This document shows positions 1-64,000 of a DNA stretch of 64,000 nt, in pieces. The notes beneath the pieces are model-generated. The model did no database searches. It saw only the letters and a list, made by a program, of their open reading frames with translations, and was not told where the DNA came from. Numbering within the stretch: the stretch's first letter is position 1; every line of letters starts with the position of its first letter. The position numbers and the translations under genes are program-made. The stretch is from a bacterium (GTDB taxonomy: Bacteria > Armatimonadota > Fimbriimonadia > Fimbriimonadales > Fimbriimonadaceae), in the NCBI GenBank assembly GCA_027485645.1, contig JAIXQR010000007.1:1-64000 (forward strand). The letters run 5' to 3'.

Positions 1-2172
1 AACGCTCACCACGTTCACATTCGCGAGTTCGAAGGCGGAAAATCGCTCTTTCTAAATGAGCAATTCGGCATCGTCCACCACCTGAGCTATGCCGGAGGAG
101 ACGAGCGGATCCTGAAGAAAATCACGACCTGGAGCCACCGCGACGAAATCGTGCCGGAATGGTGGGATCGGGTCTGGAAAAGGTGGGAACTCGACCCGTT
201 CCTGCGGGACGTGCACCCAACCCATCCGGGCTCGTACGCGTTCGTCCAACGCATCGAAACTCCGGACATCCTAAAGAGAATTGGATGCATCGCTCATCCG
301 CTACCGCCAATCGCTTTTCCTTCTTTGCCGAAGGCGTCCGTGGTCATCCCAGTGCACGGTGGGCAAGAAGATTTGGACCGCTGCATCCTCAGCCTTTCCA
401 ATTGTCTTGATTACATCGAAGAAGTCATCGTCATCGACAATGGCAGCGGGATAAACATTCCGGACTTTCCATGGGTCAAGTCGATCCTAAACGATTCTAA
501 CCTCGGCTTTGCCGTCGCTTCGAACCAAGGTGCTCGACTGGCGACTGCCGAAACCGTTCTGTTTCTCAACAGCGATACGGTAGTTCCGAAAGCCGGATTG
601 ATGCGGCTACTTGAGAGCCTAAACCAAAGCCGCACGATTGCCGCCGCTGGGCCGTACACCAACAACTGCGGTCACTTTCAACGCATTTCACCAACCTATC
701 TAGATGAAGCTGGAATTGACCTCTTTGCCGACTCATTCGCAGCGAGAGCGACCGACGACCGCGACACCGATATGCTCGTTGGCTTCTGCCTCGCCGTCCG
801 CAGGTCGGCACTCGATGAAATTGGGCTTTTCGATGAACGGTTTGGTCTCGGCACCTTCGAAGACAACGATCTTTCCTACCGATTACGCCGTGCTGGGTAT
901 CGCCTCGTCATCTCCCGCCGATCCTACATTCACCACGAAGGATCGAAGACCATGCGGCGGCTGGCTGTAACACGCTCGGAAAAGTCCTTCGATCTCCAAG
1001 CACTTCTCGAAGAGAATCACCGGAAGTATGTTGCCAAGTGGCGAGACGATCTTGAATCTGAATACGTCAACCACCTCGCTGGGACCTCGGGCGAGCCGGT
1101 CGTATTTAATCCCGATAACAAACCGGAAAGTCGTCGCGCTCGCGCCGCCGCCCTTGTCGCCAAAGCCGACATTTCCCTTTGCATGATTGTGAAGAACGAA
1201 GAGCGGGTCATCGCCGAATGCCTTGAATCCGCATCGCCCTACTTCCGCGAAGTTCTAATTCACGACACCGGCAGTACCGACAAAACAATCGAGATTGCCC
1301 GAAGATTTGGCGCAGTTGTCACGGAAGGTTCTTGGCCAGATAGCTTTGCCCTTGCCCGCAACGAGAGCATGAAAGTCGCCAAAGGCAAGTGGATCATGTG
1401 GATCGATGCCGATGACACGGTGATGTCGATCACGGGCGAAACCATCCTAAACGCCGTCGCCAACGCCGCTCCCGATGTCATTGGGTTCGTCGTCCCCGTC
1501 CGCTTCCTCGAAGAAGCCGGTGGCGGTACTCAAGTAGACCACGTCAAAATCTTCCGAAACTGGCCTGAACTATCTTGGGAAGGCCGAATCCACGAGCAGA
1601 TCCTTCCAAGCCTCCGGGCAGCCGCTGCAGCGCGCGGAATTCGTGACGGCGGTCAGATTGTGCGTTTGCCCGTTCAAGTCTTACATTCGGGCTACGACAC
1701 CAGCGACGCGGGACAGAAAAAGAAGAGAACCCGAGACGAACAGCTCCTGCGACTCGATCTAGCCGACCGACCGAACCACCCGTTTGTGCTCTTCAACCTC
1801 GGCATGACCGCCCACTTCACCGACGAGCACGAAGCCGCCATCGACTGGCTCAACAAATCCATCGCCGTCTCCGGCCCTACCGAATCCCACCTCCGCAAGG
1901 CATACGCGCTCGCCTCAGGATCCTACAAAAAGCTGGGCCGCCTTGCCGAAGCCGCCGACACCCTCGAAACAGGTCTCGAAACAGTCGGCGACGATCCCGA
2001 ACTCCTCTTCCTCGCTGCCCAACTCGATGCGGAGAACGGCAACAAACAAAGAGCGATCGCCCGCTACGAAAAGATCCTAACCCTAGACGTCTCCGGCATC
2101 TTCACAAGCTTTGACCCTGGAATCCTCGACTACAAAACCAAACACAACCTGAGACTACTGAAGGAATCCTAA
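1..2172 (+). CDS. Multidomain glycosyltransferase family 2 protein with C-terminal TPRs (5' end outside window)
   Basis: The reading frame is open from base 1, so the gene is cut at its 5' end; the first ATG (151) is internal. The visible protein (about 723 residues) begins with a fragment ending WERWELD-like/LHPT-like (DPFLRDVHPTHPG), typical of the end of another glycosyltransferase domain. It then has a GT-A domain around bases 335-1000 (ASVVIPVHGG, DNGSG, metal-binding NSD as FLNSDTVV), and a second GT2 domain of the SunS type from about 1165 (SLCMIVKNEERVI, HDTGSTD, IDADD). TPR-like helices run from about 1780 to the end. By family it transfers sugars from nucleotide donors to a polysaccharide or protein; the acceptor is unknown. 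Three sugar-transfer modules on one chain suggest assembly of a repeating glycan. The glycosyltransferases at the other window edge are consistent with a genome rich in surface glycans. Confidence 0.85.
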   Translation, partial: NAHHVHIREFEGGKSLFLNEQFGIVHHLSYAGGDERILKKITTWSHRDEIVPEWWDRVWKRWELDPFLRDVHPTHPGSYAFVQRIETPDILKRIGCIAHPLPPIAFPSLPKASVVIPVHGGQEDLDRCILSLSNCLDYIEEVIVIDNGSGINIPDFPWVKSILNDSNLGFAVASNQGARLATAETVLFLNSDTVVPKAGLMRLLESLNQSRTIAAAGPYTNNCGHFQRISPTYLDEAGIDLFADSFAARATDDRDTDMLVGFCLAVRRSALDEIGLFDERFGLGTFEDNDLSYRLRRAGYRLVISRRSYIHHEGSKTMRRLAVTRSEKSFDLQALLEENHRKYVAKWRDDLESEYVNHLAGTSGEPVVFNPDNKPESRRARAAALVAKADISLCMIVKNEERVIAECLESASPYFREVLIHDTGSTDKTIEIARRFGAVVTEGSWPDSFALARNESMKVAKGKWIMWIDADDTVMSITGETILNAVANAAPDVIGFVVPVRFLEEAGGGTQVDHVKIFRNWPELSWEGRIHEQILPSLRAAAAARGIRDGGQIVRLPVQVLHSGYDTSDAGQKKKRTRDEQLLRLDLADRPNHPFVLFNLGMTAHFTDEHEAAIDWLNKSIAVSGPTESHLRKAYALASGSYKKLGRLAEAADTLETGLETVGDDPELLFLAAQLDAENGNKQRAIARYEKILTLDVSGIFTSFDPGILDYKTKHNLRLLKES

Positions 2173-2310
2173 CATGACCACTTGGTCACAACGCGAGACC
2201 ACAAAAGTCCAAGGAGCAAAGCGACCCCCGCGCGGCCGCAAACCGCCGCCACCCCCACGGTCGTAGCGCAACCCCCACCAACCGAAGCGCGGCACCCTCA
2301 AAAACAAACA

Positions 2311-2350
2311 CGAACCGCCGAACAAATCCGAACCAACCCGAACCCAAAAA
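2311..2350 (+). repeat. CCGAAC-type direct repeat, copy 1
   Basis: Matches bases 2571-2610 at most positions. The shared pattern is CGAAC(C/G)-CCGAAC-AATCCGAAC-CCGAACC-AAAAA. The copies lie 260 bp apart and each is followed by an AT-rich palindrome. Confidence 0.6.
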
Positions 2351-2453
2351 AGTTGGTTGACTTTCCGCCGCACAAACACCTATAAGCTAGATGAAGCCCA
2401 ACCGCCAGGCAAGGCCACCAAAACGCGATTCGGACGGACCGAAAGCGGCACGC

Positions 2454-2508
2454 GGAAATTTAATTTACAATCGCCGCCAAGGCGGGAGCATTTATAAATA
2501 AATTTTCG
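2454..2508. repeat. AT-rich palindrome with GC-rich apex
   Basis: Outer arms are AAATTTAATTTA and TAAATAAATTTT. The inner stem is a perfect CCGCC-AA-GGCGG (2474-2485). The whole element could form a long imperfect hairpin or cruciform. Its base composition stands out against GC-rich surroundings. Confidence 0.55.
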
Positions 2509-2570
2509 GACCAAGAAACCGGCGGCAAAATGATGGCCGCTCAGATCCCATAGTCAGGTCGCAACAAACC

Positions 2571-2610
2571 CGAACGCCCGAACGAATCCGAACAAAACCG
2601 AACCTAAAAA
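2571..2610 (+). repeat. CCGAAC-type direct repeat, copy 2
   Basis: Second copy of the element at 2311-2350, followed within 10 bp by the TTAATTAA palindrome at 2617-2656. Confidence 0.6.
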
Positions 2611-2616
2611 CAGGTG

Positions 2617-2656
2617 TAATTAATTAATCGGCCTGGGGGGGAAGCGTTAATTAATT
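2617..2656. repeat. Second AT-rich palindromic pair (TTAATTAA arms)
   Basis: TAATTAATTAAT (2617-2628) and TTAATTAATT (2647-2656) flank an 18-bp segment containing a run of seven G. The rare octamer TTAATTAA occurs in both arms. Same architecture as 2454-2508: AT-rich arms around a GC-rich centre. Confidence 0.5.
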
Positions 2657-2764
2657 CCGCCCAAGCACGGTCGCGCGGTTCTAATGCGGCCGGAAAAACA
2701 CATGCCGCAGCGGAGCCATACAAGGCAATTTAAAGCCACACAAGGCCACACAAGGCAAAAAGAG

Positions 2765-2840
2765 TGGCCCGCTCGGAGGGATTCGAACCCCCGACCCTCG
2801 GTTCCGAAGACCGATGCTCTATCCACTGAGCTACGAACGG
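2765..2840 (-). tRNA. tRNA-Arg (anticodon TCG)
   Basis: Read on the minus strand, a 7-bp acceptor stem (CCGTTCG with CGAGCGG), D arm (GCTCAGTGGATAGAGC), anticodon stem TCGGT/ACCGA with loop CTTCGGA, and T arm with TTCGAAT fit a 76-nt tRNA. The 3' CCA is encoded (TGG at 2765-2767). Anticodon TCG reads CGA (Arg). Confidence 0.95.
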
Positions 2841-2908
2841 GTGGAAAGAAATAATACCCCGGATTAATCGCACCCGTAAACCCCGAACCGGGTTACAATC
2901 AACTCCCC

Positions 2909-4300
2909 ATGCGCGTTGAGGAACTCATTCCGCTCCATAGTATCGAGGCCGAAATGGGCGTGCTGGGATCGATGTTGCTCTCCGAACGCGCCGCCGACCA
3001 GGCCGCCAACATCGTCGTCGAAGAAGATTTCTATCGACCTGCCCACCGCCTCATCTTCCGAGCCATGCTTCAACTCCTGAAGCAAAACCAGGCCATCGAC
3101 TTCCTCACCCTCAAGGCGGAACTGGTCGCCCGCGGCGACCTCGTCGATGCCGGCGGAGAAAACTACCTCCTCCAAATCGCCGAGTTCGTCCCGAGCCCGT
3201 CGAACGTCGACTACTACGCCGGAATCGTCGTCGACCGAGCCCGACTGCGAAAACTCGAAGACGCCGGGAGAAACATCGTCGGCCTCGTCCACGACCCCGA
3301 CCAAGGCGACGCCGAAGACAAAGTCGACAAAGCCGAACAACTCGTCTTCGAAATCGGAAAGCGCGGACTCGGTAACTACTTCAAGCCCGTCTCCAGCCTC
3401 GCCCGAGAATTCTTCCTCGACGTCGACAAAGTCTTCGAAAGCAAAAAGCCCCTCAGCGGCCTAAAAGTCGGCTTCTTCGACCTCGACGACCTCACCACCG
3501 GCTTCAATGGCGGCGACCTCGTCATCATCGGAGCCCGCCCCGCCATGGGCAAAACCTCGCTCGTCCTCGACTTCGCCCTAAACGTCGCCCGAGCCCTAGA
3601 AAGGGAAGAGAAGCGCGGCGCCGTCGCCTTCTTCTCCCTAGAAATGTCCGGCCTTCAGCTGGCCCAAAGAATGGTCTCCATGCTCAGCGGCCTCAGCATG
3701 AGAATCCTGCGCCAAGACAAAGAGCTCACCGACAACGACTACCTAAAGCTCTCCGAAGCCTGCGATGAACTCTACGCCCTGCCGATCTTCATCGACGACA
3801 ACGCCGAACTCTCCCCGCTCGACATGCGCGGAAAATGCCGCCGACTAAAAGCCGAACACGGCCTATCGCTTGTCATCGTCGACTACCTGCAGCTCATGCG
3901 GGGAAGTAAGAAAACCGAAAACCGCGTCAACGAAATCTCAGAAATCGCCCGCGCCTGTAAGCGCATGGCAAAAGAGCTCGAAGTCCCGGTCATCGCCCTC
4001 TCCCAGCTATCCCGATCCGTCGAATCCCGCGAAGACAAACGGCCCCAGCTCAGCGACCTTCGCGAGTCCGGCTCCATCGAAGCCGAAGCCGACATGGTCC
4101 TGCTCCTCCACCGAAAGAGCTACTACGACGCCAAGGCCCAAAACCGGAAGGAAGTCGAGAACTACGACGAAGTGCAGGTGGCCGATATCATCGTGGCCAA
4201 GAACCGAAACGGCCCCACCCGCACCGTCAAACTAGGCTTCCAGCCCTCGTTCTCGAGGTACCGAAACCTCGCGACCGACGTCGATTACGACGACGACTAG
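2909..4300 (+). CDS. dnaB: Replicative DNA helicase DnaB
   Basis: A 463-residue hexameric RecA-fold helicase that unwinds DNA 5' to 3' at the replication fork. The N-terminal DnaB domain starts IPLHSIEAEMGVLGSML and covers about residues 7-110; a linker follows. The C-terminal ATPase has Walker A GARPAMGKTS near residue 208, the EMS motif (FFSLEMSG) and Walker B VIVDYLQLM. Length and order are normal for the family and no intein is present. The ATG at 2909 gives the canonical short N-terminus. The gene converges on the esterase gene; the two stop codons share the palindrome CTAG at 4297-4300, so the genes overlap by 4 bp. Confidence 0.97.
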   Translation: MRVEELIPLHSIEAEMGVLGSMLLSERAADQAANIVVEEDFYRPAHRLIFRAMLQLLKQNQAIDFLTLKAELVARGDLVDAGGENYLLQIAEFVPSPSNVDYYAGIVVDRARLRKLEDAGRNIVGLVHDPDQGDAEDKVDKAEQLVFEIGKRGLGNYFKPVSSLAREFFLDVDKVFESKKPLSGLKVGFFDLDDLTTGFNGGDLVIIGARPAMGKTSLVLDFALNVARALEREEKRGAVAFFSLEMSGLQLAQRMVSMLSGLSMRILRQDKELTDNDYLKLSEACDELYALPIFIDDNAELSPLDMRGKCRRLKAEHGLSLVIVDYLQLMRGSKKTENRVNEISEIARACKRMAKELEVPVIALSQLSRSVESREDKRPQLSDLRESGSIEAEADMVLLLHRKSYYDAKAQNRKEVENYDEVQVADIIVAKNRNGPTRTVKLGFQPSFSRYRNLATDVDYDDD

Positions 4301-6249
4301 CGAGCCTTGTCCGTCAACCCGGGCCAGTTATCGGTCCGGAACGGGAACGCTGGCAGTCCAGAAGCGTTGACCAGGTTCACCTCAGGATCCATGTCCCAAG
4401 CGTATCGAGCCGCCACCGGGTTCGGAACCGAACTCGATCTCAGAACAATCGCATTGTCCTGAATCGTCGCCTCGGCCCAATAGAACTTTCGGTCGGCACC
4501 GGCAATGCTAAAGCTCTTCGGAGCCTTGCCATCCACCGTCCGCAGGCCCGCCGCATGCGTAAACCGCAGCGTGATCGATCCCGTCTTTGCTTCCATCTTG
4601 CTAAAGACCGGTCCGTAGTACTCAAGCTTCTTGCGGTAAGTCTGCGCCAAAGCAACCCCCGCCAAGCGGTACCCAACATCCCGCTTGTTCTGCGGGTGAA
4701 TGTCCTTGCTATCGCCAATGTCAATCGCGGTCGCCATTCCGGTGTTTTTCAGCGAAAGCGCCATCGCCTGCGCCTCACGCAGCTCAGCCCATCCGCTTTC
4801 CGTCGGCGTCAAAGATCGGCTCTGGTAGTTGGCAAGCTGAACAAACAAGAACGGGAAATCGCCCTGTCCAAAGCGGTTGCGCCAATCCTCAATCATGCTG
4901 CGGAACAGCGACCGGTACTGGAACGCCCGATCCGCGTTCGATTCGCCCTGATACCAAATCGCCCCACGAACCCGATAAGGCACCAGCGGCGCAATCATGC
5001 CGTTGTACAGGCTAGCTGGAGCCCAAGGATTCCCCGGCCCAAATGGCTGCGCCGGAGCTGGAATCGGGTTGATCTCTTTCTCAACGCTGAACTTCCAATC
5101 CTTCGCCAGGCTCAGCTTTCGACCGCCAACCGTCAGCGCCAGCGAATCCGCCGGTCCGGTCAAGCCGCCGCCACCTGCCCAGTCGTAAACGCGGACCGCA
5201 ATCACGTTCTCGCCCGCTTTCAAAACCCCGGCCGGAACCATGTACTTTCGCGGATGCTGCCAATGGTTCGGCACCTCTTCGCCGGTCTTTCCAACCTGCT
5301 GGCCGTTGATGTAAGTCACGTCAAAGTCGTCAATCGCGCCAAGCGTCAGCTCTGCTGCACCGCCCGCATCCGAAGCCGAAAGGTTCACCGAAGTTCGGAA
5401 CCAGAACGCACCGTCAATGTTTCGCCCGACGATTCCTTCCACCGTTCCGGGAAGCTTCACACTCTTCCAACTCGAATCCGCAAAACTCGCGGCCTGCCAT
5501 CCGTTCCGCTCGCCTTCATTGCCAGAGTCCAGTCGAGCCTTGTTGTATTCCGCAAGCTTCTTTTGGTATTCCGCCTGAGCCGTCTGGAAGTCAGTTCCCA
5601 GGTACCGCTCGTACTCCTTGTATCGGTCGGCGTAAACCGGCAGGTTCTTAAGGACCGATTGGCTGGTCCAGCTTTCGGCCGGCGTCCCGCCCCAGCTGGT
5701 GTTAATGATTCCAACCGGAACCCCAAGTTCGCGCTGCAGTCTTTGCGCAAACCAATATCCAACTGCGCTGAAGCTGGCAATCGTCCCAGCCGAGCCCTGA
5801 ACCCAGCCCGTTCCCGTAAAGTCGCTCGCGGGTTGCTGAACGCTGGTCTTGGTCACCGTCAGACATCGAATGTCGGCATTCGCCAGCGGCTGCGCCATCG
5901 TCAGCTGATTGGTCGCCGCCAAGGGCCACTCCATGTTCGACTGCCCGCTGGCAATCCAAACTTCGCCCATCACCACGTTTCGGGCCACCGTCTCGCCGTT
6001 AACCGCAATCTCCAGTGGTGCCCCGGCTTTGCGCGCAGGGAACTTAACCTGCCATTGGCCCGATGCGTCCACGACGGTTTTCTGCACCGATCCGGCGAAC
6101 TTAACTTCGACGCTCTTTCCGGGGAGACCGGTGCCAAATACCGGAATCGGTCGGTCGCGCTGAAGGACGGCGTTGTCAACAAAAAGGCTGTTGACTTTAA
6201 CGTCAGGAATCAGAGCAACGTGCATCATTGCGGCTACCCAGCAAAGCAT
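4297..6249 (-). CDS. Secreted sialate O-acetylesterase-like SGNH hydrolase
   Basis: About 650 residues. A short hydrophobic N-terminus (MLCWVAAMMHVALI) looks like a signal peptide. The protein then follows the order of sialic-acid 9-O-acetylesterases: a beta-sandwich (LFVDNAVLQRDRPIPVFG), the SGNH catalytic core with nucleophile in SGQSNMEW (Ser near 104), INTSWGGTPAESW, an inserted galactose-binding-like jelly roll (about residues 255-380), then IWYQGESNAD and the catalytic Asp/His segment KDIHPQNK. It should remove acetyl esters from sugars; the substrate is not known to be sialic acid here. ATG 6249 is preferred over the in-frame GTG just before it because a -10-like TATAAG ends 5 nt upstream, which suggests a leaderless mRNA. 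Confidence 0.88.
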   Translation of the reverse strand: MLCWVAAMMHVALIPDVKVNSLFVDNAVLQRDRPIPVFGTGLPGKSVEVKFAGSVQKTVVDASGQWQVKFPARKAGAPLEIAVNGETVARNVVMGEVWIASGQSNMEWPLAATNQLTMAQPLANADIRCLTVTKTSVQQPASDFTGTGWVQGSAGTIASFSAVGYWFAQRLQRELGVPVGIINTSWGGTPAESWTSQSVLKNLPVYADRYKEYERYLGTDFQTAQAEYQKKLAEYNKARLDSGNEGERNGWQAASFADSSWKSVKLPGTVEGIVGRNIDGAFWFRTSVNLSASDAGGAAELTLGAIDDFDVTYINGQQVGKTGEEVPNHWQHPRKYMVPAGVLKAGENVIAVRVYDWAGGGGLTGPADSLALTVGGRKLSLAKDWKFSVEKEINPIPAPAQPFGPGNPWAPASLYNGMIAPLVPYRVRGAIWYQGESNADRAFQYRSLFRSMIEDWRNRFGQGDFPFLFVQLANYQSRSLTPTESGWAELREAQAMALSLKNTGMATAIDIGDSKDIHPQNKRDVGYRLAGVALAQTYRKKLEYYGPVFSKMEAKTGSITLRFTHAAGLRTVDGKAPKSFSIAGADRKFYWAEATIQDNAIVLRSSSVPNPVAARYAWDMDPEVNLVNASGLPAFPFRTDNWPGLTDKAR

Positions 6250-6254
6250 CACTT

Positions 6255-6260
6255 CTTATA
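6255..6260 (-). promoter_or_regulatory. -10 element (TATAAG), leaderless start of esterase gene
   Basis: On the minus strand TATAAG is followed by 5 nt and then ATG 6249, too close for a ribosome binding site. Confidence 0.45.
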
Positions 6261-6282
6261 CCACCCACGTACAAATCGCTAT

Positions 6283-6320
6283 TTTAGCCGCACGCTAAAT
6301 TTGTAACCTTGGGTAAATTT
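6283..6320 (+). promoter_or_regulatory. Operator-like inverted repeats over the mntH promoter
   Basis: Two overlapping dyads precede the Nramp gene: TTTAGC-CGCAC-GCTAAA (6283-6299, perfect 6-bp arms) and AAATTT(6297-6302)...AAATTT(6315-6320) enclosing ACC-TTG-GGT. The second dyad covers a -10-like TAAATT (6314-6319) that ends 6 nt before the GTG start. This is the arrangement expected of a metal-responsive repressor (MntR/DtxR or Fur class), but no regulator gene lies nearby. Confidence 0.5.
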
Positions 6321-6325
6321 AAGAA

Positions 6326-7723
6326 GTGAGCGCGACGAACCATTCCTTACCGGAGGCATATCGAACCGTCAAAGTGAACCAGCGCAACTGGTTCCGCCGG
6401 TTCCTCGCGTTCGCGGGGCCCGGATACCTGGTCAGTGTCGGCTACATGGACCCCGGCAACTGGGCCACTGCCCTCGGCGGAGGCTCAACCTTCGGCTACA
6501 CCCTGCTCTGGGTCATCCTGTGCTCCAGCCTCATGGCGATGGTCCTCCAGACCCTCTGCGCCCGCCTCGGCATCGCGACCGGAAAAGACCTCGCCCAGGC
6601 TTGCCGCGACTACGTAAAGCGTCCCGCCGCGATTGCCCTGTGGTTCCTTTGCGAAATCGCCATCATCTCCACCGATATCGCCGAGGTCATCGGCTCGGCG
6701 GTCGCGTTAAACCTTCTGTTCGGCCTGAACCTAAGCGCAGGCGTCTTGATCACCGGGCTAGACGTGCTCGTGCTACTCGCTCTGATGCGCTTTGGCTTCC
6801 GAAAAATCGAGGCGATCATCTTCACCCTCGTCGCGACGATCTTTGTCTGCTTCGGCATCAATATCTTCTGGGCCTCCCCAGACTGGATGCTCGTTGGCAA
6901 AGGTCTCGTCACTCCGCAAGTCCAGAACAACCAGGCCCTCTTCCTAGCCGTCGGCATCCTTGGCGCCACCGTCATGCCACACAACCTCTACCTGCACAGT
7001 TCCTTGGTGCAAACCCGCGACTTCGAGAAGACCGAGGAAGGGAAGAAGGATGCCATCAAGAACGCCTCGGTAGACGTCATTCTTGCCCTTACCGCCGCGT
7101 TCTTCGTGAACGCCGCCATTCTCGTCCTTGCTGCATCGGTGTTCCACAAACAGGGCGTCATCGTGGAGGACCTCGGCGAGGCGCACAAACTCCTCGCTCC
7201 GGCATTAGGGCCCGCGGCGGCAACACTCTTCGCCGTCGCCCTTCTCGCCAGCGGACAAAGCAGCACTATCACCGGCACCCTCGCGGGCCAAATCGTGATG
7301 GAAGGCTTCCTGAAGTGGCGCATCGAACCGTGGCTGCGCCGGCTCATTACTCGCGGTCTCGCCATCATTCCAGCGCTGCTTCTCGTGGGCTCCAGCGGCG
7401 GGTCGAAAACCGCCGAACTCATCACCGTCACCCAGGTCGTGCTCTCCATGCAACTCCCATTCGCCATCTTCCCGCTGGTCATGTTCACCAGCGACAAAAA
7501 GCGCATGGGCTCGTTTGCCTCGCCCGTTTGGCTTCAAGTGCTGGCCTATGCCATCTGCCTCGCCATCACCAGCCTCAACATCAAATACCTCTGGGACACC
7601 TTCGGCCCGGTCGCCGTCCTCATCGGTGCCGGCATCATCGCGGGCTTCAGTGCATGGGTGATTTTCTTCGTCAAGTCGAAGAACCCTGACGAACCGGAAC
7701 TCATCACTCAGCCACAGGGCTAA
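6326..7723 (+). CDS. mntH: Nramp-family divalent metal (Mn2+/Fe2+) transporter
   Basis: A 465-residue inner-membrane protein with about 11 hydrophobic helices. Family hallmarks are the TM1 metal-site motif DPGN (residues 42-45, within GYMDPGNWAT) and the TM6 motif MPHNLYLHS, whose Met and adjacent residues bind the ion. By family it is a proton-coupled importer of Mn2+ and related metals. The GTG start at 6326 places a TAAATT -10 element 6 nt upstream (leaderless). A CDF exporter begins 10 bp after its stop, so import and export are probably co-transcribed. Confidence 0.95.
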   Translation: MSATNHSLPEAYRTVKVNQRNWFRRFLAFAGPGYLVSVGYMDPGNWATALGGGSTFGYTLLWVILCSSLMAMVLQTLCARLGIATGKDLAQACRDYVKRPAAIALWFLCEIAIISTDIAEVIGSAVALNLLFGLNLSAGVLITGLDVLVLLALMRFGFRKIEAIIFTLVATIFVCFGINIFWASPDWMLVGKGLVTPQVQNNQALFLAVGILGATVMPHNLYLHSSLVQTRDFEKTEEGKKDAIKNASVDVILALTAAFFVNAAILVLAASVFHKQGVIVEDLGEAHKLLAPALGPAAATLFAVALLASGQSSTITGTLAGQIVMEGFLKWRIEPWLRRLITRGLAIIPALLLVGSSGGSKTAELITVTQVVLSMQLPFAIFPLVMFTSDKKRMGSFASPVWLQVLAYAICLAITSLNIKYLWDTFGPVAVLIGAGIIAGFSAWVIFFVKSKNPDEPELITQPQG

Positions 7724-7732
7724 ACTCACCGT

Positions 7733-8650
7733 ATGCCCGTTATTGCGGAATCTGGAGCACTTGAACTCCGCAAGCAACGGGCCGCGAGCCTTAGCGTTGG
7801 CTACAACGTTGTCGCGACGGTCGTGAAACTCATCGGTGCCGGACTCACCGGATCGGTGAGTCTGCTGAGCGAAGCCGCCCACAGTGCCACCGACATCGTC
7901 GCGAGCCTTCTCGCGTTCTTCAGCGTTCGTGCCGCTGCCGCACCACCCGACGAGGAGCATCCGTACGGCCACGGCAAGATCGAAAGCGTCGCCGGGCTCG
8001 CCGAGAGCATCCTGCTTGTGCTCATCGTCGCCTACATCGTCATAGAGAGCGTCGGCCGATTCGCCAAACCCGCTCCTTTGCCGAATGTCGACCTCGGGCT
8101 TGGCATCATGGCCGCAAGTGCGATCACCAGCTTCATCATCGGCAAATACGTCCAAAAGGTCGGCGTGGAGACCCGCTCGATGGCCCTACAATCCAACGGC
8201 CAACACCTGCTCGTCGACTGCTGGACCAGCGTCGGCGTCCTCCTAGCGCTTGTCGTCGTGAAAGTCACCGGCGTCGCGCAGGCGGACAACTGGTTTGCGA
8301 TTCTGTTCGCGGGCTGGATGGGCTTTAGCGCCGTACAACTCAGCCACAAGGCATATCAAGACCTCATCGACCGCCGCGTCGAAGACGAAGAGATCGCCCT
8401 GATTTCTGACCTCATCCGCAGCACTCCCGGCGTAGTCGGCTTCCACCAACTCCGCACCCGCCACTCTGGTGCAACCCACTACATCGACGTCCACGTCGTC
8501 GTCCCGCGCACTTGGACGGTGGTTGAGGCTCACGACCTCGCCGACGGTCTCGAAAAGCAGATCGAGCAGGCCCTTGCCCCGGCCGTAGCGGTCATTCACA
8601 TCGACCCGGAGCCAGAAGACGGGCTGTGCGAACACAACCCGCCCGATTAG
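7733..8650 (+). CDS. Cation diffusion facilitator family metal exporter
   Basis: A 305-residue protein with six predicted TM helices and a cytoplasmic C-terminal ferredoxin-like domain (from about residue 205, ending VAVIHIDPEPED). TM2 carries SLLSEAAHSATD and TM5 carries HLLVD. Both are HxxxD, a signature usually linked to Zn2+ rather than the DxxxD of Mn2+ exporters. HPYGHGK in the loop between TM2 and TM3 is also typical. It follows the Nramp gene by 10 bp. The pair suggests balanced metal uptake and efflux, but the metal is inferred. It ends 3 bp short of the convergent GH30 gene. Confidence 0.92.
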   Translation: MPVIAESGALELRKQRAASLSVGYNVVATVVKLIGAGLTGSVSLLSEAAHSATDIVASLLAFFSVRAAAAPPDEEHPYGHGKIESVAGLAESILLVLIVAYIVIESVGRFAKPAPLPNVDLGLGIMAASAITSFIIGKYVQKVGVETRSMALQSNGQHLLVDCWTSVGVLLALVVVKVTGVAQADNWFAILFAGWMGFSAVQLSHKAYQDLIDRRVEDEEIALISDLIRSTPGVVGFHQLRTRHSGATHYIDVHVVVPRTWTVVEAHDLADGLEKQIEQALAPAVAVIHIDPEPEDGLCEHNPPD

Positions 8651-8653
8651 AGC

Positions 8654-10156
8654 TTAAAGCGAAACGCCGGAAATCACAGTCGAGTACACGCTGTTCGCTT
8701 CCGCATCGATCGTCACAACCTTATCTTTAACCGCCACGGTCGATTCGCTCAGCTTCTTCGGACCCGCCGTGTTTGTGACCGTAACGCTTGCCGTTGTTCC
8801 GAAACTCACCAAGTTGGAAAGGTCGATGTTGATCTTCTGTGGCGTGCCGTAATTCACCGTAATCAAGACCAGAGCTTTGCGAGCCGGATCGTAAGAACAA
8901 ATCGTGTTGTGATCGTTGGTTCCAATCACTTGATGCCCCGGCCGAAGGAAGCGCGTGAACTGCGCAAAAGTGTAGTACTTCTGATACAGCCACTTAGGCT
9001 TCGCTCGTTCGGGAGAGTCTTTGTCTTCCTTACCGTCATATTTTGCGTTGACTAAGCCCCAGCCAGAAAACGGCTCGATCGGTTGCCAGTAGATCCAAGC
9101 CGAGGCACGCAGAAAGTTAATGTCTTCCGTGATCGACTGGGCCATCCCCATTCCGCCACCGTTTCCGTCGCCGACTTCCGACATCCAAATCGGTTTGTTT
9201 CCAACAGAAGTCCGCAGGGTGGTACGGGCTTTGTTGTCTCGCCAAAGTTCCAATCCGCTGTAGCTGTGTACATTTACGCGATCGACCAGATCCGAGACCT
9301 TGGCTTGCTTCGGCCCGACCGCTACCGTTTTGCTCTTGAAGAAATCATAGGTGGTGATGGCTTCGGTCATCGCATTCTCATCGCTTGCCGCGATGCTAAC
9401 GGAGGACAATCCACGAAGATTCAGTTCGTGCCGCAGGAGTCCAAGAATCTCTGCCTGCGCATCGCGCGAGATGTTGCAGCCCTCTTGCTCCTTGGGATAG
9501 TTCCACCACCCGGCTGATGGTTCGTTAAAGGGCGAAAGGGAAGCGACGGTAACGCCCCACTTGTCCTGGGCCTGCTTAACGACCGTCGCCAAGTACTTGG
9601 CAAAATCATGTCGCCGTGAAGGCAAAAGCTTGCCGCCGGCCGAACTCTTTTCCTCCGTCATCCACCACATTGGTGCATTGGCGAAGAACTCGACCTTTGC
9701 CCCGCGGGTAGTGGCTGCCCGAAGCATGCTTCGCTGATTCGCGTCTCGGCTCCAGTCGTAGCTACTCGATTCTGGGGAGTCGCTTTCCCAGTTCACCCAA
9801 TACCCGTCAATATCCTTGTACCAAGGAAAGTTGGCAGGTAGTCGTTCGCTGATTCCCGCGACGGTATCCCCTTTACCTCCGCCACCAACGTTGTAGCGAA
9901 CGATGGAAAGACCCAATCCCGGTGCCTGTTCATTCAGCACCGCCACCGGTTTCAGCGTGAACAGCAGATCTGCATACAGGCTTTCATAAGCCGACTGTCC
10001 AACACCATGGCCCCACCAACAGATGGAGCCGCCCCATCCTTCCCACGTTCCACGTGATTCCTCTTTATGAATGACGATGGTGTAGTCAGCTTGAGAAAGG
10101 TGTGGAATGTTCAAAAGGCACAGCAGGGCACCTGCAGCGAGAAAGGATCGGGTCAT
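8654..10156 (-). CDS. Secreted GH30-family glycoside hydrolase (endo-beta-1,6-galactanase-like)
   Basis: 500 residues with a signal peptide (MTRSFLAAGALLCLLNIPHLSQA) and a (beta/alpha)8 barrel. The N-terminal WEGWGGSICWW, the acid/base in SPFNEP (Glu 212) and the nucleophile in MSEVGDG (Glu 327) fit GH30. A C-terminal beta-sandwich (about 400-500) completes the GH30 architecture. GH30 enzymes cleave beta-linked galactan, xylan or glucan; this one most resembles the beta-1,6-galactanase subgroup, though substrate is inference. It is the last gene of a minus-strand cassette: pseudopilin, Gly/Pro-rich membrane protein, then this gene 8 bp later. A LacI-type operator lies ahead of the cassette, as expected for sugar-induced expression. 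Confidence 0.87.
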   Translation of the reverse strand: MTRSFLAAGALLCLLNIPHLSQADYTIVIHKEESRGTWEGWGGSICWWGHGVGQSAYESLYADLLFTLKPVAVLNEQAPGLGLSIVRYNVGGGGKGDTVAGISERLPANFPWYKDIDGYWVNWESDSPESSSYDWSRDANQRSMLRAATTRGAKVEFFANAPMWWMTEEKSSAGGKLLPSRRHDFAKYLATVVKQAQDKWGVTVASLSPFNEPSAGWWNYPKEQEGCNISRDAQAEILGLLRHELNLRGLSSVSIAASDENAMTEAITTYDFFKSKTVAVGPKQAKVSDLVDRVNVHSYSGLELWRDNKARTTLRTSVGNKPIWMSEVGDGNGGGMGMAQSITEDINFLRASAWIYWQPIEPFSGWGLVNAKYDGKEDKDSPERAKPKWLYQKYYTFAQFTRFLRPGHQVIGTNDHNTICSYDPARKALVLITVNYGTPQKINIDLSNLVSFGTTASVTVTNTAGPKKLSESTVAVKDKVVTIDAEANSVYSTVISGVSL

Positions 10157-10164
10157 GCGAGGAT

Positions 10165-10440
10165 TTAGTTTCCGCCAACGGTTGGCGCAGTTAGTCCGGG
10201 GGGAGGTCCGCCCATTCCCGGAGGTGGTGGTGCTCCGGGCCCACCGCCGCCTGGCGCTCCACCAGGTCCCTTCTTGTTTGGATCAGTTTCTTCCCAGGGT
10301 GGCTTGCCGGGGGTGTATTGCACTTGGCCCTGGTCGAGGTTGCCCGCGTTGCTTACGGATTTAACAATGAAGTAACCCACAACTGCAACCGCGACAACAA
10401 CAATTGCCACCAGTACGGGCGTTTTTATCTCAGCTTTCAT
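10165..10440 (-). CDS. Small single-pass membrane protein with Gly/Pro-rich tail
   Basis: 91 residues: a short basic start, one TM helix (VLVAIVVVAVAVVGYFIV), a linker containing YTPGKPPWEETDPNKKG, then a disordered GPGGAPGGGGPG/PPPPGMGGPPPG tail. Family not recognised. It sits between a pseudopilin (69 bp upstream) and a GH30 gene (8 bp downstream) on the same strand. The other pseudopilin in this window (24765-23734) is also followed by a very small membrane-anchored protein, which suggests that such partners recur. Probably periplasmic tail with a membrane anchor; function unknown. Confidence 0.7.
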   Translation of the reverse strand: MKAEIKTPVLVAIVVVAVAVVGYFIVKSVSNAGNLDQGQVQYTPGKPPWEETDPNKKGPGGAPGGGGPGAPPPPGMGGPPPGLTAPTVGGN

Positions 10441-10509
10441 GATTTAAAATCGGTTACGAACGTAACGGTCCGACCCGAATGACTCGGGCCGGACCGTAGT
10501 GGCGCTAAC

Positions 10510-11310
10510 TTACTGTCGCTTGTCCCACATTCCGACTGGCCATGGCCAATCGGCGTTGGAGCCACCGCCAGGCCAGTAGCTAGGTACTGCCGTGCCGGCT
10601 TGGCTACCCTGAGCAGCAAGGGTTGCTGCCTTCTTCATGTACTTCGCGTGTCCGTCGCTGAAGCCATAGTTGGTGCCGTCGTTGAACATCTTCGCACCGC
10701 CACCCTGCATGTTGAACTCACCGTAGTTGAAGAACACTTCGGTAGCCCAGCCTTGGCACCACTGGTGGTACCAGTTCGGTCGAGGCGCAATCACGATCGT
10801 GGTTGCTGGCGCTGGAACGTTAGTCTGGCTAGCGCCGCCGCTGTCGCAAGTTGGCGACATCAAGCACTGCTCAGAGCCCGATCCCCACCAGTTACCAGAC
10901 GAGTTTGCAAACGCTGGCCAGGTGTAGTTCATGCTGTAAGTGACGCCGCGAGTTGGCTGTCCACCAAGGCAAGAACCACCGGTTGCTTCGGTGCCGCGGT
11001 TCCAGTTGTCGACTGGCGACTTCCAAAGCTGGATGTTCTTAACGTATGGGTGAACCTGCTGGTGCCAAGGCAACCAGTCGCCTCCCCAGCCCCAAGCGAA
11101 TGGGTAAGTATCGTCGTAGTCAGCACCGTACATCTGAATTGCGGTGTTCAACTGCTTGGAGTTCGAAAGGTCCTGGGTTTTCTTGGCAGCCATTTTGGCC
11201 TGAGCGAAAACAGGGAAGAGAATTGCTGCGAGAATCGCGATGATTGCGATAACGACGAGAAGTTCGATGAGCGTAAATGCGCTCAACTTTCGGGATTTGA
11301 ATGATCTCAT
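10510..11310 (-). CDS. Type II secretion/type IV pilus-like pseudopilin
   Basis: 266 residues. A basic leader ([11 protein letters not shown]) precedes the class III prepilin signature [16 protein letters not shown] with Glu at +5. Ala rather than Gly occupies the -1 position before cleavage, which is tolerated but unusual. The rest is a globular Gly/Trp/Asn-rich domain with [11 protein letters not shown], resembling the pseudopilins with an H-X9-DG-like tail ([11 protein letters not shown]) common in Armatimonadota and Planctomycetota. ATG 11310 is chosen over one 21 bp upstream because it places GGAG 8 nt before the start. First gene of the cassette ending in GH30; possibly forms an extracellular pseudopilus or sorting scaffold (inference). 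Confidence 0.85.
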
Positions 11311-11331
11311 GATGGTTGCTCCATTGCACAC

Positions 11332-11663
11332 GTCGAATGAACGGATGCGGCACCAAGCAAGGTGACGCGCAGAAGGAAAAAGTTTTGGTTTGCCCGAATG
11401 AATGCGTCGGGACGTCGCGTGAGTATCTCTTCAATGAGTGCCAGGCAGCGAGGGCTTTGGTGATGGAAGCTAAATCTTCCCGTCACTGAATCGTGGCTCC
11501 GTCGGGAAGGGAAAACGATTCCACCGGGTCGAATGAAGGAAACACTGTGCCACTGTAATGCATTAGCTGTACAGGCAGAGCCTATGCCAGCCGATGGATC
11601 TGCCAGCTGAACCACCTCCCGTAAAGTTGCCCGACCACTTCGTCGCTTTGGCTCCGATATCAT
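11332..11663 (-). pseudogene. Probable decayed LacI-family regulator (N-terminal part)
   Basis: On the minus strand the first codons read KRRSGRATLREVVQLADPSAG, a close match to the start of a LacI helix-turn-helix (normally like RATLREVAQLAGVSAGTVS). After an unmatched stretch of about 45 codons, a segment reading [18 protein letters not shown] resembles the LacI hinge region (IEELGYRPNAFAR). The spacing is about 28 codons too long, and no effector-binding domain follows before the pseudopilin starts. The segment also serves as the about 340-nt 5' leader of that gene. I read it as a degraded or gutted regulator; a chance frame cannot be excluded. Confidence 0.4.
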
Positions 11664-11688
11664 ACGATTTTGCTCAAACGCTTGAGCA
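11657..11688 (-). promoter_or_regulatory. LacI-type operator and -10 upstream of the pseudopilin/GH30 cassette
   Basis: TGCTCAAACG-CTTGAGCA (11671-11688) is an 18-bp palindrome with a central CG and one mismatched pair, the form typical of LacI-family operators. On the minus strand it is followed by TATGAT (11664-11659), a good -10 hexamer, so a bound repressor would block the promoter. It lies directly upstream of the lacI-like remnant, as an autoregulatory operator would. Confidence 0.6.
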
Positions 11689-11910
11689 GATTAGCACGAC
11701 CATTGAATTTTAGCAAGACTTATTTTTGAAATCTGAAAATTTGGTTGTACTCAGGTTCGGATTCGCACATTGGAATCATTTTTTGAGCAATCATATGCAT
11801 TGAAAAATAATGAATTGACAAGAAGACGTCTCAGGCATCGACGGTAAACCCAAGCACGGGTTCTGTGGCAATAATTGTGCCAAGGTACGATGACGGCAGG
11901 ACGAACTGCA
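11689..11910. other. AT-rich intergenic region
   Basis: No gene seen. Notably AT-rich for this window. It holds an imperfect inverted repeat around ATATGCAT (about 11773-11812, arms containing CATTTTTTGAGCAAT and ATTGAAAAATAATG), a TTGACA (11815-11820) without a matching -10, and TGGCA-ATAATTG-TGCCA (11866-11882) shortly before the next gene. Confidence 0.5.
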
Positions 11911-12315
11911 ATGGACTCGATCAAGCAACTGCTGCAATCACACCGGCATCTCTGGTCCGCCAACTTCGTTGTTTTGTGCGCGGTCATCAGTTTCGCTTCT
12001 GCATGGCACCGAGCTTCGTTCGGTTATTGGGGTCTGCTTGTTCTGATTGCTTACATCGCATGGGCGATTGAGCTAAGGCGATTCTGGCCGGTCTGGTTTG
12101 GTCTTTTCTCCCTCTTCTTGCTTTACCGAATCTATTCGCAGGTCGACTTGATCTCTCCGCACATGTGCACTTTGCTCTATTTGGCTACCCAGTCAGGTGC
12201 CCATGCGTTGAGTATTCCGGTCCCGGAAACGCAGCAAACGGACGATCGTCCGACGTCCGGAACTAACGATCTCGCACAATCGGGCCAGCTTGAAAGTGGC
12301 AGTTTGCAGAGTTGA
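11911..12315 (+). CDS. Small membrane protein, paralogue A of a tandem pair
   Basis: 134 residues beginning MDSIKQLLQSH, with three hydrophobic segments (about 15-30, 35-55, 60-85) and a polar Thr/Ser/Gln-rich tail. The start at 11911 is chosen because the downstream gene begins with the same MDSIKQLL and because AGGA lies 9 nt upstream. An in-frame ATG at 11890 also exists. The shared core is MDSIKQLL...SASAW-H-SF...GLLV. No family recognised. The neighbourhood is AT-rich with large palindromes, unlike the rest of the window, which hints at recent acquisition or fast evolution. Confidence 0.6.
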   Translation: MDSIKQLLQSHRHLWSANFVVLCAVISFASAWHRASFGYWGLLVLIAYIAWAIELRRFWPVWFGLFSLFLLYRIYSQVDLISPHMCTLLYLATQSGAHALSIPVPETQQTDDRPTSGTNDLAQSGQLESGSLQS

Positions 12316-12336
12316 ATCAGTGGGACGTAAAGAATG

Positions 12337-12386
12337 TTAAGTTTCTTGAGTAATGCGGCGAATAGCATCTTGTTTTGGAAACTTAA
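12337..12386. repeat. Long-armed inverted repeat before paralogue B
   Basis: TTAAGTTTC (12337-12345) and GAAACTTAA (12378-12386) are perfect 9-bp arms. They extend to ATG-TTAAGTTTC versus ATGCTTAAGTTTC if one gap is allowed. The loop is 32 nt, and the second arm ends 18 bp before the ATG at 12405. It could be a regulatory hairpin in the leader, a protein site, or a terminator of the upstream paralogue. Confidence 0.55.
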
Positions 12387-12404
12387 GCATCTAGGCAGAC
12401 GGCG

Positions 12405-12773
12405 ATGGACTCGATAAAGCAACTCCTGAAAAGAAACCCCGCGTCAGGATTGACTTGCCTGTTCGCGTTGCTTTCGGCCGTCAGCCTCGCGTCTGCCTGG
12501 CACGGTCCGTCGTTCAATTTCCTTGGCGGGTTGGTGTCTTACGCGTACGTTTTGAAGTCAGAAAAGTCTTCTTCTTGGCGCGGCGTACTGTACGGGATCC
12601 TCGCCTATATACTCTTGAGTGCGGTCAAGCCCCAAACAAACTTCGGGATATCCATTGCGATGAGCTTCTTCTACGCGGGCCTAATCGCTTTTGAGATATA
12701 TCGAGAGTTCAATCGCGACGTACTCTTGGTGAACGACCGCGGCGCTTGTGAGAACTCGGGAGATAGAAGTTGA
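12405..12773 (+). CDS. Small membrane protein, paralogue B of a tandem pair
   Basis: 122 residues: MDSIKQLLKRNP, then hydrophobic segments (LFALLSAVSLASAW, FLGGLVSYAYVL, GVLYGILAYILLSAV, SIAMSFFYAGLIAF) and a polar tail. It shares its start and the SxASAWHxxSF motif with the gene at 11911, so the two arose by duplication. Its TGA stop overlaps the TTG start of the next gene (TTGA, 12770-12773), a sign of coupled translation. Function unknown; no homologous family recognised by eye. Confidence 0.6.
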   Translation: MDSIKQLLKRNPASGLTCLFALLSAVSLASAWHGPSFNFLGGLVSYAYVLKSEKSSSWRGVLYGILAYILLSAVKPQTNFGISIAMSFFYAGLIAFEIYREFNRDVLLVNDRGACENSGDRS

Positions 12774-13183
12774 CTGAGCGTGATCCGCAAAATACTCGAC
12801 TGCAACTCATTCGCATTTTTGCGACCTACGCGATCTACCTCGGCCTCGCATCCGACCTGTGGAACGCAGGTCTGATCAATGGCTCGCAGTTCGCATGGGT
12901 TCTGATCTTTCCGACTTCTATTCAGTGCCTTGCAAAAATCGTCCCTCAGCAGAAGCCCTTAGTTCTAGTTCTGAAGGGATTGATCGTCTTGGAAGCTCTC
13001 GCTTTTATTAACTTTGTTGTAGCCATGCCGGCGATAGGCATGGCACTGATCACTGGTCTACTTTTTGCCCTCAAGCTTGAATTTCCCGAGCCGAGACCTC
13101 TTAAACACTTCGAAGGCACTTTCTCCCGCGCGGAGCCAGAAGTAAGCCAGTCATTGGAGAGGTGGCTTGGGACAGACGCATAA
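12770..13183 (+). CDS. Small membrane protein, third gene of the cluster
   Basis: 137 residues from a TTG start that overlaps the preceding stop by 4 nt. The sequence has about four hydrophobic segments (IFATYAIYLGLA, FAWVLIFPTSIQC, VLVLKGLIVLEALAFINFVVAM, GMALITGLLFAL) and a charged C-terminus (EPRPLKHFEGTFSRAEPEVSQ). It lacks the MDSIKQLL start of its neighbours but has similar size and topology. Function unknown; the overlap implies that it works with or depends on paralogue B. Confidence 0.55.
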   Translation: MTERDPQNTRLQLIRIFATYAIYLGLASDLWNAGLINGSQFAWVLIFPTSIQCLAKIVPQQKPLVLVLKGLIVLEALAFINFVVAMPAIGMALITGLLFALKLEFPEPRPLKHFEGTFSRAEPEVSQSLERWLGTDA

Positions 13184-13414
13184 TGTTGTCCGCGTGCGTT
13201 GATTGTCTCAAAAGACATGTAGTGTCATTGACATTAAACTCCTGGTTCTTTGGTTTACTTTTCCTAGGCAAATTGCCTTAGTAGGTATGGACCTTCCAAG
13301 AACGGTAGAGCCTGGAAACGAAAATTTACATTTCCGCTCTAAGGCGGGAAATAATAAAACTTTGGAGCACTTTCGGCCCCGAAACGAGGCCTCGTGGCCG
13401 CGCAACTCGCTCGC
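13184..13414. other. Intergenic region between convergent genes with hairpins
   Basis: AGGCAA-A-TTGCCT (13267-13279) and TTTCCGC-TCTAAG-GCGGGAAA (about 13330-13350) are hairpin-capable and may end transcription from one or both sides. Neither has a clear T-run. No gene seen. Confidence 0.4.
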
Positions 13415-14695
13415 TCACCGCGTCGCCGATTCGCCCGCGACGTAGCCCGTCGCAAACGCCGCCTGCAGGTTGTAGCCGCCTACCGGACCCGCAATATCGA
13501 GCACCTCGCCGCAGATGAACAAACCGCCGACCTTCCGGCTTTCCAAAGTCTGAGGATCGACCTCGTCCAAAGCAATGCCACCGGCAACGCACTCGCCTTT
13601 TTCGAGCGGTACCGTCCGAACAACGCCGAGCTTCCAGCCCTTGAGCGCTTCGCCGAGCCGGTTACGAGACTTCCGATCAAGCTGGGCAAAGGTTCGGTCT
13701 GGCTCGACGCCGATGTCTGAAACCAGCGCCGCCGCCAGCCGCTCTGCCATGTGCTCGGAAACCACGGGCAAAACCCGCGATCTCGGGGAAACGCCCTGAA
13801 GCCGAGCCAGAACTTCCTCGTGCTTCAAGTCCGGCAGGATGTCTGCCTCAAGCGAAACGTCGCCACCCGGCAAAAACTCCGCGACCACGCGGCTGATCCC
13901 GAGTGCCGTCGGGCCGCTTACACCTTGGTGCGTAAACAGCAAGTCACCCCGCCACCGGGCAATCTCTTTGCCCGCCTGGCGAGCTCGAACCACGACATCG
14001 CGCAGAGCTACGCCGCTGAACTCAACCCGGCTTGGTTCCAGGTTCAAATAGATCGGAGCCAGCGAAGCACGAACCGGCACAATCGAGTGCCCCAAGTCCC
14101 TCGCCCAGTCCCAGCCGTCGCCCGTCGTCCCGCAGTTCGGATAGCTGCTACCGCCGGTCGCTAAGATCACCCGATCAGCCGGCCAAAACTGCTTCCGCTC
14201 CGCGTTCCGCATCCGGTAACCGCTATGCGCCGCCGGCGGATCGCCGGTATGAACCCCGGTCACCCGGCCATCGACCGCCTCGATTCCAACAACGGGCGTA
14301 TCCAACTGAACCGAAACGCCGCTCTCTTCAAGGTATCCAACAAGGATAGCCAGCACTTCCTTAGCCGTCTGGTCCAACGGAAAAACCCGCCCATCGGGTC
14401 GGGTGTAAACGTTAAGACCACGGTCGGTCATCATCGAAACGATCTGCCGGTTTGTCAGCTTGTAACAAGCCGGCCGAATGAACTGAGTCTCGTTCTTTCG
14501 AAAAGCTCGCAGCACTTCCTCAAGCGGCCCGTCGTGCGCCACGTTGCACTTGCCGCCGCCAGAAATCAGAATCTTCGTCCCCAGCCGCGAAGTCTTCTCC
14601 AGAATCGTGACCTTAGCGCCAAGCTGCCCGGCCCGGTACGCGGCCATGATGCCCGCCGCGCCTCCCCCAATCACGATCACGTTCGACTTCGGCAT
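13415..14695 (-). CDS. HI0933-family NAD(P)/FAD-dependent flavoprotein
   Basis: 426 residues. The N-terminal Rossmann dinucleotide-binding motif (VIGGGAAGIMAAYRAG, residues 6-21) is followed by ILISGGGKCN and RVILATGGSSYP, and near the C-terminus by GLFICGEVLDIAGPVGGYN, all diagnostic of the HI0933/YhiN family (related to BaiN). It binds FAD, but the physiological substrate in most bacteria is unknown. The start at 14695 is supported by a TACCCT -10-like element 6 nt upstream and no Shine-Dalgarno. It is divergent from the small gene at 14747. Confidence 0.9.
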   Translation of the reverse strand: MPKSNVIVIGGGAAGIMAAYRAGQLGAKVTILEKTSRLGTKILISGGGKCNVAHDGPLEEVLRAFRKNETQFIRPACYKLTNRQIVSMMTDRGLNVYTRPDGRVFPLDQTAKEVLAILVGYLEESGVSVQLDTPVVGIEAVDGRVTGVHTGDPPAAHSGYRMRNAERKQFWPADRVILATGGSSYPNCGTTGDGWDWARDLGHSIVPVRASLAPIYLNLEPSRVEFSGVALRDVVVRARQAGKEIARWRGDLLFTHQGVSGPTALGISRVVAEFLPGGDVSLEADILPDLKHEEVLARLQGVSPRSRVLPVVSEHMAERLAAALVSDIGVEPDRTFAQLDRKSRNRLGEALKGWKLGVVRTVPLEKGECVAGGIALDEVDPQTLESRKVGGLFICGEVLDIAGPVGGYNLQAAFATGYVAGESATR

Positions 14696-14701
14696 TCCTT
14701 C

Positions 14702-14707
14702 AGGGTA
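14702..14707 (-). promoter_or_regulatory. -10 element (TACCCT), leaderless start of HI0933 gene
   Basis: Minus-strand TACCCT followed by a 6-nt spacer and ATG 14695. The identical hexamer precedes the transketolase gene. Confidence 0.45.
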
Positions 14708-14746
14708 CCGGCAACTTTCTGTGTTATCATGCTTCGCCGTAACCCA

Positions 14747-15055
14747 ATGAACCTTAAGCCCATCTCGATCGAAGACCTCCTAGAATCGCCTTTTCCCGCT
14801 TCCTTCTACGTCGTCCAAGATCCTGCCACCGGCCGATTCGGCTGCTACATCCACGAAGGAATCCATGGTCTCGCCTGTTTTGAGTCCCAAGTAAACGCGA
14901 ACCTATTCGCCACGGACTTCGACGTCGCCGAAATGACCATCCGCCACGTGACGTTCGACGAAGCCCGCGAGATCGCCAAAGACCGTCCCGCCCCGGTCGT
15001 TTGCCTCATGCTGCTCGACGATCCTACCGATCCGAGGCTCCATTTCGTTCGCTAA
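14747..15055 (+). CDS. Conserved small protein of unknown function
   Basis: 102 residues beginning MNLKPISIEDLLESPF. The middle reads like an alternating beta/alpha domain (SFYVVQDPATGRFGCYI, LACFESQVNANLFATDF, PVVCLMLLDD), cytoplasmic, with no signal or membrane segment. An in-frame ATG 18 nt upstream is possible, but a TATCAT element (14725-14730) overlaps it and suits the later start better. It sits 54 bp ahead of ispG on the same strand. The family was not recognised. Confidence 0.65.
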   Translation: MNLKPISIEDLLESPFPASFYVVQDPATGRFGCYIHEGIHGLACFESQVNANLFATDFDVAEMTIRHVTFDEAREIAKDRPAPVVCLMLLDDPTDPRLHFVR

Positions 15056-15109
15056 AGCTCCTTTTCCGTCACAATCGAAAAGCGGCATCGCCGTAGAAGG
15101 AAGTAGCTC

Positions 15110-16411
15110 ATGGCGCTAGAAAGTTTTTATCCTCGACGCAAAACCTCGGTCTGCCGAATGGGCCCCGTCGCAATGGGCGGCAACCACCCCATCCTCGTGC
15201 AAAGCATGATCACCGAGGAAACGCGAAACGTCGATGCCTGCGTCGAGCAGATCATCGCCCTTCGCCAAGCCGGCTGCGAACTCGTCCGCGTCACTACGCC
15301 AAGCCTCAATGACGCTCGGCTGATGGAAGAAATCCGGGCCAAAGTTTCCGAGCGCTACGGCTACGTCCCGCTCACCGCCGACGTTCACCACCAAGGCACC
15401 GACATCGCGGTGGAAGCGGCGAAGCACGTCGACGAAGTCCGCATCAACCCCGGCCTCTTCGTCTTCAAGCGCCACGGAACCCGCGCCGGGGAAGTCGAGG
15501 CCGACGAGGCGATTGACCTCCGCGGCCGCCAAGAAGACGCCTCCGTCGACCAGCTCCGCGCCGAACTCGCCTACGACCCGAGCGAATGGCATGAAGAGCT
15601 CCAGGCCATCGAAGACAGCTTTGTCCCCGTCATCGAGGCCTGCAAAAAGTACGACCGCGCCATGCGCGTTGGCGTCAACCACGGCTCCCTGAGCGAGCGC
15701 ATCCTCGTGACCTACGGTGACACCCCAGACGGCATGGTCGAGAGCGCGTTGGAATACCTCCAGCTCTGCGAAAAGCACGGCTACACCAACCTGAACATCT
15801 CCCTCAAGGCAAGCCGAGTTCCGATCATGATCGCCGCCAACCGCCGAATGGTCGCCCGAATGGACGAAGTCGGCATGGCCTATCCGCTCCACCTCGGCGT
15901 CACCGAAGCCGGCGACGGAACCTACGCCCGCATCAAATCTACCGCCGGAATCGCGACGCTCCTCATGGAAGGCATCGGCGACACCATTCGGGTTTCCCTT
16001 TCCGAAGACCCGATCGCCGAGATTCCCGTCTGCTACGACATTCTCCAGGCCTGCGGATTGCGCAAAACCAAGGTCGAGTACATCGCCTGCCCAAGCTGTG
16101 GGCGAACCAAGTTCAACCTGCCAACCGTGTTACATCAGGTCCGCGAAGCCACCCGCCACCTCGTCGGTCTGGACATCGCGGTCATGGGCTGCATCGTAAA
16201 CGGGCCGGGTGAGATGGCCGACGCTGATTACGGCTATGTTGGTGCCGCGGGCGGGAAGATCACCCTGTACCGGAAGCGAGAGGTCGTTAAGACCGGAATT
16301 CCGCAAGAGAACGGTGTCTCTGAACTCATCTCGCTCCTGAAGAACGACGGACTATGGGTCGAGCCAGACGGCACGCGCTCCGAAGTCACCCCGCTCAGCG
16401 TTCTGAACTAA
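15110..16411 (+). CDS. ispG: 4-hydroxy-3-methylbut-2-en-1-yl diphosphate synthase
   Basis: 433 residues. IspG (GcpE) reductively opens methylerythritol cyclodiphosphate to HMBPP, the penultimate step of the MEP isoprenoid pathway. The N-terminal TIM barrel is followed by the reductase domain with 4Fe-4S ligands in CPSCGRTKF and GCIVNGPGE. The middle (NPG..., [46 protein letters not shown]) matches the cyanobacterial/plant style better than E. coli, with an acidic insert at about residues 118-165, but without the extra large domain of the plant enzyme. GAAGGA upstream of ATG 15110 is a plausible ribosome binding site. Confidence 0.96.
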
Positions 16412-16417
16412 CCCGCT

Positions 16418-16423
16418 TATACT
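16418..16423 (+). promoter_or_regulatory. -10 element (TATACT), leaderless start of radC-like gene
   Basis: TATACT ends 6 nt before the GTG at 16430; this is the best -10 match among the leaderless candidates and lies in the 18-bp gap after ispG. Confidence 0.55.
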
Positions 16424-16429
16424 AAAGCA

Positions 16430-17083
16430 GTGGGGCAGACAGCGTTATCTCGGGCGCGGACAAGCGGAGTAAGGGCGGTTTCGGTTGTAGATCTTCTCGC
16501 GGTCGGCTTGGCCCGACGCGAAGATGAAGTTGATCGTGCGGAGGCAAATTGCCGACCGTTGCTGGTTAAGATGGGCAGCATCTACAACTTGAAAGACCTC
16601 ACCGCCCAAGAGCTTGCCGCCCCGACGGGTCTGGAGCCTTTCGAAGTGCTTCGCGCCCAGGCGCTGATTGAACTGGGGCGGCGGATGGTGGAAGCAGGGA
16701 AGGGCGAAGTTCGAGAATTCTCTGATCCTGATGCGGTAGCCGAATACCTTTCCGATCTTCGGGACCAGAAGCGCGAGTTCTTTGTTGCGCTTCTCCTAGA
16801 CGCAAAGAACCAACTCATTCGCCGAGCCGATGTTCACATCGGAACGGCAAACACGTCCCTCGTTGGTGCCCGCGAGGTATTCCGCGAGGCGGTTAAGGAC
16901 GGTGCGGTTGGCATCATCGTTGCCCATAACCACCCCAGCGGCGACCCGACCCCGAGCCCGGAAGACGTCGCCGTTACGCGGCAACTTCGCGATGCCGGCA
17001 AGCTACTCGATATCCCGTTGCTTGATCACGTGATCATCGGCGAATCTCGCCACGTGAGTCTTCGCCGCATGGGACTCTTGTAG
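16430..17083 (+). CDS. radC: RadC-family JAB-domain protein
   Basis: 217 residues from a GTG start. The N-terminal helix-hairpin-helix region (GSIYNLKDLTAQELAAPTGLEPFEVLRAQAL) leads to a JAB/MPN metalloprotease-like domain with HIGTANTSLVGAREVF and the zinc motif AHNHPSGDPTPSPED. The family is traditionally called DNA repair protein RadC, but its biochemical role is unsettled. The usual N-terminal motif (EDERPREKLL) is missing and replaced by a short divergent start. A TATACT 6 nt upstream argues for a leaderless mRNA. Its stop codon lies inside the -10 element of the next gene. Confidence 0.92.
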   Translation: MGQTALSRARTSGVRAVSVVDLLAVGLARREDEVDRAEANCRPLLVKMGSIYNLKDLTAQELAAPTGLEPFEVLRAQALIELGRRMVEAGKGEVREFSDPDAVAEYLSDLRDQKREFFVALLLDAKNQLIRRADVHIGTANTSLVGAREVFREAVKDGAVGIIVAHNHPSGDPTPSPEDVAVTRQLRDAGKLLDIPLLDHVIIGESRHVSLRRMGLL

Positions 17084-17086
17084 AAT
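17081..17086 (+). promoter_or_regulatory. -10 element (TAGAAT), leaderless start of translin gene
   Basis: TAGAAT overlaps the TAG stop of the radC-like gene (17081-17083) and ends 7 nt before ATG 17094. Confidence 0.5.
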
Positions 17087-17093
17087 CCCGGCA

Positions 17094-17723
17094 ATGAACA
17101 CGTGGGATCAAACCGTTCTCGAACTCAAAGAGCGAGCGCAAGGCATGCACGAGGCGCGAGAAGCCGCGCTCGGGCACTGCCGCAAGCTCGGCCAACTCGC
17201 AGCGCGAAGCATTCGCCACGTCCACCGGCACCAGTTCGACGAAGCCGAGAACCTGCTCGAGCAGGCCAAGCAAGCCGCCGAAGCTGCCCGAGCGAGCCTG
17301 AAGCCGTTCCCAGAGCTGAATCCCGCCTACTTGCACGACTCTGAGAAGGAGATGGTCGAAGCCGCCGCCGTTCTCGCGATCGTTCGAGGTTTGCCGTACC
17401 CAACCCCCCAAGAACTCGGCGCGCAGGTGATGAGCTATCTCAACGGCATGGGAGAAGCCGCCAGCGAAGTCCGGCGCTTCGCCCTCGACAGCATTCGCCA
17501 TGGCAAAGTCGAAGAAGCGGAAGCGATTCTAGGGCAGATGGAGATGATTTACGAAGATCTCATCACCTTCGACTTCAGCGACGCCATGACCGGCGGCCTT
17601 CGCCGAACCTGCGATGCACTGCGCGCCGTCGTCGAACGCACGAGAAGCGACCTAACCCTCACGACCACGCAACAAGCCCTCACCGAAGAACTGCGTCGCT
17701 ACCGCTTGGGGGAGAACGCTTAA
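17094..17723 (+). CDS. Translin-family protein
   Basis: 209 residues, almost entirely alpha-helical. The second half carries the translin pattern: an acidic helix (SEKEMVEAAAVLAIVRG), LPYPTPQELGAQVMSYLNGMGEAASEVRRF, then GGLRRTCDALRAVVERTRSDLTL, which aligns with the C-terminal helix motif of translin and archaeal homologues. Translins bind single-stranded RNA/DNA as ring oligomers, and with TRAX form the C3PO endoribonuclease. Archaeal homologues can act alone. Translins are uncommon in bacteria, so substrate and role here are open. Being next to a radC-like gene might point to nucleic-acid metabolism. The leaderless start fixes the N-terminus at 17094. Confidence 0.78.
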   Translation: MNTWDQTVLELKERAQGMHEAREAALGHCRKLGQLAARSIRHVHRHQFDEAENLLEQAKQAAEAARASLKPFPELNPAYLHDSEKEMVEAAAVLAIVRGLPYPTPQELGAQVMSYLNGMGEAASEVRRFALDSIRHGKVEEAEAILGQMEMIYEDLITFDFSDAMTGGLRRTCDALRAVVERTRSDLTLTTTQQALTEELRRYRLGENA

Positions 17724-17768
17724 TGCAACCCAATTCAACACGTCAACGTTTCTCCTAAGGACCATCGG

Positions 17769-18437
17769 ATGCTTCAGTTCTTTCTCCATCGGGATAACAT
17801 TCCCTTCGCGATCGCCATCGGGATACTGGCCGGAATTCTTGCGCTCGAAGTCATCGGCGCAGTCCTCGGCTTTAGTCTCAGCGGCGACAACGAAGCTGAT
17901 GCGAGCATCGATCTAGACGGCGCGGATTCGCCGACCCTGGTTGCCCAGGGGCTTTACTGGCTCAGCATCGGACGAATTCCGCTCATCGCTTGGTTAGCCG
18001 TATTCTCGGCAAGCTTCGGCATCTCGGGATACGTGTTCCAAGCGGCAACCGCTATGTCGCTTGCTCCGATGTTCGCCCTTGGCACCGCTAGTCTTGGCGG
18101 CGTTATCGGCGCGAGATTCGTGGGCGGGTGGCTTGCTAAGACGGTTTTCAAGGACGAAACCACTGCCATCAGCGCTGAATCGCTCGTTGGAAATGTTGCG
18201 CAAGTCACGCTTGGCATCGGCCGCCGCGGAGCACCTACGCAGGGAAAGGTTCGCGATGTGCACGGCTTAACGCACTACGTGTTGATTGAGCCAGAGAACG
18301 AATTTGATGAACTCGCACCCGGGTCAGAAGTGATTCTGCTCCGGCGCGATGGACCGAAATACTTCGCCGTAACGAACTCTTTGGAGACCGTTATGGCTTT
18401 AGATGGCGGTGAGGTTCCGCTGAAAACAACAAATTAA
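17769..18437 (+). CDS. NfeD/YqiJ-like membrane protein with OB-fold tail
   Basis: 222 residues: TM helices at about 13-38, 73-97 and 100-122, then a soluble beta-rich domain (ESLVGNVAQVTLG, GKVRDVHGLTHYVLIEP, GSEVILLRRDG) that fits the OB fold of NfeD/YqiJ proteins. Such proteins pair with flotillins, and the flotillin gene begins 5 bp after this stop. A Shine-Dalgarno AAGGA lies 8 nt before ATG 17769. The two are expected to form a membrane-microdomain complex of unknown cargo. Confidence 0.85.
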   Translation: MLQFFLHRDNIPFAIAIGILAGILALEVIGAVLGFSLSGDNEADASIDLDGADSPTLVAQGLYWLSIGRIPLIAWLAVFSASFGISGYVFQAATAMSLAPMFALGTASLGGVIGARFVGGWLAKTVFKDETTAISAESLVGNVAQVTLGIGRRGAPTQGKVRDVHGLTHYVLIEPENEFDELAPGSEVILLRRDGPKYFAVTNSLETVMALDGGEVPLKTTN

Positions 18438-18442
18438 AGCAA

Positions 18443-20209
18443 ATGCCAATCGATTCAATGCAAGTCATCCTGCCGATCATCGGCATCGTCCTCGGGGTCA
18501 TCCTGTTACTCGGCTTCGTCGTGTCCAGGTTGTACGTCCGGTCAACGAAGGAAAGCTCGTTCGTAAAGACCGGCATGGGCGGCCAGAAGGTCGTCATGAG
18601 CGGTGGCGCGGTTGTCTTCCCGGTGATCCACGAAATCATTCGGGTGAACATGAACACGCTTCGGCTCGAAGTCCGGCGAACCGGAGAGTCGGCCCTTATT
18701 ACCAAAGACCGAATCCGAGTTGACGTTCACGCTGAGTTCTTCGTTCGTGTTAAGCCAACGGAAGAGGCGATCGCAGATGCGGCACAGACGCTCGGTCTGC
18801 GAACGCAGAATCCGGCGGCTTTGAAGGAATTGGTCGAAGGTAAGTTCGTCGACGCGCTCCGTGCTGTCGCGGCGGAGATGACCATGGAAGAGCTGCACGA
18901 GCAGCGAGTTCAGTTCGTCCAGCGCGTTCAGACCACGGTGTCGGAGGACATCCTCAAGAACGGTCTCGAACTTGAATCGGTCTCGCTGACCTCGCTCGAC
19001 CAGACCAGCATCGACTTCTTGAACCCGAATAACGTTTTCGACGCTCAAGGTTTGGCAAAGCTGACCGAGACGATCGAAGCCAAGCGAAAGCAACGAAACG
19101 ACATTGAGCAGGAAACTCGGATTCAAATCGAAACCAAGAACCTCCAAGCCGACCAGCAATCGCTGAGCATCAAGCGCGAGCAGGAATACGCGCAGATGGA
19201 GCAGCAGCGCGAAATCGAAATCCGCCGAGCCGGTCAGGTTGCGGAAATCGCCCGAGAACGTGCCGCTCGCGAGCAAGAAGCCAAGCAAGCCGAAATCGCG
19301 GCGCAGCAGCTGGTTCAACAGTCCCAAATCCTTTCGGCGCGAGAGGTTCAAGAGAGCCAAATCGCGAGTGAGCGGCAACTAAAGGAACTTGAAGTTCTTA
19401 AAGCCCAAGCCCTTGAAACTGCCGAAATTGACAAGTCAAAGGCACTCGAACTTGCGGAGCAGGATCGATCCATCGCCATCGCCGAAAAGTCCCGCGCTAA
19501 GTCCGAAGCGGAAGCCCTGGCATCTCGTGCCTTGGCCGAAGCCGTTAAAGCTGAGGAAGAAGTCATCACCGTCCGAGAGAGCGAAGTCGCCGAACGACGC
19601 AAGCGAATCGAGCTGATCACGGCCGCCGAGCAGGCTGAGAAGGAAGCGATCAAGATCACCTATGCCGCCCAAGCCGAGGTGAAGGCCACGGAAGACCGTG
19701 CGACTGCTTTGCGAACTTTGGCTTCCGCCGAAGCAGAGCAGATTCGAATTGCTGCCGCCGGTGAAGCCGACTCGATTACCGCGCGTGCGGAAGCCGAAGC
19801 GAAGCGCTACTCGGTGGAAGCCGTCGGTAAGCGCGCGATCAACGAAGCCGAGAACGTGCTTTCTGCCGCCGTGCCTGAAGCTCAAATCAAGAAGATTCTC
19901 ATCGAGAATCTCCCGGCCATCATTCGCGAGAGCGTAGAGCCGATGAAGCAAATCGATAGCATCAAGATCATGCAAGTCGAAGGGCTCGGCGGTGGCAACA
20001 ACGGAGGCTCGCACTCCGAAGCCAACACTTCGCTCGCCGACCAGATGGTGAACAGTGCGCTTCGATATCGTGGCCAAGCACCTTTGGTCGATGCGTTGAT
20101 GGAAGAGATCGGCATCAAGGGTGGCGACATCAACGGCGCGGTTCGGGCGCTCGGAGTAGGGACTGCCCCAGCCATCGCAGAGAAATCTGAGGCGGCTAAA
20201 TCCGAGTAG
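18443..20209 (+). CDS. Flotillin (YqiK-like SPFH-domain protein)
   Basis: 588 residues: an N-terminal TM helix (VILPIIGIVLGVILLLGFVV), the SPFH domain (about 35-230, with GGAVVFPVIHEIIRVNMNT), and a long Glu/Ala/Lys/Arg coiled coil (about 200-480) with many AEA and EQ repeats. The C-terminal tail contains the conserved LPAIIRESVEPM segment and a Gly/Asn-rich patch. Flotillins oligomerise at the inner membrane and organise ordered lipid domains. With the preceding NfeD-like gene it forms the classic yqiJ-yqiK type pair. Confidence 0.93.
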   Translation: MPIDSMQVILPIIGIVLGVILLLGFVVSRLYVRSTKESSFVKTGMGGQKVVMSGGAVVFPVIHEIIRVNMNTLRLEVRRTGESALITKDRIRVDVHAEFFVRVKPTEEAIADAAQTLGLRTQNPAALKELVEGKFVDALRAVAAEMTMEELHEQRVQFVQRVQTTVSEDILKNGLELESVSLTSLDQTSIDFLNPNNVFDAQGLAKLTETIEAKRKQRNDIEQETRIQIETKNLQADQQSLSIKREQEYAQMEQQREIEIRRAGQVAEIARERAAREQEAKQAEIAAQQLVQQSQILSAREVQESQIASERQLKELEVLKAQALETAEIDKSKALELAEQDRSIAIAEKSRAKSEAEALASRALAEAVKAEEEVITVRESEVAERRKRIELITAAEQAEKEAIKITYAAQAEVKATEDRATALRTLASAEAEQIRIAAAGEADSITARAEAEAKRYSVEAVGKRAINEAENVLSAAVPEAQIKKILIENLPAIIRESVEPMKQIDSIKIMQVEGLGGGNNGGSHSEANTSLADQMVNSALRYRGQAPLVDALMEEIGIKGGDINGAVRALGVGTAPAIAEKSEAAKSE

Positions 20210-20231
20210 AAACAACGGCAAGTTCGGCCGC

Positions 20232-20257
20232 GAAGGGCGCCTACCGGGCCGCCCTTC
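20232..20257 (+). terminator. Stem-loop between flotillin and glycerate kinase genes
   Basis: GAAGGGCG (20232-20239) and CGCCCTTC (20250-20257) form a perfect 8-bp GC-rich stem with a 10-nt loop. No T-run follows, so it is at best a weak or Rho-assisted terminator. It overlaps codons that seem to belong to the glycerate kinase N-terminus. Confidence 0.4.
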
Positions 20258-20262
20258 ACGCC

Positions 20263-21342
20263 ATGGCGGGCGACTTTGTGATGAGCAAAGTCGCCCGTTC
20301 GATGTTCCGGAATCGCGATTTTCAGGTCAAGGTGCTTGCGGTTGGCAAGGCAGCATCGGCCATGGTAGCAGGACTGGTTCAAGAACGTCCCCACATTGCC
20401 AGCGGGCTTGTGATCACCACGGAACTCGATAACGGTCCTCGGATTGAGGGATTCGAATATCTGGTTAGCAGCCACCCGATCCCCGACGAACGAAGCTTGA
20501 TCGCAGGCGAACGGGCCCTTGAATTTGCCGCGACTTGTCAGCGAGATGACCGTGTTGTGCTGCTCCTCAGCGGCGGTGCCTCCGCACTGATGGAAAGCCT
20601 TCGTCCTGGAATCAGTCTTGAGGAATTCCAGGCGGAAACCCGAAGGGTCATGCACTCTGGAGTCGACATCTTCGGCCTGAACAAGTTCCGCCAGGCGCAC
20701 TCCCTCATCAAATCTGGAGGGTTGGCGCGCGCGCTTTCGCACGTCAAGTGGAAGCAAGCTTACGTCATCTCGGATGTTATGGGAGACGATTTCCGCACCA
20801 TTGGCAGCGGACCGTTTTGGGGCGAAGCGGAACCCATCCCGCACCGCGTTGTGGCAAACAACGCGATGGCAGTTCTTGCCGCTCGGACCTATCTGCTCAA
20901 GAACGGATTTTGGATTGAAGACCCTGAACCGTCGCCGTTCGTAAACCGAGACGCCACGGAATTCGGTGAGCATTTAGGCGAACTATCCAATGCGCTCATG
21001 GCAAGGGAGGCGGTTGTTTACGGCGGCGAGCCAACCTTGACGGTTGAAGGAAACCGGCCTGGCGGTCGATGCCAGCACGTTGCGCTGGTTGCCGCGACGA
21101 AGATGGATTGGAACAACACCGCCATCCTCGCGGCCGGAACTGACGGCAGAGACGGCACCACGGACGTTGCCGGAGCCTGTATCAGCGCGGCCGTGGCAGC
21201 TGGGCCACGGAGACTGGAGCAGTTCGAGCAAGCCCTTCGGGAGTTCGATTCGTCTCGAGTAATCCAAGAAGAGAATTGGGCGCTTCCGGCCGAATACACC
21301 GGCACGAATGTGAACGATCTCTTTATCGCGCTACGGGTGTGA
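20263..21342 (+). CDS. Glycerate 2-kinase (GckA/MOFRL family)
   Basis: 359 residues from the first ATG. The protein phosphorylates D-glycerate to 2-phosphoglycerate. Visible motifs are [33 protein letters not shown], the MOFRL segment (YGGEPTLTV... [11 protein letters not shown]), [16 protein letters not shown] and the terminal [11 protein letters not shown]. Kinases of this family usually exceed 400 residues. In the same frame, the 21 codons before the ATG (from ATC 20200, right after a TAA at 20197) read [13 protein letters not shown], which looks like the family's first helix. The true start may therefore be a non-ATG codon upstream. It ends overlapping the convergent gene by 20 bp. Confidence 0.88.
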
Positions 21343-22174
21343 TCGTCCAAACCTGCAACTCGGCCATGCTCCAAAGCGCAACCCCGGCGGGCGGGTCTAT
21401 CGTGATGCGCACGTTCGCTTTGCCTTTAAGAAAGCGCCGATCGATTCCAAACTCACTGGTCGCCCAGCGGCGCTCTCGGTTTTCGGCAGGCTCGTACCAC
21501 CAGCCAACAAACTCACCATCAACAAGAACCCGAGCGCGCTGTCGACCGTGGAACCGGTCGTAAGTCTTTCGAAGCCGGAGCCCGGTGCAGTCTGCCGGCA
21601 GAGGCTGAGCCCAGCTAAACGAGTTCAGGAAGCTCTGATGCTCCCCGGTAAACGGAACGCCATCTTCCCAGGCACTGGAGACCGGGAACAGCTTGGTTTG
21701 GTTTTGTGCAACGACATCGTATCGTTTTCGCGCTTCCGCATCGCCGACGTGCCACCGGTCCTGCAGCTTGGTTTCAATCGAATCTGCCCAGATCACGGTG
21801 ATGTAGCCATCGCTCTTGACCTCGCGGAAGAATGGGCAAGGAACCTCGCTGGAGATATTCTGAAACGGAACTCGAAGACCGTCCACGTAGACCGGCATCT
21901 CCATCGACGTGATCCATCCCGCACCGAAGATCGGAGGCCGCACCGGTTCCGCAATGCCCTCGGGAGCGGTCAGCCGACCCAAACCAACGGGAATGACGAT
22001 CTCCTCCGTGGCCGTTCGCGTGACGAATTCCGCAAAGGACTCGGTTACGGGCCCTTCCAGATAGTAATAACCGGGACCGTCGGCATCGAGGACAACCGGC
22101 GCTCCATCCGCGTCTCGGTACAGCGGGGCTCCAAACTCGCGATAGCTTTCACCCGCGCTCAGAATAGGCTTCAT
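21323..22174 (-). CDS. Uncharacterised beta-sandwich protein
   Basis: 283 residues, no signal peptide or membrane segment seen. Rich in Trp/Tyr/Phe and beta-type alternation. The C-terminal part ([48 protein letters not shown]) resembles the jelly-roll part of DUF2961-type proteins, which would suggest carbohydrate binding or hydrolysis; this is a weak impression only. The start ATG 22174 lies only 15 bp from the start of the divergent DUF2256 gene, so the two promoters must lie in each other's coding sequence or share a core. Confidence 0.65.
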
Positions 22175-22189
22175 GACGTAGAGCTAGGC

Positions 22190-22342
22190 ATGCCGCAGCG
22201 GAACAACTCCCACCTGCCCACCAAAACGTGCGCCGCTTGCGGACGCCCATTTTCTTGGCGCAAAAAGTGGGAGCGAGACTGGGAAAACGTCAAGTTCTGC
22301 AGCGACAAGTGCCGGAAGAATAAACCTACTCCGAATCCCTAA
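22190..22342 (+). CDS. DUF2256 zinc-ribbon-like small protein
   Basis: 50 residues: [18 protein letters not shown] followed by [12 protein letters not shown]. The two CxxC/CxxxC pairs and the FxWRKKWxRDW core are the signature of DUF2256, small proteins predicted to bind zinc and of unknown function, often found near photolyase-related genes. The start at ATG 22190 leaves 15 bp to the divergent gene at 22174. The 3' end overlaps the end of pgk by 17 bp. Confidence 0.85.
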
Positions 22343-23504
22343 GTGCCGCAATCCCCGGCAAGACCTTTCCTTCCAAGAACTCAAGGCTGGCTCCGCCGCC
22401 GGTGCTCACGTGGCTCATCTTATCGGCGAGACCAAACTTTTCGACCGCCGCGGCGCTATCTCCTCCGCCGACGATCGTCGTGCCGGTGCATTCGGCCATC
22501 GCTTCTGCAACTGCGCGAGTGCCGCCTTCGAAAGGCTTCAGCTCAAACACGCCAACAGGTCCGTTCCAAAGCACGGTCTGCGCTCCCTTGATGACTTCGG
22601 CAAACGCGATTCGTGATTCTGGCCCGATGTCTAAGCCCTCTTGGTCAGCAGGAATGTTGTCGGTCGTAACGACGGTGGTGTTGGCATCCGCCGAGAACGC
22701 GTCGGAAGCGATGATATCAACCGGCAACAAGATTTTCTCGGGGAACTCTTTCAGCAAGCTCGCGGCGTAGTCGATCGAGCTGGCATCGAGAATCGACTTG
22801 CCGATTTCTTTGCCTTGTGCCTTCAGGAAGGTGTAGGTCATGCCGCCACCAATGATGAGTCGGTCTACTTTCGGAAGCAGGTTGTCGATGAGCGCAATCT
22901 TGTCCTTGACCTTGCTGCCACCCATGATGGCCACGAATGGTCGCCCTGGATTCTCAACGACTGCCCCAAGATGCTGGAGCTCTTTTTCGATGAGCAATCC
23001 GGCGTACCCCGGAAGGATGTGGGCGACGCCTTCGGTGCTGGCATGGGCTCGGTGCGCGGTGCCAAATGCGTCGTTTACATAAACATCGGCAAGCTTCGCA
23101 AGCTTCGCAGCAAACGCAGGATCGTTGGCTTCTTCCTCGGGATGGAACCGCACGTTCTCGAGCAACAGAACGTCACCGGGCTGAGCTTTCGATACCGCTT
23201 TCTCAACCTCAAAGCCCACGCAGTCAGGGAGCAAGGTCACTGGCTGGTCAAGCAGTTCGCTGAGCCGCTCCGCCACGGGTTCCAAACTCAGCGCAGGATC
23301 GACGCCTTTCGGGCGACCAAGATGGCTGGCAAGAATGACGACCGCGCCTTGCTTGATCAGGTGGCCGATCGTCGGAAGGCTCTCCTCAATTCGACGACTA
23401 TCGGTAATTTCGCCGTTCTCCAACGGCACGTTAAAGTCGCATCGAACAAGAACGCGTTTTCCAGCCGCGTTGAGATCAGAGAGAGTAAGTTTTCCGAGCG
23501 CCAT
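22326..23504 (-). CDS. pgk: Phosphoglycerate kinase
   Basis: 392 residues. Converts 1,3-bisphosphoglycerate and ADP to 3-phosphoglycerate and ATP in glycolysis. The N-terminal signature [15 protein letters not shown], substrate motif [11 protein letters not shown], hinge and C-terminal nucleotide domain ([43 protein letters not shown]) are all present. Two consecutive ATG codons exist. The second (23504) is preferred because the TATTCT -10 element lies exactly 7 nt upstream, matching the leaderless spacing of other genes here. Confidence 0.97.
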
Positions 23505-23511
23505 CATTTTC

Positions 23512-23517
23512 AGAATA
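23512..23517 (-). promoter_or_regulatory. -10 element (TATTCT), leaderless start of pgk
   Basis: Minus-strand TATTCT, 7 nt before the second ATG (23504) of the ATGATG pair. Confidence 0.5.
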
Positions 23518-23541
23518 CCGATCTGATGGCGCCCGGGTTGC

Positions 23542-23727
23542 TTATTGCGGTGAATCTTTCAGCGCATTGCCTCGAACAGGCTGCGCCGCCGCCGCATCTT
23601 CTTTGGAGTACTTCTTGTCCGACTTGGCTTCTGCACCGGCCGGATTGGGTGGCTCCGCATCATTGCCGCATCCGATGACGGATGCAGCAATGACGGAAGC
23701 GAAGAGCAGTGACTTCAGTTGCTTCAT
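23542..23727 (-). CDS. Small lipoprotein downstream of pseudopilin
   Basis: 61 residues: a signal sequence with a lipobox ending VIGC (Cys 20), then a polar, disordered tail ([27 protein letters not shown]). Predicted to be lipid-anchored and periplasmic. It starts 6 bp after the pseudopilin gene, with AGGA just before its ATG, so the two are one operon. Parallels the 91-residue anchored protein after the other pseudopilin; the two share no clear sequence beyond a Pro-rich tail. Confidence 0.72.
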
Positions 23728-23733
23728 GTCCTG

Positions 23734-24765
23734 TTATGGGAAGCAAGGAAGGGCCGAGCCAGAAGGACCGATCGTGTACTCGAAGGTCGAGTCGGGTCGG
23801 AAGTAGCTCATGTATCGGCCGGCACCTGGGGAAGACACGCAACGTGCAGGAACGTACAGGTTTCCAGGCGCGCTGACTGGATCGCCAACGCAGTCGGCCG
23901 TTTTGCTGTACTGATAGCCCGGAATGTTTCGGTTTCCGGTGTTGAAGCCCTCGGTCGGGTGCTTGATGAATCGCGCAGACGAGTCGGTCGCAACCACGAG
24001 CCAGCCGTCGCCAAAGACGTGGGTGGTGTCACTCGCGCCTTCGAAGGTGCACTCGTAAGTGTCTTGTCGGCTTGCCAACGATCGCGTGCTTCCGGCTTGC
24101 GGAACGCCGCCAGCGTTGAACTTACAGACCGGTGCCGGGTTTCCAGGCGTTCCGATGACCGGGCAGATCATGTAGACCGGGGTGTATCCGTAGCCTCGAT
24201 AGGCTTCCTTACCGTTGCTCCAAGTTGCGAGCGGGAGTTGGCTCGGCCGTGCGACTTCGGACGCCGAGGCGGCGTTGAGCAGTCCGTTGGTGGCCAGAGA
24301 GGTGACGGGGAGTCCCGCTGGTGCGGTGGTGTAGCTGAAGCCCGCCGTGTAGAGCGTCTGACCGCTGGCCGTGTAGATGTCGTAGTTCTTCGTGTACGGG
24401 AATGTGGAGTTGTGCCACGCAACGGCATCAGCGGCGGTGAACGCCGAGTTGGCTCCCCAACCGGCCGGGACGGAGTGAAGTCGGTACGAAGGAGTGCTCC
24501 AGAAGCTGTGTAGGTAGGTGCCGGTGATCGGGTCGATGGAGTGCATCAACGGGAAGTAGTCGTCGTAATCCGTGGAGTACAGAAGGATGCCCGTTCCCGT
24601 CTGCTTGGTATTACTCAACGCAGCAGACTTCTTGGCCGCAGCTTTCGCCTGGGCGAAGACCGGGAAGAGGATGGCAGCGAGAATCGCAATGATGGCGATT
24701 ACGACCAGCAGTTCGATAAGCGTGAAGCCCTTCGAACCATTCTTTGAGGTTTGACAGTTTTGCAT
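23734..24765 (-). CDS. Type II secretion/type IV pilus-like pseudopilin
   Basis: 343 residues. The leader (MQNCQTSKNGSKG) precedes [16 protein letters not shown] with Gly at -1 and Glu at +5, the canonical prepilin peptidase site. The hydrophobic helix continues to [13 protein letters not shown], nearly identical to the other pseudopilin at 11310. The long globular domain contains LLYSTDYDDYFPL and a DGWLVVATDS segment. ATG 24765 is chosen since GGAG lies 5 nt upstream; longer readings have no Shine-Dalgarno. Forms an operon with the lipoprotein. Likely a secreted or surface filament component. Confidence 0.85.
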   Translation of the reverse strand: MQNCQTSKNGSKGFTLIELLVVIAIIAILAAILFPVFAQAKAAAKKSAALSNTKQTGTGILLYSTDYDDYFPLMHSIDPITGTYLHSFWSTPSYRLHSVPAGWGANSAFTAADAVAWHNSTFPYTKNYDIYTASGQTLYTAGFSYTTAPAGLPVTSLATNGLLNAASASEVARPSQLPLATWSNGKEAYRGYGYTPVYMICPVIGTPGNPAPVCKFNAGGVPQAGSTRSLASRQDTYECTFEGASDTTHVFGDGWLVVATDSSARFIKHPTEGFNTGNRNIPGYQYSKTADCVGDPVSAPGNLYVPARCVSSPGAGRYMSYFRPDSTFEYTIGPSGSALPCFP

Positions 24766-26456
<1,691 letters not shown>

Positions 26457-26479
26457 TGCTTGTATGCTAAGCAGCACCA

Positions 26480-28402
26480 ATGAGGGGACTGCCATCTGCC
26501 GAACAACTGAATCAAGCTGAAGCAAAGGCCCGTTCTGGTTTCGTTGAGTCGGTCAACCGGATCAAGGAGTACGAAGCTTGGGCGAAGGCTAACCCCGGCA
26601 AATTTACGGACCGTGTTCGAAAGTTTGCCGGTCTTGGCTGGTTCATCGTCTTTTCGACCGTTGTTCTTTTGCTGGTTGCACTGGGTCTACTGATTTGGCT
26701 TGCGGTTGTCAGGGGGCGTGTTTACCCGTGGGGAATTTTTGCCATTGGTGCCGTGCTCTTTTCGGTGCTGGTAAGTCTGCTTCAGCAAAATCGCTACGAG
26801 GAGCAGTTCGAACTCACGCGAGAAGATGCCCCGCTCCTTTGGGCAGAGGTTGACAAGATCACGGCGCAATCTAGCGCCCCGCCCGTTTCAAAGATTGTTC
26901 TCGACAGCGATCTGAACGCGTACGCTGGAACCCGAAGCAAGTACCTCTTGTTCGGAAAGCGCGAACACGTTCTCACTCTGGGTTGGTCCTTACTGCAGTT
27001 CCTATCGGCAGATGAAGTACGTTCGGTGATCGCGCATGAGTTTGGGCATTTTTCCGGTCGCCACGGCAACTTTGGTGCGCGCTCACGCGGACTCTTCGCC
27101 ACGCTTTTCGCACTCTATCAAAGCCTAGCGGGAGGATTAACTGGGTTCATCTTTAAGCCCATTCTGAGCTGGTACTTCACCCGCTTTGAGGCGATGACGT
27201 TCGTTTTGGGACGTGACAACGAATACGACTCCGACGCGTTTGCGGCTAAGTACACCAGCCCCCTATCGGCCGCGCAAGGTCTTGTTCGCTCACACATTTC
27301 CGAACTTGCTCCGTTCAACCCGAAAGACGGAATCATTCCAGAAATTGCGCAACGCGCTTCCTCTCCGCCGCGAGACTTGGTTGTTCGATTACACGGTTAC
27401 ATCGCGCGGCAAGAGATCGGAAGCGAGGCCGAAGAAAACCTCCGCCAGGCGCTCAAGCAACAAACGGACTACAACGATACGCACCCCGCGCTGTCCGATC
27501 GGTTGAAAGCACTGGACCAAGTTCGGTCTTTCGATGATTGGATGGCAAGACTTCGTGCGCCGTATCGCAACGGGATCGAAGAGTTCTTTGGCGAAAACTG
27601 GCAAGCCATCGCGGAGAAGCTCTCCGCCTTTTGGTACGCGAGAATCGAACCGAAGTGGAGCGAGATCATCAGCGATCAAGAATCCATTGGAACTCGAGAA
27701 CTTGAACTACAGAATTTGCGCGCAGAAGGGAAGCTGCTCGCTTCGGGCTACGAGTCTCTTGCCTCAATCTACCAAGAGCGAAGGGACCACGCCGCGCTCA
27801 TTGAGGTCCTCCAAGAGGGCCGCGAAAAGTTTCCGGACAATGAACGCTTAATGCTCGTCGAGGGCTGGAAACGACTGAACCTAGACAAGGACGACTCTGG
27901 CCTTGCCGTTCTCGATGAGGCGATGCTCAAGGACCCCGGGATCACCGAAAGTGCGGCTAGCGTCGCGTTTGGCTACCTCTCGCAAAGGGGCGACACGGCT
28001 CTGGCGGAGAAGTATCGGCTCAAGGTCATCGAGTGGAGCGCACGGGTCGATGCGGTCCGGGCATCCATGGAAAAGCTCGCCCCGACCGATCGATTTGTTC
28101 CCGTGGACCTTGAACCCCGAGAGCGCGTCGTGCTTGCCGAGTCGCTGAAAAAAATCAGCAAACTGGATGTCGCCTTCTTGGCCGAAAAAGTCCTCACCCT
28201 CGAAACCGACTTTCGCCTGACTCTCCTGCTGGTCTTTCCAAAGAAGAAGCTTGGTTTAGAAGTGATTTCCCATACCGGCCTGGCCCAAGAGGTTGCCGAC
28301 AAGATTGAGATCAGTAAGCCCTGCCTCGTTATTGTCCCGGGGGACCTCGCCAAATGGGAGCCGATTCTCGACAACATCCGCGGTGCCCGGATTGTGGGTT
28401 GA
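26480..28402 (+). CDS. M48-family membrane metallopeptidase with TPR-like C-terminus
   Basis: 640 residues. Two TM helices at about 53-77 and 82-100 are followed by an M48 domain with zinc motif HEFGH (residues 186-190) and the third ligand in RDNEYDSDAFAAK (Glu near 246). The C-terminal half (about 400-640) has TPR-like repeats (LASIYQERRDHAALIEVLQEGREKFPDNERLMLVEGW). This resembles HtpX-like quality-control proteases that cleave membrane proteins, with repeats for protein binding. A TATGCT element ends 11 nt before ATG 26480, giving a leader of a few nucleotides at most. Confidence 0.88.
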   Translation: MRGLPSAEQLNQAEAKARSGFVESVNRIKEYEAWAKANPGKFTDRVRKFAGLGWFIVFSTVVLLLVALGLLIWLAVVRGRVYPWGIFAIGAVLFSVLVSLLQQNRYEEQFELTREDAPLLWAEVDKITAQSSAPPVSKIVLDSDLNAYAGTRSKYLLFGKREHVLTLGWSLLQFLSADEVRSVIAHEFGHFSGRHGNFGARSRGLFATLFALYQSLAGGLTGFIFKPILSWYFTRFEAMTFVLGRDNEYDSDAFAAKYTSPLSAAQGLVRSHISELAPFNPKDGIIPEIAQRASSPPRDLVVRLHGYIARQEIGSEAEENLRQALKQQTDYNDTHPALSDRLKALDQVRSFDDWMARLRAPYRNGIEEFFGENWQAIAEKLSAFWYARIEPKWSEIISDQESIGTRELELQNLRAEGKLLASGYESLASIYQERRDHAALIEVLQEGREKFPDNERLMLVEGWKRLNLDKDDSGLAVLDEAMLKDPGITESAASVAFGYLSQRGDTALAEKYRLKVIEWSARVDAVRASMEKLAPTDRFVPVDLEPRERVVLAESLKKISKLDVAFLAEKVLTLETDFRLTLLLVFPKKKLGLEVISHTGLAQEVADKIEISKPCLVIVPGDLAKWEPILDNIRGARIVG

Positions 28403-28403
28403 G

Positions 28404-28868
28404 CTAGAACGGTAACTGCGAAGTGTGCTTGTTTGTTGCGATCACGAAGTTTGAGCGGATCTGCTGGATGCCTTTGATGCGGCTGAGCTTTTCTCGAATG
28501 AAGACTTCGTACGCCTTCATATCCGGCACGACCACCTTCAGCAAGAAGTCGAAGTCGCCGCTTACGTGGAAACACTCCAAGATCTCTGGATAAAGCTGAA
28601 CTGCCTTTCGGAACCGCTCGATCGGCTGCTCCTGATGGAGGGCAAGCGTGATCTGCACCATTGCGGTCACTCGGAGCCCTAATCGATCGGCATCGAGGTG
28701 AGCGTGGAAACCACGAATCAGTCCCGCTTTCTCAAGCGCTCGAACACGCTGCAAGACCGACGGCGCGGAGAGATCGACCAGTTTTGCCAGATCGGCGTTG
28801 GTGATTCGGCCGTTGCTCTGTAACGTCTTCAGGATTTGGATGTCAACATCATCGAGGTGGGTCTTCAT
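28404..28868 (-). CDS. Lrp/AsnC-family transcriptional regulator
   Basis: 154 residues: an N-terminal winged helix-turn-helix (LDDVDIQILKTLQSNGRIT, LAKLVDLSAPSVLQRVRALEKAGLI) and a C-terminal RAM/ACT-like effector domain (VTAMVQITLALHQ, ECFHVSGDFDFLLKVVVPDM). Such proteins form octamers and sense amino acids. The target is unknown; it is divergent from rqcH (39 bp) and follows the M48 gene end by 1 bp on the opposite strand. AAGGA lies 12 nt before the ATG. Confidence 0.93.
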   Translation of the reverse strand: MKTHLDDVDIQILKTLQSNGRITNADLAKLVDLSAPSVLQRVRALEKAGLIRGFHAHLDADRLGLRVTAMVQITLALHQEQPIERFRKAVQLYPEILECFHVSGDFDFLLKVVVPDMKAYEVFIREKLSRIKGIQQIRSNFVIATNKHTSQLPF

Positions 28869-28907
28869 TTACCTAAGGTCCTTTTGATTTCTCAGTGTGA
28901 ATAAGTT

Positions 28908-30443
28908 GTGAGCGTCCTGAAGCAGATTCCCTTCGATAATTTTGTAGTTCGGTGTGTGACCGAAGAAATGCAGGCTTTGGTGGGTTCTCGCATTCAAGAA
29001 ATCCGGCAGCCGGACCCGTTTACCGTGTGGTTTGAGTCTTACCAAACCACTGTCTTTCGCTTTCTTGCGAGTTGCCATCCCACCTGGTTTCGTCTTCACT
29101 TGAGCACGCGGCGGCCGAAAACCATGCCGACCGCGACCGGATTTCTCGGAGCGCTGCGGTCGCGGTTAGAGAGCGGTCGCATCGTCGAAGTGAAGCAGTA
29201 CGGTGACGAGAGGTTTGTAACCGTCGAGGTTAGCACGGCGACCGGACCGCATTTGCTCGTGTTCGAGCTGATGGGTAAGCACTCCAATCTGATCTTGGTC
29301 GGGCCAGATCAGCGGGTGATTTCGGCGGCGAAAGTGATCGGGGATGCAAAGAGCGTTCGGCCCGTTGTGCCGGGCCGCGAGTATGTGCTGCCTCCCGTGA
29401 TGGAAGACGAAAGCTCAGTTTTCCGCCCGTCGAAGTTCCTTCTGTCCCTTGGCAAATCTGAAACGGAGCCGATGTCTCCGGTATTGGTAGCCGGCTATGG
29501 CGCTTATCCAGTCTCGGTGGCAGCTCTAGGTTATGAGGAGCAGCGTCGAGAGAATCTAAGCGGTGCGCTGGAGTCCTCCTTTGAAGCCAGGATAGACGCA
29601 GAAGCGCTCGAATCGGGGCGGACCTCCATCCTTAAACGGCTTGAGCGAGTGCAGCTCGCCCGCGAATCGGCTCTGCAACAGCTTCGCGACGCCGAATTAC
29701 GCGGCGGCAAGGCCGCCCTTTGGCAGGCCACCGGCGACCTGCTGATGGCCTATGCGTTCCAGGTTCCAAAGGAAGTCGCATCGGTCGACCTCATCAACTT
29801 CGAAGGAGAACCGGTGAAGATCACCCTGGATCCCGAACTTGACGCCATCGCTAACGCGAACCGCTATTACGAACGGGCAAAGAAGGCAAAAGGTGCTCTG
29901 GAAGGGATCGCGCAGCAGGCCGTAACCCTGACTCACGACTATCGCGCCATCCTCGAAATCACGCACCGGGTTCAGCAGGCCAAAAGCGTGGGCGAGCTGA
30001 ACAAGCTAGAAGATGAGGCCAGGCAACGGAGGTGGCTGTTTGCCGCCCAGTTGCCATCGGAGCGTAAAGACGAACGGCCATTCGAGGGGCACCGCATTCG
30101 GGAAATCTTGGGGCCGGGCGGCATCACCGTGCTTTACGGTGAGAATGCCGAGGCGAACGACTATCTCACTCTACGGGTCGCCAAGCCGAACGACTACTGG
30201 TTCCACGTTCGCGGTGCAACCAGCACCCACGTGGTGCTGCGCACCAACAACCAGCCCCAAAGAATGCAGAAGGAGCATCTTGAATTCGCCGCACGAATCG
30301 CGGTCAAAAACTCAAGCAGCAAGCACTCAAGCTACGTTCCGGTGGACTACACCCTCAAGAAATATGTTCGGAAACCGAAGAGTGCGCCCAAAGGTACGGC
30401 GACTTACACCAACGAAAAAACCCTGCATGTAGATTCAGCGTAG
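28908..30443 (+). CDS. rqcH: NFACT-family ribosome quality control protein RqcH
   Basis: 511 residues from a GTG start. The NFACT-N domain (FDNFVVRCVTEEMQALVGSRI, FELMGKHSNLILVG), helix-hairpin-helix and coiled-coil middle (about 225-365), and the NFACT-R domain (NDYWFHVRGATSTHVVLRT, near residue 425) are all recognisable. RqcH binds obstructed 50S subunits with peptidyl-tRNA and recruits tRNA-Ala to add C-terminal Ala tails. It was formerly annotated as a fibronectin-binding protein. Its 3' end overlaps that of glnD by 9 bp. Confidence 0.9.
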   Translation: MSVLKQIPFDNFVVRCVTEEMQALVGSRIQEIRQPDPFTVWFESYQTTVFRFLASCHPTWFRLHLSTRRPKTMPTATGFLGALRSRLESGRIVEVKQYGDERFVTVEVSTATGPHLLVFELMGKHSNLILVGPDQRVISAAKVIGDAKSVRPVVPGREYVLPPVMEDESSVFRPSKFLLSLGKSETEPMSPVLVAGYGAYPVSVAALGYEEQRRENLSGALESSFEARIDAEALESGRTSILKRLERVQLARESALQQLRDAELRGGKAALWQATGDLLMAYAFQVPKEVASVDLINFEGEPVKITLDPELDAIANANRYYERAKKAKGALEGIAQQAVTLTHDYRAILEITHRVQQAKSVGELNKLEDEARQRRWLFAAQLPSERKDERPFEGHRIREILGPGGITVLYGENAEANDYLTLRVAKPNDYWFHVRGATSTHVVLRTNNQPQRMQKEHLEFAARIAVKNSSSKHSSYVPVDYTLKKYVRKPKSAPKGTATYTNEKTLHVDSA

Positions 30444-32795
30444 GTTTGTGAGCATCGCATCAATTTCTTCTGCGCTCACTGCACTTCCGTCGGTGTGAGA
30501 CAGGTAGAACGCCGCCGCACCGTTGCCGGCCCACTGACCAACTCGCGCGGAAACGACGTTCCAGCCTTGCTCGGCAAAGAGGCGGGAAAACCGATACGGC
30601 ATTCCGCGACCTCGCGGAGAGCGAATTTCCAAGATTCCGGGGTTACCCTCGCGATAGGTGTAAGTGAATAGTCGCTGATTCCGGGTTGGATCCTTGCCAC
30701 GAGTACTGAGAACCTCGGCCGTTGTGACTTCACCCGAAATCACTTGTCGAAGGGTGCGACTCAACTCGCCCGCGGTCGAGTTCGGGATCGGCTTACCTCC
30801 GAAGCTGGCTACAAAAGTATCAAGTGCGATCGCCGGCTCGGACTTCGTGGTTGCAACGCGAACGGCAAGCAGGCTCAGGTCGAAGGCATAGAAGACGCCG
30901 AGCAAGCGACTTAGGAGTCCCGGGGCGTCTTGGCAGCAAACCGTCACCTCGGTCGCACTGAGCGAAGGTTTCGGCGTGAGATCCACCGTCGAATTTCCAA
31001 TGGCGGCTTCGGCGGCGTAGTGCCGATGCAAACGCACCACCTCCGGCGGGGTGCTCGCCAAGTAGTAAGCCGGCAAGCTTTCTAGAAAGGCCTCTACCGC
31101 CGCGGGATCGGTATCGGCAGTGTTGAGTGATCGCATGAGGCGACGCCGGGTTTGTCCCAGATCGATGGATTCGGCAGGTTCGCCGCTCAGGATCGCCGAA
31201 GTGGACTCAAAAAGCTGCCGCAAGAACGTGTGCATGGCCGGAGTCCAGGTTGTTTTGGAAACAGCGGCAATGTCGGCGTATGTGAGCAAAGTAAGCAGCG
31301 CTAGACGATTAGTGTCGCCAACTATCGCGGCGAACTCTGCGCTGGTCTGCGGGTGCATGAGGTCGCGCATCCGAATGAACTGCGCCATCGTCAAATGCTC
31401 CTTAACGAGCCATGCGATGGTTTCGCAAAGGTTGGGCTCCAGGCTCCATCGTTCGGCTACCGAACGAGCAATTACTTCACCGGCAATGCTGTGCGGCACG
31501 TCTCGCTGGGCCTTGCCAACGTCATGCAAAAGCGCCCCGAGGTACATCGCCTCCGGGGTCGTGATGCCATCCCGAACTTCGCGGAAGAAGGGGTCCTCGC
31601 CCAGCTCGTCCAGATTGCGGATCACCCGCATCGTATGCTCGAACACTGTGAAGTCGTGGACCGAATCGGTCGGCAACAAGAATCGACAGGCCGTCAATTC
31701 GGGCAGAAGCGATTCCAGCAACCCACACCTGTCCAAGTTGCGGATCGTATGCTCACCCGTGCGCATGGCATACAGGGCCGAAGCTCCTTTGGTCAGGGTT
31801 GGCGCGACTACCTGGTATTCGCCAACGCTGAGTCCAAGCTGGGTTGCAATTGCAATCGCGACCGCCGCGTCTCCGCTATCGGAAGGGCCGTCAAATCGGA
31901 CTTCGCCGCGGTCGGAGAAGATGCCTTCGGCGAGCGGGAACCGACTTTCGCGAACCCGGCTCAGGCTTCGCTCGTATTCGCGGTGCAGATCAACCGCCGC
32001 TTCCACGTGCTCTCCCATGAGCACATAGATGTTTTGGTTCGTCAGGTCCGCAATCTCGGCCTGGCGCGATCGGGTCAGGTGGTCCTGCAATCGCTCCGCT
32101 TGGAAGTGCAGCAGGTTTCGATTTTTGACGACCAGATCGTAGGCATCGCCGGGACGGAGCGGTTGTTCACCGATCGCATGGCGAATCCAATTTGAGGCCT
32201 GAAATGAGCGCAATCCGCCGGCCCCTTCCTTGAGGTGCGGCTCAACCACTAACGGCGTGTCGTGCGTTTTCTGCAGCCACTCATTCCGCTCTTGAGCCTT
32301 TGCGAGCACAAACTCCCCCGGAGACATCGTGTTTCGGAGCAGGTTATCGAGGGCGCGAACAAGGTCGGCCTCGCCCGCGACCAAGCGCATATCTAGCAAC
32401 CCGGTTCGAGAGGCTTGGTCCAAACCTGGCACATCACCCATCAGGCGGTAGGAGTAGCCGTAAGGAATCTTGACCACTCGCCCCAAGTAATGATCTAGGT
32501 CCAGGAAGAATCCACGCACCGCCTTTTCGACCTCAGGCGAGGTTTCATCCGCCGGAATCAAGGTCAGGTCGAGGTCAGAAGCGGGTGAGACTTCGAATCG
32601 GCCGTAGCCGCCCGTTGCGATGACGGCAAATTGGGAGCCTCCATGAACTTGGTAGAGCAGCCGAATGATCTCATCGAGGATTTCGGTGTGCTTGCGGCAC
32701 CAACTCAGCCCCGTCGGCTTGGTCGCCAAAGTCGCCACCAGGTCCAAACGGTCCTGGGCCAACTTACCAATTCGATCTTCCAGCGATGCGGTCAC
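30435..32795 (-). CDS. glnD: Bifunctional PII uridylyltransferase/uridylyl-removing enzyme
   Basis: 786 residues. Domains in order: nucleotidyltransferase (GGYGRFEVSPASDLDL, catalytic Asp 74 and Asp 76), GlnE-like linker with EPHLKEGAGGLR (residues 185-196), HD hydrolase (ALLHDVGKAQ, His 424/Asp 425), and two C-terminal ACT domains (about 620-690 and 700-786). By family it uridylylates PII when glutamine is low and removes UMP when it is high. It is the last gene of a four-gene unit starting with an ECF sigma factor; its ATG overlaps the previous stop (ATGA, 32792-32795). No PII gene (glnB) is in the window. Confidence 0.93.
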   Translation of the reverse strand: MTASLEDRIGKLAQDRLDLVATLATKPTGLSWCRKHTEILDEIIRLLYQVHGGSQFAVIATGGYGRFEVSPASDLDLTLIPADETSPEVEKAVRGFFLDLDHYLGRVVKIPYGYSYRLMGDVPGLDQASRTGLLDMRLVAGEADLVRALDNLLRNTMSPGEFVLAKAQERNEWLQKTHDTPLVVEPHLKEGAGGLRSFQASNWIRHAIGEQPLRPGDAYDLVVKNRNLLHFQAERLQDHLTRSRQAEIADLTNQNIYVLMGEHVEAAVDLHREYERSLSRVRESRFPLAEGIFSDRGEVRFDGPSDSGDAAVAIAIATQLGLSVGEYQVVAPTLTKGASALYAMRTGEHTIRNLDRCGLLESLLPELTACRFLLPTDSVHDFTVFEHTMRVIRNLDELGEDPFFREVRDGITTPEAMYLGALLHDVGKAQRDVPHSIAGEVIARSVAERWSLEPNLCETIAWLVKEHLTMAQFIRMRDLMHPQTSAEFAAIVGDTNRLALLTLLTYADIAAVSKTTWTPAMHTFLRQLFESTSAILSGEPAESIDLGQTRRRLMRSLNTADTDPAAVEAFLESLPAYYLASTPPEVVRLHRHYAAEAAIGNSTVDLTPKPSLSATEVTVCCQDAPGLLSRLLGVFYAFDLSLLAVRVATTKSEPAIALDTFVASFGGKPIPNSTAGELSRTLRQVISGEVTTAEVLSTRGKDPTRNQRLFTYTYREGNPGILEIRSPRGRGMPYRFSRLFAEQGWNVVSARVGQWAGNGAAAFYLSHTDGSAVSAEEIDAMLTNLR

Positions 32796-34345
32796 TGTTG
32801 TAGATAGTAGACCGGTTCGTTGGTGAGGAGCTTTGTCCAGATATCTTCCAGCGAGCGATCAATCGAAAAACAAACCGGGCCCGCGATCGTGGCGGCGATC
32901 ATGCCGAGCCCAACGAGGTTCCATCCGAACCGCTTCAAGCACAAACTCAGTACTCGCAAGGTGGCTATCTTCTGCACGTAGGCCCACCAAAACGGAATGA
33001 GGAAAAGGCTAGAAGCTAGGATCAGCGCGGCTTGCAGAGCCACCATGCCATCCCCGTGCCACTGAGAAACAAAATCTGCTCTCTGCACCAAGGCAAAACC
33101 CGCGAAGGACGAGAGCATGAGAGACGCCAAAATGGCGATAGCGACGGAAATGGAAATCAGGAAGACCGAAACCTGAAACAGCAAACCCAAGCTCGACTCA
33201 GCATCTCCCTCCAATTTGCTCCGGAGCTTCGTTGGCTGCAACAGGGTGAGCAGGGAACAGAGGAACATTGAGATCGGGGCGGCAATACCCTTGGTGAAGT
33301 AGTAGGTGACCCCGCCCAGGAGCAGGGCCGCCACTACGGCGCTATAGCGAGGCAGCGTGTACTTCCTCGAAACTTCCACCAGGCCACTCCCAATTAGACC
33401 AAAGACAAGTCCGATTCCCATCAAGAATAGGCATGCTTGCGGCAGGGTCGCGCACAGCACGGAATACAAAGTCAGCCGGCGAGACGTGGCGGACGGATCT
33501 GGGCGCTGAACCAGGGCGGACCATCCATCGTTGTTCTGAAAAATCTCCAGCACGTCATCCGCATCTGGACCCCTTCCCGCGGCACGAAGAGAATTTGCGA
33601 CCAAGTTCCGGCCGAGGTAAAGCCGCTTTGGCCGCGAGCCGGTGACGAGTTCGGAAGGGTACGCCGCAATATCGACGAGCTGAGAGCCGATGTCCCCGGT
33701 CGCAACGCTCTTTGCATTCGCCCGCATGAGGTTTCCGTTTCGGATCGTCGCGTACCGAATCGAAACTCCACGGGTGGACGTGAAGTCGACGCTGGAGACC
33801 ATCCGGCGCCCAAAGCGCGAAATCTGCCGGGCCGGGCTCTGCGATCGAGCGAAGTAGGCGTAGGCCGAATGCCATGACATTCGGGCGCGACTTGAAGCTG
33901 AGAGTCGATCCTTGATGTCGAGCAAGCGCGCTGATTGGTGATCATTCCACTCCGTGAGGTTTGCGGACCGTATCCAAAGCGAAACGGGGGCCTGGGCAGA
34001 AGATTGGCTCCCGACAATTGCAGACTCAGCTTGGGGCCAAAACGCGTTAAGCGGTTCCTTCCGTTTTGCTGCCGCAAGAATGGTCGATAAGGTCCGCATC
34101 TCCTTTGCGGAAAGCCCAATTCCCGAATCGATTTTTTCGGTCGCTACCTGCGTCCAGGTTGCGGCTGCGGTCAGCGAGGACGGTGCAACGAGCTTCGCTT
34201 GCTTCGCTGGCTCGAGATACTCGAATGGATCAGTCTGCACCCGAGCCGGGTCAGCGAGATAGAAAGGCCGGGTTGACGGGTGGATAACGAGAGTGAGAAG
34301 GGCACCCACAACGGCGCCCCAAAACGCTCTCGCGCCGGTGGTCAT
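32792..34345 (-). CDS. Polytopic membrane protein in ECF sigma operon
   Basis: 517 residues. One N-terminal TM helix (FWGAVVGALLTLVI), a long extracytoplasmic domain of about 270 residues rich in Ser/Arg/Ala with helical repeats, then about six TM helices from residue 300 (LPQACLFLMGIGLVFGLIG, YSAVVAALLLGGVTYYF, LLFQVSVFLISISVAIAIL, MVALQAALILASSLFLI and others). Family not recognised. Its start and stop overlap its neighbours by 4 bp each. Together with the sigma/anti-sigma pair it may sense an envelope or periplasmic signal. Confidence 0.7.
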   Translation of the reverse strand: MTTGARAFWGAVVGALLTLVIHPSTRPFYLADPARVQTDPFEYLEPAKQAKLVAPSSLTAAATWTQVATEKIDSGIGLSAKEMRTLSTILAAAKRKEPLNAFWPQAESAIVGSQSSAQAPVSLWIRSANLTEWNDHQSARLLDIKDRLSASSRARMSWHSAYAYFARSQSPARQISRFGRRMVSSVDFTSTRGVSIRYATIRNGNLMRANAKSVATGDIGSQLVDIAAYPSELVTGSRPKRLYLGRNLVANSLRAAGRGPDADDVLEIFQNNDGWSALVQRPDPSATSRRLTLYSVLCATLPQACLFLMGIGLVFGLIGSGLVEVSRKYTLPRYSAVVAALLLGGVTYYFTKGIAAPISMFLCSLLTLLQPTKLRSKLEGDAESSLGLLFQVSVFLISISVAIAILASLMLSSFAGFALVQRADFVSQWHGDGMVALQAALILASSLFLIPFWWAYVQKIATLRVLSLCLKRFGWNLVGLGMIAATIAGPVCFSIDRSLEDIWTKLLTNEPVYYLQQ

Positions 34346-34785
34346 TTCAGGTTAAGGGATTCCGATTCGAGCTCAAGGATCGGAAATTCCGATTTTGGAA
34401 TCATCCGACGAACGCTCGAGCCTTGGCCAGAATTAACCGGGTCCTGACGCTCTTGGTTCAGAACACCCACGAGGCTGAAAACGATGACCGCCGCGGCCAC
34501 GGCACTGATAAGAGCCGGCGTCCAGTAACGGAAACTGTCTTTTGCGACCTGTACCTTGGCGTTTCGCTCCAAGCGGTGGTCAAAGGCGTAAGGGGTTTCA
34601 ACCGGCAGGCTAGCGTCTTTCAGCATATTCAACGCCATCGCCATCGTATTTTCGGTCGCGGCGCAGAGCTGGCAGGTTGAACGATGATCCAGAAGGAAAT
34701 TCAATTCAGCCTCGGCGAGGTTACGATCTCGCGATTCGGAAGTCAGGCGTCGAAAACGATCGCAAGGAGCTTCCCAGCGTTTCAA
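34342..34785 (-). CDS. Anti-sigma factor with zinc-finger-like N-terminus
   Basis: 147 residues. The N-terminal cytoplasmic part has HRSTCQLC, the HxxxCxxC core of zinc-binding anti-sigma (ZAS) domains, followed by a single TM helix (YWTPALISAVAAAVIVFSLVGVL, about 86-108) and a short exported tail. The placement directly after the ECF sigma gene with a 4-bp ATGA overlap is the standard sigma/anti-sigma arrangement. It would hold the sigma factor inactive at the membrane until a signal arrives. Confidence 0.8.
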   Translation of the reverse strand: MKRWEAPCDRFRRLTSESRDRNLAEAELNFLLDHRSTCQLCAATENTMAMALNMLKDASLPVETPYAFDHRLERNAKVQVAKDSFRYWTPALISAVAAAVIVFSLVGVLNQERQDPVNSGQGSSVRRMIPKSEFPILELESESLNLK

Positions 34786-35336
34786 TCTTTCATCGCCTCC
34801 ATCCAGAGGGCTCGGAATCGCTCGCGGGCGGTGTGCAGTCGGGAACGAACCGTGCCAACCGGAACATGCATGACTTCTGCGACTTCTTCGTAGCTCAGTT
34901 GTTCCATCTCGCGAAGAATCAGGGTTGCTCGCAGTTCATGGGGCAGCTGTCCCAGCAGCTTTTCAACCAAAACTTTGTTCTCAACATCGCGACCTCGATC
35001 TGGCTGGCTAGGATCGAACTCAACCAATTCTGGTCGCTTCAGTCGCAATCGATCCATGCAGAGTCGAACGCAAATTCGATACAGGAAGCCGCTGAAGGCG
35101 CGGTCATCTCGGAGTTTTCCGATCTCTCGGAAGGCTTTCAGGAAGGCTTCTTGGGCAACATCCTCGGCCTCAAATCGGTCGCGCAGGAGGTTCGTGGCGG
35201 TTCGCAACAGGCGATTACGGTGCCGCTCGATAAGGTTGCCAATGGCGACGTGGTCTCCCGTTCGTACGCGGCTCACCCACTGACGCTCTTGCGCCGCTGG
35301 GTCCACCGTCATGATTGAGGCCACATTCCATTCCAT
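34782..35336 (-). CDS. ECF-type RNA polymerase sigma factor
   Basis: 184 residues: sigma region 2 (LIERHRNRLLRTATNLLRD, AEDVAQEAFLKAFREIGKL, FSGFLYRICVRLCMDRLRL) and region 4 (QLPHELRATLILREMEQLSYEEVAEVMHVPVGTVRSRLHTARE). The size and lack of regions 1 and 3 mark it as ECF. The first ATG (35336) has TACAGT 11 nt upstream; an alternative ATG at 35312 would remove eight residues. It heads the unit sigma, anti-sigma, membrane protein, glnD, suggesting that nitrogen-state control is co-expressed with an envelope stress or signal response. Confidence 0.92.
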   Translation of the reverse strand: MEWNVASIMTVDPAAQERQWVSRVRTGDHVAIGNLIERHRNRLLRTATNLLRDRFEAEDVAQEAFLKAFREIGKLRDDRAFSGFLYRICVRLCMDRLRLKRPELVEFDPSQPDRGRDVENKVLVEKLLGQLPHELRATLILREMEQLSYEEVAEVMHVPVGTVRSRLHTARERFRALWMEAMKD

Positions 35337-35419
35337 AAAACACTCTTACTGTACATGAGCAAGGACGCTAATCCCAAGAACAAAAGTTCACCGTACCGTT
35401 CGAGGTTCTGAGACGACGG

Positions 35420-35425
35420 TAGACT
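35420..35425 (+). promoter_or_regulatory. -10 element (TAGACT), leaderless start of LptD-like gene
   Basis: TAGACT is 2 nt from one ATG (35428) and 8 nt from the next (35434); only the second fits leaderless spacing. Confidence 0.45.
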
Positions 35426-35433
35426 CGATGCCC

Positions 35434-37020
35434 ATGCCCGGAACCTGGCTTGCCTTTGGCGCCCTCTTGCCGGGCCTGTCTTCGGGCAGTTATCCCCAAC
35501 TTCCTGCCGTTCAGGCTCTGGACGAAGAAGTTGTCGTCATCGCGAAATCTCAGCGCCGCGACTTGGCAAAAGGCACCGTCGAGTTTAGCAACGGCGTGAC
35601 CGTGCTGTACGGCCCGACAAAGATCACCGCCGACCGCGTGATTTTCACGGACCGGCCGGGCGAGCGGACCGCGATTGCCGAGGGAAAAGTTGCGCTTGAG
35701 GATCCAGAGGGAAGCCTGACGGCCGAAAAGGTAGTCATCCTTTGGCTGGATACTGGCCGCACCGCCACCGCCGAGAACATCGAAGCAACCCTCGCTGGGG
35801 CGAACATACGAGCCAAGTCGCTTGACATCAAGCCAGCGCTCTGGACGCTCACCGACGTGTACGGAACAACGTGCACAAACCAACCGCCGCTTTTCGAGAT
35901 TTTCTCGAAGAAGGTCACCTTCGTACCGGGGCAGCGAGGTTCAATCCATCGTCCCGTTGTTTCGATTCTTGGCCGCCGAATTGCCTCCGTGCCGTCATAC
36001 GGTTTCAATCTGGATCGTCGAGCGCAAGGAATCGGAATACCGTCCGTTGCTTTCAGCGGAGATCAAGGGTTTGGAGTCAGCTGGGGAGGCAGCGTCCTCA
36101 TTGACCGGCAGTCTGGAGTCGGCGCTTCATTCGGCTCGTTCGAACGCGCGTTCCCGACCTACAACGTCACGTACACCCGAGGCTTCGTGCCTGCGAACGA
36201 GACCAATGCCCTTTTGGTCCCGAGAAACGAGCTTGGCGAACGATTCAACTTTGGTTGGTTCGACACGGTCGAGGTTCCGCAGCCGCAAGCTGACATCCGT
36301 TTCCTCACCGAGCGCCGGTCGTCACTTTCGGTCTCTTCCTCCATCAACCAAGGAGCCGCGAACTTTGTCTCTGAGCGCCGGTTCAACAAACCGCTGGAAT
36401 TGGTTTATGAAGCCTCCGGGCCCGCGGATATGGGAGAGACGAAGCTGGGTGGAGTCTATGCCCAGGCGCGACTGCAGTCGATCGGAACCCAGGATGTCCG
36501 CACTTCGGTACGGGGAATCCTCACGACTAGCTTTGCACCACCAAACATCCCGCTGACCAAACAACTGCAAACCGTGGTTCGCTTCGACCAAGCCGCGTTC
36601 CTTGGCAAGGACACCTATGGATGGCTACGCTCCCAAATCGGGCTTGCATTCCAGCCGAATGAGCGCCTCTATTTCGGCGCCGCGCTCGTAGGTGCCCGAG
36701 ATTTCGGCAGACCAGCGTTCGTCGAGGATTCCTTGTTGGCCGGAGACGGTCTCCATCTTCGCGCGGGTCTAAACCTTGGCGGCACCCGAATCGAGTACCT
36801 CTACAAGCGCGATCGCAAACTTGGCTGGTACGACCGAGAGTGGAGCGTCAACCAAGCGGTCGGGTGCTTGGAGTTCTACATGATGCGCCGGCAAGTGCCC
36901 ATCGAATACCGCTTTGGGGTGAAAGTCCGAGTGGATCAGTTTGTCGACCTACTTCAGCGTAGGAAGTTGCAGCGAACCAAGCCGGTCACAAAAACCGTGA
37001 TCAGCGGAGAGGAAAAATGA
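35434..37020 (+). CDS. OstA/LptD-like outer-membrane lipopolysaccharide assembly protein
   Basis: 528 residues from the ATG at 35434. After a weak signal-like start (MPGTWLAFGALLPGLSSG), an LptA/OstA beta-jelly-roll repeat region (about 25-135: GTVEFSNGVTVLYGPTKITADRVIF, TAIAEGKVALED, GSLTAEKVVIL) precedes a beta-strand-rich barrel-like part (FGVSWGGSVLIDRQSGVGASFG and later alternating strands). LptD receives LPS from the periplasmic bridge and inserts it into the outer membrane. Its presence argues for a diderm organism. Shorter than E. coli LptD (784). It overlaps the next gene by ATGA. Confidence 0.75.
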   Translation: MPGTWLAFGALLPGLSSGSYPQLPAVQALDEEVVVIAKSQRRDLAKGTVEFSNGVTVLYGPTKITADRVIFTDRPGERTAIAEGKVALEDPEGSLTAEKVVILWLDTGRTATAENIEATLAGANIRAKSLDIKPALWTLTDVYGTTCTNQPPLFEIFSKKVTFVPGQRGSIHRPVVSILGRRIASVPSYGFNLDRRAQGIGIPSVAFSGDQGFGVSWGGSVLIDRQSGVGASFGSFERAFPTYNVTYTRGFVPANETNALLVPRNELGERFNFGWFDTVEVPQPQADIRFLTERRSSLSVSSSINQGAANFVSERRFNKPLELVYEASGPADMGETKLGGVYAQARLQSIGTQDVRTSVRGILTTSFAPPNIPLTKQLQTVVRFDQAAFLGKDTYGWLRSQIGLAFQPNERLYFGAALVGARDFGRPAFVEDSLLAGDGLHLRAGLNLGGTRIEYLYKRDRKLGWYDREWSVNQAVGCLEFYMMRRQVPIEYRFGVKVRVDQFVDLLQRRKLQRTKPVTKTVISGEEK

Positions 37021-38912
37021 AGTACGTCGTTCCAGAAGTCGATTGTCAAAACATTGCCCGAAGTTCGAAGTTGGAATGGTTGCTCACAAACGGGCGCGGC
37101 GGCTATGCGATGGGAACGGTGGCTGGAGTGAATGCCCGCCGCTACCACGGACACCTTGTCGCGGCCGTCCAGCCACCCACGGACCGCGTTCTCGTTCTCG
37201 GTGCCATTGAAGCCGAAGTCAAAGTCGGAATTCACACTGAACAGATCTCAAGCAATCAGTACTCCGGAACGATTCACCCCAGCGGATACAAACACCTGAC
37301 CGAGTTTCAAGTTGATGACAGTGCCCGCTGGACTTTCAATGTTCTCGGCGTCACCATTCAAAAGGAGCTCGTTCTGGTCCAGGGTGAAGAGACCGCTTGG
37401 ATTCGGTACCGCAACCTTTCGAGCGTGAACGTAGACCTGACTCTTAAGCCGCTGGTGGCTTGGCGAGATCATCACGGCAACTTTAACTCAACTTCCGCTT
37501 TTCCGAAGGACGTTGAATTCGCAGTTGGGCGAACAACGATCTCTGCTGAACGTTCGATCTACCTGTTGCACGATCTGGCCGCCTGCACGCCGGTTCAAGG
37601 TTGGTACTACCGATTTGAGCACGCTTTAGAGGCAGAGCGCGGGCTAGACCCGCGAGATGATCTTTATTGCCCCTGTGAGCTTCGCTACCGCCTTGCCCCG
37701 GGAGAAGAAGCGCTTCTTGCATGTTCGCTGTCAGAAATCCCTACGGCGCCCAGATGGCCCGAAGATCATGCCGCCGTTACAACCGAGCTATCTCCCGCCC
37801 TTAAGTCGGCGGCGAAGAAGTTCCTCGTCGACACCGGGCGCCGGAAAACCATCCTTGCGGGCTACCCATGGTTCACGGACTGGGGGCGAGACACGATGAT
37901 TTCGCTGCCGGGAATCTGCTTGCTTACGGGGCGTCATGATTGGGCACAGTCGGTATTGCAATCCTATGCGGACCTTCTGAAAGATGGCTTGATTCCAAAC
38001 CGAGTGGTCAAAGAAGGAGAGACCCCGGACTACAACACTGTCGATGCCACGCTCTGGTTTGCCAACGCTATTTACAAAACGCTCGCCGCTAAGTGGGACC
38101 AAACGTTCGCCGAAGCGATGCTGCCAAAGCTTCACCAAATCTTCTGGCACCACCAGAAGGGAACTCAGTTTGGAATCGGCGTTGATCCAGAAGATGGCCT
38201 TCTGAGCCAAGGCGAGGAAGGGGCAAACCTAACCTGGATGGACGCGAAAATTGGCGATTGGGTCGTCACGCCTCGCTACGGAAAACCGATCGAAGTCAAT
38301 GCGCTCTGGATCAATCTCCTTCGCGTCACTGAGTGGATCGCGGGACGAGTTGACGGGGTAGATGCTCTTCCGTACCGCGCTGCCGCTGAAAAGGCAGAAG
38401 CATCGTTTGAAACCAAGTTCTGGCACGAAGGGCGGGGGCACTACCTCGACACCGCTGACCCGAACGACGCCTCGCTTCGGCCGAACCAGGTGATTGCCAT
38501 GGCCCTGCCGTTCACGCCGTGCCAAACCGTTCATGCTGCTCGTGCGCTTGCGGTCGTTCAACGAGAACTGCTCACGCCGATCGGGCTTCGCACCTTAGGT
38601 CGAAACGAGCCGGGGTACCGACCCCGATTTGAGGGCGACATGGGCACCCGAGATTCCGCCTATCACCAGGGAACGGTCTGGCCCTGGCTGCTGGGAAGTT
38701 TTGCAACGGCCATGGTTCGTCATGGGGCAGATGTGCGCGAGGCGCGGAAGTCGCTCCGAAGCGCGATCAGCATGCTTTGGGAATACGGTTTGGGTGGTGT
38801 CGCCGAGGTCTATGATGGCGACCCGCCGCATCGACCCGGCGGCTGCCCGTGGCAGGCATGGAGCGTTGCGGAGATTTTGCGCGCCTGGGAAGAGGATTGC
38901 GGCGGCGATTAG
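37017..38912 (+). CDS. Glycogen debranching enzyme (amylo-alpha-1,6-glucosidase, GH133)
   Basis: 631 residues. The N-terminal domain (LEWLLTNGRGGYAMGTVAGVNARRYHG) is the signature of the bacterial glycogen debranching N-terminal domain. The catalytic (alpha/alpha)6 barrel starts near 260, with the motif YPWFTDWGRDTMISLPG, NTVDATLWFANAI, and near the C-terminus GTVWPWLLG and PGGCPWQAWS. It hydrolyses alpha-1,6 branches of glycogen. The 4-bp overlap with the LptD-like gene means co-translation; that pairing is odd, since one protein is cytoplasmic and the other outer-membrane. Confidence 0.93.
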   Translation: MKYVVPEVDCQNIARSSKLEWLLTNGRGGYAMGTVAGVNARRYHGHLVAAVQPPTDRVLVLGAIEAEVKVGIHTEQISSNQYSGTIHPSGYKHLTEFQVDDSARWTFNVLGVTIQKELVLVQGEETAWIRYRNLSSVNVDLTLKPLVAWRDHHGNFNSTSAFPKDVEFAVGRTTISAERSIYLLHDLAACTPVQGWYYRFEHALEAERGLDPRDDLYCPCELRYRLAPGEEALLACSLSEIPTAPRWPEDHAAVTTELSPALKSAAKKFLVDTGRRKTILAGYPWFTDWGRDTMISLPGICLLTGRHDWAQSVLQSYADLLKDGLIPNRVVKEGETPDYNTVDATLWFANAIYKTLAAKWDQTFAEAMLPKLHQIFWHHQKGTQFGIGVDPEDGLLSQGEEGANLTWMDAKIGDWVVTPRYGKPIEVNALWINLLRVTEWIAGRVDGVDALPYRAAAEKAEASFETKFWHEGRGHYLDTADPNDASLRPNQVIAMALPFTPCQTVHAARALAVVQRELLTPIGLRTLGRNEPGYRPRFEGDMGTRDSAYHQGTVWPWLLGSFATAMVRHGADVREARKSLRSAISMLWEYGLGGVAEVYDGDPPHRPGGCPWQAWSVAEILRAWEEDCGGD

Positions 38913-38964
38913 GGTCCGTTTCCCGTCAGAATATAGCGCGGCTCCGCCGTGATTCCCTTTTCTG

Positions 38965-41900
38965 ATGTGCGACCGATTTGTTCACATCCATAACCACACC
39001 GAGTACTCCCTGTTAGACGGTGCAAATCGCATTTCTGCGATGGTGGCTCGTGCCAAAGAGCTGGAAATGGAGGCCCTGGCAATATCCGACCACGGCGTCA
39101 TGTTTGGCGTGGTCGAGTTCTACAACGAGTGTACAAAAGCAGGAGTAAAGCCCATACTCGGGGTGGAAGCTTATGTGTCCCCAAACGGGATTCAAAGCAA
39201 AAAAGGGGATGGTGAGAAGAGTGCCTACCACCTGCTCCTCTTGGCAAAGAATATCGAAGGGTATCGCAATCTTTGTCGCCTGAGCTCTATTGCTGCTCTT
39301 GAAGGCTATTACTACAAGCCGCGAGTAGATCACGAAATTCTTCGAAAGTACTCGGCAGGCGTTATTGCAACGAGTGCATGCCTTGGAAGCGAAGTCTGTC
39401 AGGAGCTTTTGAAGGGAGATTACAACCGCGCGCAGTACATGGCCGGGATGTATGCCGAGATGTTCGGTGAAGGGAACTTCTTCATCGAACTCCAAGACCA
39501 CGGCTTGCCAGAACAGCGCAGAATCAATCCCGATCTGGTCAAAATTGCCCGCGAGTTGAACCTGCCACTGGTCGCAACGAACGATGCGCACTATCGATGC
39601 AAGGGCGACAGTGAGCCCCACGATGTTCTCCTTTGCATCCAAACCGGTTCGAACGTCGCCGACACGAACCGGATGAAATTCCAGACCGAAGAGTTCTATC
39701 TCAAGGATCAGAAGGAAATGTCTGCGCTGTTCCGGGACTATCCGGAGGCGCTTGAGAACACCGCACGAATCGCGGAAATGTGCAACGTCCAGATCGTCAA
39801 GGAAGACGCGGCAATGCCCCAAGCTGCGACTCCTGAAGGCGTTTCGAGCTTAGAACACCTGCGAGAATTAGCCTATAAGGGCCTCAAGGATCGTGCAAAG
39901 AACCCCGAACTGTCGCTTGACCGATTGGAGTACGAGCTTGACGTTATCACAAAGACCGGCTTTGGAGACTACTTCCTGCTGGTTCGCGAGTTTGCGAACG
40001 TTGCTCGCAACAAAGGCATTTACTACGGTGTCCGTGGTTCGGCTGCCGGATCATTGGTTTCCTACTGCATAGGCATCACCGATGTAGACCCGGTTGAGTA
40101 CGGCCTTACGTTTGAACGATTCCTCAATCCCGAGCGAATATCGATGCCCGATATCGATATGGACTTTGAGGATGCTCGTCGTGATGAGGTGATCCAATAC
40201 GTTAACGATCGCTTCGGAAAAGACCACGTCGCACAGATCATCACCTTCGGTACCCTCGGCGCGAAGGCCGCCATCAAAGACTGCGGTCGCGTGATGGGCT
40301 ATCTGCCGCAAGAGACCGATCGGATCACGAAACTGATCCCCGGCATCCCAAACACCACGCTGGATAAGGCCTACAAGGAAGTCACCGAGTTTCGAGAACT
40401 CGTGGACGGAGACCCACGCATCCGCCAGCTTTTCGACACCGCAAAGTCGGTCGAAGGCATGGCCCGAAACAGCGGTGTCCACGCGGCCGGAGTTGTCATT
40501 TCGCGCGAGCCGCTCATGGAGTACCTGCCGCTGTATCGCGGCAACGACGGTCAGCCCGTAACGGCGTTTGCCATGGGAATCCTAGAGAAGATTGGCATGC
40601 TCAAGATGGACTTCTTGGGCCTGTCCAACCTCACCGTGCTCGCACGCTGTGTCGAAAACATCAAGCGCCGAACTGGCGAAACCCTAAACATCCAAAGCAT
40701 CGAAGACGGCGACGCAAAGACGTACGAGATGCTGGCTCGGGGTGAGACCACGGGCGTGTTCCAGCTAGAAGGTGGCGGCATGACGCGTTGGGTCATGCAG
40801 TTGAAGCCTGCGAGTATCCGCGAACTCGCGGCAATGGTCGCCCTTTACCGACCAGGTCCGATGGAGCACATTCCTCGCTTCATCGACGTTAAATTCGGTC
40901 GGCAAAAGGCGGAATACCTCGACGAGAGGATGCGCCCGATTCTCGAAGAGACTTACGGCGTCATCGTCTACCAAGACCAGGTTATGCAGCTCGTCCAAGC
41001 CCTTGCCGGATTCAGTCTCGGCAAGGCCGACGTGCTGCGCCGAGCGATGGGTAAGAAGGACGCGAAAGCCCTCGCTTCGATGAAGACGGAGTTCAAGCAG
41101 GGAACGGAAGCAAACGGTATCTCCGACGAATCTGCGGAAACCGTCTGGGCATTGCTAGAACCCTTTGCAGGTTATGCCTTCAATAAAGCGCACGCGGTTT
41201 GCTACGCCATCCTCGCCTACCAAACGGCTTACCTGAAGGCGAACTACCCGGTCGAATACATGGCCGCACTCCTCAGCGTCTACCTTGATAAGGAAGATAA
41301 GGTCACCGCCTTTATCGAAGAGTGTCGGCGCATGAAGATCGCCGTCCTGCCGCCGGATGTGAACGAGTCCATCGGTGACTTCAGCGTAGAGTCATATAAG
41401 CACGAGAAAAGCAAGCGCACCGTAGATGCGATCCGCTTCGGACTTGTGGCGATCAAGGGCGTCGGGGAAGGCGTCGTTGAAGGCATTGTTGCCGAACGAC
41501 TCGAAAGTGGCCCGTACGAGCACCTGTACGAATTTGCGGACCGAACGAAAGCGCTCGGCATGAACCGAATCGCGCTCGAAGCCCTTGTAAAAGCGGGCGC
41601 GCTTGACAGTATCGACAAGAACCGACGGAAGCTCCTAGAGCACGTCGATGGAGCGCTTCAGTACGCTGATCTTCAACAGCGTCGCCGTCTCGGCGGTCAG
41701 ACCTCCTTGTTCGGTGGCGGAGTCGAGGAACCCGAATCCATGCCGACCCTGCCGACCGACATCGCGGCCTACACGCGAACGGAACTGCTGGCGTTAGAAA
41801 AGGAAGTCATGGGCATCTATGTGTCGGATCACCCACTCCGCGGCATGGAACGTGCGCTTCAAGAGAATTCCAGCGCAACCTGCAGCGCGGCCCTCGATCT

Positions 41901-42450
41901 TCCCGATGGCACCGCGGTGAAACTCGCCGGTGTAGTCAGCAAATACCGCGTGATCACTACGAAGAATGAAGGCAAAAAGATGCTCTCATTCTCGCTAGAA
42001 GATTTCAGCGGACAGATTGGCTGTACCGTCTTCCCGGCGTCGTTTGAGCGCTTGAAAGACATTATTGTCAAAGACGCCACCATCGTCCTCCATGGCTTCA
42101 CTACCCATCGCGAAATGCGCGGCGAAAAGTCCATCGAAATTCGAGTCGATAAGGCCGAACCGTTGCCCGAAGTGGAAAACCTGCCTAGCCGAGACGACTC
42201 CGTTGCAGGCACGGTTCGAATCTCGATGCGCAAAGCTACCGAATCCACGCTCAAGTCTTTGCGTAAACTAGTAGAAGATTCGCCGGGTAGCTACCAGTGC
42301 GTCATCCAAGTCATCAACGACGACCGGCACTTGCCGATCTACTTGGTGCAGCAGGTGGATCCATCGTCCATCTTTATCGATGCCGTGCGCGGGCAGTTCG
42401 GCGCATCCGCCATCGAAGTCCAGCACTCCGATTTGTTATCCCTCAACTAA
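38965..42450 (+). CDS. dnaE: DNA polymerase III alpha subunit
   Basis: 1161 residues. The N-terminal PHP domain (HIHNHTEYSLLDG, ISDHGVMFG) is followed by the palm with catalytic Asp residues in PDIDMDFED (about 395-403), GVRGSAAGSLVSYC, the fingers, RPGPMEHIPRFIDVK, GYAFNKAHAVCYA, tandem HhH and a C-terminal OB domain (VKLAGVVSKYRVITTK). Length and order match DnaE1-type replicative polymerases. No intein. It synthesises both strands at the fork, with DnaB (this window) as the helicase. Confidence 0.97.
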   Translation: MCDRFVHIHNHTEYSLLDGANRISAMVARAKELEMEALAISDHGVMFGVVEFYNECTKAGVKPILGVEAYVSPNGIQSKKGDGEKSAYHLLLLAKNIEGYRNLCRLSSIAALEGYYYKPRVDHEILRKYSAGVIATSACLGSEVCQELLKGDYNRAQYMAGMYAEMFGEGNFFIELQDHGLPEQRRINPDLVKIARELNLPLVATNDAHYRCKGDSEPHDVLLCIQTGSNVADTNRMKFQTEEFYLKDQKEMSALFRDYPEALENTARIAEMCNVQIVKEDAAMPQAATPEGVSSLEHLRELAYKGLKDRAKNPELSLDRLEYELDVITKTGFGDYFLLVREFANVARNKGIYYGVRGSAAGSLVSYCIGITDVDPVEYGLTFERFLNPERISMPDIDMDFEDARRDEVIQYVNDRFGKDHVAQIITFGTLGAKAAIKDCGRVMGYLPQETDRITKLIPGIPNTTLDKAYKEVTEFRELVDGDPRIRQLFDTAKSVEGMARNSGVHAAGVVISREPLMEYLPLYRGNDGQPVTAFAMGILEKIGMLKMDFLGLSNLTVLARCVENIKRRTGETLNIQSIEDGDAKTYEMLARGETTGVFQLEGGGMTRWVMQLKPASIRELAAMVALYRPGPMEHIPRFIDVKFGRQKAEYLDERMRPILEETYGVIVYQDQVMQLVQALAGFSLGKADVLRRAMGKKDAKALASMKTEFKQGTEANGISDESAETVWALLEPFAGYAFNKAHAVCYAILAYQTAYLKANYPVEYMAALLSVYLDKEDKVTAFIEECRRMKIAVLPPDVNESIGDFSVESYKHEKSKRTVDAIRFGLVAIKGVGEGVVEGIVAERLESGPYEHLYEFADRTKALGMNRIALEALVKAGALDSIDKNRRKLLEHVDGALQYADLQQRRRLGGQTSLFGGGVEEPESMPTLPTDIAAYTRTELLALEKEVMGIYVSDHPLRGMERALQENSSATCSAALDLPDGTAVKLAGVVSKYRVITTKNEGKKMLSFSLEDFSGQIGCTVFPASFERLKDIIVKDATIVLHGFTTHREMRGEKSIEIRVDKAEPLPEVENLPSRDDSVAGTVRISMRKATESTLKSLRKLVEDSPGSYQCVIQVINDDRHLPIYLVQQVDPSSIFIDAVRGQFGASAIEVQHSDLLSLN

Positions 42451-42454
42451 ACTC

Positions 42455-43156
42455 ATGGTACTGACTCCATTACTCGGCGTAATGCTCATCGGCTTCCAGT
42501 CGAAGCCCGACGCGTTCGATTTTCACGCGGCAGACGTGACCATCATGCAATCGAAGCCGGTGCAGAAGGAGCTAAAGATCACCGAAGCGCAGCGAACAAA
42601 GATGAACACGTTTGCGAAGCGACATGAGCAAACGCTGGCGACTCTGGAGAAGAAGTACGGCGCGAAGGCAAACGACCCTTCCGTCGCGGCAAAGGTTCGC
42701 CCCGAATTGGAGAAGGCTTTCGGAGTGCTGAAGAAGGACGTCCTCGCTGCACTTTCCGCAACGCAGCTCAAGCGCCTCCGAGAACTGAACCTACAGCGAC
42801 TCGGTATCGCGGCGCTCACCGACGACAAGGTCGCCACGAAGGTTGGCATGTCTTCCGCTCAATTGAAGCAATACCGCGATACCTACACGGCTGGAGCGAA
42901 CGAATCGGCGAAGCTGCAGCAAGAAGCCGCAAACCCGGTTTTGTCCAAGTACCAATCGGTGCGACCGAAGAGCGAAGCCGAGAGCAAAACCCTTCGAACC
43001 AAGTTTGAGTCCGAGATGCGCGCCGCGGGCATCAAAGTGAAGCCAAAGTTGGACGCCGTCGAAGCTAAAACAAAGAAGAAGCTAGATGGCATCCTAACGC
43101 CTGCACAGCGGGCAACGTTCAAATCGCTTCAAGGAAAGCCGTTCAAGCCTGCCTAA
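42455..43156 (+). CDS. Secreted Spy/CpxP-like helical protein
   Basis: 233 residues from ATG 42455, 4 bp after dnaE. A short hydrophobic start (MVLTPLLGVMLIGFQS) suggests export. The rest is helical and Lys/Glu/Ala-rich, with spaced segments resembling LTxxQ motifs (ELKITEAQRTKM, LSATQLKRLRELNLQ, MSSAQLKQYRDTY, ILTPAQRATFKSL). This is the general style of periplasmic Spy/CpxP-like chaperone domains; function is inferred from style only. It runs straight into rdgB, so dnaE, this gene and rdgB may be one transcript. Confidence 0.65.
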   Translation: MVLTPLLGVMLIGFQSKPDAFDFHAADVTIMQSKPVQKELKITEAQRTKMNTFAKRHEQTLATLEKKYGAKANDPSVAAKVRPELEKAFGVLKKDVLAALSATQLKRLRELNLQRLGIAALTDDKVATKVGMSSAQLKQYRDTYTAGANESAKLQQEAANPVLSKYQSVRPKSEAESKTLRTKFESEMRAAGIKVKPKLDAVEAKTKKKLDGILTPAQRATFKSLQGKPFKPA

Positions 43157-43158
43157 GC

Positions 43159-43761
43159 ATGGGTATCTCTCGCCTCGTCATTGCCACCCATAACGCCAAA
43201 AAGGCCGGCGAGATGGTCACGATTTTGTCTGGACATTTTCCAGACCTCGCGATCAAAACTCTCGCCGACTATCCAAGCGCGCCCGAGCCAGATGAGACTG
43301 GCACAACGTACGCCGAGAACTCGCTCATCAAGGCACTCAGCGCGGTTGAAGCGACGGGAGAATGGTGCGTTGCCGATGACGCCGGGCTCGAAATCGACGC
43401 GATGGGCGGAGAGCCCGGCCTGTACAGCAAGCGGTTCGCCGGGGAAGAAACGCCGTTCCCGGAAAAGATGCGAATCATCCTAGAGCGACTCTCCGGAGTA
43501 GAAGAAGCGGGCCGAGGGGCACGCTTTGTTTGCTCCGTCGCCCTCGCTTCACCCACCGGTGAGTCAAAAATTTTCCAGGCAATGTGCGAAGGGAAGATTG
43601 CCGCGGCTCCGAGCGGAAACGGCGGATTCGGCTACGACCCGATCTTCTGGTTACCCGAGCAGGGCCGAACCATGGCCGATCTGACCGCCGACGAGAAGCA
43701 CCAAATCAGCCACCGGGGCAAAGTGCTGCGACAGTTGCGCGACTACCTCGCTACCCTTTGA
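43159..43761 (+). CDS. rdgB: XTP/dITP diphosphatase (RdgB/HAM1)
   Basis: 200 residues. It hydrolyses non-canonical purine triphosphates (dITP, XTP) to monophosphates, keeping them out of DNA. The family motifs are IATHNAKKAGEM at the start, DETGTTYAENSLIKA, VADDAGLEIDAMGGEPGLYSKRFAG, GGFGYDPIFWLPE and HQISHRGK. It begins 2 bp after the preceding stop and overlaps the convergent proline dehydrogenase by 11 bp. Placement after dnaE is sensible for replication fidelity. Confidence 0.96.
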   Translation: MGISRLVIATHNAKKAGEMVTILSGHFPDLAIKTLADYPSAPEPDETGTTYAENSLIKALSAVEATGEWCVADDAGLEIDAMGGEPGLYSKRFAGEETPFPEKMRIILERLSGVEEAGRGARFVCSVALASPTGESKIFQAMCEGKIAAAPSGNGGFGYDPIFWLPEQGRTMADLTADEKHQISHRGKVLRQLRDYLATL

Positions 43762-44716
43762 ACAGCGATTTCGCCATGAACATCATGTTCGCTGGGCGCT
43801 CGGCTAGGCGTCGCGTGAAGTATGGATACCAGGCGTCGCCAAACGGAACGTAAACCCGCACGTTGAACCCTTCTTTCACCAAACCTTCCTGAAGGTCTCG
43901 GCGGATGCCGTAGAGCATCTGGAACTCAAAGCTCTTCTGGTCAATCTTCTCGTTGGCAACATACCGCTTCAGCTCATTGATGATCGCTTCATCCTGAGTC
44001 GCAATCGCCGGATAGAAGCCAGCCGAAAGCAGGCGCTTCGCTTGACGCACGTATGCCTCGTCAACTTTTGCTTTCTCCGGAAAAGCTACCGATGCGGGTT
44101 CAAGGTAGGCACCCTTGACGATTCGCACCCGTGCACCAATCGCGATCATGCGTTCGACGTCTTCATCGGTGCGGAATAGGTAGCTCTGAAGAACCGTGCC
44201 GGTGTTCTTGTACTCCGGCCAAACCTTTTCGATCATTTGGATCGTGCGTTCGGTGTATTCCGAAGCCTCCATGTCGACGCGGACAAAATTGCCACGATCC
44301 TTGGCAATCTGCAAAACGTCTCGGAAGTTCTTCTCAGCAAATTCAAGACTCTGATCCAGGCCGCACTGGGTGAGTTTGATGCTGATGTTCAGCGGATCTC
44401 GGGCGATCTTGGGCTCGTGGCCGTGCTCCCGAACAAACGCGGCAAACTCGGGCACGGTTGAGATTCGCTCAAGCATTTGGCTATAAGTCGCTTTCGCGGC
44501 CAGCGCCTCCGCCTCGCTCTTGGTGTTCTCACCGAGGTAGTCGAGCGTGACTTTGATCCCTTTCTTCAGGACGATCTCGCAAGCGGTAAGAGACTCTTCG
44601 AGCGTGTCTCCGGCAATAAATCGGCTGACCAACGGCCGGAAGGTGCGGGAACCTCGAACGATCCGTTCCACCGGCTTCAGTGACGATGTTTTCAGGATCA
44701 GGTTGCGCGCGATCAT
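43751..44716 (-). CDS. Proline dehydrogenase
   Basis: 321 residues, monofunctional PRODH with an FAD-binding TIM barrel. It oxidises proline to pyrroline-5-carboxylate and passes electrons to quinone. Seen are ISIKLTQCGLDQS, NFVRVDMEASEYTERTI, GTVLQSYLFRTDEDVERM, RIVKGAYLEPASVAFPEKAKVD and the C-terminal YGIRRDLQEGLVKEGFNVRVYVPFGDAWYPYFTRRLAERPANM with the paired Arg residues that bind proline. No aldehyde dehydrogenase partner is adjacent. Divergent from the glycosyltransferase gene at 44760, with TACACT 11 nt before its ATG. Confidence 0.95.
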   Translation of the reverse strand: MIARNLILKTSSLKPVERIVRGSRTFRPLVSRFIAGDTLEESLTACEIVLKKGIKVTLDYLGENTKSEAEALAAKATYSQMLERISTVPEFAAFVREHGHEPKIARDPLNISIKLTQCGLDQSLEFAEKNFRDVLQIAKDRGNFVRVDMEASEYTERTIQMIEKVWPEYKNTGTVLQSYLFRTDEDVERMIAIGARVRIVKGAYLEPASVAFPEKAKVDEAYVRQAKRLLSAGFYPAIATQDEAIINELKRYVANEKIDQKSFEFQMLYGIRRDLQEGLVKEGFNVRVYVPFGDAWYPYFTRRLAERPANMMFMAKSLFKG

Positions 44717-44747
44717 ATGTTAAATCAAGTGTACCGGGGGGATTTAG

Positions 44748-44753
44748 TAGACT
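44748..44753 (+). promoter_or_regulatory. -10 element (TAGACT), leaderless start of GT2 gene
   Basis: Ends 6 nt before ATG 44760. It picks this ATG over the GTG immediately before it. Same hexamer as ahead of the LptD-like gene. Confidence 0.5.
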
Positions 44754-44759
44754 CTGGTG

Positions 44760-45647
44760 ATGCCTCGCGTGACGGTTGCCTTAGCGGTGTACAACGGGGC
44801 AGCAACCTTGCGCGAGGCTCTAGAGACCGTCTTCGCCCAAACTTACAAGGACTACGACGTTCTGATCCTAGACGACGGCAGTACCGACGAGTCCGTAAAG
44901 ATCGCGCAAGAGTTTCCGGTACGGCTCATTCAACAAGCAAATGCGGGGCTTGGCGCGGGAAGGAAGCGCCTCACCGAAGAAGCAACCGGCGACTACATTG
45001 CCTTCATCGATCACGACGATTTCTGGCTCCCGCAAAAGCTCGAATTGCAAATGGCGAGCATCGAATCCGGCGGTTTTGATCTTGTCCACGCCGACGGTTG
45101 GTACATCTACGAAGATGGCCGCGAAGTGCCGCGAGATTGGAGCATCCCAAGCACCAGTCGTGCTTGGGATCACATTCTGCCCAGCAACCGCGTGATCGCG
45201 AGTTCCGCTATTTATCGTCGCGAAGCGATGCTGGCGGCCGGAAACTTCGTTGCCGACACCGTGCGATGTTCTGACTGGTACGGCTGGATGCTCCTTGCGC
45301 CCGGAAACCGGTTCCACCACTTGCCCGAGAAATTGGTTCGATACAACGTCTTGTCGACCAGTCTCGCCAACGCGGGTTATCGCTTCCACGCGGCGCAGCT
45401 TCACATCCTGGAAAACCACTTTGTCCCTAAGCTGCCGACTTTAATGGCAGACATTCCAACTGCGGAACGGCGGCAGTATCTGAAACTTATCCAGCAAAAC
45501 ATCGGCATCGCCCTGAGCGGGATGGCTCGTCACAAGCATGCCTCCGGGGACAAGGGAGAAGCCCGACAGCTCGCACTCCGCGCTCTAAAAGCGTCGCCGA
45601 CCACGCCGAAAGTTATCACCCGTTCGCTATCGGTTTTGTTAACCTAA
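44760..45647 (+). CDS. Family 2 glycosyltransferase
   Basis: 295 residues. A single GT-A domain: VALAVYNGAATLREALETV, ILDDGSTDES, FIDHDDFWLPQKLE (the metal-binding DxD as DHDD), and an acceptor region with WDHILPSNRVIASSAIYRR. No membrane segments. It transfers a sugar to an unknown acceptor. It lies 4 bp before the sensor kinase gene on the same strand, so the three genes 44760-47516 may be one operon. Confidence 0.92.
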   Translation: MPRVTVALAVYNGAATLREALETVFAQTYKDYDVLILDDGSTDESVKIAQEFPVRLIQQANAGLGAGRKRLTEEATGDYIAFIDHDDFWLPQKLELQMASIESGGFDLVHADGWYIYEDGREVPRDWSIPSTSRAWDHILPSNRVIASSAIYRREAMLAAGNFVADTVRCSDWYGWMLLAPGNRFHHLPEKLVRYNVLSTSLANAGYRFHAAQLHILENHFVPKLPTLMADIPTAERRQYLKLIQQNIGIALSGMARHKHASGDKGEARQLALRALKASPTTPKVITRSLSVLLT

Positions 45648-45651
45648 CGCC

Positions 45652-46848
45652 ATGAATGCTCTGACGCGCCTTATCCGAGACCTCGGCAGTCGCCGGAGCC
45701 GGCACCTGATCTATTTGCTTCACCAGTGGGCGATGGTGCCGTTTCTCATCTTGTGGATCAGGGAAGAGAATATTCGGCAACTAATGGGAGAGACGATCAT
45801 GAATCGGCTTGAGCCAATGGTGGTCGGTGTACTGGTTTATCTCAGCGCGAGGACATTCTGGGCTTACCGAACGGGCGAACGCCAGCCATGGGAGTACATC
45901 TTCCCGCCGCTCGACGTGGCGCTGATCACGATCGTGCTATACACCACCCACCGCGGCCCGATGAGCAACCTAACCTTGCTCTACTTCTTCCCGCTGGTAG
46001 CCGCGAGTGGGGCATTAAACGTCCGCTGGTCGCTCGCGGTAGGAGTCATGGTCGTCATTGGCACGGCGATAGCCACCATTCCGGCGATCGGCGAGACCGC
46101 CATCGCTCAAACCCTAACCGTCGAAGTGCTTCGTGCAGAGCGGCTGAACATCGGGTTCCGGCTCTACTTCGTCATCCTCATCGCCAGCCTGATGGCTTTT
46201 CAAGCTCGTTACAGTGCGGAGCTTAAGGAAAGGCTCGCCGTAGCGGCGGACCGTAACCGCATCGCCATGGAGATGCACGACGGAGTCCAGGGGCGTCTCG
46301 TTGGGATGGCCAGTCAGCTTGAATTGATCGCCCAAACCCTCGCCAAACGAGCGAATAACGATCCTATGCACGGCCTTGTGACGGAGGTTCGGCAGGACGT
46401 ACGGGAATCGGCCGACGAACTCCGATTCTTGGTTCAGCGCCTGCGCTCGGCTAGCCTCGCCGATGGATTCGTTCCTGCGCTTCGGCAGTACTGCAGCAAC
46501 CTCTGTCAGCGCATCGGAGTGAATCTTGAATTCTCGGCCGAGGATACGGTGGACCTTGGCCCAGAGCAAGAGGCGGCACTCTTCCGCATCGCTCAGGAAA
46601 TTTTGACGAACGTTGCCAAACACGCTCAAGCCCGTTCCGTGAGTGTGACTTTGGCCAAAACAGAGGCGGGAACGGGACTCTGGATTGCCGACGACGGCGT
46701 CGGCTTCGATCCGAGAACGCAAGAAGAAGGCTATGGCCTGCAAAGCATCAAGGATCGCGCGGCAGGAATCAACGGCACGGCAGAGATTCAGTCCAAACTA
46801 GGCGAAGGCACGAAAGTGCATATCCACGTGGGACCGGAACACTCATGA
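45652..46848 (+). CDS. NarL-type sensor histidine kinase
   Basis: 398 residues. Six or so TM helices in residues 20-185 form a membrane sensor of the 7TM/MASE-like kind, followed by a HisKA_3 dimerisation box (RNRIAMEMHDGVQGRLVGM, phospho-acceptor His 209) and an HATPase_c domain (EILTNVAKHAQARSV, GLWIADDGVGFD, GYGLQSIKDRAAGI). No periplasmic domain is obvious, so the signal may be in the membrane. Its TGA overlaps the ATG of the response regulator (ATGA). Confidence 0.94.
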   Translation: MNALTRLIRDLGSRRSRHLIYLLHQWAMVPFLILWIREENIRQLMGETIMNRLEPMVVGVLVYLSARTFWAYRTGERQPWEYIFPPLDVALITIVLYTTHRGPMSNLTLLYFFPLVAASGALNVRWSLAVGVMVVIGTAIATIPAIGETAIAQTLTVEVLRAERLNIGFRLYFVILIASLMAFQARYSAELKERLAVAADRNRIAMEMHDGVQGRLVGMASQLELIAQTLAKRANNDPMHGLVTEVRQDVRESADELRFLVQRLRSASLADGFVPALRQYCSNLCQRIGVNLEFSAEDTVDLGPEQEAALFRIAQEILTNVAKHAQARSVSVTLAKTEAGTGLWIADDGVGFDPRTQEEGYGLQSIKDRAAGINGTAEIQSKLGEGTKVHIHVGPEHS

Positions 46849-47516
46849 GCTCAATCAAAGTCCTGATCGCCGAAGACGACCTGAAGCTACGCCGAACGCT
46901 TGTTCAACTCATAAGCTTAGAGTCGGACCTGAGTGTCGTCTCGGACGTTGGCAACGGGGAGAAAGCACTTGCCGAAGCCGCTATCCTGAAGCCTGATGTC
47001 GTTCTGTCCGACATAGATATGCCGGTCATGGACGGCATAACGCTCACGCGAGAGCTTCGTCGCCTGCTCCCAGCGACCCAAGTCGTGATTCTCACCAAGT
47101 TTGGCGACGACGAAAACGTCTTCTCGGCGCTAAAAGCGGGTGCCCTCGGCTACGTGCTGAAAGACTCTGGACTGGAAGAACTCAGCCGAGGCATCCGCGC
47201 GGCTCATTCTGGAGAAGGCGTCTTATCCCCGAGCCTCGTGGCCCGCGTGATGGCAGAATTCACCCGCGTTTCCGCGGGAGCGCTCCACAACCGCAAGCTC
47301 TTTGCCGAGCTATCCCGCCGCGAGATTGAGGTGCTCGAATGCATTTCGGTCGGAATGAGAAATGCCCAGATTGCGGAGAAGCTCTTCCTCAGCGAGAAGA
47401 CGGTGAAGAGCCACGTCGGTTCGATTTTGAAGAAACTCGAGGTCAATGACAGAACAGAGGCCGCCTTGCTTGCTCAGCAAAGCGGCCTCTTGAGTCCTGA
47501 ATTAGACCGAGACTAG
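46845..47516 (+). CDS. NarL/LuxR-family response regulator
   Basis: 223 residues: a receiver domain (VLIAEDDLKLRRTLV, phospho-acceptor Asp 56 in LSDIDMPVMDG, ILTKF, GALGYVLKD) and a LuxR-type helix-turn-helix (LSRREIEVLECISVGMRNAQIAEKLFLSEKTVKSHVGSILKKLEV). Cognate of the overlapping kinase gene. The AEDD start with Met 1 is canonical. Targets unknown. It ends 1 bp before the convergent secDF stop. Confidence 0.96.
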   Translation: MSSIKVLIAEDDLKLRRTLVQLISLESDLSVVSDVGNGEKALAEAAILKPDVVLSDIDMPVMDGITLTRELRRLLPATQVVILTKFGDDENVFSALKAGALGYVLKDSGLEELSRGIRAAHSGEGVLSPSLVARVMAEFTRVSAGALHNRKLFAELSRREIEVLECISVGMRNAQIAEKLFLSEKTVKSHVGSILKKLEVNDRTEAALLAQQSGLLSPELDRD

Positions 47517-47517
47517 C

Positions 47518-50064
47518 TCACTCGTCGATTTCGATCTTCGATCGGTCGACCGCACTATTTCGGCGTCGGACCTGACCGTAGGTTCGCGCACCCGGAGCAC
47601 CTGGGGCAGTCGGCTGGGCCGTTCCCGCTGCGGCGGTCGCCGTCGCGTTCTGCGCTGCGTAGATGCGGCGTCGGTTGACGTCCTCTCGTGCCAGTCCCAT
47701 CAGGCCCGCGTTCTCGCCGTGCTTCTTCATCACAGCCTTGTCCCAAACCCAGAGGATTGGGGAAGCGTTGAAGATGGAGCTGTACGTTCCCGAGATGATG
47801 CCTGCAAGCATCGTAACGCAGAACAGCTTGAGGTCTGGCGTCGTGGTTCCGGTGTAGAGAAGAATGACCAACGTCGCGATAACCGTCATCGAAGTGTTGA
47901 TCGATCGCGCGAACGACTGGCTGATACTTCGGTTGACTAGATTCTCGAAGTCCTCATCTGGCTGAGGATGCGCCAAGTTCTCTCGGATTCGGTCGAAGAT
48001 AACGATCGTATCGTGAACCGAGAAGCCGATGACCGTCAGCATCGAGGTGATGAACAGTCCCGAAACTTCCCAACCGTAAAGGAATCCAACGATGGCGGTG
48101 ATGCCAAGCACGACAAGAATGTCGTGCAACAGTGCGCCAATGGCCGAGAAGCCGAACCGAAGTCCCGACTTGAATCCGCCAACGCCGAAGCCGAATCGTA
48201 GGGCCAAGTAAGCCGTGATCAGACCGGAAGAAATCAGGATTCCAAGAAGGGCGTTCCGGATCATTTCCGCCTGAATAGCTGGACCGACCGATGCGCTACC
48301 TTTCACGTCTGCCGGAGTAAAGCCCGCGGCTTCGGTGATCTTCTTGATCGAATCAGCTTCCGAAAGGTCCTTCAGCCCGCCATCGCGCGGTGCCGTGATG
48401 ATTGCGACTCGCTGAGCGCCTTCGCCGCCGAACTTGACGTTTGCACCGGCGATTCCGGCCTTCTCAAGCGTTTCCGCCAGGCCAGCAGCCGTGACTTCCT
48501 TCGAGCCAACGCTGAACTGAGCCTCGTAGCCGCCTCGGAACTCAACGTTGCCCTTGAGGCCGTTGAGCGGATAAACGAACGGCAGTCCAACGATAACCGT
48601 GACGACCGAAATTGCGAACCAGAGTTTCGTCTTCTGGAGAACCTTGATCGGGTTCGTGTCGGCGGTCTTTTCGAACTTCTCGCCGAACCAGCTTCGCTCC
48701 AGAGCGTACAGCTTGGGGTTCGTTCCGATGCCCGAGCCAACGAGGAACAGAAGCAACGATCGGGTAACCGTGATCGCCGTAAACAGCGAGATGATCAAAC
48801 CGATGATCAGGGTTGTTGCGAAGCCTTTGACCGGTCCGGTGCCCAGTGTGGCTAGAACCAACGAGGTGATGATCGTACAAACGTTCGAGTCAATGATTGC
48901 CGGAAGCGCTCGGCCAAATCCAAGCTGAATGCCGCTCGCAAGCGACTTGCCGGACTTCATTTCTTCCTTGAATCGCTCAAAGACAAGGACGTTGGCATCA
49001 ACCGCCATACCGACAGAAAGGATAAATCCAGCAATTGCGGCAAGCGAGAAGGTCGCTCCGAACAGCTTCAGCGCGGTGATGGTGAAGAGAACGTAGAGCA
49101 GAAGCGCGACGAGGGCGACGAGGCCAGGGAAGGCGTAGTAAACGACCAAGAAGACGGCAATGACCGCGAACGAGATGATGCCCGCGTAGACCATCTTGTC
49201 GAGCGCTTGTTTACCGATCGTAGGGTCAACCTGCTCGCTGCTGAGCTCTTTCAAGTCAACCGGAAGCGATCCGGCGTTCAGCAGGTCGACGAGTCGAGTG
49301 ACGTATTCCGGCTTGAAGGTTCCGGTGATCACCGCGTTCGAAGACAGGATGGTGTTGTCGTTCAATCGCGCGATGCTCAGAACTTTGCCGTCGAGAACGG
49401 TTGCAATCCGCGCTCCGGAGTTGATGTTCTTCCGGCTCCACTCTTCCATCTTCGCTGAACCAGCGGCACTGAAGTTCATCAGCGGTTGGAAGCTATCTCC
49501 GGCAGGCTGGGCAGAAGCGTTGGCAAGGTCATCGCCGCTCAAAATGAGCTTCCAACCCTTGATCATATTTTCGTATTCCGGCGTGCCGGGAACGATTTCA
49601 GGAGCGGTTGGCGAGCTGCTGCGTCGGAAATTGACGATCGGAGTGATGTCGTCTTTTTCGGCGGCAACGAAAAGATTGAAAGGCTTCTTTTCCGTAACGA
49701 CCGTGGTTGCGTCGTAGATCTCGATTCGAGCGCTGGTTCCGATGATCGAACGAGCTTCATCGATGTTGGTGAAGCCAGGGAGTTCGATGACGAACTGATC
49801 TTCGCCCTTCGGCACGACGACCGGTTCGGCCACACCAAACGAGCCAGAGGCGCGGTTGATGAGGATCGTCTGCACCTTTTCGCGAATGGAACCCAGACTC
49901 TCCGTTTGCTCAGCCGTGAGCTTGCTGGTGTCCATTTGGTACGTAAACCGGACGCCACCTTTGACGTCTAGGCCGTACTTGTAGTCGAAACGGGTGTAGA
50001 TAAAGCCAGCCAGAACACCGAGCGCGATGACGGCCAACAGGAATAAGTAGCTCTTAGAACGCAA
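47518..50064 (-). CDS. secDF: Fused protein translocase subunit SecDF
   Basis: 848 residues: SecD half ([15 protein letters not shown] at 32-46, periplasmic P1 domain, six TM helices from about 265 with [37 protein letters not shown]) fused to SecF (from about 480: [41 protein letters not shown]-type core). It uses proton motive force to complete protein export through SecYEG. The C-terminal tail is disordered and Ala/Pro/Gly-rich. The start is the TTG at 50064; the frame upstream is closed by a TGA three codons earlier, so no other start exists. GGAGG lies 13 nt upstream. Confidence 0.96.
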   Translation of the reverse strand: [848 protein letters not shown]

Positions 50065-50144
50065 AGTTTTTCACACGCCTCCGGGCGTAAAGCGGCTGGC
50101 TCCAGCGAATCGTGCCGGGGCCAGCCTAACCTTATCAGTATAGA

Positions 50145-52085
50145 TCACCGACCGAGAAGAGATTTCGCGGCGGTTACAACGGCATCGGGCGTGATGCCCA
50201 ACTCTCGCATGACCAAATCTCCCGGAGCCGAAAGGCCAAACCGGTCGATTCCGATGCACTCGTCCGCATACTTGTGCCAGCCAAGCGTGGCTCCGGCTTC
50301 GATCGAAACCGTCGGAACACCCTTTGGCAACACCATTTCTCGGTAAGCCGCCGACTGTCGCTCGAACAGGAACCAAGATGGCAAGCTCACGACGCGGGCT
50401 TGAATTCCTTCGCTGGCAAGCGTTGCCGCCGCCGCGACGCAGTGCTGCAACTCGCTTCCCGTACCGATCAAGACGACGTCCGGCGTCGATTCTGGGCCAG
50501 AAAGAATGTATCCACCTTGATGCGCTGGGTGAACAAGCACGTCGTCTGGAGTGATCGCTGGCAGTGCCTGTCGCGAAAGCGCGAGGAGCGTTGGGTTGGA
50601 TTTGCTTTCCAAGGCGATCTTCCAACCAGCGGCTGTTTCGTAACCGTCTGCCGGGCGGAAGAGGTTGAAGTTTGGAATCGCGCGAAGCGACGCCAACTGC
50701 TCGATGGGCTCGTGCGTCGGTCCGTCCTCTCCCACACCAACCGAGTCGTGCGTGAACACGAAGATGCTAGGGCACTCCATCAGAGCGGCCAAGCGCAGTG
50801 CCGGACGGGCGTAGTCGCTAAAGATGAGGAACGAAGCGCCGAAGCCGCGAACCCCGCCGTGGAGGTTGATGCCGTTGACCGCCGCGATCATCGCGTGCTC
50901 GCGAACGCCAAAGTTGATTGTTCGACCAGCCAGATTTTCTGGCGAGAAGTCTCCGAGACCTTTCTGAGTCGTCAAGTTGCTTTCCGCAAGGTCGGCCGAC
51001 CCTCCTAACAGTCCCTTGATCGATCCTGCGATGCTGTTGATGACCGTCTCCGATGCCTTTCGGGTTGCGACCTTGTCGCTTACTACAGGCAGCTTCGAAA
51101 GCCACTCCGTGCCCATGTCACCGGCGGCGAGATCTTTCAGCTCGTCGGAGGCAGAGGCATTCCACTTGTCATAAGCCGCCGCACCTTTCGCTGCGACCGC
51201 CGCGTAGAGGGCAGGAACTTCTTCAGGAACGTGGAAAGGCTCGGGCGAAATGCCAAGGGCAGCCTTGGTTGCCGCTAGTTCTTCCGCTCCAAACGGGTTG
51301 CTGTGTGCCTTGTTGGTTCCGGCAAGCTTCGGGCTTCCGAACCCGATGACCGTCTTCGCGAGAATAAGCGACGGCTTTTCGGTCTCGAGCTTGGCTTCAA
51401 GAATTGCGCGATCAACGGCTTCCAAATCCATGCCGTCGATTCGCTGAGTCTGCCAACCCATCGCGTCGAATCGGGCAGCCACGTCTTCCGTGAACGAGAG
51501 ACTGGTCTTTCCGTCGATCGTGATGCCGTTGTCATCGTAAAGCCAGATCAACTTGCCAAGCCCCAAGTGGCCGGCAAGGGAAGCGGCTTCGTTCGAAACG
51601 CCTTCCATCAAATCGCCGTCAGAGCAAATGGCGTAGGTGAAGTGATCAACCTGACCGGGGAATTGGCTGCGAAGGTGTGCTTCGGCGATGGCCATACCGA
51701 CGGTGTGAGCCACGCCCTGTCCCAAAGGACCGGTCGCCATTTCAACGCCCGGGGTGTGAGTGTTCTCCGGGTGGCCAGGCGTGATGCTGTGCAACTGGCG
51801 GAACGCCTTCAGGTCGCTAATGCTCACGTCATAGCCAGCGAGGTGCAGAAGCGAGTAGATGAGCATCGAGCCGTGACCCGCCGAAAGGACGAATCGGTCT
51901 CGGTCGAGCCAGTGTGGTTCGGCAGGATTGAATTTCAGATGTCGCGTCCAGAGGACATGGGCCATCGGCGCGGCACCCAGAGGGAGACCGGCGTGACCGC
52001 TTTTGGCCGCTTCAACACCGTCGAGCGATAAGCCGCGGATCGTATTAATTGCAAGGTTGTCGAGGTCAGAAAATGGCGCGCCCAC
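50145..52085 (-). CDS. tkt: Transketolase
   Basis: 646 residues, thiamine diphosphate-dependent, exchanging two-carbon units in the pentose phosphate pathway. Motifs are the N-terminal [19 protein letters not shown], the ThDP/Mg site [17 protein letters not shown]...YDDNG, the pyrimidine-domain [14 protein letters not shown] and the transketolase signature [18 protein letters not shown]. The start is GTG 52085 because TACCCT ends 7 nt upstream (leaderless). It is divergent from the secreted protein gene at 52170, and both -10 elements lie in the 84-bp gap. Confidence 0.97.
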
Positions 52086-52092
52086 GGAGGCG

Positions 52093-52098
52093 AGGGTA
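52093..52098 (-). promoter_or_regulatory. -10 element (TACCCT), leaderless start of tkt
   Basis: Minus strand, 7 nt before GTG 52085; the same hexamer as ahead of the HI0933-family gene. Confidence 0.5.
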
Positions 52099-52156
52099 CC
52101 CGCGAAGGTTCGGGAATGATGCTCTGATCTTTAACGAACCGATTTAGACCCTCTGG

Positions 52157-52162
52157 TAGTCT
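52157..52162 (+). promoter_or_regulatory. -10 element (TAGTCT), leaderless start of secreted protein gene
   Basis: Ends 7 nt before GTG 52170. Confidence 0.5.
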
Positions 52163-52169
52163 CACCTTC

Positions 52170-54596
52170 GTGCGGTGTTTGCTTGGGTGCGCGGTTTTTG
52201 CCGCTGGAATTAGTCTTGCTTCCGCGAACTGGCAAATTGCCCCGAGCGGCACGCTTCGCTGGAATGAGGCGGATTACGCTCCCGTTGGCGTTCGAACCAC
52301 GGGCGAACCAGAGGAACTGGACCGGATCGCGGCGATGGGGATCCAAGACGTCATCGTTGATCTTCCGGCTTCTGGCTTGCGGTGGTCATCAACGATCGAC
52401 GAACTCGAAAAGCGAAAATTCCGCTATCTCATCCGGCTCAACTCCGCCGCACCGATGGCGATGGGCATCTCCGTCGAGCCCCAGGGTTACCGAATTGTCG
52501 GCATTGATGGACCTCGAGATTTCAGCCTGTCGCTTCCTGCGGCACGGTCTGCTTTGGTTGTCGTCGCCCTCAAAAATGACGGATCTGTTTCCCAGCAATC
52601 TCGTCTTCCCGTCGTCAACGGGACGCTGAAGATCTCCGTCAAAGGTGGGACCAAAGAATCTGAGCGCGTCGTTCTGGTCTATCCCGAACAAGAAAGCGCG
52701 CTGGATGTCGATTACTGGCAGGCGTTCGACTCCCATCGAGACACGCTGCTCGCTGCCCTCGCCAAGACGCAGACCGCTGCGGGTCTTCGCGGGATCGTCA
52801 ATCCTCTAGGTCGCACCGTTTCCATGACCGGTCGCGGATCGCGGTTCGTGCCGACGGATCCGTTCTTTCGGGCCGAACTCGCTCGAGCGCTCGAAAGCCG
52901 CTACCGAAACGTGGATTCTGCAGTACGAAACTGGGGCATTGGTAACGGTTTCGTCGTCACTGAAGTTGGCTCTCGACAAGGCGATAAAGCCAAACCGCTC
53001 ACCAGTCTCGCCGATGTCGCGCGGCTCGTTCCTCTCTGGTCCGGCGCTCGCGGCGTACGACAATTTTTTGATCCCGATCAGAACCGGCTGTATATTTGCG
53101 ACAGCCAGCGCAGCCGTGCGTGGGATGACATTAACGATGTCATCCAAGAGGTTCAAACTAAGCGATTCGACTCGCTGTCGCGCAGCATTCGACTCTCGCG
53201 CAGAATTCCCGTGATCCAGGAATGGAACGGATGGAGCACGACCTACGAGCGTTCAGCTCCGCAGATCGATGGCATTGGAATCCGAGCGGCTGGGGCCAAT
53301 CGCAGCGACATCCTTAGTACCGCCGCCCGTGGCGCAAGCAGTGCGCTGCGCTGGAGCAAATCGGCCTGGATCATCGCCTCCGACGTTGAAACCTCCGAGA
53401 ACGTTGCCGACACTTCGGACACCGTTGAAACCCTCCAGTCTCTCGGCGCTCGTGCGATCTACTTGCGCCTACCGCCAGCTAGCAAAACCGCAGACTTCAA
53501 AGCCCTGATGGCAAAGCTGAACGAGCGGAGCCTCGTCGCAGATCGGCCCCAAACTTTGTTCTTCCCAGAAAACGCCCTTGAGCCTGGTGCGCCGCAGCAG
53601 TTGACGGGCGGAACCTGGTGGCTGCCCAGCCCCGCAAGCGGAAACCGCATTGACCTCGGCGAAGATTGGTTCGCCTACCGATTAAGCGGTCGAGAAGGCA
53701 ACGGCCTTTATCTCTGGACACTTTCGCCCGGGCGGCATCGACTCAAACTTCTGAAAACCGAAGGAGTCTTGGTCAAAACCTTGGACGGTTCGGATGCCGG
53801 AGTTAAGGTTTCAAAGGGACGAATCGAGCTAAACGTGGGCGAGCTTCCTATTCTCATCACCGGAACGGATGAAATTCCCCTTCCGGAGGATGCCTATACG
53901 AAGACGATGGCGAGCTACGGAGCGTTGGCCCGGCTGAACCAAGATAAGAAGCGGGACATCGTCGAAGAAACGTTGATGTTCAACGACTACGTGCGAGGGC
54001 TCGACCGAAATCCGGGCGGGAACTTCACCTTGCTCCGCGAGCTCTATCGACGAATGTGCCTTCGCATTGGAGACGCGCTTTGGATTGAGGCCGAGTCCTC
54101 CCGCTCACACACCATGAGCGACTCGGTGGAGATGGGTGGTTGCAGCAACGGAACCGCGTTGACCTTAGAATCGCGACTCACCGAGCAAACGAGCTACTTC
54201 GCGGAATACACCATCGGTCAGCAACCCAGCGAGGACTTGGAACTCTGGATCGCCGCGAGAATTCCGGCTGATCGGCGAGAAGACGTTACGGTGAGCTTTG
54301 GCTCGCAAACCCTCAAACTCGTTGACGTGCCGATTTCGCCCTACGGACAAGGCTTTGCTTGGTATCGACTAGGCGTGACCCAATCTCAACGTGGCATTGC
54401 GAAGCTCGTGATTCGAGTGAATCAGCCCGATGGGGCGGATTTCGCATTTGACACGCTGCTTTTGACCCCTGATCCGTTCCGACCAAGAGGAACGCGGGTC
54501 CCGGTGCCGAAGGTCAAGCCTGGGACGGTAGAAAAGGGTTCGGGCGATCTGCCATCGCTTCTGCGTGCAGCCGTTCAAGTTCCTCGTAAAGGCTGA
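52170..54596 (+). CDS. Large secreted protein, glycosidase-like barrel
   Basis: 808 residues from a GTG start, with signal peptide (MRCLLGCAVFAAGISLASA). The first 450 residues look like a TIM barrel of glycosidase type: ELDRIAAMGIQDVIVDLP, LESRYRNVDSAVRNWGI (reminiscent of the GH42-like pattern preceding a barrel Trp/Gly), DSLSRSIRLSRRIPVIQEWNGWS. Beta-rich domains follow, and residues about 630-790 (WIEAESSRSHTM, EYTIGQQPSEDLELWIAARIP) resemble a carbohydrate-binding jelly roll. No family could be assigned, and catalytic Glu residues cannot be named. The 3' end overlaps the convergent dipeptidase gene by 83 bp, unusually long. Confidence 0.75.
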   Translation: MRCLLGCAVFAAGISLASANWQIAPSGTLRWNEADYAPVGVRTTGEPEELDRIAAMGIQDVIVDLPASGLRWSSTIDELEKRKFRYLIRLNSAAPMAMGISVEPQGYRIVGIDGPRDFSLSLPAARSALVVVALKNDGSVSQQSRLPVVNGTLKISVKGGTKESERVVLVYPEQESALDVDYWQAFDSHRDTLLAALAKTQTAAGLRGIVNPLGRTVSMTGRGSRFVPTDPFFRAELARALESRYRNVDSAVRNWGIGNGFVVTEVGSRQGDKAKPLTSLADVARLVPLWSGARGVRQFFDPDQNRLYICDSQRSRAWDDINDVIQEVQTKRFDSLSRSIRLSRRIPVIQEWNGWSTTYERSAPQIDGIGIRAAGANRSDILSTAARGASSALRWSKSAWIIASDVETSENVADTSDTVETLQSLGARAIYLRLPPASKTADFKALMAKLNERSLVADRPQTLFFPENALEPGAPQQLTGGTWWLPSPASGNRIDLGEDWFAYRLSGREGNGLYLWTLSPGRHRLKLLKTEGVLVKTLDGSDAGVKVSKGRIELNVGELPILITGTDEIPLPEDAYTKTMASYGALARLNQDKKRDIVEETLMFNDYVRGLDRNPGGNFTLLRELYRRMCLRIGDALWIEAESSRSHTMSDSVEMGGCSNGTALTLESRLTEQTSYFAEYTIGQQPSEDLELWIAARIPADRREDVTVSFGSQTLKLVDVPISPYGQGFAWYRLGVTQSQRGIAKLVIRVNQPDGADFAFDTLLLTPDPFRPRGTRVPVPKVKPGTVEKGSGDLPSLLRAAVQVPRKG

Positions 54597-55245
54597 ACTC
54601 AAGTTGGGCGTTGCCGTAAATGCAGTCTGAATGACCTAAACGCACCGCCCAGCCGGCATCACCGTAGCTGTAGTGCCACCACTCATCGCGGCAATTTGAA
54701 AAGCCAGCTTCCAGCATCGACTCAACAAGTAGCGAGCGGTTGTTCTGCGCGGTCTCGGTCAAACCGAGCGTGTAAGTTGGCGCCGCCAGAAATCGGTCAT
54801 AGGGCGATGTAACGTCCAGAGGCTCCATATTCTCATCCACCAGCCAAACGTCCACGGCAGCGCCCGTACAGTGGCCAGGAGGGGCCTTCTGATCGGTTGG
54901 AGCGACCCACCGACAAACGGTGCGTCGAAGTGCGGCATGATTTCGCTCTGGGAAAGCTTCGATGGCGCTGCGCCACATGAAGTCGTAGATGCGCTGCTGC
55001 CGAGACATCGGACGCCAGCCCTCGACCAATCCAAGATAGACCCCTTCCGGTAGCCGCTTGGCGGCATGCTCGCACATAAGGCCGACGGTCTCACGGACAA
55101 AGGGAATAACTGAATCTCGAACGAGTCGTACCGACGGGCAGACTTCGGAGATGTGGACAAGCGGCTCGCCGTTGTCAGTTTCTCGAATTAAATTGAGCGC
55201 CCGGATGGGTTCCGGGCGACCTTTGGTTCTATCCCAAGGAGCCAT
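54514..55245 (-). CDS. VanX-like D-Ala-D-Ala dipeptidase (peptidase M15D)
   Basis: 243 residues. It carries the zinc-site pattern of VanX/DdpX: GHCTGAAVDVWL (His then Asp six residues on) and EWWHYSYGD (catalytic Glu and zinc His), with the preceding EGWRPMSRQQRIYD Arg motif. Enzymes of this family cleave free D-Ala-D-Ala or recycle cell-wall peptides. No vanH/vanA-like genes are near, so a housekeeping or nutritional role is more likely than glycopeptide resistance. No signal peptide seen. Its C-terminal 27 codons overlap the end of the secreted protein gene on the other strand. Confidence 0.88.
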   Translation of the reverse strand: MAPWDRTKGRPEPIRALNLIRETDNGEPLVHISEVCPSVRLVRDSVIPFVRETVGLMCEHAAKRLPEGVYLGLVEGWRPMSRQQRIYDFMWRSAIEAFPERNHAALRRTVCRWVAPTDQKAPPGHCTGAAVDVWLVDENMEPLDVTSPYDRFLAAPTYTLGLTETAQNNRSLLVESMLEAGFSNCRDEWWHYSYGDAGWAVRLGHSDCIYGNAQLEFSLYEELERLHAEAMADRPNPFLPSQA

Positions 55246-55311
55246 TGTCTTTTAAACGCTCGCCCTTATTGAGATTTTGTTCTGCGGTGCCATTCGCTAA
55301 TCGTGAGTCTA

Positions 55312-55387
55312 TGGTGCCTCAGGCCGGACTCGAACCGGCGACCCAAGCATTTTCAGTGCTTTGCTCTACCAACTGAGCTACCGAGGC
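55312..55387 (-). tRNA. tRNA-Phe (anticodon GAA)
   Basis: 76 nt on the minus strand with encoded CCA (55312-55314), acceptor GCCTCGG/CTGAGGC, anticodon loop CTGAAAA, T loop TTCGAGT. It starts 3 nt after the tRNA-Asp, so both are cut from one transcript. Confidence 0.95.
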
Positions 55388-55390
55388 GAA

Positions 55391-55466
<76 letters not shown>

Positions 55467-55535
55467 AGACAAGGGTTGAGTATGACAGCGACTTTTCCAG
55501 TTTGCAACCCCCCTGCTCATTTGGGGGATTTCTTT

Positions 55536-55991
55536 CTAGATCGGTCGGTTCACTAGGAGCCAGTACATGACGATTTCGAGGATTCTTTCGGAATACTCTT
55601 CGCTCTCAGATGGCTTGGACACAAAGCTGTTCGCGCCCGTACGCAACGCCAACTTGGCTTGCTCGATGTCTTCCATCGCGGTGAACACGACAACCGGCGT
55701 GAACTCGGTGCTCTCGTTGCTACGAATCCGCTGAAGTACTTCGAGTCCACCAAGCTTCGGCAGCTTAAGGTCCAAAAGGATCAGCGAGGGGAGTAGAGAA
55801 GTATCTCTTCCGGCAAACTTTCCTTCACCCGTGAGATAGTCGACCGCCTCTTGACCATCGCAAGCGACGATCACTTCGTTCATTACATTGTTCTTTCTCA
55901 AGGCACGGAGCGTGAGCCGCTCGTCATCCGTGTTGTCCTCGATGAGAAGGATGAGTTTGTGTGCGTTTTCGTTTTTGGTAATTCTCTCCAT
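55536..55991 (-). CDS. Single-domain CheY-like response regulator (Rcp1-type)
   Basis: 151 residues consisting of one receiver domain: ILLIEDNTDDERLTLRAL, phospho-acceptor Asp 74 in LLDLKLPKLGGLEVL, VVVFTAMED and SFVSKPSE. The extra spacing (the GEG loop and a long alpha-4 region) is typical of Rcp1-type regulators that pair with phytochrome-like or hybrid kinases. There is no output domain and no kinase nearby, so the partner is unknown. ATG 55991 is chosen for the GAGGAAGG just upstream; a TTG further up is in frame. Confidence 0.92.
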   Translation of the reverse strand: MERITKNENAHKLILLIEDNTDDERLTLRALRKNNVMNEVIVACDGQEAVDYLTGEGKFAGRDTSLLPSLILLDLKLPKLGGLEVLQRIRSNESTEFTPVVVFTAMEDIEQAKLALRTGANSFVSKPSESEEYSERILEIVMYWLLVNRPI

Positions 55992-56132
55992 GGCCTTCCT
56001 CAAGTTGAAATGAACACCTTATTCTTACCGAAAGTTGACCTGTTGTGTATAAAGCTCGACTACCGGTCCAGGTTTTCTCGCGGAACCGGGTGAAAACGGC
56101 GTCCGGCCTTTCTTTATTCAAGCTTGTTTTGC

Positions 56133-56138
56133 TAAGGT
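56133..56138 (+). promoter_or_regulatory. -10-like element (TAAGGT) ahead of GH4 gene
   Basis: Ends 7 nt before ATG 56146, with TTGTTT 8 bases before it. It supports that ATG over the GTG at 56137. Confidence 0.35.
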
Positions 56139-56145
56139 GAGCGTC

Positions 56146-57540
56146 ATGACAGAAGAAACGAAGGGCCACATAGAGCACTCGAAGTCCGACCGACGTCGCG
56201 GACTCGCTGGTGCAATGCCGCGAAAGCTAAACGTGACGATGATGGGAGCCGGGAGCGGCTTCACGAACAGCGTCCTCAAAGACGTTGTTCTCATCCCAGA
56301 TTCCGTTGGCGGAGAACTTCGACTGATCGACATCGACGCCGATCGCCTTGAACTCAGCCGAAAGCTGATGGTGAAGGTCTTGGAAGCCGTTGGCGAAAGC
56401 GACAAATGGGTCATTCGAGCTTCGACGGACCGACGAGAACTGCTGCCTGGCACCGATTACATCATCAACTCGATCGAAGTCAGCGGTCTAGCCTGTGTTC
56501 GGTTTGACAACGACATTCCGCTCAAGTACGGAATTTCGCAGAATATTGGCGACACCATCGGACCCGGCGGACTGATGAAGGCCATGCGGACCGTTCCGGT
56601 CTGGCTCGATATCCTTCGCGATGCCGAGGAACTTTGCCCCAACGCCGTGGTGCTGAACTACACCAACCCGATGAACATCATGATGCTTGCGGCGTTGCGC
56701 GTCAGCAAAATGCACATGGTTGGTCTTTGTCACTCGGTACAAGGCACAAGCCACATGCTCGCAGGCTACGCCGACGTTCCGTATGAGCAGGTCCAGTGGA
56801 AGTGCGCCGGCATCAACCACCTCGCTTGGTTCACCGAATTTAATGGTCCCGACGGCAACTCGCTCTACCCAACCCTCATGGCGCAGGCGATGGATCGGAC
56901 CAGCAAGTTCGCCACCGAAGAGCCCGTACGATCGGACATGATGCTCCACTTCGGCGCTTTCATCACCGAATCCAGCGGTCACTTGAGCGAGTACCTACCG
57001 TACTACCGAAAGCGAAAGGACCTTCTCGACAAGTACACCGACACCGGGTATCGGGGCGAAGAGAGCTTCTATGCCAACAACTGGCCGACTTGGCGAAAGA
57101 ACCAGGACGATTACCGCACCAAACTGTTCACGGGCGAAGAAGAAATCAAACCTGAGCGATCTTGGGAATACGGCGCTTGGATCATCGAGTCCATCGAAAA
57201 GAATCAGCCGTTCCTTATCCACGGCAACGTAGCCAACGATGGCTGCATTTCGAACTTGCCGCAGGATGGCTGCGTGGAAGTCGCCTGTTTGGTCAACGCC
57301 AATGGCATCCAGCCGACGCGGTTTGGCCGACTTCCGAAGGTAATGGCGGCGATCTGCGATTCCAACATGCGTATGTTCGATCTCGCGGCGGACGCGGCGA
57401 TTGAGAAGTCGAAGCACTTCGCTCGTCTGGCGCTCACCCAAGACCCTCTCACCGCTGCCGTTTGCTCGCCTGCGGAGATCTTCGCCTTGGTCGACGAGCT
57501 GTTCGAGGCCGAAGCCGAATTCCTTCCTGGCTTCAACTGA
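56146..57540 (+). CDS. Family 4 glycoside hydrolase (NAD+/metal-dependent)
   Basis: 464 residues. The N-terminal Rossmann fold (MMGAGSGFTNSVLKDVVL) binds NAD+. Other GH4 marks are the IDID segment, NYTNPMNIMM, the metal-binding Cys in VGLCHSVQG and His in GINHLAWF, and HFGAFITESSGHLSEYLPY. GH4 enzymes cleave glycosides by an oxidation-elimination mechanism with NAD+ and Mn2+. The non-phosphorylated alpha-galactosidase/alpha-glucuronidase branches are the nearest in style; specificity is not certain. Cytoplasmic. A 12-bp stem-loop follows the stop. Confidence 0.92.
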   Translation: MTEETKGHIEHSKSDRRRGLAGAMPRKLNVTMMGAGSGFTNSVLKDVVLIPDSVGGELRLIDIDADRLELSRKLMVKVLEAVGESDKWVIRASTDRRELLPGTDYIINSIEVSGLACVRFDNDIPLKYGISQNIGDTIGPGGLMKAMRTVPVWLDILRDAEELCPNAVVLNYTNPMNIMMLAALRVSKMHMVGLCHSVQGTSHMLAGYADVPYEQVQWKCAGINHLAWFTEFNGPDGNSLYPTLMAQAMDRTSKFATEEPVRSDMMLHFGAFITESSGHLSEYLPYYRKRKDLLDKYTDTGYRGEESFYANNWPTWRKNQDDYRTKLFTGEEEIKPERSWEYGAWIIESIEKNQPFLIHGNVANDGCISNLPQDGCVEVACLVNANGIQPTRFGRLPKVMAAICDSNMRMFDLAADAAIEKSKHFARLALTQDPLTAAVCSPAEIFALVDELFEAEAEFLPGFN

Positions 57541-57546
57541 TCGCAA

Positions 57547-57585
57547 CACCGGGTGTGGTGGCCGTTTGAGCCTCCACACCCGGTG
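57547..57585 (+). terminator. Strong stem-loop after GH4 gene
   Basis: CACCGGGTGTGG (57547-57558) and CCACACCCGGTG (57574-57585) are perfect 12-bp arms; GGC/GCC (57560-57562, 57570-57572) adds an inner stem. No T-run follows. The -10 of the next gene starts 6 bp later, so the hairpin may separate the two transcripts or bind a regulator. Confidence 0.6.
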
Positions 57586-57590
57586 CTAAG

Positions 57591-57596
57591 TACACT
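57591..57596 (+). promoter_or_regulatory. -10 element (TACACT), leaderless start of TauE/SafE gene
   Basis: Ends 6 nt before GTG 57603; any -35 box would lie within the hairpin at 57547-57585. Confidence 0.5.
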
Positions 57597-57602
57597 CCGC
57601 CG

Positions 57603-58373
57603 GTGCAGTTGTCGGAAATCCAGTGGATCGTCGCGGCGGTTTCGGCTTTTCTCATCGGATTCTCGAAAACTGGCCTGCCGGGGCTTGGCATTCTCGCGGT
57701 GCCGATGATGGCCTACGCCTTTGGCGGCCGACTCTCCGTCGGTGCAACCCTTCCGCTCCTGGTTCTTGCCGATTGTTTTGCGGTGGCGTTTTATCGCGCG
57801 GACGCCGACTGGAATGCCATCAAAAAGCTCAGCCCATGGGTGGTGTCCGGAATCGTTGCCGGAACGATCGCCCTCATCGCCTTAGCCGAGCTTAAGCCCA
57901 CAAAGGATCTGCTTTCTCCCATCATCGGCGGCATCGTGCTCGTGATGCTGGCCCTGAGCCTGCTGAAAGGGAAGCTCGGCGATCGCCTGGTTCCCACCTC
58001 GAAGCCAGGAACCGCGTTCACGGGAATCATGGCGGGCTTTACAACAATGACCAGCAACGCTGCGGGACCCGTGATGGGCATTTATATGGCCTCTGCGGGC
58101 TTCAGCAAGAAAGTCCTTCTCGGCACGAGCGCTTGGACCTTTTTCATCTTTAACATCGCCAAGCTCCCGCCATTGCTGTTGGTGAACGCGCTGTATCCCG
58201 GACGCCCCTTAATCACCGCAGACACGGTCTGGATGAATCTGTGCGTCGCCCCCGCGCTGATTACGGGAGCGCTGCTCGGAAAGCCACTTGCCGCGAAGAT
58301 TCCCGAAAAACTGTTCACCGTGCTGATTCAAGCGCTAGCGGCCATCGCGGCGGTCCGGCTTCTGCTTACTTGA
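57603..58373 (+). CDS. TauE/SafE (TSUP) family permease
   Basis: 256 residues, eight or so TM helices. The family repeats are visible as FLIGFSKTGLPGLGILAVPMM (first half) and FTGIMAGFTTMTSNAAGPVMGIYMASAGFSKK (second half). TSUP proteins move sulfur-containing or organic anions (sulfite, sulfoacetate, taurine-related) across the inner membrane. The substrate is unknown here; sitting between GH4 and a sugar-type dehydrogenase hints at an anionic sugar-derived substrate, but this is speculation. GTG start, leaderless. Ends overlapping the convergent gene by 8 bp. Confidence 0.9.
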   Translation: MQLSEIQWIVAAVSAFLIGFSKTGLPGLGILAVPMMAYAFGGRLSVGATLPLLVLADCFAVAFYRADADWNAIKKLSPWVVSGIVAGTIALIALAELKPTKDLLSPIIGGIVLVMLALSLLKGKLGDRLVPTSKPGTAFTGIMAGFTTMTSNAAGPVMGIYMASAGFSKKVLLGTSAWTFFIFNIAKLPPLLLVNALYPGRPLITADTVWMNLCVAPALITGALLGKPLAAKIPEKLFTVLIQALAAIAAVRLLLT

Positions 58374-60378
58374 TCGGAGAAATCTCGAGCGGGCCAAATG
58401 ACGCGGTGCCGTGCGTCACGAAAAATCCTGCCGCTCCCGAGATTTCCTGATCAAGGAACCCTCTCAGTTCGACCCCGTTTACAGAGGCGATAAGTTGATT
58501 GCCGATTTGGGAAAGTTGGAACGTCATGGCGTCACCGAGTTCGTACGGGATTGAGCCTGTGGCAAGCACTTTCCGGCCATGGTTTTCCTCAACCAGCTCC
58601 ACCGCACCCGATCGCTTGACGAGGACCGCGGCGTACCTCTGAAGTCCTCGCACCCCGATGACGAGACCAAATTCATCGGCAAGATTCGACGTGCCGGTTG
58701 CTGAAATGGCATAGTAGGTCCAATCCTGGCTGCCCTGGTAAAGCATGCCGGTTCCGGCGTTTTTCACGAGGTGGAACGGCTTTGATCGGTCCCAGCGATG
58801 CCAGGCATCCATCGAATTCACCCAGGCGTGGTGCCAATAGTTGCCCGACTCCGTCGCTTTAAACGTGGTGGTGGGAACACCGTTCCAGTCGAGGCTCTTG
58901 AGAGTCACATCACCCGATATGTTCAATCCGATTCCTAGGATCGGTGCGCCATTGAAGTCAGGGCACACGAGCACCAAATCGGCTGACTCGTGCGCGGCGA
59001 TCGTTTGGCTTGGACCCTCCCAGAACTGAACTGAATCGTCTTCGCCAGCAAACTGAATGGCAATCGAAGCCGTGCTTGGATCATTTGCGACAACCCTCGC
59101 CGTAATGGTTTGCCCAGGGTGCAAAGTCGGACACGCCACCAGCGAGTAGCCTCCCGAGCTCAGATTTGCGGGCTCAAGAAACGTTGGCGTCGTCGCGCCG
59201 CCTTGTTTTGCCACGACCCTGAGCCCAGCCTCGTGCTGCACACGAGCATCGCCGAAGGCACTGAACCCTTGCGTGGACCCCGGAAAATCAAAACCGAAGC
59301 GGGGAAGGGTGCTGGCAGGAGCTTCCCCACGAATAACAAACGCTGATTCGATGACCTTTCTTGCCTCGATCACGGCGTCGGAAATGCATCGACCACCATC
59401 CGCAGTTGGCAGGAAAAGGCGGTCATTCACCGGCGTGCGCCAGTCATAGCCATCAACAAATCCGCCAAGGCCATTGCGAACCCCGAGAATGCAACCAACA
59501 TTTGCCGCGTTGCAGTCCGTGTCGTAACCGCAGGTGTTGACGACTCGCATTCCCTCGGAGAAGCTGCCCTTACTGTGCAGCAAGGCGTGAATCACGAGCG
59601 CATGGTTCGGCACGATGTGACAGCCACCCGGGAAAACGTCGTACCCATACTGGGTTTGGATTTTGACGAGACCTTCCCGCCAGGAAAGTCCGGCGTGGAA
59701 CCAGTCTCGGACATCGCGGATCACCTGATGGATAAGGCAACTCGGGTCCACCACGCTTAGCGCGGTTTCGATCAAGTCGTCAATGCTTGGGCTGGAGAAT
59801 GCGGCGGCTACCATCGCGGCCACGGCTCGCGCGCCTTGAACCGCTTCGCCATCGTGACTCACTCGACCAGCCGCATCGGCCCAAGCGGCAGCCTCGGCAG
59901 GTGCGTTCGGGCAGATCAACCCCCACCCGTCGATGAAAATTTGGGCACCAATTTGTTCGGCCATGATCTTGCCGTTTCGAGCGATGCTGCCTGATTCGGG
60001 AGCCGTCATTCCCGCTTTGAGGTTCAGAAACGCGGTGTGCTCCGCAGACACGCCCACGCCGCCCCACCACAAGATGGTCTGATTCTCAATGATGTAATCG
60101 CGCCAAACCTTCGCTACCGCAGCCGAGTCTGGCTCGGTTAGCTTGTAGTCCGCGATCGCGCGAAGGAAGGTGAACGTGCCGGAAATATCGTCGTCCGCGA
60201 CGATAAGCGGTACTCCGGCTTCGTCCGCAACGTAGCGATCGATTTCCCCAAACTTGGCTTCGATCGCCTTTTGGGGCCACTGCTCAAACGGGCGTCCGGC
60301 ATAGACGCCGATGATTTTTCCGAGCACTCCCGCGTAAACGCGTTCGGCGTAATCGGAAGGCAGTGGCCCCCGAGGCAT
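58366..60378 (-). CDS. ADP-ribosylglycohydrolase-family protein with C-terminal carbohydrate-binding-like domains
   Basis: 670 residues. The N-terminal 340 residues form an ADP-ribosylglycohydrolase (DraG/ARH) fold, with metal-binding IVADDDISGTFTFL (Asp 62-64) and CGYDTDCNAANVGCILG. After it come a beta-sandwich (about 400-500: TITARVVANDPSTASIAIQF) and a LamG/concanavalin-like domain (about 505-670: WTYYAISATG, VIGVRGLQRYAAVLV, ELRGFLDQEISGAAGFFV). No signal peptide seen. The start ATG 60378 shares one base with the stop of the upstream gene (TGATG), so the two are translationally coupled. The fold plus lectin-like tail suggests a glycoside substrate rather than ADP-ribosyl protein. Confidence 0.85.
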   Translation of the reverse strand: MPRGPLPSDYAERVYAGVLGKIIGVYAGRPFEQWPQKAIEAKFGEIDRYVADEAGVPLIVADDDISGTFTFLRAIADYKLTEPDSAAVAKVWRDYIIENQTILWWGGVGVSAEHTAFLNLKAGMTAPESGSIARNGKIMAEQIGAQIFIDGWGLICPNAPAEAAAWADAAGRVSHDGEAVQGARAVAAMVAAAFSSPSIDDLIETALSVVDPSCLIHQVIRDVRDWFHAGLSWREGLVKIQTQYGYDVFPGGCHIVPNHALVIHALLHSKGSFSEGMRVVNTCGYDTDCNAANVGCILGVRNGLGGFVDGYDWRTPVNDRLFLPTADGGRCISDAVIEARKVIESAFVIRGEAPASTLPRFGFDFPGSTQGFSAFGDARVQHEAGLRVVAKQGGATTPTFLEPANLSSGGYSLVACPTLHPGQTITARVVANDPSTASIAIQFAGEDDSVQFWEGPSQTIAAHESADLVLVCPDFNGAPILGIGLNISGDVTLKSLDWNGVPTTTFKATESGNYWHHAWVNSMDAWHRWDRSKPFHLVKNAGTGMLYQGSQDWTYYAISATGTSNLADEFGLVIGVRGLQRYAAVLVKRSGAVELVEENHGRKVLATGSIPYELGDAMTFQLSQIGNQLIASVNGVELRGFLDQEISGAAGFFVTHGTASFGPLEISPIK

Positions 60379-61364
60379 CAGGGTCGCTCCGCGCAGCCGG
60401 AGTCGCTCGATCGCTTCGCCGCGTCGACGATGCGGCATGCATCGGCGGAGATGTCCATATTCAGAACACCTTCTGGTTGCTTTCCGGTAGCGACGCAGTC
60501 AAGGAAGTACTTCGCGGGGTGCCGAACCGGCATCTCGGCGGGCTCGATCAATTCGCGATTTCCCCAGCCCTTGGTGTGCTCGATCTTGCCGTCCTTCACC
60601 GCGAACGTGCCATCTTTGCCGTGGATTACTGGGTTCGGACCGCTGTCCATTCCATTGGTTGCCCAAGTACCTTCTAGCACCACGGTCAGCTTCGGATAGC
60701 GCAGGGTGATGATTGCGTGGTCGTCGCTGATATCGTAGTCCTTCGTGGCGTTGTGGCGTACGCAGTACACGGTTTCTGGCATTCCGAAGTAGTAGCGGGC
60801 CACGGCGGCACCGTAGCTGCCAAAGTCGGCAATCGCGCCGCCGCCGTTCTTCGTGGCGTCGTGCAGCCAGCCAACGAACCACTCGTCGCAGCCGATTTCC
60901 TTGGGTCCGAAGTGACCGTTTCGGTAGCGGAGGTGGAATACGTGACCGAGCTCGCCAGCATCGATTCGAGCCTTGAGGTCAGGCAGCCAGTTATCCCAAG
61001 CGAATGGCCAGTTGATCATCAGCAAGGCACCCGAGCCCGTTGCAGCCTCTCGCATCCGGTCGGCGTCATCGGCCGAAGCCGCCATCGCTTTCTCCACGAA
61101 CACCGGGATGCCCTTGCTGAGCGCGGCGATCGCGATTTCGGTCGATTCAACGTTGTCGCTGGTCGCTACGAGAACGTCGATCTCTTCTTTCTCCAGCATC
61201 TCGGTCCACTCCGTGTAGGCCGTGGTGAAGCGGCTTCGTGCGTTTTCGAGAAGTGGGGTGCGATCGGATACGGCAACCAACTCGGCTCCGTCAACTTCGG
61301 CGAATCGGTCGATAATGCCCCATACGTGGCCATGGGTCAGTCCTGCTACGGCAATCTTCGGCAT
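60378..61364 (-). CDS. Gfo/Idh/MocA-family oxidoreductase
   Basis: 328 residues: N-terminal NAD(P) Rossmann domain (KIAVAGLTHGHVWGIIDRFAEVDGAELVAVSD, then GIPVFVEKAMA with the catalytic-site Lys of the EKP-like motif) and a C-terminal alpha/beta domain (GGGAIADFGSYGAAVARYYFG, ATKDYDISDDHAIITL). The usual EKP appears as EKA. By family it oxidises or epimerises a sugar or inositol hydroxyl. ATG 61364 gives the standard N-terminus. It is coupled to the ADP-ribosylglycohydrolase-family gene by TGATG; the two probably process the same sugar. Confidence 0.93.
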   Translation of the reverse strand: MPKIAVAGLTHGHVWGIIDRFAEVDGAELVAVSDRTPLLENARSRFTTAYTEWTEMLEKEEIDVLVATSDNVESTEIAIAALSKGIPVFVEKAMAASADDADRMREAATGSGALLMINWPFAWDNWLPDLKARIDAGELGHVFHLRYRNGHFGPKEIGCDEWFVGWLHDATKNGGGAIADFGSYGAAVARYYFGMPETVYCVRHNATKDYDISDDHAIITLRYPKLTVVLEGTWATNGMDSGPNPVIHGKDGTFAVKDGKIEHTKGWGNRELIEPAEMPVRHPAKYFLDCVATGKQPEGVLNMDISADACRIVDAAKRSSDSGCAERP

Positions 61365-61398
61365 AACGAGCGGAAAGTTACCCGCCCTTCGGCACACC

Positions 61399-62013
61399 CT
61401 ATCGCTTTCTCGCGAAAATGCAAACGCTCGGCGTTGGCCGAGGCGGATAAGGCGTGTAAGTAAACGCCGCTTCGAGGTCGTGCCGCGCAAAACTAGCTCG
61501 GAGCAACTCGGCGTTGTAACCCGACTTGTGGAACATTCCGGGGTGCTCCTGAGACCCATAGATCATTCGAAGCCACTCCTTTCGCTCGGCGGGTCGCTGC
61601 TTCCATCTTCGAACAATTCGATCTAAATCCGGGCAGCTGACAACGATCCATCCGCCCGGGGCCAAAACGCGCGACCATTCTGCAAGTGCCGTTTCGGTCT
61701 CTTCAAAGGTCAAATGCTCGATCACGTGGTTCGCCTCGATATAGGCGACTGTTCCGGTTCCGAATTGACTGAGGTCAGTTACCGCCGTGCGAACATCGGC
61801 GCGTGAGGCGTAGAGGTCAATGTTGATCAGCCCTTCGATGTAGTCCTCACCGCAACCCAGGTGAAGCTTTGTGCCGGCCAGATTTCGGAGCTGTGAAACG
61901 GTAGCGCGTAGTTCTGCCTGGACTTCCTTGCGGCGGCGGAGGAGCGTTTTTGGGAAAGAAAGATTCAACGGCCCAGCAGTATGCCAAAAGTTGGGCCAGA
62001 TGTGAAGCTTCAC
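61399..62013 (-). CDS. Class I SAM-dependent methyltransferase
   Basis: About 204 residues from the GTG at 62013. A helical start (LLRRRKEVQAELRATVSQL) leads to SAM motif I (KLHLGCGEDYIEGLINIDLY), EANHVIEHLTFEE, and LAPGGWIVVSCPDLDRIV, as in Methyltransf_11/predicted SAM-dependent methyltransferases of glycan clusters. The frame stays open further upstream, but that part only mirrors the opposite-strand gene, so a GTG (62013) or a later TTG is the likely start. It is next to two glycosyltransferases, so a sugar or lipid-linked glycan is a reasonable substrate. Confidence 0.8.
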   Translation of the reverse strand: MKLHIWPNFWHTAGPLNLSFPKTLLRRRKEVQAELRATVSQLRNLAGTKLHLGCGEDYIEGLINIDLYASRADVRTAVTDLSQFGTGTVAYIEANHVIEHLTFEETETALAEWSRVLAPGGWIVVSCPDLDRIVRRWKQRPAERKEWLRMIYGSQEHPGMFHKSGYNAELLRASFARHDLEAAFTYTPYPPRPTPSVCIFARKR

Positions 62014-62061
62014 GCTGATTCGGCACTCATTGCGGTTCGTGCTACGATCTTCACCTAACCC

Positions 62062-62934
62062 ATGAAGCGGATCGTTTTTACCATCGCCGTTGGCAAGCGC
62101 AAGTTTGCCGAATGTGCGCTGGGCCTCGGGCGTTCGCTGAAGCTGATCGGGGACACCACTCATCGCGTGGTCCTCACGGACCTCACTGACATTGAATGGG
62201 CAGACTGCTTCGACCAAGTGATCCCGTACACCGGCGACATCAGCTGGATTTTCTTTGAAAAGCTGACCGCGCTCGATTTGACGGATGCGGATCAGGTCCT
62301 GTTTATCGATTCCGATTCTCTCGTCTTCAAACGTTTGGACCCCATTTTCGAAGCAGGAACGGGCAAGGGATTTTGCGTGCAGGGGGAATGGATCTCCACT
62401 GGTGACTGGTACGGCGATGTTGCTGAAACGTGCCGGGCGCAGGGAGTCGAAGCGCTCGCACAGTTCAACGGCGGAATGATCTTTTACGAGCGAACTGATG
62501 ACGTCCGGGCTTTCATCGAAAAGGTCAACGAGCTTGGCCGCCAGGCAAAAGCTCTCGGATTCCAGCGCGACGATCCTCTTGTTCCGGATGAGCCTTGCAT
62601 TGGTTTGGCGCTTGCCCAAACTCGGTTTGGATCGCTTTGGCCGGACAACATTGACTTCCAGAACAGCGCTACCGGCCTCATGGGAAAGCTCCAGCTAGAC
62701 GTGATGAAGAATCGGTGCGGCTTCCTGTGTCGCCGCTACGGAGTTCGGTACGTCGAGCCGATCATCTTTCACGCCAGCCGTTATATCAATTTTCTGATCT
62801 ACTGGAAGCAACTCGATCGGCTGGAATGGCTTTCCGAATATGAGAAAAAGCACGGCTTTGGTTATATGAGTCCGGGCCACAAGTTCAAGCGGTCGATTCA
62901 TAAACGCCTTATCAAGTGGTTGATTCGGCCGTGA
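62062..62934 (+). CDS. GT-A fold glycosyltransferase, first of a tandem pair
   Basis: 290 residues: KRIVFTIAVGKRKFAECALGLGRSLKLIGD, the metal-binding LFIDSDSLVFKRLDPIFE (DSD), FNGGMIFYERTDD, and a C-terminal basic segment (SPGHKFKRSIHKRLIKWLIRP). The style is that of GT8-like/nucleotide-diphospho-sugar transferases. It is paralogous to the next gene over the full length. The stop overlaps the next GTG start (GTGA), so the two are co-translated and may act as a pair. Confidence 0.88.
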   Translation: MKRIVFTIAVGKRKFAECALGLGRSLKLIGDTTHRVVLTDLTDIEWADCFDQVIPYTGDISWIFFEKLTALDLTDADQVLFIDSDSLVFKRLDPIFEAGTGKGFCVQGEWISTGDWYGDVAETCRAQGVEALAQFNGGMIFYERTDDVRAFIEKVNELGRQAKALGFQRDDPLVPDEPCIGLALAQTRFGSLWPDNIDFQNSATGLMGKLQLDVMKNRCGFLCRRYGVRYVEPIIFHASRYINFLIYWKQLDRLEWLSEYEKKHGFGYMSPGHKFKRSIHKRLIKWLIRP

Positions 62935-63803
62935 AGCGAGTCGTCTTTACCCTCGCCTTTGGGGCGCCGAAGTACGCGAAGTTCGCGCTGGGACTGGGGC
63001 GTTCCTTGCGCCTGATCGGCGATTCGAGCCATCGCGTTGTGGTGACAGACATCAAGCGGGATGACTGGGAGCCGGCGTTTGACGAAGTCGTTTATGTTCC
63101 GCGGCCCGAGAACCCTTACCACGCCAAATTTCGGGCTTTCGACTTTTTTGATGCGGATGCGGCGCTGTTCATCGACGCAGATTCGCTCGTCTTTCGACGC
63201 CTGGATCCGATCTGGAGCGAGTTCGAGGGGCAGCCGATTGCCGTGCAGGGGTGGCCGATCTCGCATGGTGACGAGTGGCACGGCGACACCACAAAAGTAC
63301 TCAACCAAACTGGCTTTTCTGAGCTTAATCAGTTCAATGGAGGGCTCGTGTACTACGAGAGCAGTGCCGCATCAAAGAAGGTCCTTGAGCAAGTTGAGCA
63401 TTACCGCCAAAACTACGCGGAAACCGGCTTTAACGCTTTCCGTGGGCACGTGCCCGATGAGACTTGCCTGAGCCTTGCGATGGCGAAGACGGGGCTTGGC
63501 ATTTGCGTGCCAGACCGAAGGGATTATATGAACACGGGCGTGGGTCTCATCGGCGATCTTCGCATGGACATTCGCCGCGCGGAGTGCTCCTTTGTGTGCC
63601 GAAGAAGAGAACTTCGAACTGTCCACCCGCACGTGTTTCATGCCCACCTGTACTCGCAATTTCTTGTGTACTGGAAGCAACTGCGAGCCCTAGAACAGCT
63701 TGAGGAATACGAACGAACCCACCCGTTTGGCTGGATGTCCCCTGGACACAAACTTCGTCGCAGCATTGAGCGACGAATCCTGAAAGCTCAGGGTCGAATC
63801 TGA
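62931..63803 (+). CDS. GT-A fold glycosyltransferase, second of a tandem pair
   Basis: 290 residues from GTG 62931, which aligns MKRVVFTLAFG with the MKRIVFTIAVG start of its paralogue. Shared segments are GLGRSLRLIGDSSHRVVVTD, LFIDADSLVFRRLDPIW (metal-binding DAD), FNGGLVYYES, and the SPGHKLRRSIERR tail. Divergence in the acceptor half (about 130-220) suggests different acceptors. Its 3' end overlaps the convergent partial gene by 16 bp. Confidence 0.88.
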   Translation: MKRVVFTLAFGAPKYAKFALGLGRSLRLIGDSSHRVVVTDIKRDDWEPAFDEVVYVPRPENPYHAKFRAFDFFDADAALFIDADSLVFRRLDPIWSEFEGQPIAVQGWPISHGDEWHGDTTKVLNQTGFSELNQFNGGLVYYESSAASKKVLEQVEHYRQNYAETGFNAFRGHVPDETCLSLAMAKTGLGICVPDRRDYMNTGVGLIGDLRMDIRRAECSFVCRRRELRTVHPHVFHAHLYSQFLVYWKQLRALEQLEEYERTHPFGWMSPGHKLRRSIERRILKAQGRI

Positions 63804-64000
63804 GCAAGCATCGCAAGGTACTCCTGCCCGATTTGCTGCCGGGAATAGGATTGCTGAGCTTTCTCGGCAATGCGGTTGAAGCCAGATCGCAAGTCCGCAC
63901 CTTGCGCCAGCGCTGCAATCGCGTCGATGAAGTCGGAAAGTGATGCCGCCACGATTCCGGCTGGTTCACCAAGGCGCTCGTTCACGGCGCGGTAACTGAC
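63788..64000 (-). CDS. C-terminal end of a glycosyltransferase, probably GT4 (continues beyond window)
   Basis: The frame is open to the window edge. The visible 70 residues (SYRAVNERLGEPAGIVAASLSDFIDAI..., AEKAQQSYSRQQIGQEYLAMLAQI) match the end of group 1 glycosyltransferases, in which a donor-domain loop (PAGIVA) is followed by a final helix containing YS..QIGQEYL. The short fragment limits certainty. Confidence 0.55.
   Translation of the reverse strand, partial: VSYRAVNERLGEPAGIVAASLSDFIDAIAALAQGADLRSGFNRIAEKAQQSYSRQQIGQEYLAMLAQIRP

Follow-up and report, generated by a model that had tools for sequence, protein, structure and literature searches.

The window, by which we mean the entire stretch of 64,000 nucleotides analysed here, carries on its forward strand a gene (17094..17723) that starts with ATG and encodes a protein of 209 amino acids, which its sequence and predicted fold assign to the TRAX type of the translin superfamily. 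Directly upstream on the same strand lies a gene of the radC family (16430..17083; Pfam and NCBIfam), and downstream there follow, also on the forward strand and both recognised with Pfam, a YqiJ-like gene (17769..18437) and a flotillin gene (18443..20209). A preliminary description had located the translin gene between radC-like and flotillin genes; its upstream neighbour is indeed radC, the stop of which is at 17083, but the YqiJ-like gene intervenes before flotillin. A possible leaderless -10 box, TAGAAT (17081..17086, forward strand), overlaps the radC stop codon, its end lying 7 nt upstream of the ATG. An Rfam scan of positions 12000-24000 gave no match.

The six NCBIfam models NF011156-NF011161 all match the window protein, the best of them being PRK14562.1-5 (NF011160; E 2.5e-64, 216.6 bits). 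Every one of these scores is below the equivalog cut-off of its own model; for NF011160 this cut-off is 291 bits, a value reached in 1 of the 291 genomes of the window's phylum. The Pfam Translin model (PF01997), which the preliminary description had proposed as a check, returned a sub-threshold 19.7 bits against a threshold of 25.9 (E 9e-4), a result that is ambiguous if used alone. In a phmmer search of the PDB, the closest solved sequences were those of AfTRAX (2.2e-21, over residues 10-189) and NEQ131 (6.7e-10). A profile built from 57 bacterial rows, including the archaeal-like L081 described below, found AfTRAX at 3.7e-44, NEQ131 at 1.4e-26, human TRAX at 5.7e-12 and fly Trax at 7.9e-08 and 2.9e-07, with the translins at 4.6e-06 or weaker.

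The monomer structure predicted for the window protein from a 57-row alignment is all-helical, with a pLDDT of 97.1 and a pTM of 0.90. Its best counterpart is the archaeal AfC3PO (Z 24.5, rmsd 1.5 A over 190 residues, 31% identity), followed by NeC3PO (Z 20.0-20.3, the upper value being that of the entry with ssRNA), human TRAX (Z 19.7) and fly Trax (Z 18.1 and 17.0). The translins gave Z scores of 12.1-17.2, those of human and mouse being 16.3-16.7, and the best unrelated chain reached 9.0. Both by profile and by structural Z score the protein is nearer to TRAX than to translin. The earlier identification as a translin homologue, for which comparison with archaeal structures had been suggested, is therefore confirmed by NCBIfam, the PDB search, the profile and the predicted fold. 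Bacterial translins are already in print, since Gupta, Kale and Kumar reportedly treated in 2012 the evolution of the translin superfamily in eubacteria, archaea and eukaryotes, and the window protein is a further, well-supported member of this known family. The solved or assayed TRAX proteins met in our searches were eukaryotic or came from two archaea; among the matches listed in the open-licence literature none dealt with the function of a bacterial member, which is weak evidence of absence.

The models NF011156-NF011161, which catch both bacterial and archaeal translins, carry "haloacid dehalogenase superfamily protein" as their product name, with which the fold disagrees. Taken literally, this name would make the window protein a dehalogenase relative, a reading to which we give practically no credence: no haloacid dehalogenase family occurs among its Pfam matches up to E 1, the all-helical fold is that of translin, and such an identity is ruled out by fold and sequence.

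The catalytic residues of human TRAX are reported to be E126, E129, D193 and E197 (PMC9753400). In the window protein all four corresponding positions are acidic: E86 (codon 17349..17351), E89 (17358..17360), E121 (17454..17456) and E125 (17466..17468), all on the forward strand, are in register with the acids of AfTRAX and NEQ131 in the alignment, and E121 occupies the position of the catalytic Asp. The correspondence with the human numbering was established through the archaeal alignments and the residue spacing rather than from a printed human alignment. Two predicted helices would carry the acids in pairs, E86 and E89 at a spacing of 3 and E121 and E125 at a spacing of 4; these are the spacings of E126/E129 and D193/E197 in human TRAX. 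At the E121 position, NEQ131 has Asp, as does AfTRAX in entry 3zc1; in entry 3zc0, with duplex RNA, the residue is Ala. The inspection of acidic residues advocated in the preliminary description thus shows acids at all four positions, but with Glu in place of the Asp.

This pattern extends across the bacterial family. Among 99 aligned rows, D82, E86, E89, E125 and D132 are invariant and the E121 position is Glu in 98. These rows derive from 111 loci, reduced to 100 by removal of exact duplicate sequences and to 99 by setting L081 apart; they are not independent, as they include L001, a near-copy of the window, and many stem from the same families. The sole row with Asp at the E121 position is L032:1516-2127 (reverse strand).

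The swap may weaken or alter catalysis, and because of it the main rival to a nuclease is a protein that binds without cutting: a non-catalytic oligomer for RNA or ssDNA, a translin-like scaffold whose nuclease activity was lost with the replacement of Asp by Glu. In its favor, Glu121 takes the place of the catalytic Asp in 98 of 99 rows, and eukaryotic translin is described as binding nucleic acid with no nuclease activity of its own (PMC3834833). We nonetheless consider this scaffold rather unlikely. All four positions remain acidic across two phyla, whereas translin is reported to retain E197 alone of the four TRAX acids (PMC9246224); the Asp in L032 suggests that Glu and Asp are exchangeable here; and the profile places TRAX chains over translin chains.

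The reading that we favor, and think probable, is that of a stand-alone, homo-oligomeric and metal-dependent endoribonuclease of the C3PO type acting on short RNA. It is proposed by analogy, because the TRAX of Nanoarchaeum by itself is reported to degrade RNA through oligomerisation (PMC9051087). The TRAX-type subunit would self-assemble, probably into an octamer like that of archaeal C3PO, to form a hollow endoribonuclease; short single-stranded RNA would be taken in and cut by a metal-dependent cluster of E86, E89, E121 and E125. The likely substrates would be short RNA leftovers, for example fragments from tRNA processing, and the enzyme would serve as an Argonaute-free housekeeping function. 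For the bacterial TRAX, what we observe is its place in the family, its affinity to TRAX rather than translin, the conserved acids with their swap, the single match in the genome and the spread through the phylum; self-assembly, cutting, metal dependence and substrate are inferred. The single-protein C3PO-like RNase envisaged in the preliminary description draws support from the sequence, the predicted fold, the clade-wide acids and the occurrence of one NF011160 match in the window's genome, a few genomes of the phylum having two.

The AfC3PO/AfTRAX of Archaeoglobus (PDB 3zc0, 3zc1) resembles the window protein in fold, in length, in being encoded by a single TRAX-type gene and in four acidic positions in register; it differs by an Asp at the position of the bacterial Glu121 and in having RNA-complex structures, whereas the bacterial protein is known here from its sequence and predicted structure. 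The NeC3PO/NEQ131 of Nanoarchaeum (PDB 5jr9, 5jrc, 5jre) has the same fold and differs in its lower identity (22%) and in its Asp. Eukaryotic C3PO shares the superfamily fold, its TRAX subunit being nearer than its translin, but it consists of two different subunits and has a role in RNAi, whereas the bacterial form has one gene, and Argonaute is almost absent from the genomes of the phylum.

The last point follows from a survey of genomes. Since PF01997 is sub-threshold for the window protein, and at E 1e-5 detected the gene in no more than 10 of 397 genomes, a single one of which lies outside the window's phylum, distribution was counted with NF011160. The gene is present in 254 of 291 Armatimonadota genomes (E 1e-8), and in 181 of the 194 with completeness of at least 90% and contamination of at most 5%. 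Among other bacterial families it was found in 2 of 106 genomes (2/80 and 0/26; E 0.001), namely G349 and G356, and in the phylum to which G349 belongs it occurs in 167 of 301 genomes (E 1e-5). The translin gene is thus near-core in Armatimonadota, frequent in this second phylum and sporadic elsewhere in the sample. The preliminary description had called such genes rare in bacteria, which holds for the other families (2/106) but not for these two phyla. Five small genomes of the second phylum contain 19-26 reductive dehalogenase matches each, G349 containing none; for this reason and because of their size the phylum is probably Chloroflexota and, as the five are high-scoring genomes, dehalogenating organisms may be the source of the dehalogenase product name.

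The copy in G356 (L081/L111) is of an archaeal-like TRAX, most similar to NEQ131 (2.4e-21), and lies on a contig of 3,490 bases in a bacterial genome; G356 is the only one of the six genomes of its phylum with a translin match, and this copy is likely a contamination. A mobile origin of the gene was considered and rejected: tblastn found no match to the window protein in plasmids and phages at E 0.01, and there was no viral fold match to the predicted structure at E <= 0.001.

In eukaryotes, C3PO assists RISC; in flies and humans it is reported to degrade the passenger strand nicked by Ago2 (PMC3834833). A bacterial TRAX might by the same logic be the helper of a prokaryotic Argonaute, and each of the six Piwi-positive Armatimonadota genomes also has a translin gene, so that the two are not mutually exclusive. 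But Piwi occurs in just those 6 of 291 genomes, as against 254 of 291 for translin, and because of these co-occurrence counts a general Argonaute partnership is unlikely; no Piwi match was found in the window's own genome. As an explanation of the family, we regard an RNAi-type role as very improbable.

A gene tree built from sequences of bacterial genomes groups the rows largely by phylum: 3 changes suffice for all groups, compared with a mean of 26.4 when labels are shuffled. Neither phylum occupies one side of a branch, and 20 of the 96 inner branches are open; a transfer of the gene between the two phyla is possible. One Armatimonadota sequence on a long branch, L040:6004-6612 (reverse strand), falls with support among those of the second phylum and is itself a possible transfer.

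The genomic neighborhood of the gene varies considerably. In 18 of 49 loci (a count from which L001 was omitted as a near-copy of the window) translin is immediately preceded by a radC gene in the same orientation, and the two often overlap at the start of translin. Fifteen of these loci are the window and relatives that belong to its own family or bear Fimbriimonas-like names; one belongs to family f2, which is of the same taxonomic order, and two to family f12. Such an arrangement could mean that the translin protein works with RadC on single-stranded DNA, in repair or recombination. To our knowledge the biochemical role of RadC is unsettled. The linkage gives no pointer to RNA, and to this extent it counts against the RNase that we propose. 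A partnership with RadC nonetheless seems to us improbable, more so than a binding scaffold: in the other 31 loci no radC relative was found adjoining translin, three of these loci (L045, L046 and L067) being from the window's own family, and nothing in our analysis favors a DNA substrate, although PDB entry 5jre is that of archaeal NeC3PO with ssDNA.

Flotillin adjoins translin in the window and in its near-copy L001 only (50 loci, available flanks), and neither flotillin nor a YqiJ-like protein represents any of the 14 ORF groups common to at least 5 of the 49 loci; both were rejected as partners. The shared groups comprise translin, radC, a CCA-adding enzyme, antisense ORFs, ispG (10 loci, upstream of radC) and a prepilin-like gene, together with a downstream ORF on the opposite strand (8 loci) and some more genes, either distant or on the opposite strand, each shared by 5 loci; from ispG onward we do not regard them as partners. 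Among the last are L068:8104-9968 (reverse strand) and L069:4765-5109 (forward strand), opposite-strand genes near translin at five loci each; by eye these resemble NadD, Obg and RsfS. The shared neighbors listed for the second phylum stem from one family or from a few closely related genomes. A Pfam scan of 20 selected neighbor proteins identified a P-type ATPase, DnaX, a phosphagen-kinase-like protein, a starch synthase and a HEPN protein among others, and left three with no match at 1e-5. In a single f19 genome, the HEPN-domain gene (L066:6623-7117, reverse strand; PF05168, 1.8e-14) borders translin on its start side, overlapping or abutting it.

When start codons within the first 30 codons of long ORFs are considered, a TAnnnT box lies 5-8 nt before the start in 14 of the window's 41 long ORFs, compared with 71 of 820 controls placed upstream at random; examples occur at 7733, 16430, 44757 and 45652. 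This excess suggests that leaderless transcripts are common in the window. Boxes of this type at 6-7 nt precede four radC-less homologues (L045, L046, L047 and L067). In the radC-linked relatives L002-L007, where the translin start overlaps or abuts radC, there is no TAnnnT box at that spacing. Of the leaderless promoter inside the radC stop codon that had been described earlier, the TAGAAT box and its position hold good, but not its conservation in these relatives; a leaderless transcript of the window gene is plausible on the basis of its sequence.

A second linkage points toward RNA. In 12 of the 111 loci a protein of the CCA-adding enzyme type (PF01743, PF12627 and an HD domain) is encoded directly downstream of translin on the same strand. 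This linkage is found in all ten genomes sampled from families f31, f33, f34 and f35, and since its ten rows come together in a single clade of the gene tree, with support (99/93), it possibly goes back to a single event. In six of the ten (L012, L013, L024, L029, L056 and L076) the conserved beginning of the CCA enzyme is encoded straight after the translin stop, and the two genes therefore abut or overlap. In Neurospora, C3PO is reported to remove 5' fragments of pre-tRNA (PMC3834833), and archaeal TRAX genes are described as adjoining SepRS (PMC5424206, PMC8762117). The CCA linkage and, by analogy, the fragment removal by Neurospora C3PO suggest a tRNA-related substrate for bacterial TRAX. 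The idea that the window protein acts on tRNA, voiced in the preliminary description, gains from this an indirect support that comes from another Armatimonadota clade; beside the window gene itself, which has radC before it and the YqiJ-like gene after it, there is no CCA-adding enzyme.

Extended to the family as a whole, the endoribonuclease that we favor leads to a broader and distinctly more tentative suggestion: an all-Glu TRAX may belong to the core equipment of two bacterial phyla and, independently of Argonaute, act as an RNase that removes or trims RNA from tRNA processing, in one clade next to CCA addition. If this were true, it would suggest that C3PO began as an RNA housekeeper and acquired its role in RNAi in eukaryotes. 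The naming of the NCBIfam models after another superfamily hides these bacterial TRAX proteins. The Armatimonadota, in which the gene is near-universal, almost always single and hardly ever accompanied by Argonaute, offer a clean system for the study of C3PO outside RNAi, and the clade-wide exchange of Asp for Glu, together with the linkage to the CCA enzyme, provides concrete residues and substrates to probe.
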